Source: Silvibacterium dinghuense (GTDB lineage Bacteria > Acidobacteriota > Terriglobia > Terriglobales > Acidobacteriaceae). Taken from it: DNA of 64,000 nt. A program made the position numbers and the translations under genes. The notes under the pieces were generated by a model that saw only the letters and a list, made by a program, of their open reading frames with translations, was not told the DNA's origin and searched no databases. Location of the stretch: NCBI RefSeq assembly GCF_004123295.1, contig NZ_SDMK01000001.1, forward strand, positions 930,001 to 994,000, in the 5' to 3' direction. Shown here one piece after another: positions 1-64,000 of the stretch; the stretch's first letter is position 1; each line of letters opens with the position of its first letter.

Positions 1-2457
1 ACTCATCACGCCATAAAGGCCGATGGCCGCCAGCAGCACTGCGAGGCCGGCAAAGAGCGCGGCCAGCCGTGAGACTAGCGTCTCCTGACTGAGGAACAGG
101 CTCATCTGCTCCTGCACCGTGCGCACGTCGAGCACCGGCAGGTTCGGGTCGATGGAGGCGATAGCTGCGCGCAACCCCTGCACGGCCTGGTCCGGTGAGC
201 CCGTGGTGCGCAGCGTCACCGACGAGGCGAAGCTCTCCTGCGTGCCCTCGCCGTGCGGGCCGACGAGCTGCGCAAGCGGCAGATAGAGAGTGTCCGCGCG
301 GTCGCGGCGCGGGCCGAGCCCGAGCGTGTCGGCGGCGATGCCGACGATCATCCACGGGCCTGCCGTGTCGATATCGATCGTGAGAGTGTGGCCCAGCGCA
401 TCGCCCTTGGGAAAGTAGTGGCGGGCCACGGCCTGGCTGATGACGACCACCTTCTGGCTCGAGGCCGTGTCCTCCGGCGTGATGGCGCGGCCGGCGACGA
501 TCGGCGTCGAGGTCGCGGCGAAGTAGTCTCCGGAGACGCGCTTGAGAATGGGCGACATGTCCTCGTGCGGAGCCGGCGTATAGCCCTGCGGATGGATGCT
601 CGAGTTCCAGGAGCCGTAGCTCATCGGCGGTGTATCGGAGAGCGCGGCCGCGCGCACGCCGGGGATCGCGGCGAGCCGCTCGAGGATGCGCCGGTTGAGC
701 GCCGGGGCCTGCTCGGGCTTGTAGCCGGCAAGCGTAGCGTCCACGTTGGCGAAAACCAGGTGCGTGTTGTCGAAGCCGAAGTTCTGCCCCTCGAGCCGGG
801 CGAGCGTGCGCAGGAAGAGCCCCGCACCAACCAGCAGCAGCAAACAGAGCGTGATCTGCCCGGTAACCAGCGCGCGCGGCCACCAGCGGCCGTCGCGACC
901 GCCGGCGCTGCCCGCAGTGCGCGTGCCCGCGTTGAGCACGGGACCAGCCGAACTGCGCGCGATCCTCAGCGCCGGCGCAAGCCCGAAGAGCAGCCCGGCA
1001 AAGAGCGAAACACCCAGGGTGAAGAGAAGAGTGCCCGCGTCCGGCACGGCCGAGAGCGGGATGCCGTTGGTACCCCGGGAGACAAAGGCGATCAGCCCGC
1101 GGGTGACGAGGAATGCGACGGCCAGACCCATCGCGCCGCCGGTGAGCGAGAGCACGAGCGCCTCCATCAGGCTCTGGCGCACGATGCGCAAGCGGCTCGA
1201 GCCGAGCGCCAGGCGTGTGGCGATCTCGCGCTCGCGGATCACGGTGCGGGCCAGCAGCAGGTTCGCCAGGTTCGCGCAGGCAATCAGCAGCACCAGCGCC
1301 ACGATCGCCATGAGGATTCCCAATGCGTCACTGTAACGGTTACGAATTTCGGAGACGCCCTCGGCGGCTGGCACCAGCGGCTGATGCAGGCGCCCGATCT
1401 CCTTCTCACGGTCCGCTGTCGGCGTCTTGCTCTCGCCGGCGCGCACGTAGGCGCGGATCTGGCGGTCGAGCCAGTCGCTCTCGGCGGCCATCGAAACCCC
1501 GGGCCGGCTGCGGGCGAACATCTGCAGGAAGTAGTTGGAGCGCGGTTCGAGCAGGTTCGACGAGAGAAACACCGCGTCGGCCATGGTCTCCGGCACCCAG
1601 AGATCGGATGGGTCGGCCTCCTGCTTGAGGCCGTGGAAACCCTGCGGCATCACGCCGACGATGGTGAAGCGGGCGGCATTGAGGTCCATCGTCTTGCCGA
1701 CGATATTCGGGTCCGAGCCGAGCGACTGCTGCCAGAAACGATATCCCACAACAGCGACCGGACTGCGGCCGGGCGCGTCGGCGTCATAGGGCTGGATGGT
1801 GCGGCCGAGCATCGGCCGGGCCTCGAGCACCTGGAAGAAGTTGCCGGAGACCAGCGTGGCCTCGCGCTGGATCGCGAGCGCCGCTCCCGGCACGCGCAGG
1901 TTCACGCGGGGCGACATGCTGGCGTAGGAACCCACACCGGCAAATGGCCCGGGCGCGGCCTCCAGCTGCCGCGCGAAGTCATACGTGTACATGTCGAGGA
2001 AGCTCAGGTCTACGCCGCCGAGCATGCCGCTGGCATGCAGGTTGCCGAAGCTCACAAGCTGCTCCGGGTCGCCCACCGGAAGCTGTTGCAGGATCACCTG
2101 CCGCACCAGGGTGAAGATCGCCGTGTTCGCGCCGATGCCGAGCGCCAGCGAAAGAACTGCGACCAGCGTGAAGGCCGGGCTCTTGGCCAGCGTGCGCAGG
2201 CTGTAGCGAAGATCGTGCCAGAGATTTTCCATCGTGGCCTCCCAGCCAATCGAGCGGATGCGGTGCTTCACTACGTTGCTGCTACCCATTTCAACGCGCG
2301 CGGCGCGGGCCGCCTCTTCGGGAGTCATGCCGCGGCGCATCTTCTCGGCAATGGAAGCAGCGAGGAAATCCTGAAGCTCTTCGTCGAGCTCACGCTCGAC
2401 TTCGCCGCTGCGGAAGAGCGCGCGAAGTGCGCGGATCATATTCGTAACCATGGACAT
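1..2457 (-). CDS. ADOP-type ABC transporter permease (MacB/FtsX family), 3' end outside window
   Basis: The minus-strand frame stays open for 819 codons from the ATG at 2457 to the window edge, so the C terminus is missing. Residues 1-75 form the soluble leader typical of acidobacterial ADOP permeases (VERELDEELQDFL, then MTPEEAARAARVEMG). A transmembrane helix follows (VAVLSLALGIGANTAIF), then a MacB-like periplasmic domain and further FtsX helices (LLIACANLANLLLAR; VTRGLIAFVSRG). The last visible residues, GLYGVMS, match the second FtsX block, so only about 90-110 residues are lost. A GGGAGA Shine-Dalgarno lies about 7 bases before the start. No ATPase gene is adjacent, as expected for orphan permeases. 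The padR gene ends 33 bases upstream, so the two are probably one operon. Substrate unknown. Confidence 0.9.
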   Translation of the reverse strand, partial: MSMVTNMIRALRALFRSGEVERELDEELQDFLAASIAEKMRRGMTPEEAARAARVEMGSSNVVKHRIRSIGWEATMENLWHDLRYSLRTLAKSPAFTLVAVLSLALGIGANTAIFTLVRQVILQQLPVGDPEQLVSFGNLHASGMLGGVDLSFLDMYTYDFARQLEAAPGPFAGVGSYASMSPRVNLRVPGAALAIQREATLVSGNFFQVLEARPMLGRTIQPYDADAPGRSPVAVVGYRFWQQSLGSDPNIVGKTMDLNAARFTIVGVMPQGFHGLKQEADPSDLWVPETMADAVFLSSNLLEPRSNYFLQMFARSRPGVSMAAESDWLDRQIRAYVRAGESKTPTADREKEIGRLHQPLVPAAEGVSEIRNRYSDALGILMAIVALVLLIACANLANLLLARTVIREREIATRLALGSSRLRIVRQSLMEALVLSLTGGAMGLAVAFLVTRGLIAFVSRGTNGIPLSAVPDAGTLLFTLGVSLFAGLLFGLAPALRIARSSAGPVLNAGTRTAGSAGGRDGRWWPRALVTGQITLCLLLLVGAGLFLRTLARLEGQNFGFDNTHLVFANVDATLAGYKPEQAPALNRRILERLAAIPGVRAAALSDTPPMSYGSWNSSIHPQGYTPAPHEDMSPILKRVSGDYFAATSTPIVAGRAITPEDTASSQKVVVISQAVARHYFPKGDALGHTLTIDIDTAGPWMIVGIAADTLGLGPRRDRADTLYLPLAQLVGPHGEGTQESFASSVTLRTTGSPDQAVQGLRAAIASIDPNLPVLDVRTVQEQMSLFLSQETLVSRLAALFAGLAVLLAAIGLYGVMS

Positions 2458-2490
2458 GACAAACTCTCCCGAACGAGTCAGGCTTCCCGG

Positions 2491-2814
2491 CTAGGCTTCC
2501 ATGATGCGGGCGATCGCCGAAACCTGCCGGTTCCAGCTCTCGGACTCGGCAGCCAGCGCCTTGCGGCCCCGTGCGGTAAGCAGGTAGTACTTCGCGCGGC
2601 GGTTATTCTCGCTGGCGCGCCATTCGCTCTTCACACTGCCGGCGCGCTCCATGCGGGCAAGTGCAGGCAGCAAAGATCCGGGGTTGACGCGAAAAACGCC
2701 CTGGCTCACCTGCTCGATACGCGCGGCAACTCCGTAACCATGCATCGGCTCCAGAGCCAGCGTCTTCAGAATCAGCATCTCCAGCGTGCCCTGCACCACA
2801 TCTCTTTCGCCCAC
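2491..2814 (-). CDS. PadR family transcriptional regulator
   Basis: 107 residues, the usual size of a minimal PadR protein. It begins GTLEMLILKTLALEPMHGYG, the family's N-terminal winged-helix signature. The recognition part has NPGSLLPALARMERAG (family consensus GSLYPALxRLExxG), and the wing has RRAKYYLLTARGRKAL. The start is a GTG at 2814, supported by GGAGAG about 8 bases upstream. It sits 33 bases before the ADOP permease on the same strand. PadR-ADOP pairs are a common acidobacterial arrangement, so it probably regulates its own operon; the ligand is unknown. Confidence 0.93.
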   Translation of the reverse strand: MGERDVVQGTLEMLILKTLALEPMHGYGVAARIEQVSQGVFRVNPGSLLPALARMERAGSVKSEWRASENNRRAKYYLLTARGRKALAAESESWNRQVSAIARIMEA

Positions 2815-2937
2815 CCTGCACTCTCCTCTTGATAATCGAGAGGTTACGATGACTCATCTCGATGGTCAAGAGGAAAAGAAAACAGGCATGCGGAAAGGGG
2901 GAAAAGCGAGTGATGGCGTAGCGATGCGCTTACCCGT

Positions 2938-3924
2938 TCAGCCGGCCAGCGGAATGGGCTCGTGCGAAGGCAGGTCTTCGATGCTTTTCCGTGCCGCTTC
3001 GTGGATCTGAGCCTCATCCGAGATCAGCCCGTCGCGGGCATAACGGCGCGGGGAGCTGCCCATAATGCGGCGAAAAGCGGTGCTGAAGGCGCTTTCCGAT
3101 TCGTACCCCAGCCCAAAGGCAATGGCGGCGATGGAATCGGTCGTCGTCCGGAGACGGTCAGCAGCAAGAAGCATCCGCCAACGGGCAAGGTAGTCGATGG
3201 GCGACGCGCCTACCAGTTCGCGAAAGCGCTGGGCAAAGGAAGAGCGCGACATGCGGGCCTCCGCTGCGAGTTCGTGCAAGGTCCAGCGATGTGCGGGACG
3301 GCCGTGCAGGACACGAAGAGCCTGCCCGATCTGCGCGTCGGCGAGGCCGGCAAGCCAGCCGGTGCCGGTGCCCTCGTTCAGATGCAGGCGCAGAGCCTGA
3401 ATCAGCATCATGGAAGCCAGGTGCTGGGTAAGGAGCAGGCCACCGGGCTGAGGGTTGCGAAGCTCCTGACGCATGCGATCCAGCGACCAGCGCAGGCTGG
3501 CGCGATCCTGCTCGCTGCGAAGATGGACAACCGGTGGCAGCACTTCAAGGAGAAAACCCGCGGCCGGGCCATCGAGAAGAAAATGACCGCCGACAGAAAA
3601 ACAATCGCCGCCGCCGTGGAACGTGCGTACCGTTCCGTTCGCCGGACGGCTGAAGTACTGGACCACATCGACGGGAGGAAGCGTGAGATCGCTGGTGAGG
3701 ACGAAAGGGCGACCATGCGTCAGCAGAAAACAATCGCCCGCAACCAGATGGGTAGGCTCGGAGATCCCGTCCACGGTCAGCCAGCACTCTCCGGAGTAGA
3801 GGGCATAGCACTTGATGCCCTGATGCCGGCCGAAACTCACCGACCACGGCTTGCCAATGTCCATTCCGCCAAAGGTATAACTGCGGGGGCGGAGGAGCGA
3901 AAGCACGTCAGAGAGCGGGTCCAT
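2938..3924 (-). CDS. AraC family transcriptional regulator with N-terminal cupin domain
   Basis: 328 residues from the ATG at 3924. An in-frame ATG 19 codons earlier is possible, but homologous sequence appears to begin at MDPLSDVLSLLRPRSY. Residues 1-190 resemble the cupin_6 sensor of AraC regulators (GIKCYALYSGECWLTVDG; LVAGDCFLLTHGRPF). Residues 215-315 hold the two helix-turn-helix motifs (TLHELAAEARMSRSSFAQRF; IAAIAFGLGYESESAFSTAF, then GSSPRRYAR). It lies downstream of the dioxygenase on the same strand, with a long hairpin between, so the two are probably separate transcripts. The target is not evident. Confidence 0.92.
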   Translation of the reverse strand: MDPLSDVLSLLRPRSYTFGGMDIGKPWSVSFGRHQGIKCYALYSGECWLTVDGISEPTHLVAGDCFLLTHGRPFVLTSDLTLPPVDVVQYFSRPANGTVRTFHGGGDCFSVGGHFLLDGPAAGFLLEVLPPVVHLRSEQDRASLRWSLDRMRQELRNPQPGGLLLTQHLASMMLIQALRLHLNEGTGTGWLAGLADAQIGQALRVLHGRPAHRWTLHELAAEARMSRSSFAQRFRELVGASPIDYLARWRMLLAADRLRTTTDSIAAIAFGLGYESESAFSTAFRRIMGSSPRRYARDGLISDEAQIHEAARKSIEDLPSHEPIPLAG

Positions 3925-4021
3925 AGCGTTTCTGTTCTCCGTATCGGTTTTTAGATGAGAGCGGGCCGCAATCGAATGCAAAAGAAGTGCGACCGCTTCC
4001 AGGGCGAATCGCAGGTGGAGA

Positions 4022-4080
4022 AAAGAGCGGTGCAGAACAAGGCCTGGAGCGTATCCCAGTCTTGTTCTGCACCGCTCTTT
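4022..4080 (-). terminator. 20-bp perfect inverted repeat, probable dioxygenase terminator
   Basis: Arms 4022-4041 (AAAGAGCGGTGCAGAACAAG) and 4061-4080 are exact reverse complements with a 19-base loop that can itself pair (CTGG/CCAG). On the minus strand the second arm is followed by a short T-rich stretch. It lies 21 bases past the dioxygenase stop, so a transcription end is the likeliest role, though the stem is unusually long and perfect. Confidence 0.65.
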
Positions 4081-4100
4081 CTCTTTAAAAAAACAAATCG

Positions 4101-5093
4101 CTACAACCCCGAAGCAGGTTCCGACATGCCGCCCGCATCGCCGGATTGCCCCTGACCACCCGGTCGCGGACCGCCTGGCCCTCCGGGTCCGCCCGGGCCT
4201 GTAGGCGCAGGCGTCGCATCGGGATCGACAGCCAGGGTGATGACGCCACGGAAACCGGCAGCCAGGTTCTTCGCATCGAGCTGCGTCAACGCCAGCGTGA
4301 AGGTATCGGCATCGCCGTGGAAGACCATATCCTGGGTCATACGGGTACGCGTGACCTTATGCTGCGCGTAGGGTTCAAGCTGTCCGACGCGGTCACTGAG
4401 CTCATCCGGGAAAGCGATCTGCCCTGTATGGCAGACGTGCCCACCCGCATACTTCTTCCCTGCCTCGCTGCCGCCGATATGCACCTTCACGTGGATGTGC
4501 GTGTCGCGCATCACGTACCAGCCGGGATAGATGGTCAGGAATCCGACAGAGCCATCCGTGCCGCTGAGCTGGACACCGCGCAGAAAGGTCTCGTTGTCGG
4601 TGCGGCCCATGCCGGGAGGTCCATGATGGTCGCCTCCACCGTTGAAATCGGGAGGCGGGCCCTGCATGCCATCCGGCGGACCACCCGGAGGTGGACCACC
4701 CTGACCATCAGGGCCGCCTGGAGGGCCACCGGCGCCCATCTGCTCCATCTTGACCTTCGTATAACCGGAGTAGATACCGAGGGCATCGCAATGCCAGATA
4801 TCGATGGCCGCTCCGGAAATCGGAGCACAGGTACGGGCGTGTTGCAGCACGATGGAAAGATGCAGCGGAAGACCAGGCTTGCCTTCACGGATATCGTTGC
4901 GGAGCAGCTCATAGTCGGCGTAAAAGGGGCCTTCTTCAAGCTCCGGGGTAAGCGTGCAGGGAGCAGCGGCAAACGCAAGCGCGGAACCGGGCGCGCCCAG
5001 ACGGAGCGAAGCAAGACCGGCGGCCGCCGCACCCGCAGTCAGTACGCGGCGCCGGGTCCAGCGGTGCAGTAGGTGATTGGAGGATGTGGGCAT
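4101..5093 (-). CDS. Intradiol ring-cleavage dioxygenase family protein, Tat-type secreted
   Basis: 330 residues from the ATG at 5093. A twin-arginine signal is seen at the N terminus (TRRRVLTAGAAAAGLASL, about residues 13-30), so export by the Tat path is likely. The core starts at TPELEEGPFYAD. The non-haem Fe(III) site of intradiol dioxygenases is recognisable: Tyr108 in GIYSGY, a Tyr in YPGWYVMRD (189 or 193), and His199 and His201 in THIHVKVH. A Gly/Pro/Gln-rich insertion spans about residues 119-165 and a second Gly/Pro-rich tail ends the protein; ordinary catechol dioxygenases lack these. Real aromatic substrates are unknown and the exported forms are poorly studied. Confidence 0.85.
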   Translation of the reverse strand: MPTSSNHLLHRWTRRRVLTAGAAAAGLASLRLGAPGSALAFAAAPCTLTPELEEGPFYADYELLRNDIREGKPGLPLHLSIVLQHARTCAPISGAAIDIWHCDALGIYSGYTKVKMEQMGAGGPPGGPDGQGGPPPGGPPDGMQGPPPDFNGGGDHHGPPGMGRTDNETFLRGVQLSGTDGSVGFLTIYPGWYVMRDTHIHVKVHIGGSEAGKKYAGGHVCHTGQIAFPDELSDRVGQLEPYAQHKVTRTRMTQDMVFHGDADTFTLALTQLDAKNLAAGFRGVITLAVDPDATPAPTGPGGPGGPGGPRPGGQGQSGDAGGMSEPASGL

Positions 5094-5349
5094 GCTGGGA
5101 TAGACGAGAAAAATCCGCGCGATATGCAGAAAAGAATACAAACTGCGCCCCGCATACCAACGAGACAGGAATGAAAAACCAAAAATGAAGAATTGACACA
5201 GCGAACAGGAACGCGCCCAATAAAGACATACCCAAGAGGGAGCGTTTCCGGCCCGATCACCGCACCGGAGCACCGACCAGCCGGGGAACACGCGATCATG
5301 GCGCTTCCGCAGATGTGTGTGAGAATCAGCAGATAACGAGAGCGCAGTT

Positions 5350-6423
5350 ATGGCCAAGAACGATCCGGCTCCCCCAGATTCAAGCTTGAGAGACCTGCAA
5401 ATCTTCCATAGTGTGGCGAGAGCGCTTACCTCTTCGCTGGACCGGGACACAATCCTGCGCACCATCATGCAGCAGATGGAGCCGTTCTTCGAAGCGGAGA
5501 CCTGGTCCCTGTTACTGGTGGATGAACAGCGTCGCGAGCTCTTCTACGCAGTGGCCGGTGGCACCATGCCCACCGACGCGACCGAGGCCACGCTGCGCGA
5601 GATGCGCATCCCCATCGGACAAGGCTTTGCCGGCTGGGTTGCCGAACATGGTGAAAGCCTGATCGTGCCCGAGGTCGAGCTGGACGGCCGCTTTATGCAT
5701 CTGGCCGGGCGCACAGACGACAATTCCCGGGTGCGGTCGGCGATCTGCATGCCGCTGCGCGTGCGCCGGGAGACGCTGGGTGTGATCCAGCTGATCAATT
5801 GCCGGGTGGAGACACTCAGCGACTACACCATCTCCTTTCTGCATCTGCTCTGCGACTACGCCGCGATTGCCATCGAAAATGCGCGCGCGGTCGAGCGCAT
5901 CCAGGAACTCACCATCACCGACGACTGCACCGGGCTTTACAATCTGCGCTATCTCTACCGGCAGATGGAGGCCGAGATGGAGCGCACCCAGCGCTTCGGC
6001 TCCATGTTCAGCCTGATCTTCATCGACCTCGATCACTTCAAGGATGTGAACGACCACTACGGACATCTGATCGGCAGCGAGCTGCTGGCCGAGGTCGGCC
6101 AGGCGCTGCGCAGCCAGGTCCGCGGCGTGGATTCGGTCTTCCGCTATGGCGGCGACGAATTCACCGTCCTGCTGCCCGGCTCCGACAAGCTCGCAGCACG
6201 GGAGACAGCCATCCGCCTCAATCGCTTCCTGCGGGAAAAAGCCTTCCCCATGAGCGACGGTCCCGAACTGCAGATACGGGCGAGCATGGGAGTTGCCACC
6301 TATCCCGAAGATGGCGCGACGGCACAGGAGATCATCCGGGCAGCCGATCAAATGATGTATCTCGTCAAAGGAATGACCCGGGACAGCGTCGCGATCGCAG
6401 GAATGGGTATGCTGCCGGTCTAG
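5350..6423 (+). CDS. GAF-GGDEF diguanylate cyclase
   Basis: 357 residues. Residues about 20-175 form a GAF sensor domain (ILRTIMQQMEPFFEAETWSL; IPIGQGFAGWVAEHGESL), followed by a short coiled linker and a GGDEF domain (about 185-345). The active-site motif GGDEF is intact at 267-271, with the substrate residues FIDLDHFKDVND upstream, so cyclic-di-GMP synthesis is expected. RGVD at 258-261 lies exactly five residues before GGDEF, which is the RxxD inhibitory site for product feedback. No membrane segment or signal peptide is seen, so it is cytosolic. It is transcribed divergently from the dioxygenase. Confidence 0.95.
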   Translation: MAKNDPAPPDSSLRDLQIFHSVARALTSSLDRDTILRTIMQQMEPFFEAETWSLLLVDEQRRELFYAVAGGTMPTDATEATLREMRIPIGQGFAGWVAEHGESLIVPEVELDGRFMHLAGRTDDNSRVRSAICMPLRVRRETLGVIQLINCRVETLSDYTISFLHLLCDYAAIAIENARAVERIQELTITDDCTGLYNLRYLYRQMEAEMERTQRFGSMFSLIFIDLDHFKDVNDHYGHLIGSELLAEVGQALRSQVRGVDSVFRYGGDEFTVLLPGSDKLAARETAIRLNRFLREKAFPMSDGPELQIRASMGVATYPEDGATAQEIIRAADQMMYLVKGMTRDSVAIAGMGMLPV

Positions 6424-6472
6424 TTCGTATCCCCATAGAGCTGGTCTGAAACTAAAGAACTTGCCCTTATCG

Positions 6473-6720
6473 TTGTCATCCCGACCGGAGCGAACCGGGG
6501 TCCCCGGCGCGCCCGATGTTGGCGCACTGGGGTGGAGAAGCGCAGTGGAGGGGCCTGCGGTTTTGTTTAGCCCGCAACACTCCAACTCGCGACCAACGGA
6601 AGCGGAGGCCGAAGGCACATTCGCCCTGCGCGCAGCAGAACCGCAGGTTTCTCCACTCCGCAGGACCGCTTTCTGCTTCTGGTCATGCGGAGCGGAGGCA
6701 CAAAAGGCCTGGACGGACAG
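6473..6720. repeat. Composite intergenic repeat region
   Basis: The 322-base gap before the DUF4230 gene has no credible gene. It starts with TTGTCATCCCGACCGGAG and contains GTTTCTCCACTCCGCAGGAC at 6647-6666; both blocks recur in the palindromic element at 13180-13291, the 20-mer exactly. A third block (about 6590-6618, CGCGACCAACGG then AGCGGAGGCCGAAGGC) recurs near 47510 and, inverted, near 27450. AAGGCCTGGACGG near 6705 recurs near 47540. These are dispersed non-coding repeats. Confidence 0.75.
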
Positions 6721-6745
6721 TTCCCGGAAGCGCATCTAAACCAGT

Positions 6746-7420
6746 ATGGCGATCGAAACCCGTTCTTCGACAGGACAGCAAACCGCCCATCGCGCCTCCT
6801 CAGGAGCGGGCACAGTGCTGCTGGCGGTCTTCCTGGGGCTGCTGATTGGCATGGGAGCACTGGCAGTCTTCGTACGCGAAGCGACCTACGGCATCTGGAA
6901 CCAGGTGGCGACCAAGGTGACAGGGCGAGCGCTGAGCATCGACACCTCGCAACCCACGGTGGTGGACCGGATTCAGAAGCTGTCCCGGCTGGAATCGGTA
7001 ACCTACACCATGGACAAGACCGTGGAAGGCGACCGGACAAGCGCGATCCTGCCGGATTTCCTGGTCGGCGACAAGCTGCTGCTCAATGTCCACGGACAGG
7101 CCATCGCCGGGGTCGATCTCGGCCAGCTGAAGCCCTCCGACGTGACGGTAACCGGCAAAAGCGTGCACGTGCACCTGCCGCCGGCGCAGATCTTTGTCAC
7201 CGCACTCGACGACTCGAAGACCAAGGTCTTCTCGCGGGCGACGGGCTTCTTCATCCAGGCCGATCCGAACCTCGAAAGCGAAGTGCGCGAGAAGGCGCAG
7301 CAGGAGCTGCATGACTCGGCGATGGCCGCCGGCATCCTGGCCACGGCACACGCCAATGCGGCATCGACCGTGACCCGGCTGCTCCTGAGCCTCGGCTTCG
7401 ACCAGGCACAAGTGGACTAA
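6746..7420 (+). CDS. DUF4230 domain-containing membrane-anchored protein
   Basis: 224 residues. One N-terminal transmembrane helix is evident at about 22-43 (TVLLAVFLGLLIGMGALAVF); the remainder should be outside the cytoplasm. The body matches the DUF4230 pattern: a paired segment of the type LSRLESVTYTMDKTVEG, then KLLLNVHGQAIAGVDLGQL and VHVHLPPAQIF. Function of the family is not established. The start ATG at 6746 has only a weak ribosome binding site. It ends 83 bases before kdsA on the same strand, so co-transcription is possible. Confidence 0.8.
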   Translation: MAIETRSSTGQQTAHRASSGAGTVLLAVFLGLLIGMGALAVFVREATYGIWNQVATKVTGRALSIDTSQPTVVDRIQKLSRLESVTYTMDKTVEGDRTSAILPDFLVGDKLLLNVHGQAIAGVDLGQLKPSDVTVTGKSVHVHLPPAQIFVTALDDSKTKVFSRATGFFIQADPNLESEVREKAQQELHDSAMAAGILATAHANAASTVTRLLLSLGFDQAQVD

Positions 7421-7424
7421 GTCC

Positions 7425-7450
7425 AGTAAACTAAGTTTAGTAAACTAAGT
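7425..7450. repeat. Short direct repeat before kdsA
   Basis: AGTAAACTAAGT occurs at 7425-7436 and 7439-7450, a 14-base period, and a further ACTAAGT overlaps the stop of the DUF4230 gene. The central ACTAAGTTTAGT is a near-perfect palindrome. No role is evident; a regulatory site for kdsA is possible. Confidence 0.5.
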
Positions 7451-7503
7451 CCACCAGCCTCCAAATCCACGAGGTGGAGCATCCCCGCTGGTGAACTAAA
7501 ATC

Positions 7504-8328
7504 TTGCTTGTGAGCCATGCATTCGATATCGGACCCGTGCCCGTTGGCCGGGGCCAGCTTTTCCTCATCGCCGGACCCTGCGTTATCGAGTCCGAAGCGC
7601 ATGTGCGCAAGATGGCCGACGCCATCCAGCGCATCACTTCCGATCTCGGCATCCCCTACATCTTCAAGTCCTCCTACGACAAGGCGAACCGCACTTCGGT
7701 GAAGAGCTTCCGTGGCCCCGGCATTGTCGAGGGCACGGCCATCCTCAAGCGCCTGAAGGAGGCCACCGGCCTGCCCACGCTCACCGATGTACACGAGCCG
7801 GGTCACTGCGCCATCGCCGCCGAGGGCGTGGATGTGCTGCAGATTCCGGCCTTCCTCTGCCGCCAGACCGACCTGCTCATTGCCGCCGCCGAGACCGGCC
7901 GGGCGGTGAACGTGAAGAAGGGCCAGTTCGTCGCGCCGGGAGACATGAAGCACGCCGTCGAAAAGGTGACTGAGAGCGGCAACGCCCGTGTCTCGCTGAC
8001 CGAGCGCGGCACCACCTTCGGCTATCACAACCTGGTTGTCGATATGCGCTCGCTGGCCATCATGCGCCAGCTCGCGCCGGTGATCTTCGACGGCACGCAC
8101 TCCGTGCAGACCCCATCGGCTGCTGGCGGCGTCTCCGGCGGTCAGCCGGAGTTCATTCCCCTGCTGGCGCGCGCAGCCGTGGCCGCAGGCGTGGACGGCG
8201 TCTTCCTCGAAGTCCACGACAACCCGGCCGAGGCCAAGTCGGATGGCGCCAACGCGCTGGATCTGAAGAACTTGAAGGGTGTTCTGGAGACATTGCTGGC
8301 GGTTCAGGCGGCGGTCCATCCGCGCTAA
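7504..8328 (+). CDS. kdsA: 3-deoxy-8-phosphooctulonate synthase (KDO 8-phosphate synthase)
   Basis: 274 residues, full length for the family. It condenses phosphoenolpyruvate with arabinose 5-phosphate to give KDO 8-phosphate for lipopolysaccharide inner core synthesis, in the cytosol. Motifs seen: KSSYDKANRTS, FRGPGI, LTDVHEP, IPAFLCRQTDLL, NVKKGQF, GYHNLVVDMRSL. Near the N terminus IAGPCVIES carries a cysteine where the E. coli enzyme has asparagine, which marks the metal-dependent class. The start is uncertain: TTG at 7504 gives a normal N terminus; GTG at 7510 is the alternative, and neither has a good Shine-Dalgarno. It is convergent with pyrG. Confidence 0.95.
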   Translation: MLVSHAFDIGPVPVGRGQLFLIAGPCVIESEAHVRKMADAIQRITSDLGIPYIFKSSYDKANRTSVKSFRGPGIVEGTAILKRLKEATGLPTLTDVHEPGHCAIAAEGVDVLQIPAFLCRQTDLLIAAAETGRAVNVKKGQFVAPGDMKHAVEKVTESGNARVSLTERGTTFGYHNLVVDMRSLAIMRQLAPVIFDGTHSVQTPSAAGGVSGGQPEFIPLLARAAVAAGVDGVFLEVHDNPAEAKSDGANALDLKNLKGVLETLLAVQAAVHPR

Positions 8329-8337
8329 AACCTCATA

Positions 8338-8380
8338 GAAACTGAAAAGCCCGGCCAGATTGGCCGGGCTTTTCAGTTTC
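8338..8380. terminator. Bidirectional terminator between kdsA and pyrG
   Basis: A perfect 20-bp stem (arms 8338-8357 and 8361-8380) with a 3-base loop. The core CCCGGCCA/TGGCCGGG is flanked by GAAACTGAAAAG and CTTTTCAGTTTC, giving a T-rich 3' side in both directions. It lies 9 bases after the kdsA stop and 15 before the pyrG stop, and fits both genes. Confidence 0.93.
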
Positions 8381-8395
8381 ATTCCCCAAAAGTGC

Positions 8396-10177
<1,782 letters not shown>

Positions 10178-10183
10178 TTAAGA

Positions 10184-10762
10184 TCAGGCGAGACTCAGGA
10201 TATCGGCTGCCGCAGCCTCCAATGCCGGCAAGATATCCGGAAAGGACTCGACGCGCTTCAGCCATCCGGCGAGAAACATCGGGTATTTCTGTCCGAGTTG
10301 CTGATAGTAGGCGATGCGCGCACTCCTGTAGGCGCGGTAGACGGCTGCCGGATCGAGCGCCTGCAGCGCCTTGAGGGTGGCCGGCCCGATCGAGCCATCC
10401 GTTTCGACGGCGATGCCGCCGGCCCTGCCAACTTCGTTGATGACCGTCTGCAGCAGCAGAGTCGCGTGCTCACCCGCATTCACATAGAAATCGCAAACAA
10501 TATTGGCCAGCTCCTGGCTGGCGATTTCGTCGCCAAGGATGGCATTCCAATACTGCGCGCGGTAGATGATCCCCACCTGGGCATCCGTCAGGGCACGGAG
10601 GTTGGCCGATGTAGGCTCCAGGCCGAGCAGGCTTCGCGCGCAGGAGGTAAAGGTGCGCAGGGTAATGCCTTTGTTCGTTTCCCCGCCCGGGTCATCGGGA
10701 TTCATCACGTAGCCGCCTTCGAACTTCAGCAGCATGGGAAGAAATTGCTCGAAGCTCGCCAT
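10184..10762 (-). CDS. GH108-type muramidase (ZliS-like lysozyme)
   Basis: 192 residues from the ATG at 10762, which has AGGAGCG a few bases upstream. Residues 14-30 carry the family signature EGGYVMNPDDPGGETNKGI, with Glu15 as the predicted catalytic acid. The C-terminal half (VETDGSIGPATLKALQAL, ARIAYYQQL) fits the putative peptidoglycan-binding domain usual in this family. No signal peptide is visible. Such enzymes are often phage endolysins, but no phage gene is adjacent, so it is either a domesticated enzyme or a lone relic. Confidence 0.85.
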   Translation of the reverse strand: MASFEQFLPMLLKFEGGYVMNPDDPGGETNKGITLRTFTSCARSLLGLEPTSANLRALTDAQVGIIYRAQYWNAILGDEIASQELANIVCDFYVNAGEHATLLLQTVINEVGRAGGIAVETDGSIGPATLKALQALDPAAVYRAYRSARIAYYQQLGQKYPMFLAGWLKRVESFPDILPALEAAAADILSLA

Positions 10763-10888
10763 CGCAGTCGCTCCTGCACGCGCATCTGCCGCCGGAAGAA
10801 CGGGTGCGCGGAGGAGGCGATTATGGCAAACGCAAAACGGACGCGCACGGGAATTCCGCACGCGCCCGTCTGTCCGGCAAAACGAAAG

Positions 10889-11860
10889 TTACTCCACCTT
10901 GTAGGTGTCCTTGCCCCAGTGGAAGGAGACAGTCGGCGAGCAGGTGGACGTCTGGGCGTAGATCACCGTGTCGCCGGCGTCATGTCCCTGCACCCAGGGA
11001 GTAATAGCGACGGCGATGTGTCCATCCGCCGTCGGCTTGCCTGTGATGGGATGCTTCTCGCCGAAGGACTCGGAGCCGCCGTTGAAGTTGGCGACATCCT
11101 TGAAGCCGTCTCCTCTTACGAGCACCAGCTCGTCATCCTTCGCCCCACGGATAATCTCGAGGCTGCAGCCGCGATCTTCGGAGCGAATAGGAAAAGGCAC
11201 CAGCGAAGCAGCGGCGATGTGCTTCTTGTCGCCCGTGGTCAGCGCCAGCCGGACCGCCTCGCCCTTGGCGACGGAGACCGTGACCTCAACGGGAGCCTGC
11301 GGCTTTACGACCTTGGTGCAAGAGCTGGTGACAGCCTCATCGCAGACAGCAATGCCGGCAGCATTGATGACCACACCATCCATCACCGTACCGATCGCGG
11401 AATTGAGCGGCCAGCGCAGGAGGTTGAGCTTCATGTCCGGGGTAAATCCGGTGGCCTGAAGCTGGTAGGTGATCTGGGTCGCGTCACCCACCTTGGCGCG
11501 GTTGACTTCCTTGAGGGTCAGCGCGTTGCCCGTGGTCGAATCCTCAGGCCCCCACTTGTTCATGGCCACGGCGATCTGCTGGATGCGGATACGCTGGAGC
11601 TCGGCTTCCTGGGCAGCCTTCTCTTCGGGCGTGAGGGTGTGCGGATCGGAGGGCAGATCCTGGAGATGCAGGCCCGGCATGGAGCCGGTATTCGTGTTGG
11701 CCGGGGTTCCAGACTGAGTTCCGAACGTGGCAGGAGCCGCCGTAGTGGTCTGCGTGTTCTGAACAGTGGAAGCAGCGGGGTCAGTGGCCGTTTGGGCAAA
11801 CGAAACAGTGCAGAGCGACAGCATCGCGCCGCCTGCCAGCAGAACAGAAGAAAAACGCAT
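10889..11860 (-). CDS. Secreted protein of unknown function
   Basis: 323 residues from the ATG at 11860 (MRFSSVLLAGGAMLSLCTVSFAQ), where an N-terminal signal peptide is evident, cut near residue 22. A Thr/Ala/Gln-rich linker follows (about 23-60), then a soluble region with two pairs of cysteines (VCDEAVTSSC; later CSLEII and STCSP). I do not recognise a domain; the alternating beta-like segments suggest an Ig- or IPT-like fold but this is inference. No operon partner is evident. Confidence 0.75.
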   Translation of the reverse strand: MRFSSVLLAGGAMLSLCTVSFAQTATDPAASTVQNTQTTTAAPATFGTQSGTPANTNTGSMPGLHLQDLPSDPHTLTPEEKAAQEAELQRIRIQQIAVAMNKWGPEDSTTGNALTLKEVNRAKVGDATQITYQLQATGFTPDMKLNLLRWPLNSAIGTVMDGVVINAAGIAVCDEAVTSSCTKVVKPQAPVEVTVSVAKGEAVRLALTTGDKKHIAAASLVPFPIRSEDRGCSLEIIRGAKDDELVLVRGDGFKDVANFNGGSESFGEKHPITGKPTADGHIAVAITPWVQGHDAGDTVIYAQTSTCSPTVSFHWGKDTYKVE

Positions 11861-12008
11861 GCTTCGAGGATATACTGCGCCGGGGTCAGCTGGCCCGGTC
11901 CGGGGCGAGAGAGAGTCGCCTGGCCGAGCAGGAAAGAGTGGGTTCGTGGGATGGGACATAAGCCTTCATCGCTAAAGACGCGGCAGGCGAGGAGGCGTCA
12001 CCATATCC

Positions 12009-12080
12009 GTGAAACAGGCTCTTCGCGGACGCGTGAAACAGGCTCCTCATGGACGCGTGAAACAGGCTCCTCATGGACGT
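12009..12080. repeat. 24-bp tandem repeat, three copies
   Basis: Unit GTGAAACAGGCTCCTCATGG plus ACGC. Copies begin at 12009, 12033 and 12057. The second and third copies are identical except for the last base; the first differs at a few positions (CTTCGCGG for CTCCTCATGG region). It lies between divergent genes. Unit length is constant with no spacers, so it is not CRISPR. Confidence 0.9.
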
Positions 12081-12118
12081 AGGATAGGAGCGGATATCTG
12101 GAGCAAAAGGACCGGGCA

Positions 12119-13150
12119 ATGCGCAAGACAGGAAAGCTGGCGGGCTGGGGACTGGCAGGAGTGCTGCTCGCGGGTAGCCTGTGTGCCGGCGCGCAGCCGA
12201 ATCGCGACCGGCTGATCCTGAAGGACGGCAGCTATCAGCTCATCACCCGCTACGAGATCAAGGGTGACCGGGTGCGCTACTTCAGCGCCGAGCGCGACCA
12301 GTGGGAAGAGCTGCCTACCTCGCTCGTCGACTGGAAGGCGACGGAAACATGGAACCGGGCACACGATCCGGACGCGGCGAAGCTCACCCAGCAGCCCGGA
12401 CAGGCCGGGGACACGCAGAATCCCGACGCCGCCGAAGCCGCGCGGCTCGATGCCGAGGAAACAGCGGCGCGCAACGACGAGATGGCACGCATGCCGCTCA
12501 TCTCACCCGGACTGCGTCTTCCGGATGAGACCGGCGTATGGATTCTGGACACCTACGAAAGCCAGCCGGAGCTGGTACATGCCTTACAGGCCAACGGCGA
12601 TCTGGACCGGACAAACGAGCACAGTGTGGTGCGGGCCCAGATCAGAACACAGACCGGCGCAGCGGGCGGAGCAAAGGAGCTGATCCGCATCGAAGGCGCG
12701 TATGCCGCGGTACAGCTGCATGTGAACGATCCGGTGATCTACGTAAGCCTGGATGTGCCCGGTGAAGATGAGGCGCCGGATTCGGCCATGACCGTGGACA
12801 CCCACGGAGCCAGCGCAGCGATGAAGAGCAAGAATGCGCACAGTTCGCCGGACAGCAGCTACGTTCTTGTGCGTCTGACCAGCAATCACAACCTGCGCAC
12901 GGCCACGGCAGCGCAGATTTATCGCATGGCCGAGCCAGGACATACCGAAGAGATCATCGAAACGAAGAAGGAGCTGCTGCCCGGCGCGCGCTGGATGAAG
13001 CTGACGCCGGTCACGCCGCTGCTGATCGGCGAGTATGCCCTGATGGAGCGGCTCTCGACGCGTGAGATCAACCTGGATGTGTGGTCGTTCGGGGTGAATC
13101 CGCGCGCGAAGGAAAACAAGGACGTGCGCACGGCTGTCGACGAACCGTGA
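12119..13150 (+). CDS. Secreted protein of unknown function
   Basis: 343 residues. A signal peptide is seen (GLAGVLLAGSLCAGAQ), with cleavage near residue 25. The segment LILKDGSYQLITRYEIKGDRVRYFS followed by WEELPTSLVDW resembles the short beta-rich repeat often found at the N terminus of acidobacterial secreted proteins, but no named family is assigned. A Glu/Ala-rich stretch follows at about 90-125. The C-terminal half ends EYALMERLSTREINLDVWSFGV. No partner gene suggests a role. Confidence 0.75.
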   Translation: MRKTGKLAGWGLAGVLLAGSLCAGAQPNRDRLILKDGSYQLITRYEIKGDRVRYFSAERDQWEELPTSLVDWKATETWNRAHDPDAAKLTQQPGQAGDTQNPDAAEAARLDAEETAARNDEMARMPLISPGLRLPDETGVWILDTYESQPELVHALQANGDLDRTNEHSVVRAQIRTQTGAAGGAKELIRIEGAYAAVQLHVNDPVIYVSLDVPGEDEAPDSAMTVDTHGASAAMKSKNAHSSPDSSYVLVRLTSNHNLRTATAAQIYRMAEPGHTEEIIETKKELLPGARWMKLTPVTPLLIGEYALMERLSTREINLDVWSFGVNPRAKENKDVRTAVDEP

Positions 13151-13179
13151 GATGGAACGAGAATCTATCCCCTAAAAAA

Positions 13180-13291
13180 TTGTCATCCCGACCGAAGTGG
13201 AGGAACCTGCAGTTTCGCCGGTACAGGCAGAACTGTAGGTTTCTCCACTCCGCAGGACGATAAAGCCGTCCTGCTCCGGTCGAAATGACAA
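13180..13291. repeat. Palindromic intergenic element
   Basis: Outer arms 13180-13194 (TTGTCATCCCGACCG) and 13277-13291 (CGGTCGAAATGACAA) pair at 13 of 15 positions. Inside lie GGAGGAACCTGCAGTT against AACTGTAGGTTTCTCC (nearly perfect) and GCAGGACG/CGTCCTGC. The 20-mer at 13239-13258 is identical to 6647-6666. It resembles a REP- or MITE-like mobile non-coding element; no transposase is present. Confidence 0.8.
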
Positions 13292-13323
13292 CTGTTCGAT
13301 GAAAGCTATCGATGACGCCGGAA

Positions 13324-13956
13324 CTAGCCGAGCTTCTCAATCTTGCTGCGCAGCGTCTTCGCAGCCTCGGCAGGGTCCTTCGCACCATAGATCGCAGCAC
13401 CGGCCACGGCGATCGTGGCGCCGGCGGCTTCCACCGCGCCGATGCGTTCGGTGTTGATGCCTCCGGCGACCGAGAACGGCACCTCCGCGGCGCGGCCTGC
13501 TTCCAATAGCGTCTCGATGCTGTAACCGGCCTGGGCCTGCTCGTCCAGCCCCGCATGCAATTCCACCCAGCTCACGCCGAGGTCCTTCAGCTCCTGCAGG
13601 CGCTTGGCCTTGTCGGCCACGCCGATCATGTCGGCGACCACATGCTTGCCGTGCGTCTTGCCTGCCTTCACCGCGCCTGCGATGGTGCTGTCGGCCGCGG
13701 AAGCGAGCACCGTCATGATGTCCGCTCCGGCCTTGAAGGCCAGGTCGGCTTCGAGTTCTCCGGCATCCATCGTCTTCATGTCGGCAAAGACCAGCTTCTC
13801 AGGATAGGCAGCCTTCACATTCGTAACGACCGTGAGTCCCTGCTGCTTGATGAGCGGTGTTCCCAGCTCGATGATGTCCACGTGCTCGGCAACCTTGTGC
13901 AGCAGAGAAAGCGCATCAGCGGTGGAAAGAAGATCGATAGCGACTTGCAGTTTCAT
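13324..13956 (-). CDS. hps: 3-hexulose-6-phosphate synthase
   Basis: 210 residues from the ATG at 13956, chosen because GGAG lies 6 bases upstream and the protein then starts MKLQVAIDLLST as in the family. It joins formaldehyde to ribulose 5-phosphate to give hexulose 6-phosphate, the first step of the ribulose monophosphate pathway; the reverse can supply pentose phosphate. Motifs of the OMP-decarboxylase-like barrel are present: VDIIELGTPLIKQQG, LVFADMKTMDAGELEA, GADIMTVLASAAD, VELHAGLDEQ, SVAGGIN. The phi gene ends 23 bases upstream, so the two are one operon. Confidence 0.95.
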   Translation of the reverse strand: MKLQVAIDLLSTADALSLLHKVAEHVDIIELGTPLIKQQGLTVVTNVKAAYPEKLVFADMKTMDAGELEADLAFKAGADIMTVLASAADSTIAGAVKAGKTHGKHVVADMIGVADKAKRLQELKDLGVSWVELHAGLDEQAQAGYSIETLLEAGRAAEVPFSVAGGINTERIGAVEAAGATIAVAGAAIYGAKDPAEAAKTLRSKIEKLG

Positions 13957-13979
13957 ATATGACTCCATGTTGTGTTGCG

Positions 13980-14546
13980 TTATTCAAGGTTGGCGTGGCG
14001 CGTCCAGAGAGATGCGGCGGATTCGCCGTGCTCGCGCCACATCTGGTGAAAGAGGACATCGGCAAGCAGCAGCACGCTCTGCTCGAAAAGCGCGCCGGCA
14101 TATTGCCGCGAGAGCACGCCGTCATGTTCCTGCTTGGCTGCCGCGGGAATGATGATCCGGAAATCGGCCAGCAGGCCAAGCGGCGATTCGGGAGCCGTGG
14201 TGAAAACGAGCAGCTTCGCGCCGGCATGCTTGGCGACCTGCGCCGCATGCACGACGCTCGACGTCGTGCCGGAGCCGGACGCGAGGATCAGCAGATCTCC
14301 TGCGCTGATCGCCGGAGTCGTCACCTCACCCGCGACATGCACGGTAAGCCCAAGGTGCATCAGCCGCATCGCAACCATCTTGAGAGCAAGTCCGCTGCGG
14401 CCTGCGCCTGCGGTGAAGATGCGCGGCGCATGCAGGATCGCACGCTGCGCTTCCAGCAGCTCCGTCTCTGCAACAGCATCCATGCAGCGCTGCAGTTCTT
14501 CGAGAATCAGCGTGCGAGGTTCAAGAGCGAGTTCTGCAACAGTCAT
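13980..14546 (-). CDS. phi: 6-phospho-3-hexuloisomerase
   Basis: 188 residues from the ATG at 14546 (MTVAELALEPRTL). It turns hexulose 6-phosphate into fructose 6-phosphate. A single SIS domain is clear: RIFTAGAGRSGLALKMVAMRLMHLG, VHVAGEVTTPAI, GDLLILASGSGTTSSVVH and, at the C terminus, GALFEQSVLLLADVLFHQM. Length is normal for the family (about 180-200). It is followed 23 bases later by hps and preceded 70 bases earlier by a LysR regulator on the same strand. Confidence 0.94.
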   Translation of the reverse strand: MTVAELALEPRTLILEELQRCMDAVAETELLEAQRAILHAPRIFTAGAGRSGLALKMVAMRLMHLGLTVHVAGEVTTPAISAGDLLILASGSGTTSSVVHAAQVAKHAGAKLLVFTTAPESPLGLLADFRIIIPAAAKQEHDGVLSRQYAGALFEQSVLLLADVLFHQMWREHGESAASLWTRHANLE

Positions 14547-14616
14547 CACTCGACGAGCATGACACCGGAGCATCCGCTCGATCCAACAGGAAATACGGAT
14601 GTTCGATCGGCATTTC

Positions 14617-15555
14617 CTATCGAGCGATGGGCCTTTTCACCGAAGCCAGATACGGTCTGTGCGCATCGAGCATCTCACGAATCGCGCTGACCACCTTCGG
14701 CGAGTGCGCCAGCTCCATGAACGCGTGCACCGGCGCGGGAAGCGGTGTGAGACGGGTGGTGACAAAGCCGACATTCGCCTCCGTCGCCGCGCTCTTGCGT
14801 AGAGGAATCGCGCGCAGCTTCGGTGACGGCGTCAGCGCTCCGGCCAATGACTGGGGCAGAATCGCCGCCCACTTCCCCGACCGCACATGCGCAGCCAGCA
14901 CGGAGGGTGAATCCGTATAGAGCACCTTCGGGGCCTGCGCCAGGTGCTCGGCCAGCGATGCGGGAAAGCTGGAAGCGAGCAGGCAGAGCGGCTGCGTCAC
15001 CACGTCCTCCCAGGAGATGCGTGCCGCCAGCGGCTCCTGCGCAGCGGTGAAAAAGAACATGCGCTCGCGGTAGAGCAGATGCGTGGCCAGCCCTTCACTG
15101 GCGGACTCATCGACATAGGTAAGTGCGATGTCCAGCTCTCCGGCGCGCAGCAGGTTCAACAGCTCCGGCGCGCTCGCCGTGCGGATGGAGAGATCGAGCG
15201 CAGGCGCCTGCTCAGCGAAAGGAACACTGAGTGTCGAACCGAGCGGCGTGGTCGCCGGCAGCACACCAATGCGGAACGCGCCCTGCATGCCGTTTTCGCG
15301 GAAGGTCCGCAGCTCCTGCTTCAGGCGCAGACAGTCGTTCATCATCTGCTGCGCCCAGGCCAGCACCCGCTCGCCTTCCACGGTGAAGCCCTCGAACGCG
15401 CGGCCACGCCGCACGATGAGCACATCCATGTCTTCTTCCAACTGCTTGATGCCGCCGGAAAGCGTAGGCTGCGAAACACCGCATGCCGCGGCAGCCCGCG
15501 CAAAATGGCGCTCCTTCGCAAGCGCAAGAAGGTACTCAAAGTTGCGGATGATCAT
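14617..15555 (-). CDS. LysR family transcriptional regulator
   Basis: 312 residues. The N-terminal winged helix is standard (IRNFEYLLALAKERHFARAA, then CGVSQPTLSGGIKQLEEDM). Residues about 90-300 form the effector domain. Unlike most LysR genes it is not divergent but lies 70 bases upstream of phi-hps on the same strand, so it may be co-transcribed with them or control them. A link to formaldehyde or formate sensing is an inference from position only. Confidence 0.92.
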   Translation of the reverse strand: MIIRNFEYLLALAKERHFARAAAACGVSQPTLSGGIKQLEEDMDVLIVRRGRAFEGFTVEGERVLAWAQQMMNDCLRLKQELRTFRENGMQGAFRIGVLPATTPLGSTLSVPFAEQAPALDLSIRTASAPELLNLLRAGELDIALTYVDESASEGLATHLLYRERMFFFTAAQEPLAARISWEDVVTQPLCLLASSFPASLAEHLAQAPKVLYTDSPSVLAAHVRSGKWAAILPQSLAGALTPSPKLRAIPLRKSAATEANVGFVTTRLTPLPAPVHAFMELAHSPKVVSAIREMLDAHRPYLASVKRPIAR

Positions 15556-15665
15556 CGTTCCGCACCTGCAAACGGCTTATTCCACGCGTCGAACATATCC
15601 ATGTTCAGGATATGATTCCGCGGCCGAAGGACCAAGTCGTCGCCGGCTCCGTCGCGGTTTCTTTT

Positions 15666-17756
15666 CTAAGGCTGAGGATGGAAGTACCTGGCAAAGAACT
15701 TCGCCTCGGCCGTGTAGGCGGCAAGCCAGTCGCGGTAGAGAAGAAAGCCATGGATTTCATCGGGGAAAACCAGTTCCTCGAATGGCGTGTGCTGCGCACG
15801 CAGCGCCGCAGCCAGGCGCACCGTCTGCGAGAACTGCACATTGCGATCGTCGTCACCCTGGATAAGCAGCACCGGCGAACGCCAGTCCTTCACCGTCGCG
15901 AGCGGTGAAGACTCCCAGCCGACACGCACCGCGTTGGCATCGGCATTCGGATCGTAGGTCGGCTCCTGCCAGTTCTCAAGTTCCAGGTTCCAGTCATGCA
16001 CGCCATGGAAATCAACACCTGCCGCAAAGAGATCGGAGGCGCGGGAGAGCGCGAGCGCAGTGAGATAGCCGCCATAACTGCCTCCCCACACGCCGATGCG
16101 CGCCGGATCGACATCCGCCCGTCCGCGCAGGTAGAGCCCGGCGCCGAGCACATCGTTGAACTCGCTCGCGCCGCTGGCGCCATAGTGCAGCGCCTCGCGG
16201 AAGTTGAGCCCATACCCGATGCCGCTGCGATAGTTCACCGAGAGCACGATGTAGCCAAGGCTGGCCAGATACTGATTCATCGCATAGGCATTGGAGTAGT
16301 AGTCCATGCAATGCCATCCGAGAAGCATCTGGCGGCGCGATCCTCCATGGAAGAAGATCAGCGCGGGATGGCGCTTGCCATCATGCGCAGCAGCAGGCAG
16401 AAAGATCTGACCATGAAGCTCGAGACCATCGGCGGCGGTGAGCATCACCGGCTCGGGCACCACGAGTTGCGCAGCAGGAAAATCCGCAGGAATGAGCTGC
16501 GGGGCAAGATCGTGCAGGCCGTCTCCATCGATCGTGGCCGGACGCATGGGCAGACGCGCATCCGAGCGTAGAACGGCGATCGCGCCATCGCCGGAAACAG
16601 CAGGAAAGACCTCAATTCCCTGCCCGGTGGTGATCGGCTTCGGCGTGCCGCCCGCAGCAGCGACCTGCCAGACGTGGCGGCGGTCGATATCGCCCTGATT
16701 CGAGGAATAGACGAGCGAATCGTGATCGGAGCCAAGCGCGACATGCTCTACCTCGAAGCTTCCCGGAGTAAGCTCGGTCGCCTCACCGCCGGTCACCGGA
16801 ACCGCGTAGAGATGCAGCCATCCCGTCCGTTCCCATGGAAAGACGAGATGGTTTGAGGCGGTCCAGTAGAGCTGGCGATCGGTGGCGACGTCGTGAAAGA
16901 CGCTCCCCTGTCCCTCCTGTGCGCGCCATAGCTCGCGCCCCTGGCCTGTCTCGGCATCGGCAACGCAGATCGACCATGGCACATCGGTGCGATGGGCGCG
17001 AAAGTAAGAGTTGCCGACCTCGGGCGGAACGCGGAGAAAGGCTACCTGGCGGCTATTGGGCGACCAGGCGGGATTGCTGTCCTCCTCCGTGCCCGGATCG
17101 AGATAGGAAACCTGCCCGACCGAAAGAGTAAACACCCCGATGAAGCTGTGGTCTCCACGACGGCTGACAAACGCAAGCGCATGCCCATCGGGAGCCCATT
17201 GGAGATCGTCTTCCTTGCCGCGCCCCACGAAGAGCTGAGCCGGCTTTGCCCCGGTCTGAGTCAGGTCGAGAGTCCAGACCTGGTCCTTGAGGAGATAGGC
17301 CAGCGTCTTACCGTCGGGGGAAACCTGTGGCGCCTGCCCGCTGGTGAGCAGGCGAGGCTCTCCGCCATGGACCGGCGCAATCCAGATCTGCTGCTCGATT
17401 CCGTCCTTGAGCCGCGCCGGATTCGGCGAGGGCTTCTCCGGAAACTCGAAATCGCCGCCGCGCACGTAGACGACCGATGCGCCATCCGGCGTCCAGGTCA
17501 GATTGCCCAGATCGATGCCATCGTCGGCAGTATCGTGCGTAAGCTGGCGTGCCTGATCGTCGACCGAAACCCAGAGATTGCGGCGTCCCTCTGCGTTGGA
17601 AACCCAGGCAAAGCTGTGTCCTTGGGGCGCGGCGGTCAGGTTCGAGCTGAACGGCGCACGGAGCACCTGCTGCAGGGTAAAGGACTGCGCGGATGCGAAC
17701 GGGGCCAGCGCAAGAAAACCGGCAAGGGGAGCGACCAGGGCAGAACGCAGCGGCAT
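15666..17756 (-). CDS. S9 family peptidase (prolyl oligopeptidase/DPP-type), secreted
   Basis: 696 residues from the ATG at 17756, chosen because it opens a signal peptide (SALVAPLAGFLALAPFASAQ) and has GAGG upstream; the frame stays open further upstream without family similarity. An N-terminal beta-propeller of WD40-like TolB repeats (LTWTPDGASVVYVRGG; PQVSPDGKTLAYLL; LQWAPDGHALAFVS) precedes an alpha/beta hydrolase. The catalytic triad is visible: Ser in GGSYGG (about 560), Asp in LLIQGDDDRNV (about 634), His in PDEIHGF (about 669). It should cleave short peptides in the periplasm or outside. Its start faces the VapB-like gene. Confidence 0.92.
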   Translation of the reverse strand: MPLRSALVAPLAGFLALAPFASAQSFTLQQVLRAPFSSNLTAAPQGHSFAWVSNAEGRRNLWVSVDDQARQLTHDTADDGIDLGNLTWTPDGASVVYVRGGDFEFPEKPSPNPARLKDGIEQQIWIAPVHGGEPRLLTSGQAPQVSPDGKTLAYLLKDQVWTLDLTQTGAKPAQLFVGRGKEDDLQWAPDGHALAFVSRRGDHSFIGVFTLSVGQVSYLDPGTEEDSNPAWSPNSRQVAFLRVPPEVGNSYFRAHRTDVPWSICVADAETGQGRELWRAQEGQGSVFHDVATDRQLYWTASNHLVFPWERTGWLHLYAVPVTGGEATELTPGSFEVEHVALGSDHDSLVYSSNQGDIDRRHVWQVAAAGGTPKPITTGQGIEVFPAVSGDGAIAVLRSDARLPMRPATIDGDGLHDLAPQLIPADFPAAQLVVPEPVMLTAADGLELHGQIFLPAAAHDGKRHPALIFFHGGSRRQMLLGWHCMDYYSNAYAMNQYLASLGYIVLSVNYRSGIGYGLNFREALHYGASGASEFNDVLGAGLYLRGRADVDPARIGVWGGSYGGYLTALALSRASDLFAAGVDFHGVHDWNLELENWQEPTYDPNADANAVRVGWESSPLATVKDWRSPVLLIQGDDDRNVQFSQTVRLAAALRAQHTPFEELVFPDEIHGFLLYRDWLAAYTAEAKFFARYFHPQP

Positions 17757-17832
17757 GGCTGGAAAATCCTCATCTGGAATGGGATCGGCTCGAATGGGAC
17801 CATTCTTCCAGCCAGCAGGCGGAACGGCAATC

Positions 17833-17874
17833 GATATCGTCATGCACTCTAAACTGATATCTGCAAGTGATATC
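17833..17874. promoter_or_regulatory. Repeated GATATC sites before the antitoxin gene
   Basis: GATATC, itself a palindrome, occurs at 17833-17838, 17856-17861 and 17869-17874. The last two sit in TGATATC direct repeats 13 bases apart, ending 8 bases before the antitoxin ATG. Antitoxins of the ribbon-helix-helix class usually bind such short repeats to repress their own operon, so this is a candidate operator. Confidence 0.4.
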
Positions 17875-17882
17875 ATCTCTCC

Positions 17883-18110
17883 ATGCGCACACTCGTCGAC
17901 ATTCCAGCGGAAGATCTGGATCTCATGCACGATATTGTGGGCAGGCTGGGCATTTCGCGGGCTGAACTGGTACGGCGTGCGATCACCTCTTACCTTGCGC
18001 CTTATCGCGGCCAGATGACCCACGAAGCCTTTGGCCTGTGGACCTCTTCCCATAGCGGCGAGAGCGAAGACGGCGTGGCCTACCAGGAGAGGATGCGATC
18101 CGAGTGGTAG
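17883..18110 (+). CDS. Ribbon-helix-helix antitoxin (VapB-like, CopG fold)
   Basis: 75 residues. The N-terminal strand RTLVDIPAEDLDLM, followed by helices LGISRAELVRRAITSYL, matches a CopG/Arc ribbon-helix-helix DNA-binding domain. The C-terminal 35 residues (GQMTHEAFGLWTSSHSGES) would be the toxin-binding tail. The stop overlaps the toxin start by 7 bases, the standard translationally coupled arrangement. It is expected to neutralise the PIN toxin and autoregulate the operon. Confidence 0.85.
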   Translation: MRTLVDIPAEDLDLMHDIVGRLGISRAELVRRAITSYLAPYRGQMTHEAFGLWTSSHSGESEDGVAYQERMRSEW

Positions 18111-18475
18111 ACGCTCCTGTCCTGTTCGATACGAATATCCTGATCGACTACCTGAACGGCATCCTGGCCGCCCGCCGGGTCTGCCAACAGCACGGCAACC
18201 GCGCCATCAGCATCATTTCCTGGATGGAGGTGATGGCCGGAACCACAGCCGCGAACGAAGTTCAGACGCGGAGTTTTCTGCAGCAGTTTGCGGTTCTGGG
18301 AGTAGACACAGCCGTAGCCGAACGCGCCTTTGCCATACGGAAGCATACGCGGATAAAACTGCCGGACGCGATCATTCAGGCCACAGCACAGGGCGATGGA
18401 AGAACGCTGTTCACGAGAAACACGCGAGACTTCCCTCCGGGCACGCCCGGAGTCATTGCGCCTTATTCGTTGTGA
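18104..18475 (+). CDS. PIN domain ribonuclease toxin (VapC-like)
   Basis: 123 residues, starting at GTG 18104 inside the antitoxin's last codons. PIN acidic residues are in place: Asp in LFDTNILIDYL, Glu in SWMEVMAG, Asp in KLPDAIIQATA, and the last acidic site in FTRNTRDF. It should be an Mg-dependent endoribonuclease acting on a structured RNA such as a tRNA; the exact target cannot be read. Overlap with the antitoxin supports a functional pair. Confidence 0.9.
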   Translation: MVDAPVLFDTNILIDYLNGILAARRVCQQHGNRAISIISWMEVMAGTTAANEVQTRSFLQQFAVLGVDTAVAERAFAIRKHTRIKLPDAIIQATAQGDGRTLFTRNTRDFPPGTPGVIAPYSL

Positions 18476-18500
18476 ACAGGTTGAAAACAGCAAAAAAAAC

Positions 18501-18520
18501 GGCCCCTCGAGTGAGGGGCC
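18501..18520 (-). terminator. Rho-independent terminator of the OmpA-like gene
   Basis: GGCCCCTC / GAGGGGCC with a 4-base loop; on the minus strand it is followed by eight T residues (18492-18499 read as A on the plus strand). It lies 77 bases past the OmpA-like stop. Confidence 0.92.
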
Positions 18521-18597
18521 AATCTGCCTTGGTTCTCTCGTTGTGTGAGAGCTTGGTGGCGACCTTTGAAACTGGGTATTTTTGTTGTTCTCTCCAG

Positions 18598-19560
18598 TTA
18601 CCGTTGAGAAACCGCTTGCTGCGACGCAGCACCCTGGGGGGAGGGCTGCGTGGACGACTGCGTCGCACCAATCGGCGAACCGCCATTCGAGGATGACGTA
18701 TTCGAGGTCGCTAAACTGTTTTGCATCAGGGTCACGCGTACAACACTGCCGTGCGTGCCTTCTGCATCGTCAAGAGGGGCGTTGCCCATCGCAACCTGGT
18801 GGATGCGATAGACCGGAATCTGCTGTTCGGCCAGGTAGCGGACAACCGCATCGGCCATATGCTGTGAGTTCTGGATACCGGCCTGCCCACGGGCATGGGA
18901 ATAACCGGCGACTTCGACGATGTAACCCTTCTGCCCCTGCAGCTGGGTTGCGATCTGGCTGAGGGCGTCTTTGGCCTTGGCGTTCAGCACAGTCTGGCCG
19001 GGACGGAAGCGGATTTCGGTGTCGTTGACCTTCTGGTACTGGTCAAGACCATTGACAGTTGTGGTGAGCTGACCGGTGCGGTCGCTTGCCTGCGTAGCCA
19101 GCTGATTCGCCTGAGTCGCGGTGTTATTCGCGGCCACTGCGGTCTGATTGGCCTGGTCGGCGGTGGACTGCGCCTGGTGGATGCCGGCCTGAGCACGGGC
19201 ATCTACGTCTTTAATATCGTTGGCATTCTTCGCCTGAAGCTGATCGAGCTCATTCAGACGATCCTTGACTGGATCGAGCTGCCGCTTTACCCACTTCTTG
19301 CGGGCAAAGGGGTTCATATGCCCCCAGAAGCCCTCGTTCGACTTCGTCTGGAGAGGCTGCCCGGTGGCGTAGGTGCTGTTGTCATTCGGATTCGGCTGAG
19401 CAGACTGCCCCTGCGTCGCCTGACCGGCGGTCGCGCCGGTATTCACCTGCGCCGTACCCGAAGATTGGGCCATCGCAGGCATACCCAGGCTGGCTGCAAC
19501 GAGCAGAGCCGAAAGAGCCATGGGTTTGGGGATTCCGATCATCGTTTTCTTATCGCTCAT
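18598..19560 (-). CDS. OmpA-like protein with Lpp-type coiled coil
   Basis: 320 residues from the ATG at 19560, which has GAGGAAG upstream. A signal peptide (PMALSALLVAASLGMPAMAQ) ends near residue 32. Residues about 115-185 form an Ala/Gln/Asn heptad coiled coil (STADQANQTAVAANNTATQA). Residues about 195-285 resemble an OmpA C-terminal domain (EIRFRPGQTVLNAKAKDALSQ; VAGYSHARGQAG; MADAVVRYLAEQQIP). The usual peptidoglycan-binding Asp and Arg of that domain appear to be His and Met here, so canonical DAP binding is doubtful. The C terminus is a Ser/Gln/Pro-rich tail. Confidence 0.82.
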   Translation of the reverse strand: MSDKKTMIGIPKPMALSALLVAASLGMPAMAQSSGTAQVNTGATAGQATQGQSAQPNPNDNSTYATGQPLQTKSNEGFWGHMNPFARKKWVKRQLDPVKDRLNELDQLQAKNANDIKDVDARAQAGIHQAQSTADQANQTAVAANNTATQANQLATQASDRTGQLTTTVNGLDQYQKVNDTEIRFRPGQTVLNAKAKDALSQIATQLQGQKGYIVEVAGYSHARGQAGIQNSQHMADAVVRYLAEQQIPVYRIHQVAMGNAPLDDAEGTHGSVVRVTLMQNSLATSNTSSSNGGSPIGATQSSTQPSPQGAASQQAVSQR

Positions 19561-19865
19561 GTTTTTTAACTTCCTCGGCATGATCTAAGAGCACACGTCG
19601 GAAGCTGCGCAGCGTCCCGTACGTGGAGAATAAGAGCAAGCACCATGCCAAACTTGCCAACGCACGTTAAGAATTATTTTTGCGCTGCAAATAAAAGACT
19701 TATTGGCGTATTGCACAAATTAAGGTGCATAACTTCCGCCACCGAAGGCTATGTAAAAATGACACTCCGGGCAGGAGGCGTCACCTTTTTACCTTGCCCA
19801 GGTGCGCAATTTTGGCTCGATCCGCTCATTCCATCCCACGGCACGGATAGCATGTTGCCAGAACC
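19561..19865. other. Divergent intergenic region
   Basis: 305 bases between divergent genes, with lower GC than the surroundings in the middle (about 19660-19760). No gene was found. TGCAC at 19712-19716 and GTGCA at 19725-19729 form a small inverted repeat, a possible operator. It probably holds the promoters for both neighbours. Confidence 0.5.
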
Positions 19866-20951
19866 ATGCTCTCGCTGATCCGCTTACTCCTCACCAGGTC
19901 CTACTGGCAGATGCTCTTCCGGCCACACACCTGGAAGAACGCCTTCCTGAACCTGCGCCGCTTCCACAAAGATCGGCGCGCCCGCAAACAGTTCGGGCAA
20001 TTTCTCTACCTGATCTCGATTCCCATGCTGGTGGGGGCATACGTGGCGATCCTGCTGGGCAGGAGCGCCGTGTTCCTGTTGCCGGTCCTCATCGCCATTG
20101 CCCTGTGGCAGGGACGGCGCGCCAAGGAAGCAGCCAAATCGCTGAGCATCCTGCCGGACAACAAGCCGGTGCGCAGAGAGCTGAGCGCCGAAGAACGGGC
20201 AGAAATCCGGAAATACCTTGCCGACCTGGCACTGTTTTATGCCGTACTGCTGAACCGCAGCGGCAGCGAAGGCTACCTGAAGACCAAGGTGGTGCCAGAG
20301 GGCGTGGAGGTCATCTCCCGGCGGGTGCATCTCGAGCTGCTGCGCAGCCGGAATATCTGGGACCGGCTCTCCAGCGCCGACCGCGAGGCGCTGATGGCCG
20401 CCGATGGGCATTGGCAGTGGGAACAGATCAACATGGCGGTGCTGGCCGGGGAACGGGTGCGGCTGCTGCGCTGGATGCTGCGCATCGATAGCTATCTGCC
20501 CGTGGTGGGACAGCAGCTCAAGGTGGATTACAAGGCGGCAAACAGTCTGATCGACGCGCCGGAGAGCGTGTACAGCGGGAAAGAGCTGATTTCGCTGGAA
20601 GGGCTCGAGCGCGGACAGGAAGCAGCGGCGGAGTACTTTTACCGCTGCTACGCCGAGGGCCTGGTGCGCGGGTATTTTGAGGCATCGAGCGAGCAGCAAT
20701 CAGCCTGGGCCGCCGATGTCTGCGCGCGGATGGGCGGCCGCCAGCACGAAGATCTGCTGCTGGATACCCGGCTGGTGAGCGAGGCACCGGAAGAAACACT
20801 GCGCTGGGCAGCCGAACTGGCGCACCAGCGACACCGCTTCCTGGGATGGGCGGGAACCATCCTGAACGGCGACGAACGGCCGCAGCAGTTTCCGCAATTT
20901 CTCGCAGCCAAGCAGGCGGAAGAATTCGAAGGCGAAGCCGTTACGGCTTAA
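19866..20951 (+). CDS. Membrane protein of unknown function
   Basis: 361 residues. After a basic N-terminal region, two close transmembrane helices are evident at about 44-82 (FLYLISIPMLVGAYVAILL; AVFLLPVLIAIALW). The remaining 275 residues are soluble and helical, with LIDAPESVYSGKELISLEGL and LDTRLVSEAPEETLRWAAEL. No family was recognised with confidence; some phrases recall DUF4272 proteins but this is weak. Its last 11 bases overlap the convergent FAD/Fe-S oxidoreductase gene. Confidence 0.75.
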   Translation: MLSLIRLLLTRSYWQMLFRPHTWKNAFLNLRRFHKDRRARKQFGQFLYLISIPMLVGAYVAILLGRSAVFLLPVLIAIALWQGRRAKEAAKSLSILPDNKPVRRELSAEERAEIRKYLADLALFYAVLLNRSGSEGYLKTKVVPEGVEVISRRVHLELLRSRNIWDRLSSADREALMAADGHWQWEQINMAVLAGERVRLLRWMLRIDSYLPVVGQQLKVDYKAANSLIDAPESVYSGKELISLEGLERGQEAAAEYFYRCYAEGLVRGYFEASSEQQSAWAADVCARMGGRQHEDLLLDTRLVSEAPEETLRWAAELAHQRHRFLGWAGTILNGDERPQQFPQFLAAKQAEEFEGEAVTA

Positions 20952-23940
20952 CCCCTCTCCCGCTATCCAGAACCTCGGCAAGATGCTGTGCGTGGCGAGT
21001 CAGATTCTGCGCCACCTGCTCGCGGCAGCTGAAACCGTCGGAGACGAGAATGGTCTCGGGCGCAGCATTGCGAAAGGCCGGCAGCAGCACGCGCTCGCCA
21101 AGGGTCTGCGAAACCTCGTACTTCTCTTTTTCAAAGCCAAACGGTCCGGCCATGCCGCAGCAGCCGGAGTCGAGCAGCGTGACGTTCGCGCCGGTGCGGC
21201 GCAGCAGCTCCGTTTCGGCTGTCATCTTTTTTGCCGACGCGCTTCCCGATTTGTGATGGCAGTGGCCGTGCAGCAACAGCGTACGGCCGGTTAAGTCAGG
21301 CGGTTGATACCCAGGCGCGCGCTGCACGAGGAAATCGGCGAGCAGCCAGGTCTGCTCGCGGAGGCGGCCAGCGCGGAGATCATGAGGAAAGAAATTGCGC
21401 AGCTCATCGCGGAAGACCGAAGCACAGGAGGGCTCGAGGAAGACGATGGGCAGACCTGCATCGATTTGGGGCGCGAGCTTCGCCATGGTGCGCTCAAGAT
21501 AGGCGCGAGCCTGATCGAGAAAGCCGAAATCATAAAGCGGGCGGCCGCAGCAAACGTGGCCGGCGGGGACTTCGACCTCGAATCCTGCGGAGGCCAGAAC
21601 GCTTTCGGCGGAATCCAACGCATGCGGATGATAGTAGTTGTTCCAGGTGTCGGGCCAGAGAAGCACGGCCTCACTCCCACGTCTCAAATGCGAGAACTGG
21701 GGCACCCGCCATGCTCGCCCCGCCTGGAAGCTGCGCGCTGCGAACTGCGGAAGGCTGCGCTGCGGCGCGATATGCAGAGCGGCCTTGATGGCATGGCTCA
21801 CACCGGGAATCTGCAGAGGCAGGTTGGCGAGGCGAGGCGTAAGTCCGGGAATCGCATGGGCCATCGAGGCCCAGCGATCCATGAAGCCGAAGGCGTAATC
21901 CCGCAGCGGATGGCGATGCTTCCGGTAGTAGTGAGCAAGAAACTCGGCCTTGTACGTGGCGATATCGACGTTGACCGGGCACTCGGTCTTGCAGGCCTTA
22001 CAGGCGAGGCAGAGATCGAGAGCCTCCTTCACCGGCTCACTGGTCCAGCCTCCGGAGGGACCGCCCGGGAGCACATCGCCTTCGAGCATCTCCCACAGCA
22101 GGTGGGCACGCCCGCGCGTCGAGTGCTGCTCCTCGCGGGTGGCCATGTAGCTGGGGCACATCGTGCCGTGCGATTCCTTGCGGCAGGCGCCGACGCCGAC
22201 ACAGCGCAGCGTGGCCTCGGCCAGCGAGCCTCCGTCATCGGGAAAGCGGAAGAAGGTCGTGTCCTTCGCGGCGGGGTTCGGCTTGCGATCCTGATCTGTC
22301 TTAGGGCCGACGCGCAGATTCTCCGTCGGCTCGTAGACGGCAATGGGATCGACGAGCTTGCCGGGATTCATCCGGTTCTCCGGATCCCACAATGCCTTGA
22401 ACTCGCGGAAGGCCTGCATCAGCTCAGGCCCGAACATCTTGGGCAGCAGCGCGGCGCGGGCCTGGCCGTCGCCGTGTTCTCCGGAGATAGACCCGCCGTG
22501 CGCGATGACGATGTCCGTTGCGCGATCGAGAAATTCGCGGAAGTTGCGTACACCTTCCTGGCTCTCGAGATCGAAGTTGATGCGCAGATGCACGCAGCCT
22601 TGCCCGAAATGGCCATACATCGGGCTGCGATAGCCGTACTCCTTCATGAGCGCAAAGAGCTGGCGCAGGTAAGAGCCGAGCTTTTCCGGAGGAACGGCCG
22701 CGTCTTCCCATCCCTCCCAGCCATGCGGCTCACCGGGAACGAAGACCGTGGCGCCGAGCGCGGACTCGCGCACCGCCCAGATGCGGGCGGCATCGGCGAC
22801 CGAGTACAGCTCGACGGCCGGACGCGAAGGCAGGCTCCGCGCGGCTGCAACAAAGGCCTCAGCCTGGGTGAGAACTTCAGCCTCCGTGTCCGCGCCGAAC
22901 TCAACCAGCAGAAAACCGCGGCCAGGCGGCAGCAGCTTCACGTCCTCTACCGCGAGGCCCTTGCGCAGCATGAAGCTGGTGAGTACATCATCGATGCCTT
23001 CAAGGCCGATGGGCTTGAATTCGAGCACGAAGGGCACATGATCGGCGGCGATAAACGCATCGTCGAACGCAGCGACAACGAGACGGCGGCACGGCGGACT
23101 GTGCTTGAGATCGAGCGTGGCATGGAGCACGGTGACGCAGGTGCCCTCGCTGCCGACCAGCGCGCGGGCTACGTGAAAGCCGCGCTCCGGCAACAGCTCA
23201 TCGAGGTTGTAGCCGGAGACGCGGCGCGGAATATCCGGGAATCGATCACGAACAAGCTGTGCATACTGCCGGCGAATGCGGTCGAGGCCGCGATAAATCT
23301 CCGCGGCGCGCCCTCCGCCACGAACGATACGATGAAACTCCTCGTCGCTCGTAGGCCCGACGGTAAGGCGCGTGCCGTCGTAGAGCAGCACATCGAGCGA
23401 GTGGATATTGTCGACGGTCTTGCCCCCCATCAGCGCATGCGTGCCGCAGGAGTTGTTGCCGATCATGCCGCCGAGCGTGCAGCGCGAGTGTGTGGCCGGG
23501 TCGGGCGCAAAGGTAAGGTGATGCCATTCAGCGGCCTCGCGCACGCGATCGAGCACGATGCCCGGCTCAACCACAGCACTGCGCATCGTTGCATCCAGTG
23601 AAACGATATTGCGCATGTACTTCGAGAAGTCGAGCACGACGGCCACATTGCAGCACTGGCCGGCGAGCGAGGTTCCTGCGCCACGCGACAGAATAGGCGC
23701 TCCCAGCTCACGACAGGCCGCAAGGGTCGCCTCGACATCCGCCGCATCACGAGGAACAACCACCCCGATAGGCACCTGCCGGTAATTCGAAGCATCGGCC
23801 GCGTAGAGCGCGCGGGAACCAGCATCGAAGCGAACTTCTCCTCGAACAACACGAGAAAGACGCGCTTCGAGCTCGCGTGCGGCGGAAAAGGATTCGTGCG
23901 GATGCGAAGTACTGCCGAGGATGGGGAACGATGAAGACAT
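20941..23940 (-). CDS. FAD-linked oxidase with C-terminal Fe-S/CCG domains (D-lactate or D-2-hydroxyacid dehydrogenase type)
   Basis: 999 residues. Residues 40-250 are a PCMH FAD-binding domain (PILSRGAGTSLAGQCCN; TLGGMIGNNSCGTHAL), and 260-530 the FAD-oxidase C domain (GSISGEHGDGQARAALLPKMFG). Near 642-653 CLACKACKTECP gives a ferredoxin-type 4Fe-4S motif, with CVGVGACR before it. The C-terminal third has CCG-type motifs (HVCCGRPLYDFG; LHGHCHHKSG; DSGCCGMAGPFG). This architecture oxidises D-2-hydroxyacids such as D-lactate or D-2-hydroxyglutarate and passes electrons to the respiratory chain. The mctP-like permease lies just upstream on the same strand, which favours lactate. Confidence 0.92.
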   Translation of the reverse strand: MSSSFPILGSTSHPHESFSAARELEARLSRVVRGEVRFDAGSRALYAADASNYRQVPIGVVVPRDAADVEATLAACRELGAPILSRGAGTSLAGQCCNVAVVLDFSKYMRNIVSLDATMRSAVVEPGIVLDRVREAAEWHHLTFAPDPATHSRCTLGGMIGNNSCGTHALMGGKTVDNIHSLDVLLYDGTRLTVGPTSDEEFHRIVRGGGRAAEIYRGLDRIRRQYAQLVRDRFPDIPRRVSGYNLDELLPERGFHVARALVGSEGTCVTVLHATLDLKHSPPCRRLVVAAFDDAFIAADHVPFVLEFKPIGLEGIDDVLTSFMLRKGLAVEDVKLLPPGRGFLLVEFGADTEAEVLTQAEAFVAAARSLPSRPAVELYSVADAARIWAVRESALGATVFVPGEPHGWEGWEDAAVPPEKLGSYLRQLFALMKEYGYRSPMYGHFGQGCVHLRINFDLESQEGVRNFREFLDRATDIVIAHGGSISGEHGDGQARAALLPKMFGPELMQAFREFKALWDPENRMNPGKLVDPIAVYEPTENLRVGPKTDQDRKPNPAAKDTTFFRFPDDGGSLAEATLRCVGVGACRKESHGTMCPSYMATREEQHSTRGRAHLLWEMLEGDVLPGGPSGGWTSEPVKEALDLCLACKACKTECPVNVDIATYKAEFLAHYYRKHRHPLRDYAFGFMDRWASMAHAIPGLTPRLANLPLQIPGVSHAIKAALHIAPQRSLPQFAARSFQAGRAWRVPQFSHLRRGSEAVLLWPDTWNNYYHPHALDSAESVLASAGFEVEVPAGHVCCGRPLYDFGFLDQARAYLERTMAKLAPQIDAGLPIVFLEPSCASVFRDELRNFFPHDLRAGRLREQTWLLADFLVQRAPGYQPPDLTGRTLLLHGHCHHKSGSASAKKMTAETELLRRTGANVTLLDSGCCGMAGPFGFEKEKYEVSQTLGERVLLPAFRNAAPETILVSDGFSCREQVAQNLTRHAQHLAEVLDSGRGVKP

Positions 23941-24067
23941 GCGTGGTCAGATTAAGGCTTAACGCATGGATGTGTCATGGCAAGAGCGAAGTGGCTGCAC
24001 ATGGAAGAAAAAATCGCAGACTTCAAAGCTTCGGTTGGGATGACAGATTTTTTGCTGTGCGATGGGG

Positions 24068-25588
24068 CTATACCTCAACCGGCAGATAATCCTCCGGCTC
24101 GGTTGCATCGGGCAGATGCGGTCTGCCCATGGCACGGAGCAGCAGCGTGACCATTGCGGCAACGATGAGATTCACGAGCAGCGCCGGAATGGCGACATAG
24201 ACCGCGATGATATGCGTCCCGAAGGTGAAGGGGTAGATCGAGCTCTTGAGATCGCGAGTAATGGCCAGGCCGGTGCCGGTGGCCATGCCCGCAGCCCATC
24301 CCCAGAAGAGCGCGCGGCCATGGAGCCAGCGCGTAAAGAGCCCGAGGACGATGGTCGGGAAGAGCTGCGCGATCCAGATGCCGCCGAGCAGTTGCAGCTC
24401 GATGGCGTACTGCGCCTTGACGAAGAGCACGAAGGCCAGCGCTCCGAACTTGAGAAACAGCGAGACGACCTTCGCAACCGACGACTCCTGCCGCGGGGTC
24501 ATGGGCGTGCGGCGCAGCTCGGCCCAGAGATTGCGCGTGAACAGGTTCGATGCAGCGATCGACATAATCGCCGCGGGCACCAGCGCACCGACACCAATAG
24601 CGGCGAGGCAGAAGCCCGAGAACCAGCCGGGAAACATCTTCACAAACAACAGCGGCACCGCGCTCGAAGTGTCCGCGGTATGGACGCCGGCGGCAATCGC
24701 CATATACCCGAGCAGCGCGATCAGCGCGAGCAGCAGATTGTAAGCAGGCATGAGCGCGGCGTTGCGCTTGATGATGCGGCCCGAGCCGGCGCTGAGCACG
24801 CCCGTAGCCGTGTGCGGATAAAGAACGATGGCAATGGCCGAGCCGAGCGCCAGCGTGGAATAGCTCCAGTACTGCGCGGGCTTCAGAACGATGGACGCGG
24901 CCGGCTTATGCGTGGAGAGCGCGGCTGAAGCCGTAGCGAAGATGTGTCCATAGCCGCCGAGCTTCGCCGGCAGAATCACCACCGCGGCGATCACCATGAT
25001 GTAGAGCATCACGTCTTTCACGATGGCAATGGCAGCCGGGGCACGAAGTCCGCTGGTCCACGTATAGGCGGCAAGGATCACGAAGGCCGCGATGAGCGGC
25101 CACTCGCCGTAGATGCCGAGCGCGCTGATGACCTCACGCATGCCGACCAGCTGCAGCGCGATGTAGGGCATGGTGGCGAGAATGCCGGTGAGGGCCAGCG
25201 CGATCGAGAGCGCACGGCTGCCATGGCGCCCACGGGCGAAGTCGGCCAGGGTTACGTAACCGTGACGGTGACAGACATTCCAGAGCCGCGGCAGCACCAC
25301 CAGCATGTAGGGATAGATGAAAATGCAATACGGGATGGCAAAGAAGCCCGGCGCGCCTGTGCCGTAGAGCGCGGCAGGGACGGCAATGACCGTATACGCG
25401 GTGTAGAAGTCGCCGCCAATGAGGAATCAGGTAATGAGCGTGCCGAAGCTGCGTCCGGCCAGCCCCCACTCCTCGAGGCTGTTGAGGTCGGCCGGGCGCC
25501 AGCGCGAGGCGAAGAAGCCGGCAATGGTCACCAGCGCGAAGCAGACGCAGAAGACGATCAGAGCTATAGCGTGCGAGGTCTGGGGCAT
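24068..25588 (-). pseudogene. mctP: Monocarboxylate permease (MctP-like, sodium:solute symporter) interrupted by in-frame TGA
   Basis: The frame from ATG 25588 reads TSHAIALIVFCVCFALVTIA, then EEWGLAGRSFGTLIT, a TGA at 25429-25427 (codon 54), then FLIGGDFYTAYTVIAVPAAL and an intact symporter to the stop at 24068. Family members have Trp (TGG) at this place (SFGTxxxWFLxGGDxYTAYT), so one G-to-A change explains the stop. Without it the protein has 506 residues with about 13 helices. The next ATG (25306) would lose the first helices and the sodium-site region. Uptake of lactate or pyruvate would suit the oxidoreductase gene downstream. It is either a recent pseudogene or a base-call error. Confidence 0.85.
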
Positions 25589-25694
25589 AGCGTATACGGT
25601 GCGCTTATCTTAAACCGCGCCATACGCCTGCCTCGCAAGCCTTTCCAACCTGACAGCGGCACTCCCATCTGCATGAGAGTGCGCCTTTGCGGTT

Positions 25695-26558
25695 TTAACG
25701 GATGGCGAAGCGATAGGCCACGCCGATCGAAAGAATCGGATAACACTGCAGCACATTCAGGTCGCTGTCCCACTTCGCCTCCTGCGTTTTGAGGGCGGAC
25801 TGAAACTGAGTGGCCAGGGAGCTGGTGCCGGTTACGCTGGCACAGTTAAGCTGGGCCGCATCCGTGCATGCCCAGCCGCTCAGGTTCATTCTCACTGCCG
25901 GCGAGCCGATAAACGCCGCTCCGATCTCGAACGGGAAGGAGAGATGATGCTTCGCAAGCACGTGATTTCCCCATCCCAGCGTGATAGTGAATGCCGGCTT
26001 GTTGCTGTTCAGCTTGAGCGATGCCGATCCGGCCAGCGGAGTCGCTCCGGTTGCCGCATTGCTGCTGGCCGCATAGAAGGTCTGGTTGTCCAGTGTCAGC
26101 TCAGAGCCGCCAGCCACGCTGGCGGTTGCCGTCGCCTGATTACCGCTATACGCCAGCAGCCCAGGGCTGATGCGAAACCCGTGCCCGGGGAACGGGTACA
26201 GGTCCAGCGAAACGCCCGTCGAGGCAAGACTCAGCGACGCATCGAGGTTGAAGCCATTCGTGGAGATGTTGTTCACGCTGTATGCGAAGACGTTGCCGGT
26301 AAGGCGCAGGTTCATGTACGGCTTCAGATTCGTTACCGCCTGCATCCCGATCCCGAGGGGGGAGATCCCGACGCCCAGCGCCATCTCCGAAAGAGGTTTC
26401 TCCTGCGCCGGTGCCGTCACTCTGCCGGACGAGACTCCACCACCCGGCTCCGCCGGCGAAGCGGCTGCGGACGGCAGCTCAGCAAATGCGAGCGGCACAA
26501 AAACCAGAACAGCGACGGAACACAGCAGGAGAGAGAACACAAACTTTCTGCAATGCAT
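25695..26558 (-). CDS. Outer-membrane beta-barrel-like protein
   Basis: 287 residues. A signal peptide is clear (KFVFSLLLCSVAVLVFVPLAFAE). The remainder shows alternating hydrophobic, aromatic-poor strands (GVGISPLGIGMQAVTNL; PYMNLRLTGNVFAYSV; VSLDLYPFPGHGFRISPGLL) and ends in YPILSIGVAYRFAIR, as in small beta-barrel porins of unknown substrate. Two cysteines (ACTDAAQLNC) could form a loop disulphide. The function is unknown; the same type of protein recurs in acidobacterial genomes. Confidence 0.75.
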   Translation of the reverse strand: MHCRKFVFSLLLCSVAVLVFVPLAFAELPSAAASPAEPGGGVSSGRVTAPAQEKPLSEMALGVGISPLGIGMQAVTNLKPYMNLRLTGNVFAYSVNNISTNGFNLDASLSLASTGVSLDLYPFPGHGFRISPGLLAYSGNQATATASVAGGSELTLDNQTFYAASSNAATGATPLAGSASLKLNSNKPAFTITLGWGNHVLAKHHLSFPFEIGAAFIGSPAVRMNLSGWACTDAAQLNCASVTGTSSLATQFQSALKTQEAKWDSDLNVLQCYPILSIGVAYRFAIR

Positions 26559-26776
26559 GGATCGACCAGCCTCCGTACAGACTCGGAATGCATCGATCGC
26601 CAGCAGAATCCATCGAGTGAACGCGTCCCGAAGCTCGACTATGCCTCAATCGAGCCCAGGGAACAGCACCTTGCGAAGAAAAGATTCTCCTCCGGGCATG
26701 CGTAAATCTCAAATCAGAACGCAGTCCCAGTTGCGGAAATCCGCAGAGCCGAAAGGCTAGGCCCCCGGCCCTCGAC

Positions 26777-27328
26777 CTACCGCAGAGCGCCGTTCGGGGG
26801 CCACTCATAAACGACGACGCCGAGATCGTTGAGCACCTGGATCGTGGTCTCGACATTGCGGCGGACCTGAATGCGGTCGGCACGGGGAGCGGCGGGGTCT
26901 TCTTCGAGAGCGATGACTCGACCGTATGGCCACGCATCTTCGGGCAGCGCAGCCAGTGCCTCGGGGAGTTCGGAAAGACGCAGAGTGAGATCACGGCGGC
27001 GGGCTCCGGCCGGATGCAGCATGGTGCCCGGCAGCGCGCTGGCCTGCGGGCCTTCGGGATACATCATGCGCATGGCGACCGTCTTGCGGCCGACGACCAG
27101 GAAGGGATTCGCCCAGCTCTCGCGTGTGTGAATGGCCAGGTAGCGGCTCTTCGAAGGCGGGGGAATCTGGTCCAGCTGCTGGCGGTCATTATTCTCTTCC
27201 AGCTGCGCGGCCTTCTTCTCCTGCGGCGTGGCAGCCGGGGTCGAAGGCTCATTCTGACTTCCACGGGAGCAGGCAGAAAGGGCGAGAAAAAGAACAGAGG
27301 CGACGGCGAGCGGAAGCGATCGTTTCAT
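26777..27328 (-). CDS. Lipoprotein of unknown function
   Basis: 183 residues from the ATG at 27328. A lipoprotein signal is seen: LAVASVLFLALSAC with the lipidated Cys at residue 20. The mature part begins with a Pro/Gln/Glu-rich segment (EEKKAAQLEEN-like, about 35-60) and then has a compact C-terminal domain (WANPFLVVGRKTVAMRM; LTLRLSELPEAL; VIQVLNDLGVVVYEW-like end). I do not recognise the domain. It lies 218 bases after the beta-barrel gene's start, on the same strand, and may be transcribed with it. Confidence 0.75.
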   Translation of the reverse strand: MKRSLPLAVASVLFLALSACSRGSQNEPSTPAATPQEKKAAQLEENNDRQQLDQIPPPSKSRYLAIHTRESWANPFLVVGRKTVAMRMMYPEGPQASALPGTMLHPAGARRRDLTLRLSELPEALAALPEDAWPYGRVIALEEDPAAPRADRIQVRRNVETTIQVLNDLGVVVYEWPPNGALR

Positions 27329-27379
27329 GGAGTAATGGGCAGGCCCGTGGCCCAGCTTGAGCATATCAAGAGAAATCAA

Positions 27380-27515
27380 GGAAAAAAGCCGGAGGCATCA
27401 CAGACGTCAGCGGCTGCGCGCAGGGCGATCCGCCTTCGAGGACTGGCCGTCCCGGCGTCCCGCCTTCGGCCTCCGCTCCCTCTGGTCGCGAGCTGCGATA
27501 GACCACCGTCACAGA
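27380..27515. repeat. Intergenic repeat remnant
   Basis: About 27447-27478 reads, on the minus strand, CTCGCGACCAGAGG followed by AGCGGAGGCCGAAGGC, nearly the same as the block at about 6585-6618 and similar to one near 47508. It also holds CTGGCCGTCCCGG. A fragment of the dispersed repeat family, no gene seen. Confidence 0.55.
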
Positions 27516-28298
27516 TCAGCGCCCTTTCCACTGCGGCGCGCGCTTGGCCAGGAAAGCATCCGTACCCTCGTGCTTGTCTTCGGTCGCGCAGCAGAGGCCG
27601 AATAGCGCGGCTTCGTGAGCCAGGGCGCGATCGAGAGGCAGATCGGCTCCTCCATAGAGAGAAGCAATCGCCTGCCGCACGGCAAACGGCGCGTTGGCGG
27701 CAATCGTTGCGGCCACGGTCTCGACCCGGGCGAGCAGATCGGCGGCGGGAACGACTTCATCGACAAGACCGATGCGCAGAGCCTCCGTTGCAGAGATGAT
27801 TTCACCGGTGAGGACCAGGCGGAGGGCTGCCCCGTGCCCGATCAGGCGTGGCAGGCGCTGCGTGCCACCATAGCCGGGGATCAGACCGAGCTTTACTTCC
27901 GGCTGGCCGAACCTTGCCGTTTCGGCAGCGATGCGCAGAGTGCAGGCCATGGCCAGCTCGCAGCCTCCGCCCAGGGCAAAACCGTTGACCGCGGCGATGA
28001 CAGGCACGCCCAGGGTTTCGAGCCTGGCAAGAATACGCTGCCCCTCGAGAGCGAGCTGCTGGCCCTCCGCAGCTCCCAGCCGGGCGAGCTCGGCAATATC
28101 GGCCCCGGCAGCAAAGGCTTTCTCGCCGGCTCCGGTGAGGATCACGGCACGGATGGCCGAATCTGCGGCAATGGCATCGATCACCGCATCAAGCTCGGCC
28201 AGAAGATGCCGATTGAGGGCGTTGAGGACCTTCGGACGATTGAGGGTTACGCGGACAACAGCCTCGTGAGTCTCGACAAGCAGGGATTCGAAAGTCAT
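27516..28298 (-). CDS. Enoyl-CoA hydratase/isomerase family protein (crotonase)
   Basis: 260 residues from the ATG at 28298 (MTFESLLVE); an ATG 8 codons earlier is less likely. Crotonase signatures are intact: NRPKVLNALN, AAGADIAEL for CoA and oxyanion contacts, NGFALGGGCELAMAC and GQPEVKLGLIPGYGGTQRLPR. Both acid/base glutamates of true hydratases are present (Glu114 and Glu134). It should hydrate 2-enoyl-CoA in beta-oxidation. It stands alone, so the pathway is not fixed by context. Confidence 0.93.
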   Translation of the reverse strand: MTFESLLVETHEAVVRVTLNRPKVLNALNRHLLAELDAVIDAIAADSAIRAVILTGAGEKAFAAGADIAELARLGAAEGQQLALEGQRILARLETLGVPVIAAVNGFALGGGCELAMACTLRIAAETARFGQPEVKLGLIPGYGGTQRLPRLIGHGAALRLVLTGEIISATEALRIGLVDEVVPAADLLARVETVAATIAANAPFAVRQAIASLYGGADLPLDRALAHEAALFGLCCATEDKHEGTDAFLAKRAPQWKGR

Positions 28299-28514
28299 GA
28301 CCGGTGAGTGTAACAGGAACAAATCATTGTCCTATATAAAGCGATTTTATAGAGGTGCCCTAGCAAAACAGTCAAATTCAAGCAAGCCCGTGAATTCTCC
28401 GTGACAATTCAAGCATTTTTTCTTTACCCTTGTGTGTATTCTCCAGTTCCTCTCCGGGATTCTGCGTTCGGCAGAGCTTTACCGGTCTAGACATCCATAT
28501 AAGTTCACAGTCCC

Positions 28515-31500
28515 ATGCGGACAAAACGAGAAACAGGATTCATGAGACACATACGCAAAATCGCTTTACGAACCGGATTGGCCGCTGGTTTGAGAAAGCC
28601 TTTCCATACGCTGCCGGCCGGCCGACTTCTGGCAGCCGCGACGCTGGGGCTGGCCTGTACGGTTTCCCCGCTCTTCGCCCAGGTCGATCAGGGTGGCGTG
28701 TCTGGCACGATCTCCGACCAGACGGGTGCCGTGATCCCCGGCGCAACAGTCACGCTGACCAACACCGACAACGGGCTGAGCCTGACGCAGAAGTCCAATG
28801 GCGCAGGTCAGTACAACTTCACCCCGGTGAAGGTGGGCAACTACTCACTGAAGATTTCGGCGGATGGTTTTGAGAGCGTGGAGCGGAGCGGCATCCGCGT
28901 GGACGTCAGCGGTTTTGTCGGCGTCAACATGAAGCTGAATCCGGGCGCAGTCTCGCAGGTGGTGCAGGTCAAGGCGACCACCGAACTGCAGACGCAGGAT
29001 GCTGCGACGGGGCAGGTCTTCTCGACGCAGCAGATTGAGGACAGCCCGCTGCAGGGACGCAACTACCTGTTCCTCGCGCAGATCACGACGGGCGTGAACG
29101 CGCCCAACCAGGGCAACACGCAGACCGCCGGCTCAGGTGCTTTCTCCTCGAACGGCAGCCGCGTGGCGCAGAACAACTTCATCTTGGACGGCGTGGACAA
29201 CAACTCGAACATGCAGGACTTCCTCAACGGCGCGACCTACGCCGTGGCGCCTCCGCCGGATGCGCTCGAGGAGTTCAAGGTGCAGTCGAGCGATTACAGC
29301 GCGGAGCTCGGCCACTCGACCGGCGCGGCAGTGAACGCCAGCATCAAGTCGGGCACCAACCAGATCCACGGCAGCCTGTGGGAGTTCTTCCGCAGCGACC
29401 GCATGACCGCGAACGACTACTTCAATACCAGCGGCAGCACCGCGTACCACGCGAATACTTTCGGCGCGACGCTGGGCGGCCCGATCATCAAGGACAAGCT
29501 CTTCGTCTTCGCCGACGGCCAGGGCACGCGCATCTCGAGCTTTGTGCCGGAGGAACCGAATCAGACGGTGCCGACCGACCTGATGCGGACCGGCGACTTC
29601 TCGGAAATGCTGGACTCCGCCAACACCGAAGGCAATGGCGCCATCGCCCTGTACAAGACAGGCGGTAACGTGACCTCGGCGGTGGGCACAGGCGAGACCG
29701 CCAAAGACCCCACGCGCTACCTGGCCTGCTCGACGACGGCCGGTTATTACACAGGTACGGTCACGGGAGAAAACGTAATCTGCCCAAGTTCGGTGAACTC
29801 GGTGGCGCAGCGCATCCTCAAGCTCTTTCCCGAGCCAAACCAGGGCGCATCCCATCAGGTCTTCGACAACTACACCATCCCGGCGACGGCCGCCACGAAC
29901 GACACCACGCAGTACGACGTGAAGGTGGACTTCAACCCGACCTCCAAGGACCAGGCCTTCGGCCGCTACAGCTATTCGAACAACCCGCAGACCTACACGC
30001 CGCCCTTCCCGATTCTCGACGGCGGCAGCTATGGCTCGGACGGCCAGGAATCGAACTACGCCAAGAGCGGCGTCTTCAGCGAAACGCACTTCTTCTCGCC
30101 GACGATGTCGAATGAATTCCGCATCGGCTACAACTACCTGCACGCCTCCTACCTGCAGGACAACAGCACCGAAGACCTGGCAGCGGAGTATGGTCTGGGT
30201 GGCATCCCCTACAGCACGGATCTGGGCGGCTTCCCGGATATCAGCTTCGGCGGCTACATCAACAGCATCGGCGTACCGTCGTACATGCCTTCGGATGAGA
30301 AGCAGGACGTAATCGAGTTCATCGATAACGTCTCAAAGGTCTGGGGCAAGCACACCTTCAAGACCGGCGTAAACCTGCAGCACATCCGCTTCTACGGCCT
30401 GCAGACCCCAAACCCGATCGGCTCGCAGAGCTTCTCCGGTCTCTACACTTCGGACCCGGGCGATCTCGTGAATGTGACTGGTTCGGGCGCGGCGGACTTC
30501 ATGCTCGACATGATGAACGCCTCGAGCATCAACAGTCATACCCCCTTCACCGACCTGCGGTGGTACGACGCTGCCTTCGTGCAGGACGACTGGAAGGTGA
30601 AGTCGAACCTGACGCTGAACCTCGGCCTGCGCTGGGAGTACACGCAGCCCTTCGAGGAGCTGCACGACGAGCAGGCGAACTTCGTGGGCGACTACACAGG
30701 CATGAACGAAGGTTCGGGCACGCTGTATATTCCCGAGTCGCAGAGCGGCTACGCAATTCCGAGCACCCTTTCCACGTATTTCGCCAAGGACAACATCAAC
30801 GTGGCGTACACCTCGGACCGTTCGCTGGTGAAGCCGCAGCACTGGGAGTTCGCTCCCCGCTTCGGCCTGGCTTACCAGCCGAAGGACGGCATGGTGATCC
30901 GCAGCGGCTTCGGCTTCTTCTATGGCGGACAGGAGAACATCGGTCTCGGCCTGAACCTGGCCAACAACCCGCCCTTCTTCCTGAGCAGCACCTATAACCC
31001 CTCACCCGACCAGTGCTACAACACCGCTGCGACCGGCGTAGTCTGTCCGACCAACGGCCAGACGCTCGAGACCGGCTTCGGCTCGGATCCGGGTTCGGAA
31101 GCCAGCCTGGCGGCCAACGTGAACCTGCCGACGCTTTACCAGCAGGACGTGAAGGCCAAGAGCACCTACACCATGAGCTACAACGCCAGCGTGCAGCAGG
31201 CCATTACCTCGACGACCTCCTTCACCCTCAGCTACCAGGGCAACCTCACCCGCCGCCTGCGTGTGAGCTACAACGCCAACCAGTACCCGGGCAATGTTCC
31301 CTCGGGCGCAAACTCGCAGCTCTACCAGCCGTTCTACGACTTCGGCACGATCGATCGCGTGATCAACGAAGGCGTGGGCGCCTACAACTCGCTGCAGGCC
31401 AAGATCGAGAAGAAGTACTCGAACGGCCTCTACTTCCTGGCCGGCTACACCTGGTCGCACAGCCTCGATGACGCCGTGGAGCCGATCCAGGGCACGGACG

Positions 31501-32192
31501 GCCAGACCTCCGGCAACCCGGCCTTCACTGGCCTGCGTTTCAACTACGGCGCCAGCACCACCGACGTCCGTAACCGCTTCACCTTCTCGCCTACCTACGA
31601 TCTGCCCTTCGGCCAGGGTCAGCACTTCCTGAACCACGGCGGCGTAGTCAACCAGGTGGTCGGTGGCTGGAAGCTGGCCGCCATCTTCCAGGCGCAGACT
31701 GGCACTCCGGTGGCCTTCAACGGCCTGTTCAAGGTCGGCGACCCATTCGGCACCGGCGGCACGCCGAGCGCCATCAACCAGCACAATGTTACCTGCGCCA
31801 GCAAGGTCCGCACCCTGGACCACTGGTTCAACCCCTGCGCCTTCGCGCAGGCGCCGACCGCGGTCTCTTCGCTTACTGGCTGGACCACCGATGACAACGT
31901 GATCCTGGTCAGCCAGGCGGGCACCAAGCCTTTCGGACAGGGACGCCTCACCGTTCCCGGCCCGGGCCTGGACCGCACGGACATGTCGCTGTTCAAGACC
32001 TTCAACCTCGGCTATCGCCACTCGGCCTTCACGCTGCGCGCCGATGCCTTCAACGTCTTCAACCACCCATCCTTCGGCGATCCGAATAACTCGATCACCG
32101 GCACAGCAGCCGGCGACATCACCAAGACACGCTTCAGCACGGTGCTGCCCAACGCCCGCACGATTGAAGTGGCAGGCCGCCTGACCTTCTAA
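28515..32192 (+). CDS. TonB-dependent receptor, Oar-like, with N-terminal carboxypeptidase regulatory-like domain
   Basis: 1225 residues from 28515; the ATG at 28542 (codon 10) has AGGA close upstream and is an equal candidate. A signal peptide ends near SPLFAQ (about 55). Residues 60-140 form a CarboxypepD_reg-like Ig fold (GGVSGTISDQTGAVIPGATV; GQYNFTPVKVGNYSLKISADGFE). A plug-like segment follows (NYLFLAQITTGVNAP; GSRVAQNNFILDGVDNN), then a large barrel with many aromatic strands ending in VAGRLTF, the C-terminal aromatic of outer-membrane barrels. It probably imports large oligomers or glycans; no SusD partner is adjacent. Confidence 0.92.
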   Translation: MRTKRETGFMRHIRKIALRTGLAAGLRKPFHTLPAGRLLAAATLGLACTVSPLFAQVDQGGVSGTISDQTGAVIPGATVTLTNTDNGLSLTQKSNGAGQYNFTPVKVGNYSLKISADGFESVERSGIRVDVSGFVGVNMKLNPGAVSQVVQVKATTELQTQDAATGQVFSTQQIEDSPLQGRNYLFLAQITTGVNAPNQGNTQTAGSGAFSSNGSRVAQNNFILDGVDNNSNMQDFLNGATYAVAPPPDALEEFKVQSSDYSAELGHSTGAAVNASIKSGTNQIHGSLWEFFRSDRMTANDYFNTSGSTAYHANTFGATLGGPIIKDKLFVFADGQGTRISSFVPEEPNQTVPTDLMRTGDFSEMLDSANTEGNGAIALYKTGGNVTSAVGTGETAKDPTRYLACSTTAGYYTGTVTGENVICPSSVNSVAQRILKLFPEPNQGASHQVFDNYTIPATAATNDTTQYDVKVDFNPTSKDQAFGRYSYSNNPQTYTPPFPILDGGSYGSDGQESNYAKSGVFSETHFFSPTMSNEFRIGYNYLHASYLQDNSTEDLAAEYGLGGIPYSTDLGGFPDISFGGYINSIGVPSYMPSDEKQDVIEFIDNVSKVWGKHTFKTGVNLQHIRFYGLQTPNPIGSQSFSGLYTSDPGDLVNVTGSGAADFMLDMMNASSINSHTPFTDLRWYDAAFVQDDWKVKSNLTLNLGLRWEYTQPFEELHDEQANFVGDYTGMNEGSGTLYIPESQSGYAIPSTLSTYFAKDNINVAYTSDRSLVKPQHWEFAPRFGLAYQPKDGMVIRSGFGFFYGGQENIGLGLNLANNPPFFLSSTYNPSPDQCYNTAATGVVCPTNGQTLETGFGSDPGSEASLAANVNLPTLYQQDVKAKSTYTMSYNASVQQAITSTTSFTLSYQGNLTRRLRVSYNANQYPGNVPSGANSQLYQPFYDFGTIDRVINEGVGAYNSLQAKIEKKYSNGLYFLAGYTWSHSLDDAVEPIQGTDGQTSGNPAFTGLRFNYGASTTDVRNRFTFSPTYDLPFGQGQHFLNHGGVVNQVVGGWKLAAIFQAQTGTPVAFNGLFKVGDPFGTGGTPSAINQHNVTCASKVRTLDHWFNPCAFAQAPTAVSSLTGWTTDDNVILVSQAGTKPFGQGRLTVPGPGLDRTDMSLFKTFNLGYRHSAFTLRADAFNVFNHPSFGDPNNSITGTAAGDITKTRFSTVLPNARTIEVAGRLTF

Positions 32193-32215
32193 ACCGGGCT
32201 GCAAGGAAATACTCC

Positions 32216-32243
32216 GGGCACGATCGCATCCGCGATCGTGCCC
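32216..32243 (+). terminator. Terminator after TonB-dependent receptor
   Basis: GGGCACGATCGC and its exact complement GCGATCGTGCCC with a 4-base loop, followed by TTTTCTTTT, 24 bases after the stop. Confidence 0.95.
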
Positions 32244-32352
32244 TTTTCTTTTCACCACGAACGATGCCTAAGAGTGGTAGGCTCTCTCCAGAGAAGCGCA
32301 CCCACGGCCTTCTCAGGATGATCTGCACCTCGATTCGTCGCAGGAGACCTCG

Positions 32353-32868
32353 ATGCTTCGCCGCTCTCTTACCCTGACTGCCGTGTTGCTTGCCGCCGCG
32401 CCCGCCGTGATCCTCGCCGACAGCCACACCCCCTCCGACTATCCGCTGCGGGTTCATATTTTCACGCGGAACGAAACCACCTTCTACCATATGCGCTCAG
32501 CCGATGAGGCCAAGGGCGAGGGACGCGCAGATCTCTTCGAGAACGGTCAGCCCAAAGGCCTCGACTTCCAGTTCGATTGCACGCACCGGCTGCTGACCTC
32601 GTCGGGTTACGAGACCTTTCCCGCGAAGTGGAAGAAGCCGGGCGAAGAACTGATCATCCTGCAGCCGGAATTCGGCAAGCCGGGAAACTATGACAGCTGC
32701 CATCTGAAAGTCATGGTTAAGGATTTCGTCTACGTGAAGCACGAGGGCAACCTGGTGACCGAGCCGACGGCAAAGTTCAAGGACTGGATGACCAAACACG
32801 ATTACGATCCGGAACATGGCAAGGATCTGCCCTCGGTGCCCGAGGCCAAGGACAGCGGCAAGGAATAG
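32353..32868 (+). CDS. Secreted protein of unknown function
   Basis: 171 residues. A signal peptide (LTLTAVLLAAAPAVILADS) is cut near residue 22. GCAGGAGACC precedes the start. The mature domain has one Cys pair (FQFDCTHRLL; YDSCHLKVMVKDF) and a charged tail rich in Lys, Asp and Pro. No family was recognised. Similar small secreted proteins that begin SDYPLRVHIFTRNETTF seem typical of this phylum, but that is an impression only. Confidence 0.78.
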   Translation: MLRRSLTLTAVLLAAAPAVILADSHTPSDYPLRVHIFTRNETTFYHMRSADEAKGEGRADLFENGQPKGLDFQFDCTHRLLTSSGYETFPAKWKKPGEELIILQPEFGKPGNYDSCHLKVMVKDFVYVKHEGNLVTEPTAKFKDWMTKHDYDPEHGKDLPSVPEAKDSGKE

Positions 32869-32892
32869 AATCTGCACGCCCTCTAGACAAAA

Positions 32893-32914
32893 CGGGGCCG
32901 TCAGCGCGGCCCCG
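32893..32914 (-). terminator. Terminator-like hairpin inside the broken FMN-binding-fold gene
   Basis: CGGGGCCG/CGGCCCCG with a 6-base loop; on the minus strand it is followed by TTTTGTC. It lies within the nominal open frame of the gene upstream, which suggests that this frame has lost its natural end. Confidence 0.75.
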
Positions 32915-33214
32915 CATCTCCAGCAGTCCGCCCTCCGATACGAGTGACAGAGTGAGGCGGCCATCTCGCTTGAGGTTCTTCGCGGTATTCGATTCGGGCC
33001 AGATCGCTACCAGCAGTTCCGTCGGGTTGAGGGCAAGCACCTCACCAATGCTCAGCTGCGCGGCATGCGGCCATCCATCCTCACCGACCGTGGACAGGCG
33101 GATCGCCTCTCCCGCCCGCGATTCCAGGTGCGCGCCATCCAGCTCAGTCAAAACCCTGGACGGCAATCCATTCAGGCGGCCAGGCGCGGAATAAACCGTT
33201 TCGCTCTGTTGCAT
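32915..33214 (-). pseudogene. Fragment of a pyridoxamine 5'-phosphate oxidase-like (FMN-binding split barrel) gene
   Basis: The first 98 or so residues from ATG 33214 look genuine: GRLNGLPSRVLTELDGAHLE, LSTVGEDGWPHAAQLSIGEV, LLVAIWPESNTAKNLKRDGR, LTLSLVSEGG. These match the N-terminal half of a split-barrel flavin-binding family of about 160-180 residues. After LLEMRGRADGP the frame runs through a terminator hairpin and then antisense through the neighbouring secreted-protein gene to 32777, giving an Arg/Pro-rich tail with no family likeness. So the 3' half appears deleted. The protein is probably not functional. Confidence 0.7.
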
Positions 33215-33515
33215 GTATTCCTCCGGTCAAAAGACATAGAGATGGCAAACGGCATCCAGTCTGCCAAACACCGGCGAACTCGATCAACCCTGCAGCATCC
33301 ATACTTCGGTTGGATAGCGCAGAAGATTATTTCGGTTGGATACCGCAGAAGCGCGAGGAAACATACGGAAGAAGGCAGAGGGACGGTAGCCATACAAACC
33401 CAGTTTGGGCATGCGTGAGGGACCTATTCACCTCGGAGGCCATGAGAGGACCTGCGCCTTTCCATCCATGACGAACAACGTGTCATGGATGGAGCACCCA
33501 GGTTCGTTTCTGTCT
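33215..33515. other. Intergenic region with direct repeat and hairpin
   Basis: 301 bases without a gene. A 21-base direct repeat (TTCGGTTGGATAGCGCAGAA and a G) lies at 33305-33325 and 33331-33351 with one difference. A 12-bp hairpin, TCCATCCATGAC / GTCATGGATGGA (33461-33472, 33482-33493), lies 22 bases past the nusB stop and may end its transcript, though it has no T-run. Confidence 0.7.
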
Positions 33516-33944
33516 TTAACTGCGAGCGTTCAGCAAAGCCCGGTTGATGGCATCGAGCACGCCATTCAGGAAGTTGATCGACTCGGGCGACGAGTAGCGG
33601 CGGGCAATCTCGAGAGCTTCGTTGATCACGATGGGCGCGGGCGTGCCGGTGAAGCCGATCATTTCGGCTACTGCGGTGCGCAGCACGTTGCGGTCGACGG
33701 CTGACATGCGGGCCAGCTTCCAGTTCTGCGAGTGCTTCTCGATGATGGTGTCGATCTCTTCGTCGCGGGCAACTGCCACGCGGAAGAGGTCCTCGGTGAA
33801 GTCGCGGACATCGTCGTCCACCTCTTCGCGGGCCTGCCAGAAGGTCTTGCGGACCTCGTCGGGGTTCTGCTTGCCCATGTCAGCCTGGAAGAGCATCTGC
33901 ATGGCGAGTTCGCGGGACTTACGGCGCTTTCCGGTTACGCTCAC
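33516..33944 (-). CDS. nusB: Transcription antitermination factor NusB
   Basis: 142 residues, the usual size. It opens TGKRRKSRELAMQMLFQADM and ends NFLNGVLDAINRALL; VDRNVLRTAVAEMIGF and IVINEALEIARRYSSPES are the family's core helices. NusB binds boxA RNA with NusE (S10) and supports rRNA antitermination. Its ATG overlaps the stop of the VOC-lumazine synthase gene by 4 bases (33941-33944), so it is translationally coupled. The ribH-nusB order is widely conserved in bacteria. Confidence 0.97.
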   Translation of the reverse strand: MSVTGKRRKSRELAMQMLFQADMGKQNPDEVRKTFWQAREEVDDDVRDFTEDLFRVAVARDEEIDTIIEKHSQNWKLARMSAVDRNVLRTAVAEMIGFTGTPAPIVINEALEIARRYSSPESINFLNGVLDAINRALLNARS

Positions 33945-34834
33945 TGGGCGGCTTCGACTTTCTCCGCCGTTTGCTGGGCGAGCTTGCGGTGCAGCGACAC
34001 CATCTCAATTGCGGCCGAGGCGGCCTCGAAGCCCTTGTTGCCGGCTTTCAGACCGGCTCGGTCGAGCGCCTGCTCGAGGGTTTCACAGGTGAGCACGCCA
34101 AAGGCATGGGGAATGCCGGTCTCCTGTTGGGACTGGCCGATGCCGCGCGAAACCTCGTTATAGATGGCCTCGTAGTGCGCGGTTTCGCCGCGCAGCAGCA
34201 GGCCCAGCGTGATGATGCCGTCGACCAGCTTGGTCTCAGCCACGGCGCGGGCAGCCGAGGGAATCTCCCAGGCGCCGGGCACGCGGATGATGTTGACCTG
34301 GTCCTTGCGGACGCCGGACCGGTAGAGGCAGTCGAGCGCGCCCTGGAGCAGGCGATCGGTGATCACGGCGTTCCAGCGGGCAAGGATGATGGCGAACTTC
34401 ATGTCCGATGCGACCAGATCGCCTTCGAGCGCGACCGGTCTGCCAGCCAGAGGTTCGGTGTGCTCCCAGAAGGCGTAGCGGTATCCGGGTACCGGCTCGG
34501 CGACAAAAACGCGGGATTTCCAGGTAGTTTCGACGGTCGAAGAGAGGAAAGGAGCGCTCTCGGTTTCGTACTGGACCATCCAGCGCTCGATCACCCCGCG
34601 GACCTCGTCGAGCTGGGTGCATTCGATATAGATGTCGGCCTCGCCGGCGGTGTGCGGCACTTCGCCATCGACAAATTCGAGGTTGCCGATGGGAGCAAGG
34701 AAAGGACGGCCGCGGCCAGCCTCGTCCTGCCAGCCCTTGCCGGACTCGAAACCAAGGACGGAAAAGAAGCTGACGAGCGTATCAAAGACGGCCGGAGAGC
34801 TGGCGGGCCGTATCGCCGTAATGCCTTTCATCAT
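33941..34834 (-). CDS. ribH: VOC-domain/lumazine synthase fusion (6,7-dimethyl-8-ribityllumazine synthase)
   Basis: 297 residues, about twice the normal RibH length. Residues 1-132 look like a glyoxalase/VOC fold (FDTLVSFFSVLGFESG; EADIYIECTQLDEVRGVIER; WKSRVFVAEPVPGYRYAFWE). Residues 145-290 are a complete lumazine synthase: KFAIILARWNAVITDRLL, VPGAWEIPSAARAV, LGLLLRGETAHYEAIYNE with the catalytic His220, and GLKAGNKGFEAA. It makes the riboflavin precursor from 5-amino-6-ribitylaminouracil and dihydroxybutanone phosphate. No stop separates the parts; an internal ATG at 34402 could also give free RibH. It is coupled to nusB. Confidence 0.92.
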   Translation of the reverse strand: MMKGITAIRPASSPAVFDTLVSFFSVLGFESGKGWQDEAGRGRPFLAPIGNLEFVDGEVPHTAGEADIYIECTQLDEVRGVIERWMVQYETESAPFLSSTVETTWKSRVFVAEPVPGYRYAFWEHTEPLAGRPVALEGDLVASDMKFAIILARWNAVITDRLLQGALDCLYRSGVRKDQVNIIRVPGAWEIPSAARAVAETKLVDGIITLGLLLRGETAHYEAIYNEVSRGIGQSQQETGIPHAFGVLTCETLEQALDRAGLKAGNKGFEAASAAIEMVSLHRKLAQQTAEKVEAAQ

Positions 34835-34891
34835 GACCTTCTTAGGGTATCAGGGCTGACGGATCAGGCAGCGGCCGATACAGAAATGCGA

Positions 34892-35281
34892 TTACTGCCA
34901 TATCCGGCGGACGCCGAAGAGGTCCAGCCCGGCATCGAGGCTGAGGATGGGCATATCCTCGGCCAGCGCCTGCGCGGCCAGCATGCGGTCGAAGGGGTCG
35001 CCATGGTCGCCCGAGAGCCGCCCGGCGCGGAGAGCCACAGCCGGGGTGATGGAGAGCAATTCGTAGCCCGCACGGCTGACATGGCCGAGAAAGTCCTCTT
35101 CCAGCCTGACAGCTTCGGGAAGACGGGCGAGGCGCACTTTGGTCGCGATTTCCCAGGCCGAGACCGCGGAGACGACAGCAGTGATGGTCTCGTCGGCAAG
35201 AATCGCGCGCACGCGGGGGGTGAGTTTCTCTGGAGACTCACCTGCCCAGATCAAGGTGTGCGTATCGAGCAGATATCTCAT
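34892..35281 (-). CDS. PIN domain toxin (VapC-like)
   Basis: 129 residues. The PIN acidic site is complete: Asp in LLDTHTLIWA, Glu in VSAWEIATK, Asp in GDPFDRMLAAQAL and Asp in ILSLDAGLDLF. This variant is close to the type often annotated as VapC paired with Phd/YefM antitoxins. The start overlaps the antitoxin stop by 4 bases (35278-35281), so translation is coupled. Expected role: endoribonuclease restrained by its partner; the RNA target is unknown. Confidence 0.9.
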   Translation of the reverse strand: MRYLLDTHTLIWAGESPEKLTPRVRAILADETITAVVSAVSAWEIATKVRLARLPEAVRLEEDFLGHVSRAGYELLSITPAVALRAGRLSGDHGDPFDRMLAAQALAEDMPILSLDAGLDLFGVRRIWQ

Positions 35282-35580
35282 TCGGAGTCGCGGTCGCTCT
35301 CCGAACTCCTCATGCCGGCGCGGATCACCTCATCGAACGGATCGGATGCGATGCCCATCTCCACATCCGAGAGCGGCTCCCAGAAGGCATCGCCGAGCTT
35401 GAAGTTGGGATCGTAGAGAAAACCAAGACGCTGCGGCTTCTTCACCGGCTCAATCGGCTCCAGCCGCACCACCGGCTTCTTGTCGCGTCCGGAGGTGATG
35501 ATGACCGTCTCGCCGGCCAGCGCCTTGCGGATCAATTCGGACAACCGAGTCTTTGCCTCAAAAACAGTTGCTGAAGCCAT
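35278..35580 (-). CDS. Phd/YefM family antitoxin
   Basis: 100 residues. The N-terminal MASATVFEAKTRLSELIRKA then GETVIITSGRDKKPVVRLEPI is the Phd/YefM DNA-binding fold. The C-terminal half (GFLYDPNFKLGDAFWEPLSD, EVIRAGM) should wrap the toxin. It is first in the operon and coupled to the PIN gene by a 4-base overlap. As in this class it probably represses its own promoter. Confidence 0.88.
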   Translation of the reverse strand: MASATVFEAKTRLSELIRKALAGETVIITSGRDKKPVVRLEPIEPVKKPQRLGFLYDPNFKLGDAFWEPLSDVEMGIASDPFDEVIRAGMRSSESDRDSE

Positions 35581-35699
35581 GATGGCAGCCCTCCTCTCTC
35601 ACCGCACCATCTTAGCTAGATAAACCTGGCCAGGAAAGAGAAAAAACGCTGTTTCCCCGCCATTTCTCCAAGCGATTGAAAACAGAACACTTCCCTGTC

Positions 35700-35723
35700 T
35701 CATATTGAGATTGCAAAATATGA
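35700..35723. promoter_or_regulatory. AT-rich inverted repeat upstream of hsp20
   Basis: TCATATT (35700-35706) and AATATGA (35717-35723) form an inverted repeat with a 10-base spacer in an AT-rich stretch, about 125 bases before the hsp20 start. TTGAAA at 35676-35681 may be a -35 element. No CIRCE or HAIR sequence was found, so the regulator is unknown. Confidence 0.35.
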
Positions 35724-35846
35724 TAATAAATCACTCATGTTTTATGCATCTTTCATGCTATGGGCTCCATCAGATGAAGTGCAGGCGGGAAATCCCCGCC
35801 CAGATACGGATCACCTGATCCGGAAACATGCACTGGGAGGTGCAAC

Positions 35847-36287
35847 ATGGTTATCACTCATCGGGATTCTTTGCGCGACGTCATCGCTCTGCAGAACCGC
35901 CTGAACGCCCTCTTCTCCGAGCGCGCTAACGGGAAGCAGAACGACACGGCGGAAAAACCGGCCTCGTTCGTCCCCGCGGTCGACATCTTCGAGAACGAAC
36001 AGAAGATCGTTCTCCAGCTCGAAGCCCCGGGGCTCAAGCAGGAAGACTTCGACATTCAGCTGGAAAACGACACCCTGACGGTACGCGGCGAACGCAAGCT
36101 CTCCGCCGAGGCGAAGGAAGAGGACTTCCGCCGCATCGAGCGCCGCTACGGCAGCTTCGCTCGCTCCTTCTCGATCCCGGTGACGGTTAACCAGGAAAGT
36201 GTGAAGGCGAGCTATGATGCGGGCGTGCTCAGCATCGAGCTCGGCAAGCGGCCCGAAGCCAAGCCCAAGCAGATCAAGGTCAATTAG
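35847..36287 (+). CDS. Small heat shock protein, Hsp20/alpha-crystallin family
   Basis: 146 residues. The alpha-crystallin domain covers about 42-135: VPAVDIFENEQKIVLQLEAP, DFDIQLENDTLTVRGERK, RRIERRYGSFARSFSIP, ASYDAGVLSIELGKRPEAKP. The GVLSI(E) motif near 127 is the family's oligomerisation site. It holds unfolding proteins in solution without ATP. clpB follows 201 bases later on the same strand, so the two probably act together in disaggregation. GGGAGGTGC lies about 5-10 bases before the start. Confidence 0.95.
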   Translation: MVITHRDSLRDVIALQNRLNALFSERANGKQNDTAEKPASFVPAVDIFENEQKIVLQLEAPGLKQEDFDIQLENDTLTVRGERKLSAEAKEEDFRRIERRYGSFARSFSIPVTVNQESVKASYDAGVLSIELGKRPEAKPKQIKVN

Positions 36288-36488
36288 CCATTGGGGCACT
36301 CGCGCCTTCGGCGCATCCTTGCCGGGAGCTGGCTGCTTGCCCGCTCCCGGTGGTTGCAATTCAGGACTACGGGCCGGGATAGACGCAGTAAGCAGCGAGG
36401 GACGGACACCCTCCGTACCCTTATCGGGATCAAAAGAATCAGCAGCGGGACAGGCAGGAACACACTCAAGGCAGGCAGGTAAAGAGAT

Positions 36489-39140
<2,652 letters not shown>

Positions 39141-39166
39141 GAAGCAGCGATAAAGCGGCCAGTGAT

Positions 39167-39184
39167 CAGTCACAAGACGGCCAG
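39167..39184. repeat. Copy of the CAGTCACAA-n-CGGCCAG dispersed repeat
   Basis: CAGTCACAAGACGGCCAG follows clpB. Near-copies occur at 58078-58096 and, inverted, at 54313-54331 and 59989-60007. Several shorter GGCCAG and CTGGCC blocks surround this copy (39153-39310). Confidence 0.7.
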
Positions 39185-39197
39185 CCTCTTTTTCATC

Positions 39198-39225
39198 CGG
39201 GCAGGGAGCTTCGCTTCCCTGCCCG
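39198..39225 (+). terminator. clpB terminator
   Basis: CGGGCAGGGA/TCCCTGCCCG with an 8-base loop followed by TTCTTTTTTTTTT, 57 bases after the clpB stop. Confidence 0.94.
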
Positions 39226-39382
39226 TTCTTTTTTTTTTGCGAAGCCGTTCGCACTTTCACTGGCCGTATCTTTACTGGCCGCTTTTTACCAGCCATTCTT
39301 GCGACTGGCCACCGTTCCACAGCCTGCGGCGAAATGCTCTATGCTGTGAGGTCGCAACGATTCCAGCAAGGAGCAAGAGCAG

Positions 39383-39934
39383 ATGAGCGCATCCGTATAT
39401 GACATTCCGGTAAATCGGATCGATGGCGAGGAGACAACGCTTGGCGCCTACCAGGGGCAGGTGGCGCTGGTGGTGAACGTGGCTTCGAAGTGCGGACTGA
39501 CTCCGCAGTATGAGGGTCTCGAGAAGATCTACCAGAAGTACCGCGAGCAGGGCTTCGTGGTGCTGGGCTTTCCGGCAAACGACTTTGCCGGGCAGGAGCC
39601 GGGCACGAACGAAGAGATTCAGCAGTTCTGCTCCTTGGCCTATCACGTCGATTTTCCGCTCTTCGAAAAGATTGCCGTCACTGGCCAGGAAACGCATCCC
39701 CTCTACAAGGCGCTGATCGCGGCCGAGCCCAAGGCTCAGACGCCGACACCGGGCGAGTTCCGCACCAAGCTGGAGGGCTACGGGTTGAAAGCGAATCCCG
39801 AACCCGGCATCCTTTGGAACTTCGAGAAGTTTCTGCTCAATCGCGCAGGTGAAGTCGTCGCGCGGTTCTCTCCGGAAGTGACCGCTGAGGATGCGCTGGT
39901 GACCGGAGCCATCGAGAAAACGCTCGCGCAGTAA
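39383..39934 (+). CDS. Glutathione peroxidase family protein (Cys type)
   Basis: 183 residues. The peroxidatic residue is Cys37 in NVASKCGLTP, not selenocysteine; Gln71 in FPANDFAGQEPG and Trp in GILWNFEKFL complete the active site. Cys83 in QQFCSLAYHVDF is a likely resolving cysteine, as in thioredoxin-dependent members. An insertion (about 118-140) replaces part of the usual PF-rich loop. No signal peptide, so cytosolic; it reduces peroxides, probably with thioredoxin. Confidence 0.94.
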   Translation: MSASVYDIPVNRIDGEETTLGAYQGQVALVVNVASKCGLTPQYEGLEKIYQKYREQGFVVLGFPANDFAGQEPGTNEEIQQFCSLAYHVDFPLFEKIAVTGQETHPLYKALIAAEPKAQTPTPGEFRTKLEGYGLKANPEPGILWNFEKFLLNRAGEVVARFSPEVTAEDALVTGAIEKTLAQ

Positions 39935-40357
39935 AACCGATACATCTCCGAAGCGCGCGAGAAGGCCGAATTCAAGCTTCTCGCGCGCTTCACCATCTGC
40001 ACCAATCCCGCACGTGATTCCCGCCTCCCGGCTTCCCTTTCAGCGTTTTCAGCCACCTCTCTCATCGCGCTTGCGGACACAGATCAAGGAACTTCCCAAA
40101 CGGGCTTTTCCGAGTGGTAACGCTACCGCCAAGCCTTCCTGGAACAAGTCTCCATGCGCGGATAAGACATTTACACAAACCGCCGCACAGGGTGCTTGAC
40201 AGTGGTTTTCACTAAATGCTTTTATCACGATCAACAAAAATTTCGCATTCCTGACGCCATGAACTAAAACGTTTGCGCACACCCCCTCCAGCGAAACGCA
40301 CCGAACGAGCTTCAGGAAATGCGAAGTAGCCCACGTTCCATTTGGAGGCACTTCCAT
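39935..40357. promoter_or_regulatory. 423-bp intergenic region with hairpin, operator-like palindrome and possible promoter
   Basis: A 15-bp hairpin GAAGCGCGCGAGAAG / CTTCTCGCGCGCTTC (39950-39964, 39977-39991) follows the peroxidase gene. GGTAACGCTACC at 40116-40127 has GGTA/TACC arms around a central CG step, like LacI-family operators. TTGACA at 40196-40201 followed by TTTTAT about 18 bases on may be the promoter of the second receptor gene. No gene seen. Confidence 0.5.
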
Positions 40358-43300
40358 ATGAATGCAACGAGCACTCTGCGCCAGCGTCTGGAGCAGTGTT
40401 TTACCCGTTTCACCTGCAAAACGAAAACATGCCGGATCGCGACCTTCGCGCTGCTCCTGCTACTGGCCACCTGCGCTCCTCTGCTGCATGGCCAGGCTGC
40501 GAACGGCAGTATCAGCGGCACGGTCATGGACACCACCGGCGCTGTCATTCCGCACGCCAGCGTCACACTCACTGACACGCAGACCAAGGTCAAGACACAC
40601 GTATCCAGTAATGGCGCGGGCTTCTTCAGCTTCGCCGATCTTCCTCCGGGAGACTACACCGTCACCATCACCGCTTCCGGCTTTGAGAACTGGGAAGCGA
40701 CCGACATCATCATGCACTTCGGCGAGAGCCACACCATCCCGCAGATCGCGCTTCCGGTGGCCACAGCCAAGTCCGATGTCACCGTCATTGCCTCGCAGGC
40801 CGGCGTGATTCCGCTCGACACCGGCGCCAGCACCACCACGCTGAACACCGAGATGATCAACTCCATGCCGATCCAGGGACGCGACGCGGCCGAACTGGTG
40901 AAGTTCATGCCCGGCATGGCCATGAACACCGGCCTGGGACAGAGCGAATTCAATAGCCAGACGACCTCGACCAACAGCGGCCCGATCGGCGCCTTTGCTG
41001 CCAGCGGCACCCAGCCCTACGGCGGCATGCAGATGACGCTCGACGGCGCCAACCTTGTCGATATCGGCAACATGGGCACCCAGCTGGCCAACGTCAATGG
41101 CGACCAGACGGCGGAGTTCACCTACATGAACGCGGCCTTCGGCGCGGACACGCCGCGCGGTCCGACGATCATCCAGGTCACCAGCAAGGGTGGAGGCGCC
41201 GGCTTCCACGGCGACCTCTACACCTACCTTCGCAACTGGCAGATGAACGCCAACGATCCTTACATTAAAGAAGCTGACCCAGGGCAAGGTCGCGTCATCT
41301 CGCACCAGACCTATCCCGGCGGAACCATCGGCGGTCCGGTCATCATCCCCGGCACCAGCTTCAACAAGCACCGCGACAAGTTGTTCTTCTTTGCCGGCTA
41401 CGAATACATGCTCCAGAACCCGGCAGCGCATCTCTACCAGACCGTGACGCCAACAACCAACATGGTCAATGGCGACTTCAGCTCAGCGACACTGCCGGGC
41501 GACCAGACCTCATCGACGACCTGGTGGCCGACCGCCGCAGTACCTTGCGCCGATGCACCCAGCTGGACTGCCTTCTGCCCTGCTGGTGGCTCAAAACAGG
41601 GACTGTTTCCCAATGGCCAGATCCCTGCCTCCTACTGGGACGCCGACGGCCAGGCGCTGCTCTCTTACCTGAACAAGGTCGATACGCCCAACGTAGACCC
41701 TGCAACCCACAACGGTTATAACTTCCAGTACCTCGAACATCCGCCGACCAATCGCTGGGAACTGCGCCTGCGCGGTGATTATGATCCCACGCCGAACGAT
41801 AAATTCTCGCTCGTCTATACCAAGCAGAACGAGTCGGACCTGAGCCACTATGGCGTCTGGTGGTGGCCGGGCGAAACCGCCCCCATGCCCTCCAGCATCA
41901 TCGCGGAGACGCTGGCCAACCTCTACACCTTCAACTACGTCAAGATCCTGAACTCGACGACCACCAACCAGCTCAACGCTGCCTATACCTACTTCACCTT
42001 CCCGGCGAAGTTCAGTGATCCGACGGCGATGACAGCATCGACCGCTGGCTACACCACCTACGCCCCCTTCAACACCAGCAGCACGCTGGCCTTCGATCAG
42101 CTGCCCAACATCATCAGCTGGGGCTCGAACATCGGCTCCTACACCGGCAGCTTCCCTGGCATGTATTCGCCTCCCATGATCAAGGCCTTCAATAACTCCT
42201 TCGGCAACAAAAAGTATGTCGAATCCATCCAGGACAATCTCACCAAAATTGTCAGCACCCACAGCCTGAAGTTCGGCTTCTTCTGGGATGCCAACAAGCA
42301 GACCCAGACCACTGGTTCCGGCAGCTATCCGCAGGGGATGCTGGACTTTGACAACTACGGCTATAACACCACCGGTAATCCGCTGGCTGACATGCTGATC
42401 GGCGCCTACCAGGGCTTCACACAGTATGGCTCAGCACCGGTACACACCCTGGTCTACCACGAGTGGGCGCTCTATGCGCAGGACCAGTGGCATGTTAACC
42501 GGAAGCTTACCCTCGACTACGGTATCCGCCTGGATCACGACGGCCAGTGGTATCCCATCCACAGCCCCGGTCTCGCCGTATGGGACCCGGCGACCTATGA
42601 CAACACCTCTGGCGCGACTACCTGGACGGGCATGGAGTGGCACCAGATCGACAGCAAGATTCCGCAGTCCGGCTTCAAGTCGAAGGTTGTCGATCCGGAT
42701 ATCCGCGCCGGCTTTGCCTACGACACCAAGGGCGACGGCAAGACGGTGGTCCGCGGTGGCTTCGGTATCTACCGCTGGCAATTCTCCGAAGGCGACGTAG
42801 ACTCGGCGCTGAACCCGCCGCTGAACGTGCAGAGCATCGCAGCATCCCCTTCGGCCGGCGAGATCGGCTTCTCTACGCTGGCCGACTACAGCACCACCAG
42901 CACCAGCTCATCGTGGTGCGCTCTCAGCTCCAGCTGCACCACCGGCGCTGACGCCATCCAAATGGGCGAAGACAAGACTCCTTACACGATGAACTGGGAT
43001 GCGATGGTCGACCAGGAACTGCCTGGGCACGTCACCTTCGAGCTGCAGTACATCGGCAACCACACGGACAATGCCCTGTTCACCGGAAACGGCACGACAG
43101 AAAACTTCATCTCTAACATCAACAAGATCCCTGTCGGCGCGTTCTATGGCACCGACCCGCTGACCGGCGTGAACTACTGGGACACGAGTTGCGCAGCGGG
43201 CTCCTGCGCAGCGCCGAACAGCACCTACTACAACGGCTATCGCCCGTACCACAACTATGGCGTACTGAATGTGATCCGGCACGGCAGCTACTCCAACTAC

Positions 43301-44116
43301 AACGGCATGGTCGCCGCCCTGCAGAAGCAGACCGGTCCGGCCACCTTCCTGTTCAACTACACCTTCAGCAAAGTCATGGGTATCCGCGATGGACAGTCGG
43401 ACAACGGCAACGGCGACGGCACCACCGTCAACCCGTTCAGTGTTCGCGCCAACTATGGTCCGCTGGCTTATGACCGCACGCACCTGATCAATGCGGCCTA
43501 CGTCCTCAACCTTCCCAGCGTGAAGGGCACGAATCGCGTGATCCGCACTGCGCTCAACGGCTGGCAGCTCTCCGGCGATACGCAGTTCCAGAGCGGTACA
43601 CCGATCCAGCCGAACACGGGGGGCAACCTCAACACTACCTACGAAACCAACTCCAACGGCACGGCGGGCAGCGCAGCTTACCTGCTCGGCACCACGGCCG
43701 AGGTACTGGTACCGTACCTCACCTGCGATCCCCGGGTCGGCGGCGGACGGTACTTCAACACCAGCTGCTTCCAGACACCGAGCACGATGGGTGTCAACGG
43801 CCCCTCGGTGATGCCATACATCAAGACACCAGCCTTCTTCGTCTCGGACCTGGGCCTCTACAAGAGCTTCAACGTCCGTGAAGGACAGCAGATCCAGTTC
43901 CGCGTCCAGGCCTTTAACTTCCTCAACCACCCGCTGCCCGAACTTGGCGAAGGCAGCGACGTTAACCTGCACATGACCTGCAGCCAGAGCTCCAGCACCG
44001 CACAGGGCTGCGATCTCGGCGGCACCAATGAGAACTCCACCACCAACGGTAATGCGCAATACAAGGCAAGCGCCCAGAACCGCTACATGGAACTGGCGCT
44101 CAAGTACACCTTCTAA
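40358..44116 (+). CDS. TonB-dependent receptor, Oar-like, with N-terminal carboxypeptidase regulatory-like domain
   Basis: 1252 residues from the ATG at 40358, chosen because GGAGG lies upstream; the frame opens 13 codons earlier. A signal segment (FALLLLLATCAPLLHGQA) ends near 45. Residues about 48-125 are the Ig-like CarboxypepD_reg domain (GSISGTVMDTTGAVIPHASV; FFSFADLPPGDYTVTITASG). A plug-like region (GRDAAELVKFMPGMAMN; GGMQMTLDGANLVDIG) precedes a long barrel that ends MELALKYTF. It is not a close copy of the receptor at 28.5 kb. Import of a bulky nutrient is expected; ligand unknown. Confidence 0.92.
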   Translation: MNATSTLRQRLEQCFTRFTCKTKTCRIATFALLLLLATCAPLLHGQAANGSISGTVMDTTGAVIPHASVTLTDTQTKVKTHVSSNGAGFFSFADLPPGDYTVTITASGFENWEATDIIMHFGESHTIPQIALPVATAKSDVTVIASQAGVIPLDTGASTTTLNTEMINSMPIQGRDAAELVKFMPGMAMNTGLGQSEFNSQTTSTNSGPIGAFAASGTQPYGGMQMTLDGANLVDIGNMGTQLANVNGDQTAEFTYMNAAFGADTPRGPTIIQVTSKGGGAGFHGDLYTYLRNWQMNANDPYIKEADPGQGRVISHQTYPGGTIGGPVIIPGTSFNKHRDKLFFFAGYEYMLQNPAAHLYQTVTPTTNMVNGDFSSATLPGDQTSSTTWWPTAAVPCADAPSWTAFCPAGGSKQGLFPNGQIPASYWDADGQALLSYLNKVDTPNVDPATHNGYNFQYLEHPPTNRWELRLRGDYDPTPNDKFSLVYTKQNESDLSHYGVWWWPGETAPMPSSIIAETLANLYTFNYVKILNSTTTNQLNAAYTYFTFPAKFSDPTAMTASTAGYTTYAPFNTSSTLAFDQLPNIISWGSNIGSYTGSFPGMYSPPMIKAFNNSFGNKKYVESIQDNLTKIVSTHSLKFGFFWDANKQTQTTGSGSYPQGMLDFDNYGYNTTGNPLADMLIGAYQGFTQYGSAPVHTLVYHEWALYAQDQWHVNRKLTLDYGIRLDHDGQWYPIHSPGLAVWDPATYDNTSGATTWTGMEWHQIDSKIPQSGFKSKVVDPDIRAGFAYDTKGDGKTVVRGGFGIYRWQFSEGDVDSALNPPLNVQSIAASPSAGEIGFSTLADYSTTSTSSSWCALSSSCTTGADAIQMGEDKTPYTMNWDAMVDQELPGHVTFELQYIGNHTDNALFTGNGTTENFISNINKIPVGAFYGTDPLTGVNYWDTSCAAGSCAAPNSTYYNGYRPYHNYGVLNVIRHGSYSNYNGMVAALQKQTGPATFLFNYTFSKVMGIRDGQSDNGNGDGTTVNPFSVRANYGPLAYDRTHLINAAYVLNLPSVKGTNRVIRTALNGWQLSGDTQFQSGTPIQPNTGGNLNTTYETNSNGTAGSAAYLLGTTAEVLVPYLTCDPRVGGGRYFNTSCFQTPSTMGVNGPSVMPYIKTPAFFVSDLGLYKSFNVREGQQIQFRVQAFNFLNHPLPELGEGSDVNLHMTCSQSSSTAQGCDLGGTNENSTTNGNAQYKASAQNRYMELALKYTF

Positions 44117-44163
44117 CCAACCCTCTGCGCGGCCCAAACAGGCCGCACAGGTCTATCAAACAG

Positions 44164-44195
44164 AAACGCCCGATCCGCAACTGGATCGGGCGTTT
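44164..44195 (+). terminator. Terminator after second TonB-dependent receptor
   Basis: AAACGCCCGATCC/GGATCGGGCGTTT with a 6-base loop, then TCTTTT, 47 bases after the stop. It also faces the convergent aminopeptidase gene. Confidence 0.94.
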
Positions 44196-44225
44196 TCTTT
44201 TACTTCAAATACGGTTACAAATTGC

Positions 44226-45482
44226 TTACACCCACTCACCGTTGCGGATGAGCGGCTCGGACTTCCCTTCTGCCGTGATGCCGTCGACCGCAATCTCGGC
44301 AGAGCCGATCATCCAGTCCACGTGGATCAGGCTCTCGTTCGCTCCGCGTGCGGCGAGTTCTTCCGGAGTAAGCTTGTCGCCATCCTTCACACAGGTGCTA
44401 TAGGCCTGGCCGAGGGCGATGTGGCAGGCGGCGTTTTCATCGAACAGGGTGTTATTGAAGAGCAGGCCACTCTGCGCGATGGGTGACTTGTGCGGCACGA
44501 GCGCGACCTCACCGAGGCAGCGCGCGCCTTCATCGGTGTCGATCAGCTTCAGGAGAACCGCCTCGCCCTTCGAGGCCTTCGCCTCGACAATGCGTCCGCC
44601 CTCGAAGCGAACCTGGATATCCTCAATCATCGTGCCCTGGTGGGAGAGCGGCTTGGTGCTGCTCACCGTGCCCTCGATGCGGTCCTTGTGCGGCGTGGTG
44701 AAGACCTCTTCGGTGGGCATATTCGCGACCGCGTAGATGCCGTTGCCGGCCGTGGTGCCGCCGCCATGCCAGATGTGATCGTCGGCGAGGCCGACGCGGA
44801 GATCGGTGCCCGGACCGGAAAAATGCAGCGCCGCGTAGCGCTTCTCGTTCAGGAACTTCGAGCGCTCATGCAGGCGCGCGTCATGGACTCTCCAGGCCGC
44901 GACAGGATCGGGCTGGTCGCAGCGCGAAGCGGCAAAGATTGCGTCCCAGAGCCGGGCGAGGGCTTCGTCCGCGGGCAGTTTGGGGAAGACACTCGCGGCC
45001 CATGCGGGCGTGGCGGCGGCAACGATCGTCCAATTGATGTCGTGACGAGTGATGAACTCGAGCGCGGGGCGATAAGCCTTCGAAACAGCGCGGCTGGCGC
45101 GGCTCACTTTTTCCGGGTCCTGCCCTGCAAGCAGCGCGGGATTGCCACCGGCTACGGCGAGGCGGGCGGCTCCGTTCTTGAAAGCCTCGGCAACGCCATC
45201 GTAGAACCACGTGGGAGCGTAATCGAAGCCCTCATCCGCACCGTACTGATAGCGGGCGAGCGTGGAGGCTTCATCGGTGAGAATCGTGGTCACGAGCTTC
45301 GCGCCGGCCTTGTAGGCGTGCTCGGTGATGAGGCGGACGAGCGGCAGCGTGTCGGTGGTAGCCGTCATGAAAAGCTCCTGGCCAGGAGCGAGCCCCAGGC
45401 CGACGCGGATGGCAACTTCGGCGAGGCGATCGAGCTTCTGTTCGTGCGTAAGTGCGGCGATTTCGAGGGTGGCTGTGCTCAT
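44226..45482 (-). CDS. M29 family aminopeptidase (thermophilic/AmpS type)
   Basis: 418 residues from the ATG at 45482; upstream in-frame sequence has no family likeness. Family motifs: LAEVAIRVGLGLAPGQELF, LALGDAx-type NMPTEEVFTTPHKDRIEGTV, FDENAACHIALGQAYSTC and SLIHVDWMIGSAEI, with Glu, His and Asp residues that bind the two metal ions. It removes N-terminal amino acids from peptides in the cytosol. No signal peptide. It is divergent from the P-loop gene with only 56 bases between. Confidence 0.93.
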   Translation of the reverse strand: MSTATLEIAALTHEQKLDRLAEVAIRVGLGLAPGQELFMTATTDTLPLVRLITEHAYKAGAKLVTTILTDEASTLARYQYGADEGFDYAPTWFYDGVAEAFKNGAARLAVAGGNPALLAGQDPEKVSRASRAVSKAYRPALEFITRHDINWTIVAAATPAWAASVFPKLPADEALARLWDAIFAASRCDQPDPVAAWRVHDARLHERSKFLNEKRYAALHFSGPGTDLRVGLADDHIWHGGGTTAGNGIYAVANMPTEEVFTTPHKDRIEGTVSSTKPLSHQGTMIEDIQVRFEGGRIVEAKASKGEAVLLKLIDTDEGARCLGEVALVPHKSPIAQSGLLFNNTLFDENAACHIALGQAYSTCVKDGDKLTPEELAARGANESLIHVDWMIGSAEIAVDGITAEGKSEPLIRNGEWV

Positions 45483-45538
45483 GGAAACAGTGTAGTCCTT
45501 CAGCACCGGAGGCAGAGGATGTGTGTAGACTGCGGCGA

Positions 45539-46066
45539 ATGAGGCATTCCTTTGTTGTGCTGACCGGCGCTTCCGGCTCGGGCAAAACGGCGATCGCTCA
45601 GAAATTCGAGCGGCTGTATCCGCAGGTGAGAGTTTTCCGTTTCGATACGATCGGCGTGCCCTCCGCAGAGATAATGGCCACCTATGGTCCCGGGCATCAG
45701 CCCGGTGGCTCATGGCAGCGGGCCATGACACTGGAATGGTTCGCGCGCATCGAGCCGCACATCCGGCAAGGGAAGCAAGTGCTCTTCGAGGGACAGATGC
45801 GACTGGCCTTTATCCGTGAGGCCATGGCAGAACAGAATCTGCGACCGCACATCGTGCTGATCGATTGCGACGATACCACGCGTGCAGCCCGGCTTACCGG
45901 CGAGCGCTGGCAACCCGAGCTGGCGACTGCCCAGATGATGGGATGGGCACGCTATCTGCGTGAAGAGGCTGAAGCATTGGGCGCGGAGATCTTCGACACC
46001 AGCAGGCTTTCGCTGGAAGCCAGCACAGCGCACGTTGCCGCGCTCTTCGGGCTCATATCCAGATAA
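45539..46066 (+). CDS. P-loop NTPase of unknown function (kinase-like)
   Basis: 175 residues from the ATG at 45539. Walker A GASGSGKT at 10-17 follows a hydrophobic strand (FVVLTGASGSGKT). HIVLIDCDDTTRAARLTGER near the middle has the shape of a nucleotide-kinase lid region, and EGQMRLAFIREAM may hold a base. It resembles shikimate- or adenylate-kinase-like AAA proteins annotated only as ATP-binding. Substrate unknown. There is no strong Shine-Dalgarno. Confidence 0.8.
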   Translation: MRHSFVVLTGASGSGKTAIAQKFERLYPQVRVFRFDTIGVPSAEIMATYGPGHQPGGSWQRAMTLEWFARIEPHIRQGKQVLFEGQMRLAFIREAMAEQNLRPHIVLIDCDDTTRAARLTGERWQPELATAQMMGWARYLREEAEALGAEIFDTSRLSLEASTAHVAALFGLISR

Positions 46067-46138
46067 AAGCAGTATGACCTCCGGTCACAGTCAGCCATGA
46101 CTTTCAACCCATGCTGCCTGCTGTAAATCCACTCCGCG

Positions 46139-46597
46139 CTATATGCCCAACTCCTTCGCCATCTCCGTCGTCGTACCCCAGCCAAGATCGGCATAGAGAG
46201 GACGTCCTTTTTCTGTAGCATGCAGCACGGCGTACTGGACTCCCCGGCGGGCAAACTCAGCTTCGGCAAGCTGCATCAACCGGCGAGCCAGGCCACGTCT
46301 CCGATACGCCGGTTCCACATACACGTTGAGCACATAGCCTCGGCGGTCCTGCGTCGGATGAGAAGGGTGTGGCGGCCAATCGATCAGCATTAAACCAACC
46401 CCGGCTACCGGATGCTCATCGTCTGAGAGAACAAATCCGAAGTAGGAGCCATCCTGGAGCCTCGGCTGCAGCCATGCACGAAAATGTTCGGTCATGGGGT
46501 TGAGCACTGTTTCGTCGCGCCCGGCGTCGCGGAACATCTCTTCCCGGTGGCGGCAAATCAAATCGAGGTCATCCTCGGTCAGGTTGCGGACATTCAT
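46139..46597 (-). CDS. GNAT family N-acetyltransferase
   Basis: 153 residues from the ATG at 46597 (AGG 7 bases upstream; the ATG five codons earlier lacks one). The acetyl-CoA site is plain: VLNVYVEPAYRRRGLARRLMQLAE, the RRRGLA being the pyrophosphate loop. The C-terminal part (RRGVQYAVLHATEKGRPLYADLGW) is standard for this fold. The acceptor substrate cannot be told. Confidence 0.9.
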   Translation of the reverse strand: MNVRNLTEDDLDLICRHREEMFRDAGRDETVLNPMTEHFRAWLQPRLQDGSYFGFVLSDDEHPVAGVGLMLIDWPPHPSHPTQDRRGYVLNVYVEPAYRRRGLARRLMQLAEAEFARRGVQYAVLHATEKGRPLYADLGWGTTTEMAKELGI

Positions 46598-46708
46598 ATC
46601 TATACCTGCCATATCGATAAAAGGCTGGCGACTCTGGCAGATACTGCCGAAAGCACCGATGAAATCTGAAGGATGGGATAGGCGGAAGTGAGTGGTTTCT
46701 GGTTTGCG

Positions 46709-47323
46709 CTACGACAGCTTTGACGTGATCCCCGAACGCCGTACCCACGTACCATTCTGCTTCTCGACATAGACCCACTGGCCGGCGGCGCAGAGATTCG
46801 TGCACCAGTTGTGCACATAGACGAGACCGGCGGACTGCGTGGAGTCAAAGAAAACCTGGCTGACGAAGGTGATGCCGGGGATGCCCTGATATTTCGATGC
46901 GAAATCGGAGCCCATCGCGGGATGGGTGCGGAGGTTGCGATAGTCGGCAACCTGAGAGGCGGTGAAGAGTGCGTAGTCGTGGCTCAGCTGAAACTGGCGG
47001 GTGAGCTGGAAGCGTTGATGACGGCGCCTCTGATAATCGGAAAGAGCCTCATTGAAACCGCGCGGGCTGTCGGGCGGCGCCTTGAGCTGGCCGTCCGGCG
47101 GGATAGCCGGATTCATGTCATCGATGGATACGGTCGTATCGGCAATCGCCCACTGCTTGACCTGATCCGGAGGCAGACTGCGGAAGGGCTCGCCGGGAAG
47201 CAGCAGGGAGTAAATAGCATAGGTGTCAGCAGCGCGCTCAGCAGGGATAGGCTCGAGAGCCGCATCCGCAGCGAGAGAGAGCGGCAGAAACAGCGCGAGG
47301 CAGAAGGCGGCAAAGCGGATCAT
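46709..47323 (-). CDS. Secreted protein of unknown function
   Basis: 204 residues from the ATG at 47323, with GAGGTG 8 bases before it. A signal peptide is seen (FAAFCLALFLPLSLAADA). The mature protein has YSLLLPGEPFRSLPPDQVKQ, a central helical charged part (YQRRRHQRFQLTRQFQLSH) and a C-terminal beta-like domain (GITFVSQVFFDSTQSAGLVY, NWCTNLCAAGQWVYVEK) with a CxxxC. No named family recognised. It may be an enzyme-like or binding protein of the periplasm. Confidence 0.78.
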   Translation of the reverse strand: MIRFAAFCLALFLPLSLAADAALEPIPAERAADTYAIYSLLLPGEPFRSLPPDQVKQWAIADTTVSIDDMNPAIPPDGQLKAPPDSPRGFNEALSDYQRRRHQRFQLTRQFQLSHDYALFTASQVADYRNLRTHPAMGSDFASKYQGIPGITFVSQVFFDSTQSAGLVYVHNWCTNLCAAGQWVYVEKQNGTWVRRSGITSKLS

Positions 47324-47439
47324 CCGGGTGACACCTCTCGGGACACCATCATAGATGCTGCTACGCGGACTGGCCTGCATCCCACGTCACAGAATCGAGA
47401 CATGGGCACCCGGGGTTGTGCTCATAAGCAGACAGCGTA

Positions 47440-47555
47440 TCGTCCCACCCAAGCGGAGCTTGGATGGGGCACCCGTTTCCGATCCACTGCGAAAATCCCA
47501 AATCGCGACCAAAGGTGGCGAGGGCCGAAGGCAAAGGGCCTGGACGGCCAATCCT
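47440..47555. repeat. Dispersed intergenic repeats
   Basis: CCCACCCAAGC at 47444 with GCTTGGATGGG shortly after forms a hairpin shared with 59866-59890. From about 47508, CGCGACCAAAGG, GGGCCGAAGGC and GGGCCTGGACGG recall the blocks at 6585-6720. The gene at 47555 ends within this repeat-rich stretch. Confidence 0.65.
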
Positions 47556-48007
47556 TAGTGCGCCGCCGAATCCCAGGGCGCTCCGGCCTTCTTGGGGCCA
47601 TCGAGGTCGCGGCCCTTTACACGGTCGTACATATACTCATCGCTGACCGAGCCAAGGGACTCGTTATAGAGGCTGGTTTCGCCAGCAATCTCGCCAAACT
47701 CTTCCGAGAATTTATGCTCGGTACGCAGGCGTTCGGCCGTAGCCGGAAACTCGAAGTGGCTGGTACGGAAGAACTTCTGGAATCCGCGATCGAGCACGTA
47801 GGCAATTTCGCCATTAAAAACCAGGCCAGGACGGGCAACCAGCGCCGCGCCTTTGCCGCTGGGGCCGGGAGCGATGATGGCGGCAGCGCCGTACTTCGAA
47901 ACCCGGATTTGGTTTGCGACGCCGGGGACGGGTTGCACATCAAATTGTGAACTGCGGAACTGATTCAGGATCTCGTCGTAGGAGCGCGGTGCGACTTTCT
48001 TCGGCAT
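47555..48007 (-). CDS. Conserved hypothetical protein
   Basis: 150 residues. No signal peptide or membrane segment. Visible phrases are YDEILNQFRSSQFDVQPVPG, AAIIAPGPSGKGAALVARPG, GEIAYVLDRGFQKFF and EEFGEIAGETSLYNESLGSV, an orderly composition typical of a real protein. I do not recognise the family. The position of repeats at its 3' end suggests that the true C terminus may have been altered, but this is speculative. Confidence 0.7.
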   Translation of the reverse strand: MPKKVAPRSYDEILNQFRSSQFDVQPVPGVANQIRVSKYGAAAIIAPGPSGKGAALVARPGLVFNGEIAYVLDRGFQKFFRTSHFEFPATAERLRTEHKFSEEFGEIAGETSLYNESLGSVSDEYMYDRVKGRDLDGPKKAGAPWDSAAH

Positions 48008-48161
48008 AGCTTCTCGAGTCTCGCAGGGGTACCAGTTTTGTGATGCCGGGGCGCCAACGATACACTAAAAGCCGGCGTCCGAGTTCACCAACACTCTCGC
48101 ACAGCGGCAGCATGGGCTGCAACGGAGCGGGAGCAGGAATCAAGGCAGGCCGAAGAAAAGC

Positions 48162-49106
48162 ATGAGTTTGGCGAGCGCTACAACCACATCCCGGCTGGGA
48201 ACACCGCTGCTGGAACGCATCGGCAACACGCCCCTGATTCGTCTCGAGCGTCTGACGGCGCACCTGCCTGGCGTCCAGATTCTGGGCAAGGCCGAATGGG
48301 CGAACCCGGGCGGGTCGGTCAAGGACCGCGCGGCCTCGTCGATTGTTCTCGACGCGCAGGCACGCGGGCTGCTGACGCCGGGCAAGCGGCTGCTGGACGC
48401 AACCAGCGGCAACACCGGCATCGCCTACGCCATGCTCGGTTCGGCCATGGGCTTTGGCGTCACGCTGTGCATGCCGTCGAATGTTTCGCCGGAACGCAAG
48501 CGCATCCTGCAGGCCTACGGCGCGGAGATCGTCTGGACGGAGCCGGGCGATGGCTCGGATGGCGCAATCCGCAAGGCACGCGAGCTGGCTGCGAACGAAG
48601 GCGACAAGTATTTCTACGCCGACCAGTATGGCAACAACGCCAACTGGCAGGCGCACTACCGTACGACAGCAAACGAGATCTGGAAGCAGACCGAAGGACA
48701 GATTACGCACTTCGTCGCCGGCCTGGGCACCAGCGGGACCTTTGTGGGCACCACGCGCCGGCTGAAAGAGCTGAACCCGGCTATCCAGTGCATCTCCATG
48801 CAGCCGGACTCGCCATTCAATGGCCTCGAGGGCCTGAAACACATGGCAACGGCGATCGTGCCTCCCATCTATGACACCACGCTGGCCGACCGCAACGTGG
48901 AGATGGAAACCGAAGCAGCCTATACGATGGCCAAGAAGCTGGGCCGAACCGAGGGCCTGCTGGTCGGAGTCTCCGCCGCCGCCGCAGTAGCAACCAGCCT
49001 GCGCATCGCCGAAGAAGAGGCTGCGAAGGGCAACGAGGCCGTAATCGTGACAATTCTGTGCGATTCGGCGGATAAATATCTGAGTGAAAGGTTCTGGAGC
49101 GAGTAA
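48162..49106 (+). CDS. cysM: Cysteine synthase, CysM type (PLP-dependent)
   Basis: 314 residues. The PLP lysine is Lys54 in NPGGSVKDRAA; TSGNTGIAYA (81-90) binds the substrate carboxylate and GLGTSGTFVGT the phosphate. The segment HMATAIVPPIYD resembles that of Mycobacterium tuberculosis CysM, which takes O-phosphoserine and a protein thiocarboxylate rather than free sulfide. Downstream on the same strand lie a JAMM protease (3 bases later), a ThiS/MoaD-like carrier and moeZ, so this copy is probably the carrier-dependent type. Phosphoserine use is inferred, not shown. Confidence 0.92.
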   Translation: MSLASATTTSRLGTPLLERIGNTPLIRLERLTAHLPGVQILGKAEWANPGGSVKDRAASSIVLDAQARGLLTPGKRLLDATSGNTGIAYAMLGSAMGFGVTLCMPSNVSPERKRILQAYGAEIVWTEPGDGSDGAIRKARELAANEGDKYFYADQYGNNANWQAHYRTTANEIWKQTEGQITHFVAGLGTSGTFVGTTRRLKELNPAIQCISMQPDSPFNGLEGLKHMATAIVPPIYDTTLADRNVEMETEAAYTMAKKLGRTEGLLVGVSAAAAVATSLRIAEEEAAKGNEAVIVTILCDSADKYLSERFWSE

Positions 49107-49109
49107 ATC

Positions 49110-49589
49110 ATGCTGAAGCTGAACGAGCAGGTATATGACGCAATTCGACGCCATGGTGAGGAGACGTATCCCCATGAGTGTTGCGGCGTGCTGCTCGGCC
49201 GCTCCTCGGACGATATCAATGAAGTGGCGGATGCCGTGCGCGCCGGAAACACACGCACGGATTCGGCTCACAACCGCTATCACATTGCCCCGCAGGAGCT
49301 GGTGAAGATTCAGCGCCAGGGCCGTGAGCGCGGGCTGGACATTGTGGGCTTCTACCACTCGCACCCCGATCATCCGGCACAGTGGTCGAAGACGGACTTT
49401 GCCGAGGCGCACTGGCTGGGCTGCTCGTACGTGATTACGGCAGTGGCACAGGGCGTGGCGCAGCAGACGAACTCCTTTCTGCTGACGGGCACGAGCGAAG
49501 AGGATAAGGCGTTTCTGGACGAAGCTATCGTCGTGGCCAACGACGCGGCCGAAAAGGCTGCGAAGGAGCCGGCTGCCGACCGATGTTGA
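49110..49589 (+). CDS. JAMM/MPN metalloprotease (Mec-like, M67 family)
   Basis: 159 residues. The zinc-site motif is complete: Glu23 in YPHECCGVLLG, then His83, His85, Ser93 and Asp96 in GFYHSHPDHPAQWSKTD. In M. tuberculosis, Mec cleaves cysteine from the CysO-cysteine adduct; in Pseudomonas, QbsD trims the tail of carrier QbsE. Here the gene begins 3 bases after cysM and is followed by a carrier whose last residues are Gly-Gly-Cys, so it could do either job. The tail after residue 140 is Ala/Glu-rich. Confidence 0.93.
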   Translation: MLKLNEQVYDAIRRHGEETYPHECCGVLLGRSSDDINEVADAVRAGNTRTDSAHNRYHIAPQELVKIQRQGRERGLDIVGFYHSHPDHPAQWSKTDFAEAHWLGCSYVITAVAQGVAQQTNSFLLTGTSEEDKAFLDEAIVVANDAAEKAAKEPAADRC

Positions 49590-49713
49590 CCGTGCGACGC
49601 AGGCTCCAGCCTGACACACCTCGATATTGGGCTTGATGCCTGCTGACGCTTTTCTCCGTCCTTCTGTCTTTGCAAGGGACGGACCTTACCGATTCGATAA
49701 GGACGACTTTCCC

Positions 49714-49989
49714 ATGAAGATTCATATCCCTACCCCGCTGCGCGTGTATTCGGACAAGCAGGACACGGTCACCGTCTCCGCAACCACCGTCGGCGAAGCG
49801 CTCGAGGCGCTCACCACGCAGCATCCCGACCTCAAGAAGCACCTCTACTCCGAAGAGGGCAAGCTGCGCGCCTTCGTGAACGTCTACCTGAACGACGAAG
49901 ACATCCGCTATCTGCCTGAAAAGGAATCGACCAAGGTCGGCGAGCAGGACGCGCTCTCCATCATCCCCTCCATCGCCGGCGGGTGCTAG
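49714..49989 (+). CDS. cysO: ThiS/MoaD-family sulfur carrier protein (CysO-like) ending Gly-Gly-Cys
   Basis: 91 residues from the ATG at 49714, with AAGGA upstream. Ubiquitin-like beta-grasp fold: MKIHIPTPLRVY, TTVGEALEALTTQHPDL, LRAFVNVYLNDEDIRYL, VGEQDALSIIPSIAGG. Such carriers normally end in free Gly-Gly, which MoeZ adenylates and thiocarboxylates. Here a Cys (residue 91) follows Gly89-Gly90 before the stop codon TAG, so a precursor that needs removal of one residue is likely. The 124-base gap from the JAMM gene has small hairpins but no terminator. CysM, JAMM and MoeZ genes around it support a cysteine-biosynthesis role over molybdopterin or thiamine. Confidence 0.88.
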   Translation: MKIHIPTPLRVYSDKQDTVTVSATTVGEALEALTTQHPDLKKHLYSEEGKLRAFVNVYLNDEDIRYLPEKESTKVGEQDALSIIPSIAGGC

Positions 49990-50147
49990 CCGCACGGGCG
50001 ATTGCGCTTCGCGCGGGACTGACCGTCCAGGCGATTGCGCTTCGCGGGTTTAGGCTGTGCTAAGAGTTTTGCCGCCTCCTGTTAGTCGGCACTGAGATTT
50101 GTCACAGCGATAGGCACACATGCCACTCGCTAGAAGGGATGCAAGAC

Positions 50148-51341
50148 ATGGCAACGACACTGGAAACACCCTCGGCACTGCCCTCGCTGACCAACGCCGA
50201 GATCGGCCGCTACTCGCGCCACCTGATCCTGCCCGATGTGGGCATGGAAGGCCAGCAAAAGCTCAAGGCAGCCAAGGTGCTGTGCGTGGGTACCGGCGGC
50301 CTGGGCGCTCCGATGACCTACTACCTGGCAGCGGCGGGCGTGGGCACCATCGGCCTCGTGGATTTCGACGTAGTGGACGAGAGCAACCTGCAGCGGCAGA
50401 TCATTCACTCGACCAAGGACGTGGGCCGTCCCAAGATCGACTCGGCCGCGGAGAAGCTCACCGCGCTGAACCCCTACGTGAAGATCGTGAAGCACGAGAC
50501 GATGCTGACCAGCGACAACGCGCTCGACATCATCAAGGATTACGACATCGTCGCCGACGGCACGGATAATTTCCCCACACGCTTTCTCGTCAACGACGCC
50601 TGCGTGCTCTCCGGCAAGCCGAATGTGTACGGCTCGATCTTCCGCTTCGAAGGCCAGGCCAGCGTCTTCGCCACTGAGGAAGGCCCCTGCTACCGCTGCC
50701 TCTACCCCGAACCGCCGCCGCCGGGCCTTGTGCCTTCCTGCTCGGAGGGTGGCGTGTTGGGCATTCTGCCCGGCGTCATCGGCGTGATCCAGGCCACTGA
50801 AGTCGTCAAGCTGATCATCGGGAAGGGTGAGCCGCTCATCGGTCGCCTGCTGCTGGCCGACCTGCTGACCATGAACTTCCGCACCCTCAAACTGCGGAAG
50901 AACCCTGACTGCCCGGTCTGCGGCAAGAACCCGACCGTGACCAAATTGATCGATTACCAGCAGTTCTGCGGCATTGTGCCCGAAGCAAAGGTGGAAATAG
51001 TGAACGAACGTCCGACTCAGAATGGCATTCCCCAGATTTCAGCAACCGAACTGAAGCAGAAGCTCGACGCGAAGGAAGACATCTTCGTACTCGATGTGCG
51101 CGAGCCGCACGAGTACCAGATCGCAAGCTTCGGCGGACACCTGATTCCGCTGGGCGAGCTGCCCTCGCGCCTCCATGAGCTGAACAAGGATGCCGAGATC
51201 ATCGTGCACTGCAAGATGGGCGGCCGCAGCCAGAAGGCCTCCGAACTCCTCGCAGCCAACGGCTTCAAGAACGTGACCAACCTGACCGGCGGCATCACCG
51301 CCTGGTCGAACGACGTAGACCCGAGCGTAGCGAAATACTAA
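50148..51341 (+). CDS. moeZ: MoeZ-type adenylyltransferase/sulfurtransferase (ThiF-rhodanese)
   Basis: 397 residues from the ATG at 50148, chosen because AGAAGGG lies 9 bases before it; an ATG three codons earlier has no spacing. The E1-like domain has VLCVGTGGLGAPMTYYLAAA and DFDVVDESNLQRQIIH. Cysteines CYRC and CPVC bind zinc, and Cys198 in VPSCSEGG is in the active crossover loop. A C-terminal rhodanese domain has Cys355 in IVHCKMGGRSQ. It activates the carrier C terminus with ATP and puts sulfur on it. It is the fourth gene of the cysM cluster. Confidence 0.94.
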   Translation: MATTLETPSALPSLTNAEIGRYSRHLILPDVGMEGQQKLKAAKVLCVGTGGLGAPMTYYLAAAGVGTIGLVDFDVVDESNLQRQIIHSTKDVGRPKIDSAAEKLTALNPYVKIVKHETMLTSDNALDIIKDYDIVADGTDNFPTRFLVNDACVLSGKPNVYGSIFRFEGQASVFATEEGPCYRCLYPEPPPPGLVPSCSEGGVLGILPGVIGVIQATEVVKLIIGKGEPLIGRLLLADLLTMNFRTLKLRKNPDCPVCGKNPTVTKLIDYQQFCGIVPEAKVEIVNERPTQNGIPQISATELKQKLDAKEDIFVLDVREPHEYQIASFGGHLIPLGELPSRLHELNKDAEIIVHCKMGGRSQKASELLAANGFKNVTNLTGGITAWSNDVDPSVAKY

Positions 51342-51365
51342 GCACCTGCTTCACGGTAGTAACAG

Positions 51366-51387
51366 ACGGCGCCCTCAGGGGCGCCGT
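51366..51387 (+). terminator. moeZ terminator
   Basis: ACGGCGCCC/GGGCGCCGT with a 4-base loop followed by TTT and then CTG, 24 bases after the moeZ stop. It overlaps the 3' end of the convergent membrane-protein gene. Confidence 0.85.
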
Positions 51388-51863
51388 TTTCTGCTGCGAA
51401 TCATTTGAACAAAGACGACAAGAGCTACCGATGCAATAAGAGCAGCAAGCATGGCGAGATAGCGTGTTGCTTTCAGCGCGAGGAGCAAATCAGCAGCTCC
51501 GCCAAAGATAAGCAATCCGCAGGTATAAGCCAACGCTCCCAGGAGTGCACCGGGCAAGAAAAACAGAGTAAGTGGAAGCTCCTCAAACCAGCGCAACGGC
51601 ATAACCAGCACAGACGGGACACCGATCACCGCCCACCCCAAAAGCGAGAAAATCGCAATAAAGAGTGACAGGATTTCGGTCTCATAGATAGAGCCTGGAC
51701 CGATGGAAGCAGGCAGTCTTATCCCAACTGCAGGACCGAAGACTCGAACGGCAAGCAATACCGCTTGTTGCGCGACATTCCCTGCAATCAAGCCTACAAA
51801 AGAGAAGCCTATCTTTTCCCAGACGTTAGGCCCGCTTCCCTGCTCGTCTGCTGCTTCGTTCAT
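51375..51863 (-). CDS. Membrane protein of unknown function
   Basis: 162 residues from the ATG at 51863, with a strong GGAGGAGG 4 bases upstream. Four hydrophobic segments are seen: IGFSFVGLIAGNVAQQAVLL, EILSLFIAIFSLLGWAVIGV, LTLFFLPGALLGALAYTCGL and LAMLAALIASVALVVFVQMI. The C terminus is basic (RSRKRRP). No family recognised. It starts 15 bases after the TetR gene ends on the same strand and may belong to that transcript. Confidence 0.75.
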   Translation of the reverse strand: MNEAADEQGSGPNVWEKIGFSFVGLIAGNVAQQAVLLAVRVFGPAVGIRLPASIGPGSIYETEILSLFIAIFSLLGWAVIGVPSVLVMPLRWFEELPLTLFFLPGALLGALAYTCGLLIFGGAADLLLALKATRYLAMLAALIASVALVVFVQMIRSRKRRP

Positions 51864-51877
51864 GGAGCCTCCTCCAT

Positions 51878-52561
51878 TCATCCCTCAAATACGTTCTGCA
51901 GCACCTCTCCAGCGATCTTGTGCATCGGCTTCAACAATGGCAGCCCGGCGATCTTGAGTGTCAGCAGCAGCATGCGCAGGGTTCCATCCAAAAGCGCTCC
52001 GGTGCGACGCTGGCCGGGCGAACGGTCATAGACCCAGAAGAGAATCAGACCCATCTGGTAAAGCCAGAGCAGCCGCGGCAAATACGGCAGGATATTCGCG
52101 GGCAGCTTTACCTTCGAGTCCGTGACCGCACGCTCGAAGAAGGCAATGTCGGCATTGCGGATGTCGGCTGTCTCGCTGCTGAAGGGCGAGAGCGGATGCA
52201 ATGGATCGGTGTGTGCAGAGAGTGCGCCAAGCAGCTTGCGGTTGGGCGCAAAGTAAGTCAGCTTCTCCTGGATAAGACCGCGCAGGCGCGCCTCGAGCGT
52301 GCGACTCTCGGCAAGAACGGTGTCGAGCGCAGGCAGCATCTCGGCCTGCACCTGCTCGTAGAAGGCCATAACGATGGCCACCTTCGAAGGAAAGTAATAG
52401 TAGGCGCCGCCGAGCGCGACACCGGCTTCAGTGGAAACTTCGCGCATGGTAGCCGCCTCGAAGCCGCGCTCGCGAAAGACACGGAGCGCAGCCTCGAGAA
52501 TGCGGGCGCGGGTTTCGGCAGACTTCTTTGTCCCGGCAGGAGTGGTCGTCTTCGAAGTCAT
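51878..52561 (-). CDS. TetR family transcriptional regulator
   Basis: 227 residues. The helix-turn-helix is standard: ARILEAALRVFRERGFEAAT, MREVSTEAGVALGGAYYYFPSK. The C-terminal ligand domain (about 75-215) is uninformative. The gene for a small membrane protein ends 5 bases upstream, and the promoter in front of that gene carries two copies of TGAACGCGTTCA, so this protein most likely represses its own operon. Ligand unknown. Confidence 0.93.
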   Translation of the reverse strand: MTSKTTTPAGTKKSAETRARILEAALRVFRERGFEAATMREVSTEAGVALGGAYYYFPSKVAIVMAFYEQVQAEMLPALDTVLAESRTLEARLRGLIQEKLTYFAPNRKLLGALSAHTDPLHPLSPFSSETADIRNADIAFFERAVTDSKVKLPANILPYLPRLLWLYQMGLILFWVYDRSPGQRRTGALLDGTLRMLLLTLKIAGLPLLKPMHKIAGEVLQNVFEG

Positions 52562-52566
52562 GGCAA

Positions 52567-52923
52567 TCAGGCGTGGCTCGGCGCAGCGCTGCGGCTGCGC
52601 AGCCGGGTAAGCACAAGGATGTTGAAGGCGTGCATCAGGCCGAGAATGATGAGCACGGTGCCGAGCTTGTGACTTTCGAGCTCGATGATCTCGCGGACGG
52701 TCGCCAACGGGTTGCTGGTCTTGAGCGCGAGCGCAATGTACCCGATGTTGATGAGGTAGAAACCAACGACCAGCAGGTGATTGACCGAGTCGGCGAGCGG
52801 CTCATTGCCGTGAAAAGCATCGAGCAGAAAGACGCGGCCGCTGCGATAGAGCGTGCGAGCAACCCACGCGGTAAGCACGATGCTGATGGCCAGATAGCTA
52901 AGGTAGCAGAGGGCGACGGACAT
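52567..52923 (-). CDS. Small membrane protein in TetR operon
   Basis: 118 residues with three transmembrane segments: LCYLSYLAISIVLTAWVA, SVNHLLVVGFYLINIGYIAL and LGTVLIILGLMHAFNILVL. It has no recognised domain. The segment FLLDAFHGNEPLADSVNHLL between helices 1 and 2 is polar. It is first in an operon with the TetR gene and is directly behind the two-operator promoter; it may be the regulated output, perhaps linked to lipid or membrane stress, but that is only inference. Confidence 0.78.
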   Translation of the reverse strand: MSVALCYLSYLAISIVLTAWVARTLYRSGRVFLLDAFHGNEPLADSVNHLLVVGFYLINIGYIALALKTSNPLATVREIIELESHKLGTVLIILGLMHAFNILVLTRLRSRSAAPSHA

Positions 52924-52946
52924 GGCTGATTCCTCATTTCCTATCT

Positions 52947-53016
52947 ATTTGAACGCGTTCAAATATAGCGTAGCGCGAATTTCTCCATCGTCAAGGATTA
53001 TTTTTGAACGCGTTCA
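52947..53016 (-). promoter_or_regulatory. Promoter flanked by two identical palindromic operators
   Basis: TGAACGCGTTCA occurs at 52950-52961 (within the perfect 18-bp palindrome 52947-52964) and at 53005-53016, with centres 55 bases apart. Between them, on the minus strand, lie TTGACG (52994-52989) and, 16 bases on, TACGCT (52972-52967), a plausible -35/-10 pair directed at the small membrane protein and TetR genes. The arrangement fits autorepression by TetR. Confidence 0.8.
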
Positions 53017-53181
53017 CTTTTCCGAGGAACTCCGTCGAGGCAAATCTGCAGAAGGGGCAGAAGATTCGGTTCTGTGACATCTACAGTTGCATACGCCCTT
53101 TGGGGTTGCATACGCACCTTTTGCCCATTCTCGAAACTCCTGCGTATACTGCCGAACTGCGCAGGGAGGTTGAGGCGCGCT

Positions 53182-54237
53182 ATGGACCTGATACTGATTC
53201 GGCTTTGTTTTCTTCTGGTGCTGAGCGGCACGTGCTTTTTTCTTCGGCCCTTTGGTTGGAATGCATGGACTTCCGCGTTAGCGGGAGCAGCAGCCGCGGC
53301 CCTGGTTGTGGTCTTTGAGCAGAGGGTGCGGGCGCTGAGCCTGCGCCGGCTGATCGGAGCGGTAACCGGGAGCATTCTCGGCATCTTTGGCGCGTTTCTC
53401 ATTTCGCTGGTCTTGCGTGAAAGCCTGCCGGCGGGCAATACACAGAGCGTCCTCACCATCTTCGTGCTCCTGCTGATGGCCTATGTGGGGCTGCTCGTAG
53501 GCACGAACAAGGGCGACATGCTGAACCTCGCGGCGCTGGGAGACCTGTTCGGACCGGAGCGCGCGCCGGCAAAGCGCAACCTGAAGATCCTCGACACAAG
53601 CGCCATCATCGACGGACGGATTGCCGACATGGCCGAGACCGGCTTCCTGGAAGGAACGCTGGCGGTGCCGCAATTTGTGCTGCGTGAGTTACAAATGGTG
53701 GCCGATTCGCAGGATGGATCGAAACGGCAGCGAGGACGGCGCGGACTCGATGTGCTGCATCGCATGCAGGGCAATTCCCTGCTGACCATCCAGATCCTCG
53801 AAAACGACTACCCGAAGATCCGCGAAGTAGATCTGAAGCTGATCGAGCTGGCGAAGGAGATGGACGGCAAGATCGTCACCAACGACTTCAACCTGAACAA
53901 GGTGGCCGGGCTGCATAACGTCGCCGTGCTGAACATCAACGACCTTGCGAATGCACTCAAGCCAGTCGTGCTGCCGGGCGAAAAGATGCGGGTGGTGATC
54001 CTGAAGGAAGGCAAGGAATATAACCAGGGCGTCGGCTATCTGGATGACGGCACGATGGTGGTGGTGGACCATGCGCGGAAGATGATCGGGAAGACCGTCG
54101 ATGTCACGGTGACCTCGGTTCTACAGACAGCATCGGGCAAGATGATCTTCGGCAAGATGGAAGACGGGACGCCGCGAACGGAAACCAAGACCGAAATGCG
54201 GATGGAAATGACGGCGCCGGAAATTGCGTCAAATTAG
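53182..54237 (+). CDS. Membrane PIN-TRAM domain protein (YacL-like)
   Basis: 351 residues from the ATG at 53182 (GGGAGGTTGAGG upstream). Four hydrophobic segments occupy about 1-120. Residues about 145-265 are a PIN domain (LKILDTSAIIDGRIADMAE; GRRGLDVLHRMQ; EMDGKIVTNDFNLNKVAG), and the C-terminal about 285-345 is a TRAM RNA-binding domain (VGYLDDGTMVVVDHARKMIG; VDVTVTSVLQTASGKMIFG). In Bacillus and others this is YacL, a membrane-tethered RNase-like protein of uncertain role. It has no antitoxin neighbour, so it is not a toxin of the VapC type. Confidence 0.92.
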   Translation: MDLILIRLCFLLVLSGTCFFLRPFGWNAWTSALAGAAAAALVVVFEQRVRALSLRRLIGAVTGSILGIFGAFLISLVLRESLPAGNTQSVLTIFVLLLMAYVGLLVGTNKGDMLNLAALGDLFGPERAPAKRNLKILDTSAIIDGRIADMAETGFLEGTLAVPQFVLRELQMVADSQDGSKRQRGRRGLDVLHRMQGNSLLTIQILENDYPKIREVDLKLIELAKEMDGKIVTNDFNLNKVAGLHNVAVLNINDLANALKPVVLPGEKMRVVILKEGKEYNQGVGYLDDGTMVVVDHARKMIGKTVDVTVTSVLQTASGKMIFGKMEDGTPRTETKTEMRMEMTAPEIASN

Positions 54238-54312
54238 AAGATATGCAAGAGAGTGGGACGCACTTTGTGCATCCAGCAGCCAGGCACGAGAACGACCAGT
54301 AAAACTAACGGC

Positions 54313-54331
54313 TGGCCGTCTTTGTGACTGA
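54313..54331. repeat. Copy of the CTGGCCGTC-n-TTGTGACTG dispersed repeat
   Basis: CTGGCCGTCTTTGTGACTG followed by ACTGCTGACCG. It closely matches 59989-60007 and, inverted, 39167-39184 and 58078-58096. Confidence 0.7.
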
Positions 54332-54349
54332 CTGCTGACCGCTTTCTCA

Positions 54350-56836
54350 CTATTCTCCGCGCAGAGCCTGGATGGGATCGACCGTCGCCGCCCGTCGTGC
54401 AGGAACGGCAGAGGCAGCAAGCGCCAGGGCAAATACGGCAAGCGCAGCCAGCACCAGCACCAGCGGATCAAAGGGGCTGACGCCGAAGAGCAGCGAGCGC
54501 AACAGCGTAGCCGAGGCCGCAGCTCCCGCGAGGCCGATCACACAGCCGATCACCGCCAGCTGCGCGCCGGAGCGCAGGATAAGGCCAATGATGCCCACGC
54601 GGCGGGAGCCGAGGGCCATGCGGATAGCGATCTCCTGCGTACGCGATGCGACCGAGAAGGCGATAACGCCATAGATCCCGAGGACCGCGAGAACCACGGC
54701 AGCGAAGGCGAAGCTCGAGATGAGGATGGTGTTGAAACGGCGTGGCGCCTCGCTCTCGGAGACCGCCTCGGTCATGGTTTGTAACTGTGAAAGTGACAGA
54801 AGCGGATCGAGGCCGCGAACAGTGGAGCGGATGGCGTTCTCCATCTGCTCGGGCGGCAGCACCGAGCGGACGACAACGAAGCCGCCGTCGCCGCTGATGT
54901 CGGTGGGCGAAGCGAGCGAGCCTGCGTCGCCAATCTCCTGCACCTCCGGGTAGTAGAACTGGGCGGAGACGTCGGCATCGGGCGACTCCTGGCGAACATC
55001 CTCAACCTCGCCAACGACCGTCTGCCATGGGAGCTGCATCGTCTCGGTGCCGATGCGGAAGTGCTTGCCGATGGGATCCTGTCCGGGCCAGTATTTTTCA
55101 GCCAGCTTGCGGTTCACGATGACGACCAGCTGTGAGCCAGCGCGATCAGACTCCGTGAAATAACGGCCGCGGATGAGTGCGATCCCCATGGCGCGGAAGT
55201 AGTCACCGGCGACGCCGGAGGGTGTGCCGAGGTTGAGGCGGGCCCCGGGCTGCGGGGCGCCGTTCTCGACGACGAAGGCCTCGTTGGAATTGTTTCCCGA
55301 CTCGGGCATGTAAGTGGAGTAGCCGGCGGCGGTGACGCCAGGCAGCACGCGCAGCCGGTCGAGCAGCGACTTGTCGAAGGTATCCACCTGGGCCTGCGTT
55401 TTGTACTGCTGGTGCGGCAGGGAGTAGGCGGCCGTGGTCATGTGGTCGGGCGTGAAGCCGAGCTCGACCGAGCGCATCTTCTCAAAGCTGCGCAGCAGCA
55501 GGCCGGAGGCGGTGAGCAGCACCAGGGCAATGGCGATCTCGGCGATGACGAGCGCCGACCGCAGCCGCGCGTGTCCACCACCCGCGGAGCCTGAGCGTCC
55601 GCCTTCCTTGAGCGTGCTATTCACGCGGATGCGCAGCGCGGCGAAGGCGGGAGCGAGTCCGCAGAGCAGGCCAGTTAGAATCGCCAGCAGCAGCGCGAAG
55701 CCGGCGACGGTCCAGTTGAGGCTGATTTCGTTGATGCGTGGCAGGTTTTCCGGCAACACGCTCTTGCCCACGTGCAGGCCGATGGCCGCCAGCGTCACAC
55801 CGAGCACGCCTCCCATCACGCTAAGCGTGAGGCTTTCCAACAGCGCCTGACGGACGAGCGCCGCAGCCGGAGCGCCGATTGCGAGGCGGACAGCGAGCTC
55901 GCGCTGGCGGCGGATGGCGCGGACCAGCAGCAGGCCGGCGAGGTTGAAGCAGGCGATGAGCAGCACGACGGCGACGGCGAGAAAGAGCATGCGGACGAGC
56001 GGGCGGGCATCGGAGACAGTCTCCTGGCTGAGCGGCTGCACCACGGCCGAGATGTGCAGGCTGGCCATAAAAGCCGGGTAGTTGCGCATGATCTCCTGGG
56101 CAACGCGCTCGGAGTCGGACTGCGCCTGGTCGATAGTGACGCCGGGCTTGAGACGGCCGACCATCCGCGATCCCCAGCTGGCCGCATTGCTCGGGCTCAG
56201 CTCCTCCGGGGTCAGGCTCAACGGCACCCATAGATCGGATCGGTTCAGGTGCCCGGGCACCAGCGGAAACTCGAAGTCTTTCGGCATCACGCCAATGACG
56301 ATGTATGGATTGCGGTTGAGCAGTATCCGGGTGCCGAGCACGTGAGGATCGCCATGGAAGCGATCGACCCAGGAGGCATAGCTGAGCACGGCGACCGGCT
56401 GCTTCTCCGTGTCCTCCTGCGCAGTGAAGACACGGCCGAGCAGGGGCTGCACTTCGAGTGCGGAGAAGACGCCGGCGCCCATGCGGGTGGCAGTGACCTG
56501 CGCGGGCTCGCCGCTGCCAGAGAGCTCATAGCCGGTATTGTGATAGCCGCCGAGGCTCGAGAAGCTGTGCGTGTCGCGGCTGTAGGCGAGGATATCGGGC
56601 GCGGTCACCGATTCGCCGTGGCCGCTGGGCGTGCCTTCCAGGTGATCGCCGAGTGCGATGAGCTGCTCGGCATGCGGGAACGGCAGCGGCCGCAGCAATA
56701 CGCCGTCCACGATGGAGAAGATGGCGGTAGTAGCACCGATGCCGAAGGCCAGCATCAGAACAGCGAGCAGGGTGAAACCCGCGGATTTGCGCAGCTGACG
56801 CAGAACGAGCTTGAGATCGAGAAGCAGCGAGCGCAT
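54350..56836 (-). CDS. ADOP-type ABC transporter permease (MacB/FtsX family)
   Basis: 828 residues from the ATG at 56836, with AGGAGAG 6 bases upstream. It has two FtsX-like halves: the first begins RSLLLDLKLVLRQLRKSAGF and FTLLAVLMLAFGIGATTAIF, with a MacB periplasmic domain (SYASWVDRFHGDPHVLG); the second has LRSALVIAEIAIALVLLTAS and ends AVPARRAATVDPIQALRGE. Unlike the copy at 1-2457 it lacks the soluble ADOP leader and has no PadR gene beside it. No ATPase gene is adjacent. Role unknown; export of peptides or lipoprotein handling are possibilities. Confidence 0.9.
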   Translation of the reverse strand: MRSLLLDLKLVLRQLRKSAGFTLLAVLMLAFGIGATTAIFSIVDGVLLRPLPFPHAEQLIALGDHLEGTPSGHGESVTAPDILAYSRDTHSFSSLGGYHNTGYELSGSGEPAQVTATRMGAGVFSALEVQPLLGRVFTAQEDTEKQPVAVLSYASWVDRFHGDPHVLGTRILLNRNPYIVIGVMPKDFEFPLVPGHLNRSDLWVPLSLTPEELSPSNAASWGSRMVGRLKPGVTIDQAQSDSERVAQEIMRNYPAFMASLHISAVVQPLSQETVSDARPLVRMLFLAVAVVLLIACFNLAGLLLVRAIRRQRELAVRLAIGAPAAALVRQALLESLTLSVMGGVLGVTLAAIGLHVGKSVLPENLPRINEISLNWTVAGFALLLAILTGLLCGLAPAFAALRIRVNSTLKEGGRSGSAGGGHARLRSALVIAEIAIALVLLTASGLLLRSFEKMRSVELGFTPDHMTTAAYSLPHQQYKTQAQVDTFDKSLLDRLRVLPGVTAAGYSTYMPESGNNSNEAFVVENGAPQPGARLNLGTPSGVAGDYFRAMGIALIRGRYFTESDRAGSQLVVIVNRKLAEKYWPGQDPIGKHFRIGTETMQLPWQTVVGEVEDVRQESPDADVSAQFYYPEVQEIGDAGSLASPTDISGDGGFVVVRSVLPPEQMENAIRSTVRGLDPLLSLSQLQTMTEAVSESEAPRRFNTILISSFAFAAVVLAVLGIYGVIAFSVASRTQEIAIRMALGSRRVGIIGLILRSGAQLAVIGCVIGLAGAAASATLLRSLLFGVSPFDPLVLVLAALAVFALALAASAVPARRAATVDPIQALRGE

Positions 56837-57136
56837 GAAGTCTCTCCTTACAACGCGCATTTCTCTTGAACATTTTTAGGGACACATGTCCGGATGCACG
56901 CAGACTGCCATAGAGTACGAGGGCTGGGACCACCTGGTTCCATGCATATTGCAGCACAAGGAGATCGGGCAAGGCTCAGAATGTGTCCGGAAATACAGCA
57001 GTGCGGCCACGAACGAACAGCAAAACCGGACACCGGACAGCGCCAAAGGAGAACAGGCGGCGAACTATTACCGAACTCTTACAGACATTTCGTGGCAGAG
57101 TTGGATAGCTTCAAGGATGGAGAAGTCACGCTGGAT

Positions 57137-58045
57137 ATGGCCACAACAACCACGTTCGTAGAACAATCGCTGAACACAGGAACGGCCGAAGCCGACTCGC
57201 AAATCCTGATGCAACGCCGCAGCCCCTCCATGAACCTCATGTTCGGTTTCTGGATGGTGTTCTTCCACCTCGGAGCGCTGGCCGCACTGTTCTTTTTCAG
57301 CTGGAAGGCCGTGGCCGTCACGGCGATCCTCTGGATTTTTTCGCAGAATATCGGCATCGCCGTGAACTACCACCGGCTGCTGACGCATCGCGGCTTCGTG
57401 GTGCCACGCTGGCTGGAGTATGCGATGACGGTCTGCTCGACGCTGGCTTTTGAGGGCGGCCCCATCTACTGGGTGGCCGTGCACCGGCTGCATCACCAGC
57501 TCACCGACAAGCCGGGCGACCCGCACTCGCCGCGCGACGGCATCTTCTGGTCGCACATGGGCTGGATCCTCTACGGCACGCTCCGCAACAAGGACATGGC
57601 GCTGCTCAACCGCTACGCGCCGGACCTGGCCCGCGATCGCTTCTACGTGTGGCTGAGCCGCTGGCACTGGATTCCGGGCGTGCTGCTGGGCGCCGCACTG
57701 TACATCGCCGGCGGCTGGTCCTGGTTCCTGTGGGGATTCTTCGTGCGCATCGTCGTCAGCCTGCACGTGACCTGGCTGGTGAACTCGGCCACGCATATCT
57801 GGGGCTCGCGCCGCTTCGATACGCGCGACGACTCGCGCAACCTGTGGTGGGTGGCCATCCTCTCCGGCGGTGAAGGCTGGCACAACAACCACCACGCGCA
57901 TCCGGTTTCGAGCAGCCACGGCATGGCCTGGTATGAAATCGATGTGAACTACTGGATCATCCGCGCGCTCGGCGCGGTCGGGCTGGCCAGGCGCATCAAG
58001 GTACAGTCGGCAAAACCGGGGCCGGCGCGGGTGATTCACGGATAG
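57137..58045 (+). CDS. Acyl-CoA/fatty acid desaturase, delta-9 type
   Basis: 302 residues from the ATG at 57137; the frame opens earlier but without family likeness. Three histidine boxes bind the di-iron centre: HRLLTH (79-84), HRLHH (116-120) and HNNHH (about 249-253). Hydrophobic helices surround them (MFGFWMVFFHLGALAALFFF; SWFLWGFFVRIVVSLHV). It introduces a double bond into membrane fatty acids using oxygen. It is divergent from the ADOP permease. No electron-carrier gene is adjacent. Confidence 0.95.
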   Translation: MATTTTFVEQSLNTGTAEADSQILMQRRSPSMNLMFGFWMVFFHLGALAALFFFSWKAVAVTAILWIFSQNIGIAVNYHRLLTHRGFVVPRWLEYAMTVCSTLAFEGGPIYWVAVHRLHHQLTDKPGDPHSPRDGIFWSHMGWILYGTLRNKDMALLNRYAPDLARDRFYVWLSRWHWIPGVLLGAALYIAGGWSWFLWGFFVRIVVSLHVTWLVNSATHIWGSRRFDTRDDSRNLWWVAILSGGEGWHNNHHAHPVSSSHGMAWYEIDVNYWIIRALGAVGLARRIKVQSAKPGPARVIHG

Positions 58046-58077
58046 CAGCCAGCGGCGCTTGCGCGCCTTTCAGTCGT

Positions 58078-58096
58078 CAGTCACAAAAGCGGCCAG
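58078..58096. repeat. Copy of the CAGTCACAA-n-CGGCCAG dispersed repeat
   Basis: CAGTCACAAAAGCGGCCAG, with a degenerate second copy (AAGTCACAAAAACGGTCAG) at 58101-58119, and CGCTGGCCGTC with TGACTGCTC at about 58177-58205. Same family as 39167, 54313 and 59989. Confidence 0.7.
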
Positions 58097-58121
58097 AGGT
58101 AAGTCACAAAAACGGTCAGCG

Positions 58122-58145
58122 AGGCCGGAGCGTTTGCTCCGGCCT
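58122..58145 (+). terminator. Desaturase terminator
   Basis: AGGCCGGAGC/GCTCCGGCCT with a GTTT loop, followed by TTTTGTTT. It lies 77 bases past the desaturase stop within the repeat cluster. Confidence 0.92.
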
Positions 58146-58291
58146 TTTTGTTTGCCCTGAATCAGCCCTTACCCCCGCTGGCCGTCTTTAGGCCTGACTG
58201 CTCACTGCTCACCCCTGACACGGCGCAACGCGTTGACCTTCCGACTCATCTCACCGGCAGGCTCTCGTAGAATTCTCCCGGAGGAACGTTC

Positions 58292-59809
58292 ATGCTTCGC
58301 CGCACCGTGTCTTGCCTTGCCCTGTCTCTCGCACTCGCCTCGATCGTCGCACCCTGCGCCCTTGCGCAGGAGCAGATCACCGTCGATGCCGCCGGCAAGA
58401 CCACGCCGCTGCCGCACTTCTGGGAGCAGATGTTCGGCTCGGGCCGCGCCAACCTGACGCTGCGCGCGCAATATCGCGAGGACATGCGCAAAGTCGCATC
58501 AGTCACGGACTTCCAGTACGTCCGCTTCCATGCCATCTTTCAAGACGAAAACGGAGTCTACGACGAGGATGCGCAGGGAAATCCGGTCTATAACTGGTCC
58601 TACGTCGATCAGATCTACGACGGACTGCTCGAAAACGGGGTGAGGCCCTACGTCGAGATCAGCTTCATGCCCAAGAAGCTGGCCTCACGCCTCGACTATC
58701 ACGCCTTCTGGTACAAGCAGATCGTCGCGCCGCCCGCCGACTACGCCAAGTGGGACGCGCTGGTCACGGCCTTTGCCAAACACCTGATCGACCGCTACGG
58801 CATCACCGAGGTTTCGCAGTGGTACTTCGAGGTGTGGAACGAGCCGAACATCGATTTCTGGACCGGACGCCCCGCGCAGCAAACCTACTTCGAACTCTAT
58901 GACCATACGGCGAAGGCGCTGAAGGCGGTGAGTCCGAAGATTCGCGTGGGCGGCCCGGCCACGGCGCAGGCCGCATGGGTCGGGGACATGATCGCACACG
59001 CGACGCAGAACAATGTCCCGCTCGACTTCGTTTCGACGCACGTCTACGGCAACGATACGTCCAAAGACGTCTTTGGCGACGACCGGCCTGTTCCTCCGCA
59101 CCAGATGGTCTGCGCCGCGGTGGACAAGGTGCATGACCAGATCGAGCACTCGGCCAGGCCGAATATGCCGCTCATCTGGAGCGAGTTCAACGCAACCTAC
59201 ATGAACCAGCAGGAGATTACCGACTCGCTCTATATGGGACCGTGGATGGCCGACACCATCCGGCAATGCGACGGCAAGGTGCAGATGATGTCCTACTGGA
59301 CCTTCTCCGATGTCTTCGAAGAGCAGGGCGTGGTGAAGACGCCGTTCTACGGCGGCTATGGACTGCTGGCGGAATACGGCATCCCCAAACCTGCCTTTAA
59401 CGCCTTCAAACTGTTGCACAAGCTGGGCAACCAACGCATCGCCGAGCCCCAGGACGACGTGCTCGTGACACGGGGCGGTGACGACACCGTGGCGATTGCG
59501 GCGTGGAATCTGGTCGAGCCGGGCGCATCGGCGCCGGACAAGACATTTACTTTTGACCTGACCAGGCTGCCATGGAAGAAGGTGAAGAAGTACACGCCCA
59601 CAGTGACGATTTCGCGCCTCGACGCACAGCACGGCGACACGCTGGCGGCGTGGAAGGCCATGGGCAGCCCAAGCCATCCGACACAGGCGCAGATTGCGGC
59701 ACTCAAGCAGGCGTCGGACATCGGCAAACCGGAGACACATCCGCTCGAGAACAACACGGTGACCGTGACCGTGCCGCAGCAGGGGCTGGCGCTGATTGAG
59801 ATCCGGTAG
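58292..59809 (+). CDS. Glycoside hydrolase family 39 (beta-xylosidase-like), secreted
   Basis: 505 residues. A signal peptide (CLALSLALASIVAPCALAQ) ends near residue 26; GGAGGAAC precedes the start. GH39 signatures: FWEQMFGSGRANLTLR, YVRFHAIFQDENGVYDED, YFEVWNEPNIDFW with the acid/base Glu near 184, and LIWSEFNATYMNQ with the nucleophile Glu near 298. A C-terminal beta-sandwich follows (VAIAAWNLVEPG; TVTVTVPQQGLALIEIR). It probably releases xylose or a related sugar from plant or microbial polysaccharide in the periplasm or outside. Confidence 0.93.
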   Translation: MLRRTVSCLALSLALASIVAPCALAQEQITVDAAGKTTPLPHFWEQMFGSGRANLTLRAQYREDMRKVASVTDFQYVRFHAIFQDENGVYDEDAQGNPVYNWSYVDQIYDGLLENGVRPYVEISFMPKKLASRLDYHAFWYKQIVAPPADYAKWDALVTAFAKHLIDRYGITEVSQWYFEVWNEPNIDFWTGRPAQQTYFELYDHTAKALKAVSPKIRVGGPATAQAAWVGDMIAHATQNNVPLDFVSTHVYGNDTSKDVFGDDRPVPPHQMVCAAVDKVHDQIEHSARPNMPLIWSEFNATYMNQQEITDSLYMGPWMADTIRQCDGKVQMMSYWTFSDVFEEQGVVKTPFYGGYGLLAEYGIPKPAFNAFKLLHKLGNQRIAEPQDDVLVTRGGDDTVAIAAWNLVEPGASAPDKTFTFDLTRLPWKKVKKYTPTVTISRLDAQHGDTLAAWKAMGSPSHPTQAQIAALKQASDIGKPETHPLENNTVTVTVPQQGLALIEIR

Positions 59810-59865
59810 CGCGTTCCGTCACAAAAACGTCCAATTGCCAGTCGCTCGTTAAGGCTCGCAGCCTT

Positions 59866-59947
59866 CCCACCCAAGCAGAGCTTGGGTGGGGCACCCGCCT
59901 CCGTGCCAATGCCCTGGGTGCCCCACATCTCGATTCTGAGATGTGGG
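59866..59947. repeat. Two hairpin repeats
   Basis: CCCACCCAAG/CTTGGGTGGG (59866-59875, 59881-59890) and CCCACATCTC/GAGATGTGGG (59922-59931, 59938-59947). The first recurs near 47444. They lie between GH39 and the flavoprotein gene and have no T-run, so they are repeats rather than terminators. Confidence 0.75.
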
Positions 59948-59988
59948 AGAGCACGAACCTCCGTTGACACACTTGCGCCGAAGGCGCG

Positions 59989-60007
59989 CTGGCCGTCCTT
60001 GTGACTG
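59989..60007. repeat. Copy of the CTGGCCGTC-n-TTGTGACTG dispersed repeat
   Basis: CTGGCCGTCCTTGTGACTG followed by GCTGCTGG; one base different from the copy at 54313-54331 over 19 bases. Confidence 0.7.
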
Positions 60008-60053
60008 GCTGCTGGAGGCGCAAAGCGCGTCCCACTCACGTTACCCTTAAACC

Positions 60054-61241
60054 TTGAAGCCGAACGAAGAGCAGAGTGTCGATGGGATCGTGCTGGGCGC
60101 AGGCGCGGCCGGCCTGATGTGCGCGATCGAAGCAGGAAAGCGTGGACGGCGCATCGTGGTGCTGGATCATGCGGAGCGCGCGGGGAAAAAGATCCTCATC
60201 TCCGGTGGCGGACGCTGCAACTTCACCAATCTCCACACGCGGGCAGAGAATTACATCTCCGCAAACCCGCACTTCGCGAAAAGCGCGCTTGCCCGCTACA
60301 CCCCGCAGGACTTTCTCGCCCTGGTGAACCGGCACGGCATCGCATGGCATGAGAAAACGCTCGGCCAGCTCTTCTGCGACCGCTCGGCCACCGACATTCT
60401 GAACCTGCTCCTCGCCGAATGCGCGGCGGCCCATGTGCGCGTGGCATGCGGAACGCACATCGATCGCGTCGAACGCAACGGCGAGAGCTTTACCGTAACG
60501 ACGAACCGCGGAGAATGGCAGGCGTCGTCGCTCGTCATCGCCACCGGCGGCCTGTCGATTCCGAAAATGGGCGCGACCGGCTTCGGTTACGAGATTGCGC
60601 GGCAGTTCGGGTTAAAGATTGTCGAGCCGAGAGCCGCACTGGTGCCGCTGGTGTTTTCGCAAAAGGATCTGGACCGCTGGGGCGCTTTGGCCGGGGTTTC
60701 AACCGAGGTGACAGCAGCGGGGGAAGCGAAGAAGGCTCCCGCCTTTCGTGAAAAGTTGCTCTTCACGCATCGCGGGCTGAGCGGGCCTGCAGTGCTGCAG
60801 GCTTCGTCGTACTGGCGGCCGGGCGAGGCGGTGCGCATCGACCTTGCGCCCGGAGCGCAGGTATCCACACCTGTCATCGCAGGTGCGCGGCGTGATGCCG
60901 CCACGCTGAAGGCAGCGCTGAACGAGGTGCTTCCTGCGCGGCTTGCCTCTGCATGGATCGAAGCCGCACCCCCGAAGGGATGGAGCAACGCGGCGCTTGA
61001 AGAGTGGGAGCGAGGTCTGCACGCGTGGCGCGTGGTTCCGGATGGGACAGAAGGCTATGCGAAAGCCGAGGTCACAGCGGGCGGCGTGGATACGGCCGAA
61101 CTCTCGGCCTCGACGATGGAGGCAAAACGCGTGCCCGGCCTCTTCTTTATCGGAGAAGTGGTCGATGTCACCGGCCATCTCGGCGGCTTCAACTTCCAGT
61201 GGGCGTGGGCTTCAGGAGTGGCTGCAGGCCAGGTCGCGTAA
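60054..61241 (+). CDS. HI0933-like FAD-dependent oxidoreductase (YhiN family)
   Basis: 395 residues, starting at TTG 60054. The FAD dinucleotide motif GAGAAGLMCAIEAGKRG is at about 15-31, followed by the family signature KKILISGGGRCNFTN. Further motifs: VIATGGLSIPKMGATGFGYE, LLFTHRGLSGPAVLQ, and at the end VTAGGVDTAELSASTMEAKR and GLFFIGEVVDVTGHLGGFNF. The last cluster contacts FAD. Members are cytosolic flavoproteins of uncertain substrate. No partner gene suggests one here. Confidence 0.94.
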   Translation: MKPNEEQSVDGIVLGAGAAGLMCAIEAGKRGRRIVVLDHAERAGKKILISGGGRCNFTNLHTRAENYISANPHFAKSALARYTPQDFLALVNRHGIAWHEKTLGQLFCDRSATDILNLLLAECAAAHVRVACGTHIDRVERNGESFTVTTNRGEWQASSLVIATGGLSIPKMGATGFGYEIARQFGLKIVEPRAALVPLVFSQKDLDRWGALAGVSTEVTAAGEAKKAPAFREKLLFTHRGLSGPAVLQASSYWRPGEAVRIDLAPGAQVSTPVIAGARRDAATLKAALNEVLPARLASAWIEAAPPKGWSNAALEEWERGLHAWRVVPDGTEGYAKAEVTAGGVDTAELSASTMEAKRVPGLFFIGEVVDVTGHLGGFNFQWAWASGVAAGQVA

Positions 61242-61253
61242 GACCAAACCTGT

Positions 61254-61778
61254 TCAGGGATGCGATTCTGCCCTGGTCTTGAGCGCTTTCAGCCAGGCCA
61301 GGTCTGTATTGGTCAGTTGGCTCGAAGAGACAAAGCGCGCGACCAGCGGCCCTTCCAGCGATTCCTGCACGATGACGACGGTACCGCCATTTGCCGTGGG
61401 CCTCAATTCCCACAGGTGAACGGCTTTCGCCATCATGGCCTCTCCCGTCCATGCCAACCGCCTCTGATCTTCTTCCAATTGAACCTGAGAATGAATCTCC
61501 GTGCCGGAAAGGCTCCATACAAAACGCGTTCCCATCTTCAGAGAACCGGGCACGGAGACGTTACTCACCTACGGATTCCATCCCGGCCAATTCTGCGCAT
61601 TGATGAGCAGCGCCCATATCTTCTCCGGCGATGAGGCAATCTGCAGCTCAACATGAGCCTGCACCGGCGCCGTAGAATCGATCGCGCCACTTGCGGCGAG
61701 CTGATTCAATGCCGCCATGCGCCGGCCGCATCCACTGGAGACAAGCAGAAACAGCGAGAGAGTGGCTGGAAAAAGCAT
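61254..61778 (-). pseudogene. SRPBCC (polyketide cyclase/START-like) lipoprotein gene interrupted by in-frame TAG
   Basis: From ATG 61778 the frame gives a lipoprotein signal (ATLSLFLLVSSGC), then VQAHVELQIASSPEKIWALL and NAQNWPGWNP, a TAG at 61571-61569 (codon 70), and then, in the same frame, VSNVSVPGSLKMGTRFVWSL and WTGEAMMAKAVHLWELRP to the stop at 61254. SRPBCC proteins run without break from W-x-x-WNP to GTxFVW, so the two halves are one gene with a nonsense codon. The GTG right after the TAG could restart translation, but the first strand would be lost. Probably a recent pseudogene or an error. Confidence 0.8.
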
Positions 61779-61846
61779 CCTGCGAAAAACGCCAGTTTTC
61801 AATTGATCGTCCCTTCCACTTCGCCGCCAGGCCTTCCCTATAGACG

Positions 61847-62560
61847 TCAATCGACTGTCAGCAGCTCTTCGAAGAAGCCGCCGATCCGCCGCTCGCGATC
61901 GACAAAGTGAATTTCGAGAATCCAGTGGCGCCTGCGGCCTTCTTCGTCGAGCGACTGCATAGGCAGCCGGCTCTTCGGATGGATATAGAGCGTCACTTTG
62001 TCTCCGGCGATGCGCTCGTGCGGAAATTGCCCGATCAGGTGCCCGGCAATGGGACCGCCGAACTCCCAGCCGTACTTCTTGGCGAGCGACGCCGCATAGG
62101 CATAGAACTCGCTCGCAGTAATTTCCGGATGCTCCTTGAAGTAGCGCTTGCCGTCGGCAAAGGCCCTTGCCGTGTCGTCCCGCAGCTTGAGCTTCGCCGG
62201 GTCCGATCCGATAACGAAGGTGCGGCCAAAGTCTGCTTCGTACTCCTCGAAGACCGGGCCGAGATCGAGGAAGAGAATGTCGTCCTCGCCGAGAGTATGA
62301 TCCGGTGGATTCTCCGCATACGGCAGCAGCGTATTGGCCCCGGCGCGCACGATACGCTTGTGCCAGTAGGTCGAGATGCCGTACATCTCCTTCGCCAGAT
62401 CGTAGATCTCCTGGTTGAGCTGGCTCTCGGTGATACCGGCGCGCATGAGGCCGCGCGCTTCAACCTCATGGAAGAGATGCACGGCCTTATCCTGCGCGTG
62501 GCGGAGCTCTGTAACCTTTTACTGCTCGAAGCGATCTACTGCTTGGGTCTGTTCTGCCAT
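61847..62560 (-). pseudogene. M24 family metallopeptidase gene with in-frame TAA near the start
   Basis: From ATG 62560 the frame reads MAEQTQAVDRFEQ, TAA at 62521-62519 (codon 14), then KVTELRHAQDKAVHLF and a full M24-like domain (GITESQLNQEIYDLAKEMYG; HKRIVRAGANTLLPY; DDILFLDLGPVFEEYEADFG; FGGPIAGHLIGQFPHERI; HWILEIHFVD). The metal site appears present (Asp in DLGP, Asp in ADFGR, His in AGHLIG, Glu in LEIHF). Translation could begin at GTG 62482, losing 26 residues. The upstream part has the helical look of a true N terminus, so a nonsense change is likely. Similar short M24 proteins are about 230 residues. Confidence 0.7.
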
Positions 62561-62614
62561 GCGGACTGCACCTCGTCCCCTATAGTGTTGCCCAGAAGAG
62601 GAGCCTGAATCCAG

Positions 62615-63691
62615 ATGCCGCTCTCCCGCCTATCGAAACTGCTCAAGGTTTTTACCGGAATTGCGCTGGCCGCCGCGCTCGCCAGCCCGGCCATCGAAGC
62701 GCCCCGCGCCGATGCGCAGGGATTCTTCGGCAGCCCACAGCTTTCCGGCCTCTCCGGCGCCACGGCCTGGCTCAACTCCAAGCCGCTGACCGCAAAGGAC
62801 CTCAAGGGCAAGGTCGTCCTCGTCGACTTCTGGGACTACTCCTGCATCAACTGCATCCGCTCGGTGCCCTACATCCGCGCCTGGGCGGATAAGTACAAGG
62901 ACAGCGGCCTGGTCGTCATCGGCGTGCACGCGCCGGAGTTCGACGTGGAGAAGCTGATGCCGAACGTAGAGCGGGCGGTGCAGAAGTTCCACATCACCTA
63001 CCCGGTGGCCGTCGATAACGATCGCAAGATCTGGTACGCGTTCAACAACCAGTACTGGCCCGCGCACTATCTTTTCGACGCCAAGGGAAGGCTGCGCTAT
63101 CAGCACTTCGGCGAAGGCGAGTACGACGTGACCGAGCAGCAGATTCAAAAGCTGCTGCAGGATGCGAACGCGAAGAGCATGCCCACCGGCATCGCCAGCG
63201 TACACGGCGAGGGCGCAGAGGCTGCGGCCGATATCCGCGACGTGCGCTCGCCGGAAACCTACATCGGCTATGCGCGCTCGGAGAACTTCGTCTCGCCTGG
63301 CGGTCTCAGGCAGGATTCCGACCGGACCTACCCGGAGCCGAAGCACCTGGACCGCAATGACTGGGGGCTGATCGGTGAATGGACAGACCATCCGCAGGCC
63401 GCCGTGCTCAGGTCGGCAGGTGGAAAGATCGTCTTCCGCTTCCACGCGCGCGACCTGCACCTGGTGCTCGCGCCCGGAGCGGACGGCAAGCCGGTGCGCT
63501 TCAAAGTGACGATCGACGGGCAGGCCCCGGGCGAGAATCACGGCACGGATACGGACGCGCAGGGCAACGGCGTCGTGACCGAAGACCGGCTTTACCAGCT
63601 CGTCCGGCAGAGAGGACCGGTCGAAGACCATACCTTCACCATCGAGTTCGAGGATGCGGGTGTGCAGGCGTTTTCGTTCACGTTCGGATAA
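62615..63691 (+). CDS. Thioredoxin-like protein (TlpA/DipZ C-terminal type), secreted
   Basis: 358 residues. A signal peptide (VFTGIALAAALASPAIEAP) ends near 33. The thioredoxin fold begins LKGKVVLVDFWDYSCINCIR, with redox cysteines Cys77 and Cys80 (C-I-N-C), then VVIGVHAPEFDVEK and NNQYWPAHYLFDAKGRLRYQ with the cis-proline region. Residues about 195-355 are a beta-rich domain (GEWTDHPQAAVLRSAGGKIV; HLVLAPGADGKPVRFKVTID) as in DipZ-like proteins. It likely reduces or isomerises disulphides outside the cytoplasm. It is divergent from the M24 gene. Confidence 0.9.
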   Translation: MPLSRLSKLLKVFTGIALAAALASPAIEAPRADAQGFFGSPQLSGLSGATAWLNSKPLTAKDLKGKVVLVDFWDYSCINCIRSVPYIRAWADKYKDSGLVVIGVHAPEFDVEKLMPNVERAVQKFHITYPVAVDNDRKIWYAFNNQYWPAHYLFDAKGRLRYQHFGEGEYDVTEQQIQKLLQDANAKSMPTGIASVHGEGAEAAADIRDVRSPETYIGYARSENFVSPGGLRQDSDRTYPEPKHLDRNDWGLIGEWTDHPQAAVLRSAGGKIVFRFHARDLHLVLAPGADGKPVRFKVTIDGQAPGENHGTDTDAQGNGVVTEDRLYQLVRQRGPVEDHTFTIEFEDAGVQAFSFTFG

Positions 63692-63703
63692 AAAGAAGCA
63701 GGA

Positions 63704-64000
63704 ATGAACGTCTTATTTATCTGCAGCCGCAACCGGCTGCGAAGTCCAACGGCAGAAGAGCTGTTCTCGGCCTATCCGGGTATCGAGACAGCCTCTGCCG
63801 GAACCAATCCCGATGCCGAGAACCTGGTTTCAGCCGATCTGGTCGAGTGGGCCGACCTTATCTTTGCCATGGAAGCCGTGCATAAACGCAGGCTGAATGC
63901 GAAGTTTGGCCCACTGCTCAAAACCCGCCGGATCGTCGTGCTCAGCATTCCCGACAAGTACGACTACATGGACGAAGCACTGGTGACGCTGCTCAAGCAG
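63704..64000 (+). CDS. Low molecular weight protein-tyrosine-phosphatase-like protein, 3' end outside window
   Basis: The frame is open from ATG 63704 to the window edge (99 codons); AGGA lies just before it. MNVLFICSRNRLRSPTAEEL carries a Cx5R-S phosphatase loop (Cys7 to Arg13, Ser14), then AGTNPDAENLVSADLVEWAD, LIFAMEAVHKRRL and LSIPDKYDYMD, in which Asp residues could give the general acid. This is the LMW-PTP-like fold, in a small variant family. Substrate unknown. It begins 13 bases after the thioredoxin-like gene. Confidence 0.85.
   Translation, partial: MNVLFICSRNRLRSPTAEELFSAYPGIETASAGTNPDAENLVSADLVEWADLIFAMEAVHKRRLNAKFGPLLKTRRIVVLSIPDKYDYMDEALVTLLKQ

Follow-up and report, generated by a model that had tools for sequence, protein, structure and literature searches.

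A cysteine-operon sulfur carrier of Silvibacterium dinghuense appears to be made with an extra terminal residue for a neighbouring JAMM protease to remove

For adenylation by an E1 enzyme, the C-terminal Gly has to be free. Why should the sulfur carrier of a cysteine operon be encoded with a residue after its Gly-Gly? Capped sulfur carriers are known from single published examples, and QbsE, paired with QbsD, is a carrier with residues after the Gly-Gly. The question is raised here by a stretch of 64,000 nucleotides from S. dinghuense, which we call the window. In the window, genes for cysM, a JAMM protease, a ThiS/MoaD-like carrier and moeZ were found as consecutive plus-strand ORFs at 48162-51341, in the row that the original prediction had described, and the same gene order occurs in 62 of the 79 loci compared. 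It appears that this soil bacterium makes the carrier of its cysteine pathway with an extra end residue, which the neighbouring protease would remove.

The first gene (48162..49106, plus strand) encodes a CysM-like PLP enzyme (PALP, E 4e-68), for which we infer the role of a cysteine synthase with the carrier as sulfur source. Its best NCBIfam match is cysM (348.7 bits, below the cut-off of 394.2), its nearest solved structure is E. coli CysM, and M. tuberculosis CysM was also matched. The second gene (49110..49589, plus strand) encodes a JAMM metalloprotease (Prok-JAB, E 4e-25; 2kcq_A, E 5e-26). The protein reads HEC-CG and HSHP-x6-SKTD, so that the E..CG and HxH...SxxD motif is present, as it is intact in 124 of the 127 JAMM domains examined. 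The only genome-wide Prok-JAB match at E <= 0.001 is this JAMM of the cluster, which is predicted from its sequence to cut the carrier after Gly-Gly. The carrier itself (49714..49989, plus strand; ThiS family, E 1e-10) has 91 aa and the C terminus SIAGG-C. Its top solved relative is 4n6e_B, and the second-best is M. tuberculosis CysO (3dwg_C), whose alignment (E 1e-12) reaches as far as the GG. The last gene (50139..51341, plus strand) encodes a MoeZ-like E1 with a C-terminal rhodanese domain (ThiF, E 1e-84; rhodanese, E 3e-16), the predicted activator of the carrier; it may start instead at the ATG at 50148, as its relatives do (MATT...). Immediately 3' of the carrier stop lie two 24-nt direct repeats with no strand assigned (49990-50013 and 50023-50046; 49990..50046 as a whole). 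Their core, GGCGATTGCGCTTCGCG, was found with at most 2 mismatches at 15 genome sites including these two, and at 5 for the reversed-pattern control.

All members of the CysM-Mec-CysO-MoeZ set are thus encoded, namely a PLP cysteine synthase, a JAMM protease, a ubiquitin-fold carrier with Gly-Gly and a MoeZ-type E1. The carrier as translated does not end at Gly-Gly, so a prior cut would be needed, and its residue after GG beside a motif-intact JAMM gene is the arrangement of a capped sulfur carrier. The last codons are GGC GGG TGC TAG, i.e. Gly (49978-49980), Gly (49981-49983), Cys (49984-49986, plus strand) and stop (49987-49989), exactly as had been read before. The possibility that the Cys is a sequencing error was excluded: five relatives (L032, L035, L037, L063 and L073) share GG-C-stop, and none of 125 carriers in JAMM clusters stops at GG, so the terminal Cys is real.

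To describe the ends of related carriers, we sampled 125 carriers whose gene lies no more than 1.5 kb from one for a JAMM protease, nearly all from Acidobacteriota. All of the 77 that are split from MoeZ are capped, with 1-32 residues, and the remaining 48 run on in frame into MoeZ. The comparison of C termini that the original prediction had proposed therefore yielded no bare Gly-Gly in this sample, and a second, overlapping sample of cluster orthologues, selected regardless of JAMM adjacency, gave 0 of 96. The recount used the fixed GG position rather than the last two residues; by position, an apparent bare end (G097 / L371) is IAGG-G-stop, a one-residue Gly cap, though its final two residues are Gly-Gly. 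It is at this very spot that the closest relatives differ: they carry the caps C, LA, CWPHGH..., R and WD, and Acidipila rosea has a MoeZ fusion. On a MoeZ tree (FastTree, 121 rows), 12 changes between fused and split forms are required, 7 of which are forced by well-supported branches; as the tree is unrooted, which way the changes went can only be inferred. Many caps are probably the carrier-side leftover of a split carrier-MoeZ reading frame. A search of plasmids for the carrier gave 35 matching records, of which 8 were inspected.

Bare ends are possible in the same phylum, since some threonine-synthase-linked carriers (12 of 27) and some others (6 of 28) end at GG. The threonine-linked carriers that are capped lie in fetched stretches without a JAMM match. 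Bare homologues, which would speak against a precursor, are absent from the cluster sample, but the carrier of a Nonomuraea cluster (JAMM-carrier-cysM) does end bare at GG. Since this carrier and M. tuberculosis CysO both end bare, JAMM-linked carriers need no cap. JAMM adjacency and capping are associated by a Fisher statistic that ignores relatedness (p 5.6e-11). The four independent pairs that exist on supported branches give no support to this link, which may therefore merely follow the orthologue group.

We consider it likely that the carrier is a precursor on which the JAMM acts twice, exposing Gly-Gly and later freeing cysteine in a pathway of the CysM-Mec-CysO-MoeZ type. The carrier would be made in an inactive form. 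A cut after Gly-Gly by the JAMM would free it, and in fused forms would free MoeZ too. MoeZ would then adenylate and thiocarboxylate the exposed Gly, CysM, whose substrate beside the thiocarboxylate in this type of pathway is O-phosphoserine, would attach a serine-derived part to the carrier thiocarboxylate, and the same JAMM would cut the Gly-Gly/Cys bond to release cysteine. If the carrier-cysteine adduct is an amide, the untrimmed carrier of the window, whose cap is Cys, would have the covalent structure of the adduct, and a single specificity would suffice for the protease. This double role of one JAMM, the core of the original prediction, is supported: all 125 carriers extend past GG or into MoeZ, the protease motif is nearly always intact, the genome has a sole Prok-JAB protein, and there is a precedent (PMC6006322). 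The maturation reading is well supported. The second part, that the Cys tail mimics the product, fared less well and is weakly supported, because 57 of 77 residues at cap position 1 are not Cys.

Cys directly after GG is nevertheless more common than expected by chance. It occupies cap position 1 in 20 of the 77 split carriers (the others have S, A, R, L, V, G and further residues), against a TGY background of 4.0% per triplet position in carrier-moeZ gaps (320 of 7,935), and in 34 of 84 threonine-linked carriers. Within caps, Cys makes up 82 of 566 residues in the coding frame, and 18 of 552 and 11 of 547 in the other two frames of the same DNA; the rows in these Cys counts are mutually related and so not independent. 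On the MoeZ tree, Cys as first cap residue has been gained or lost in no fewer than 14 changes. The position-1 counts and these changes, with the single Prok-JAB match of the genome, would suit the idea that Cys was selected as the best-cut cap, Gly-Gly-Cys being the standing substrate of the JAMM. We nevertheless find this unlikely. Besides the majority of caps that begin otherwise, the fused forms have A or S first in 39 of 48 cases and Cys in none, the Cys codon is one step from the stop TGA, and the enrichment continues past position 1 (62 of 489 residues), so that position 1 need not be special. Co-variation would be expected in genomes with two carriers, because the second would have to share the same JAMM. 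Among 70 such genomes, the second carrier has Cys in 8 of 16 when the first is Cys-capped and in 24 of 54 when it is not (Fisher p 0.78). A position-1 Cys dictated by the JAMM was accordingly rejected as the main cause.

The cap might also be neutral, trimmed by any peptidase or tolerated by MoeZ, with the bare end missing through history alone. Cap length and sequence do vary freely in most loci, and the lack of support from independent pairs fits as well. But cap lengths 1, 2 and 3 change 14, 12 and 9 times on the MoeZ tree while length zero never occurs, the MoeZ fusions need a cut at the Gly-Gly bond to expose Gly-Gly, and the E1 substrate is the free Gly; we therefore regard a neutral cap as improbable.

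Another explanation, possible but on balance doubtful, is that the Cys codons after Gly-Gly are part or remnant of a poly-Cys stretch, which would slow ribosomes when cysteinyl-tRNA is scarce and so tune moeZ or the operon. Polycysteine small ORFs are cysteine attenuators in mycobacteria (Canestrari 2020, cited in PMC13236596 and PMC9094748). With poly-Cys defined as at least 4 Cys in 7 residues, such runs occur in the carrier-moeZ gap at 17 of 67 loci (shuffle mean 0.4, maximum 3 in 200 shuffles; reverse strand 0) and within 300 nt upstream of cysM at 6 of 65 (shuffle mean 0.43, maximum 3; reverse strand 2). Some are separate small ORFs (MPRYSACCCCCPSCCCR), others are carrier caps (ACCLAGCCCR), and the cysM leaders have, read by eye, a TATAAT/TACAAT box 6-9 bases upstream of GTG/ATG. 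Together, Cys-rich caps and the small poly-Cys ORFs that precede moeZ or cysM suggest cysteine-sensing attenuation in related operons. The window, however, has a single Cys and no poly-Cys run either between carrier and moeZ or ahead of cysM, and thus lacks the small Cys-run ORF upstream of a sulfur gene that defines such an attenuator. Poly-Cys is found in only 1 of 46 JAMM-carrier gaps (shuffles 0.22), similar runs also arise by chance in non-coding frames in the remainder of these loci (36 on the plus and 25 on the minus strand), and 44 of 67 loci have no run at either site, provided that the two lists do not overlap.

A search of 47000-52000 against Rfam gave nothing above the gathering score and one sub-threshold match. 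The pattern TGYTGYTGYTGY has 69 sites in the genome (37 for its reversed-pattern control), 30 of which were viewed as loci and six re-inspected with flanks, unannotated; no clear poly-Cys leader was seen among them. The DNA pattern of the cysM leader was sought in 200 genomes of the family, themselves a draw from a larger group; it matched in 2 genomes, in neither beside pathway genes, so this leader is rare in the genomes drawn. Gap and leader RNAs were folded as single sequences. By eye, GGGCTTGTCC in the leader ORF appears to pair with a downstream GACAAGC copy in 5 of 6 alignment rows.

The stretch after Gly-Gly may even be dual, an inhibitory propeptide removed by the JAMM (in the extreme case MoeZ itself) whose Cys codons also serve as a cysteine-responsive brake on translation towards moeZ. 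We hold this to be unlikely; if true, carrier maturation and end-product feedback would be joined in one short codon stretch in Acidobacteriota. In the sampled Acidobacteriota the cysteine-operon carrier invariably has a cap or is joined to the enzyme presumed to activate it, and the two states have switched repeatedly. Under the favoured reading, a precursor matured by the JAMM, this would parallel in bacteria the way ubiquitin is made and would amount to a natural experiment on the reason for making a carrier locked, and it makes testable whether one JAMM serves both maturation and release and what the cap does in control. Besides, Cys-rich caps together with poly-Cys ORFs suggest that cysteine operons of organisms remote from mycobacteria may sense the amino acid by translation.

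The M. tuberculosis CysM-Mec-CysO-MoeZ pathway to cysteine uses the same four protein families (PMC3227635), but there CysO is bare at GG, while in the window the carrier has a cap and the four genes lie side by side. Iyer et al. 2006 list for Acidobacteria (Susi) an operon, their type 4c, with ThiS/MoaD, E1-rhodanese, JAB and cysteine synthase, and a Ub-like domain fused to the N-terminus of a ThiF-type E1 is also reported there (PMC1779556); the passages describing type 4c mention neither caps, nor carrier fusion to the E1-rhodanese of the cysteine operon, nor poly-Cys ORFs. Capped carriers that require a protease are in print (PMC6006322): PtmS2 (MV) and PtmS3 (a single Cys) with the JAMM PtmS1, and QbsE with QbsD, share with the window the residues after GG, the JAMM protease and the MoeZ-type activator. 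PtmS3 has GG plus one Cys exactly like the window carrier, so the GG-Cys cap itself is already published. These systems serve natural-product thiocarboxylates in Streptomyces and Pseudomonas, whereas the window has one cysteine operon with CysM, and its relatives fuse carrier and MoeZ. As in our proposal, a ubiquitin-fold carrier made as a fusion or precursor has its Gly-Gly freed by a JAMM in MoaD-MoaE, cut by DRJAMM to the C-terminal Gly (PMC8832034), and in archaeal ubiquitin, trimmed at Gly-Gly by CsRpn11 (PMC6043591). Unlike in these two cases, the fusion partner in relatives of the window is MoeZ, the presumed activator of the carrier.

In the window of Silvibacterium dinghuense, the four genes originally predicted to lie in a row were confirmed by open reading frames and clear family matches, all on the plus strand: a CysM-like gene (48162-49106), a JAMM protease gene (49110-49589), a ThiS/MoaD-like carrier gene (49714-49989) and a MoeZ-like gene (50139-51341). 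The predicted Gly-Gly-Cys end of the carrier is also correct, as its last codons are GGC GGG TGC TAG. Among solved structures, it matches best 4n6e_B and CysO of M. tuberculosis; the CysO chain stops at the Gly-Gly aligned with that of the window carrier. Two 24-nt direct repeats (49990-50046) begin directly 3' of the carrier stop, and their core has 15 genomic places within 2 mismatches (both window copies counted) versus 5 for a control. In two relatives (L034 and L036), the cap, namely the residues after Gly-Gly, runs into DNA resembling these repeats.

We collected relatives from one scan of genome contigs (79 loci, 62 with the order cysM-JAMM-carrier-moeZ) and from whole-genome searches of partly overlapping sets of 200 family and 297 phylum genomes, from which 100 stretches were taken with flanks where the contig permitted, plus 80 short stretches. 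A carrier was regarded as JAMM-linked when it had a JAMM gene in the same orientation no more than 1.5 kb away, which gave 125 carriers (the window, 64 from the contig scan and 60 from whole genomes), 116 of them with cysM within 3 kb. Two loci with an unreadable end (L108, L109) were left out, L110 has no row, and a few genomes are counted twice (L105 and L164 are identical). For three of the 125, the record title names another group, namely Gemmatimonadota for L107, Verrucomicrobia for L069 and Betaproteobacteria for L099. The tree places L069 and L099 with the Acidobacteriota, and these two may be mis-binned.

We read the carrier C-terminal ends for homologues that stop bare at Gly-Gly, and it turned out that none of the 125 JAMM-linked carriers does so: 77 are capped and 48 are fused to MoeZ, although the rows in all samples are related and the counts are not independent of kinship. 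The tails after Gly-Gly are of every sort, for example C, R, L, Y, K, WD, LA and CWPHGHTRPSAASVMRT, and in fused forms MoeZ follows directly in frame. Among threonine-synthase-linked carriers 12 are bare and 15 capped, and the remaining carriers comprise 6 bare, 15 capped and 7 fused. In a second, overlapping sample, none of 96 cluster orthologues was bare and 14 were fused, while 9 of the 84 threonine-linked carriers had a bare end. JAMM-linked carriers differ from the others in capping (p 5.6e-11), but orthologue group is a confounder here, and independent pairs (4 pairs) do not support the link. On an unrooted MoeZ tree (FastTree, 121 rows), the fused or split state requires 12 changes, 7 of which are forced by well-supported branches, while cap lengths of exactly 1, 2 and 3 change 14, 12 and 9 times and length zero is absent. 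As the tree is unrooted, it is from the distribution of fused forms beyond the family that we infer fusion to be the older state.

In a plasmid survey (8 of 35 records with a carrier match opened), the carrier that Nonomuraea encodes between JAMM and cysM genes stops bare at Gly-Gly, whereas that of an Aliarcobacter cysM-JAMM-carrier cluster has a one-residue cap, Ile. Five further plasmid-borne carriers with no JAMM match in the stretch have bare ends, and a Salarchaeum SAMP1 has a 10-residue tail. Therefore, capping is a strong habit of the cluster in Acidobacteriota, not a law. The Aliarcobacter cibarius plasmid pACIB carries a cysM-JAMM-carrier-MoeZ cluster. There, an IS110 gene separates JAMM from the carrier, an IS5 gene separates the E1 part from the rhodanese part, and the cluster adjoins an encapsulin with cysteine desulfurase cargo.

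In a fused carrier-MoeZ protein, the E1 chemistry is unable to activate the carrier Gly-Gly before a cut. The JAMM motif is intact in 124 of 127 domains; two of the exceptions read ECGG for E.CG and one is without the N-terminal part in frame. In the published pathway, Mec hydrolyses the CysO-cysteine adduct (PMC3227635). A one-residue Cys cap would therefore be the same as the adduct, provided that the latter is an amide arising by an S-to-N shift. Cys opens 20 of the 77 cluster caps and directly follows Gly-Gly in 34 of the 84 threonine-linked carriers, well over the background of 4%, and the Cys share across the whole cap is 14.5% in the coding frame versus 3.3% and 2.0% in the other frames. 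However, of the 48 fused forms 39 have Ala or Ser right after Gly-Gly, and whether one carrier of a genome has Cys there says nothing about its second carrier. Of the original prediction that the JAMM protein trims the carrier and then releases cysteine, with the Cys tail mimicking the product, predicted maturation of the carrier stands as likely, but the Cys itself is not the key in most relatives. The window's genome has a single Prok-JAB match and three cysKM-family matches: the window's CysM just under the cut-off, one weak, and one above the cut-off outside the cluster (C1:841457-842335). The carrier route is therefore probably a second cysteine route in this genome.

The most surprising by-product is a poly-Cys element (at least 4 Cys in 7 residues). 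Such runs are encoded in 17 of 67 carrier-moeZ gaps (0.4 expected from shuffles), either as a separate ORF or as the carrier's own cap, in 6 of 65 stretches upstream of cysM (0.43 expected) and in 1 of 46 JAMM-carrier gaps (0.22 expected); the window has none in its carrier-moeZ gap or upstream of cysM. Five of the six cysM leaders belong to one six-row clade of the MoeZ tree, the sixth (L083) being off the tree. Their presumed starts lie 6-9 bases 3' of a TATAAT or TACAAT box, judged by eye, and no poly-Cys was detected in the carrier-moeZ gaps of these loci. These observations suggest a cysteine-responsive attenuator whose position differs between lineages. Work by Canestrari in 2020 reportedly describes polycysteine ORFs as cysteine attenuators in mycobacteria.

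The six leader ORFs (L051, L057, L064, L075, L078, L083) are small, apparently leaderless and about 130-180 nt upstream of cysM; they encode CCCC(C), followed in most by SSRACPVELS, and contain a conserved GGCYTGTCC, with a GACAAG copy downstream in 5 of 6. Separate gap ORFs, for example MPRYSACCCCCPSCCCR, occur in L053, L054, L081, L090, L061, L067 and L072 and end 43-71 nt upstream of the MoeZ match start. Besides, inverted repeats judged by eye surround the Cys-coding stretch between carrier and moeZ in L055, L060 and L095, such as GGATTGTCGAATT / AATTCGACAATCC in L060.

The window's genome contains a second ThiS/MoaD-like carrier (C1:798643-800176, minus strand; loci L002 and L240, relatives L241-L309), which adjoins one of three clear threonine-synthase-like genes (100%, 36% and 35% identity, with two further weak matches). 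Its cap has a Cys-rich motif, CCSYCGxExCxC, conserved in 21 of 70 loci including this genome, which perhaps binds metal. Our guess is that the pair forms a carrier-fed homocysteine route from O-phosphohomoserine.

Wolinella HcyS and QbsE are among the comparisons for such carriers. In the open-access literature searched, we found no report of carrier-MoeZ/MoeB fusions, and nothing on capped carriers beyond PMC6006322 except an unrelated review. The operon type, with an acidobacterium among its examples, and Ub-like domains fused to ThiF-type E1 proteins are already in print (PMC1779556), and PMC4326299 deals with MoaX cleavage. In conclusion, the window carrier resembles PtmS3, which ends in Gly-Gly and a single Cys (PMC6006322), and capping without exception in our sample together with repeated fusion to the activating enzyme is a new variation on known capped carriers.
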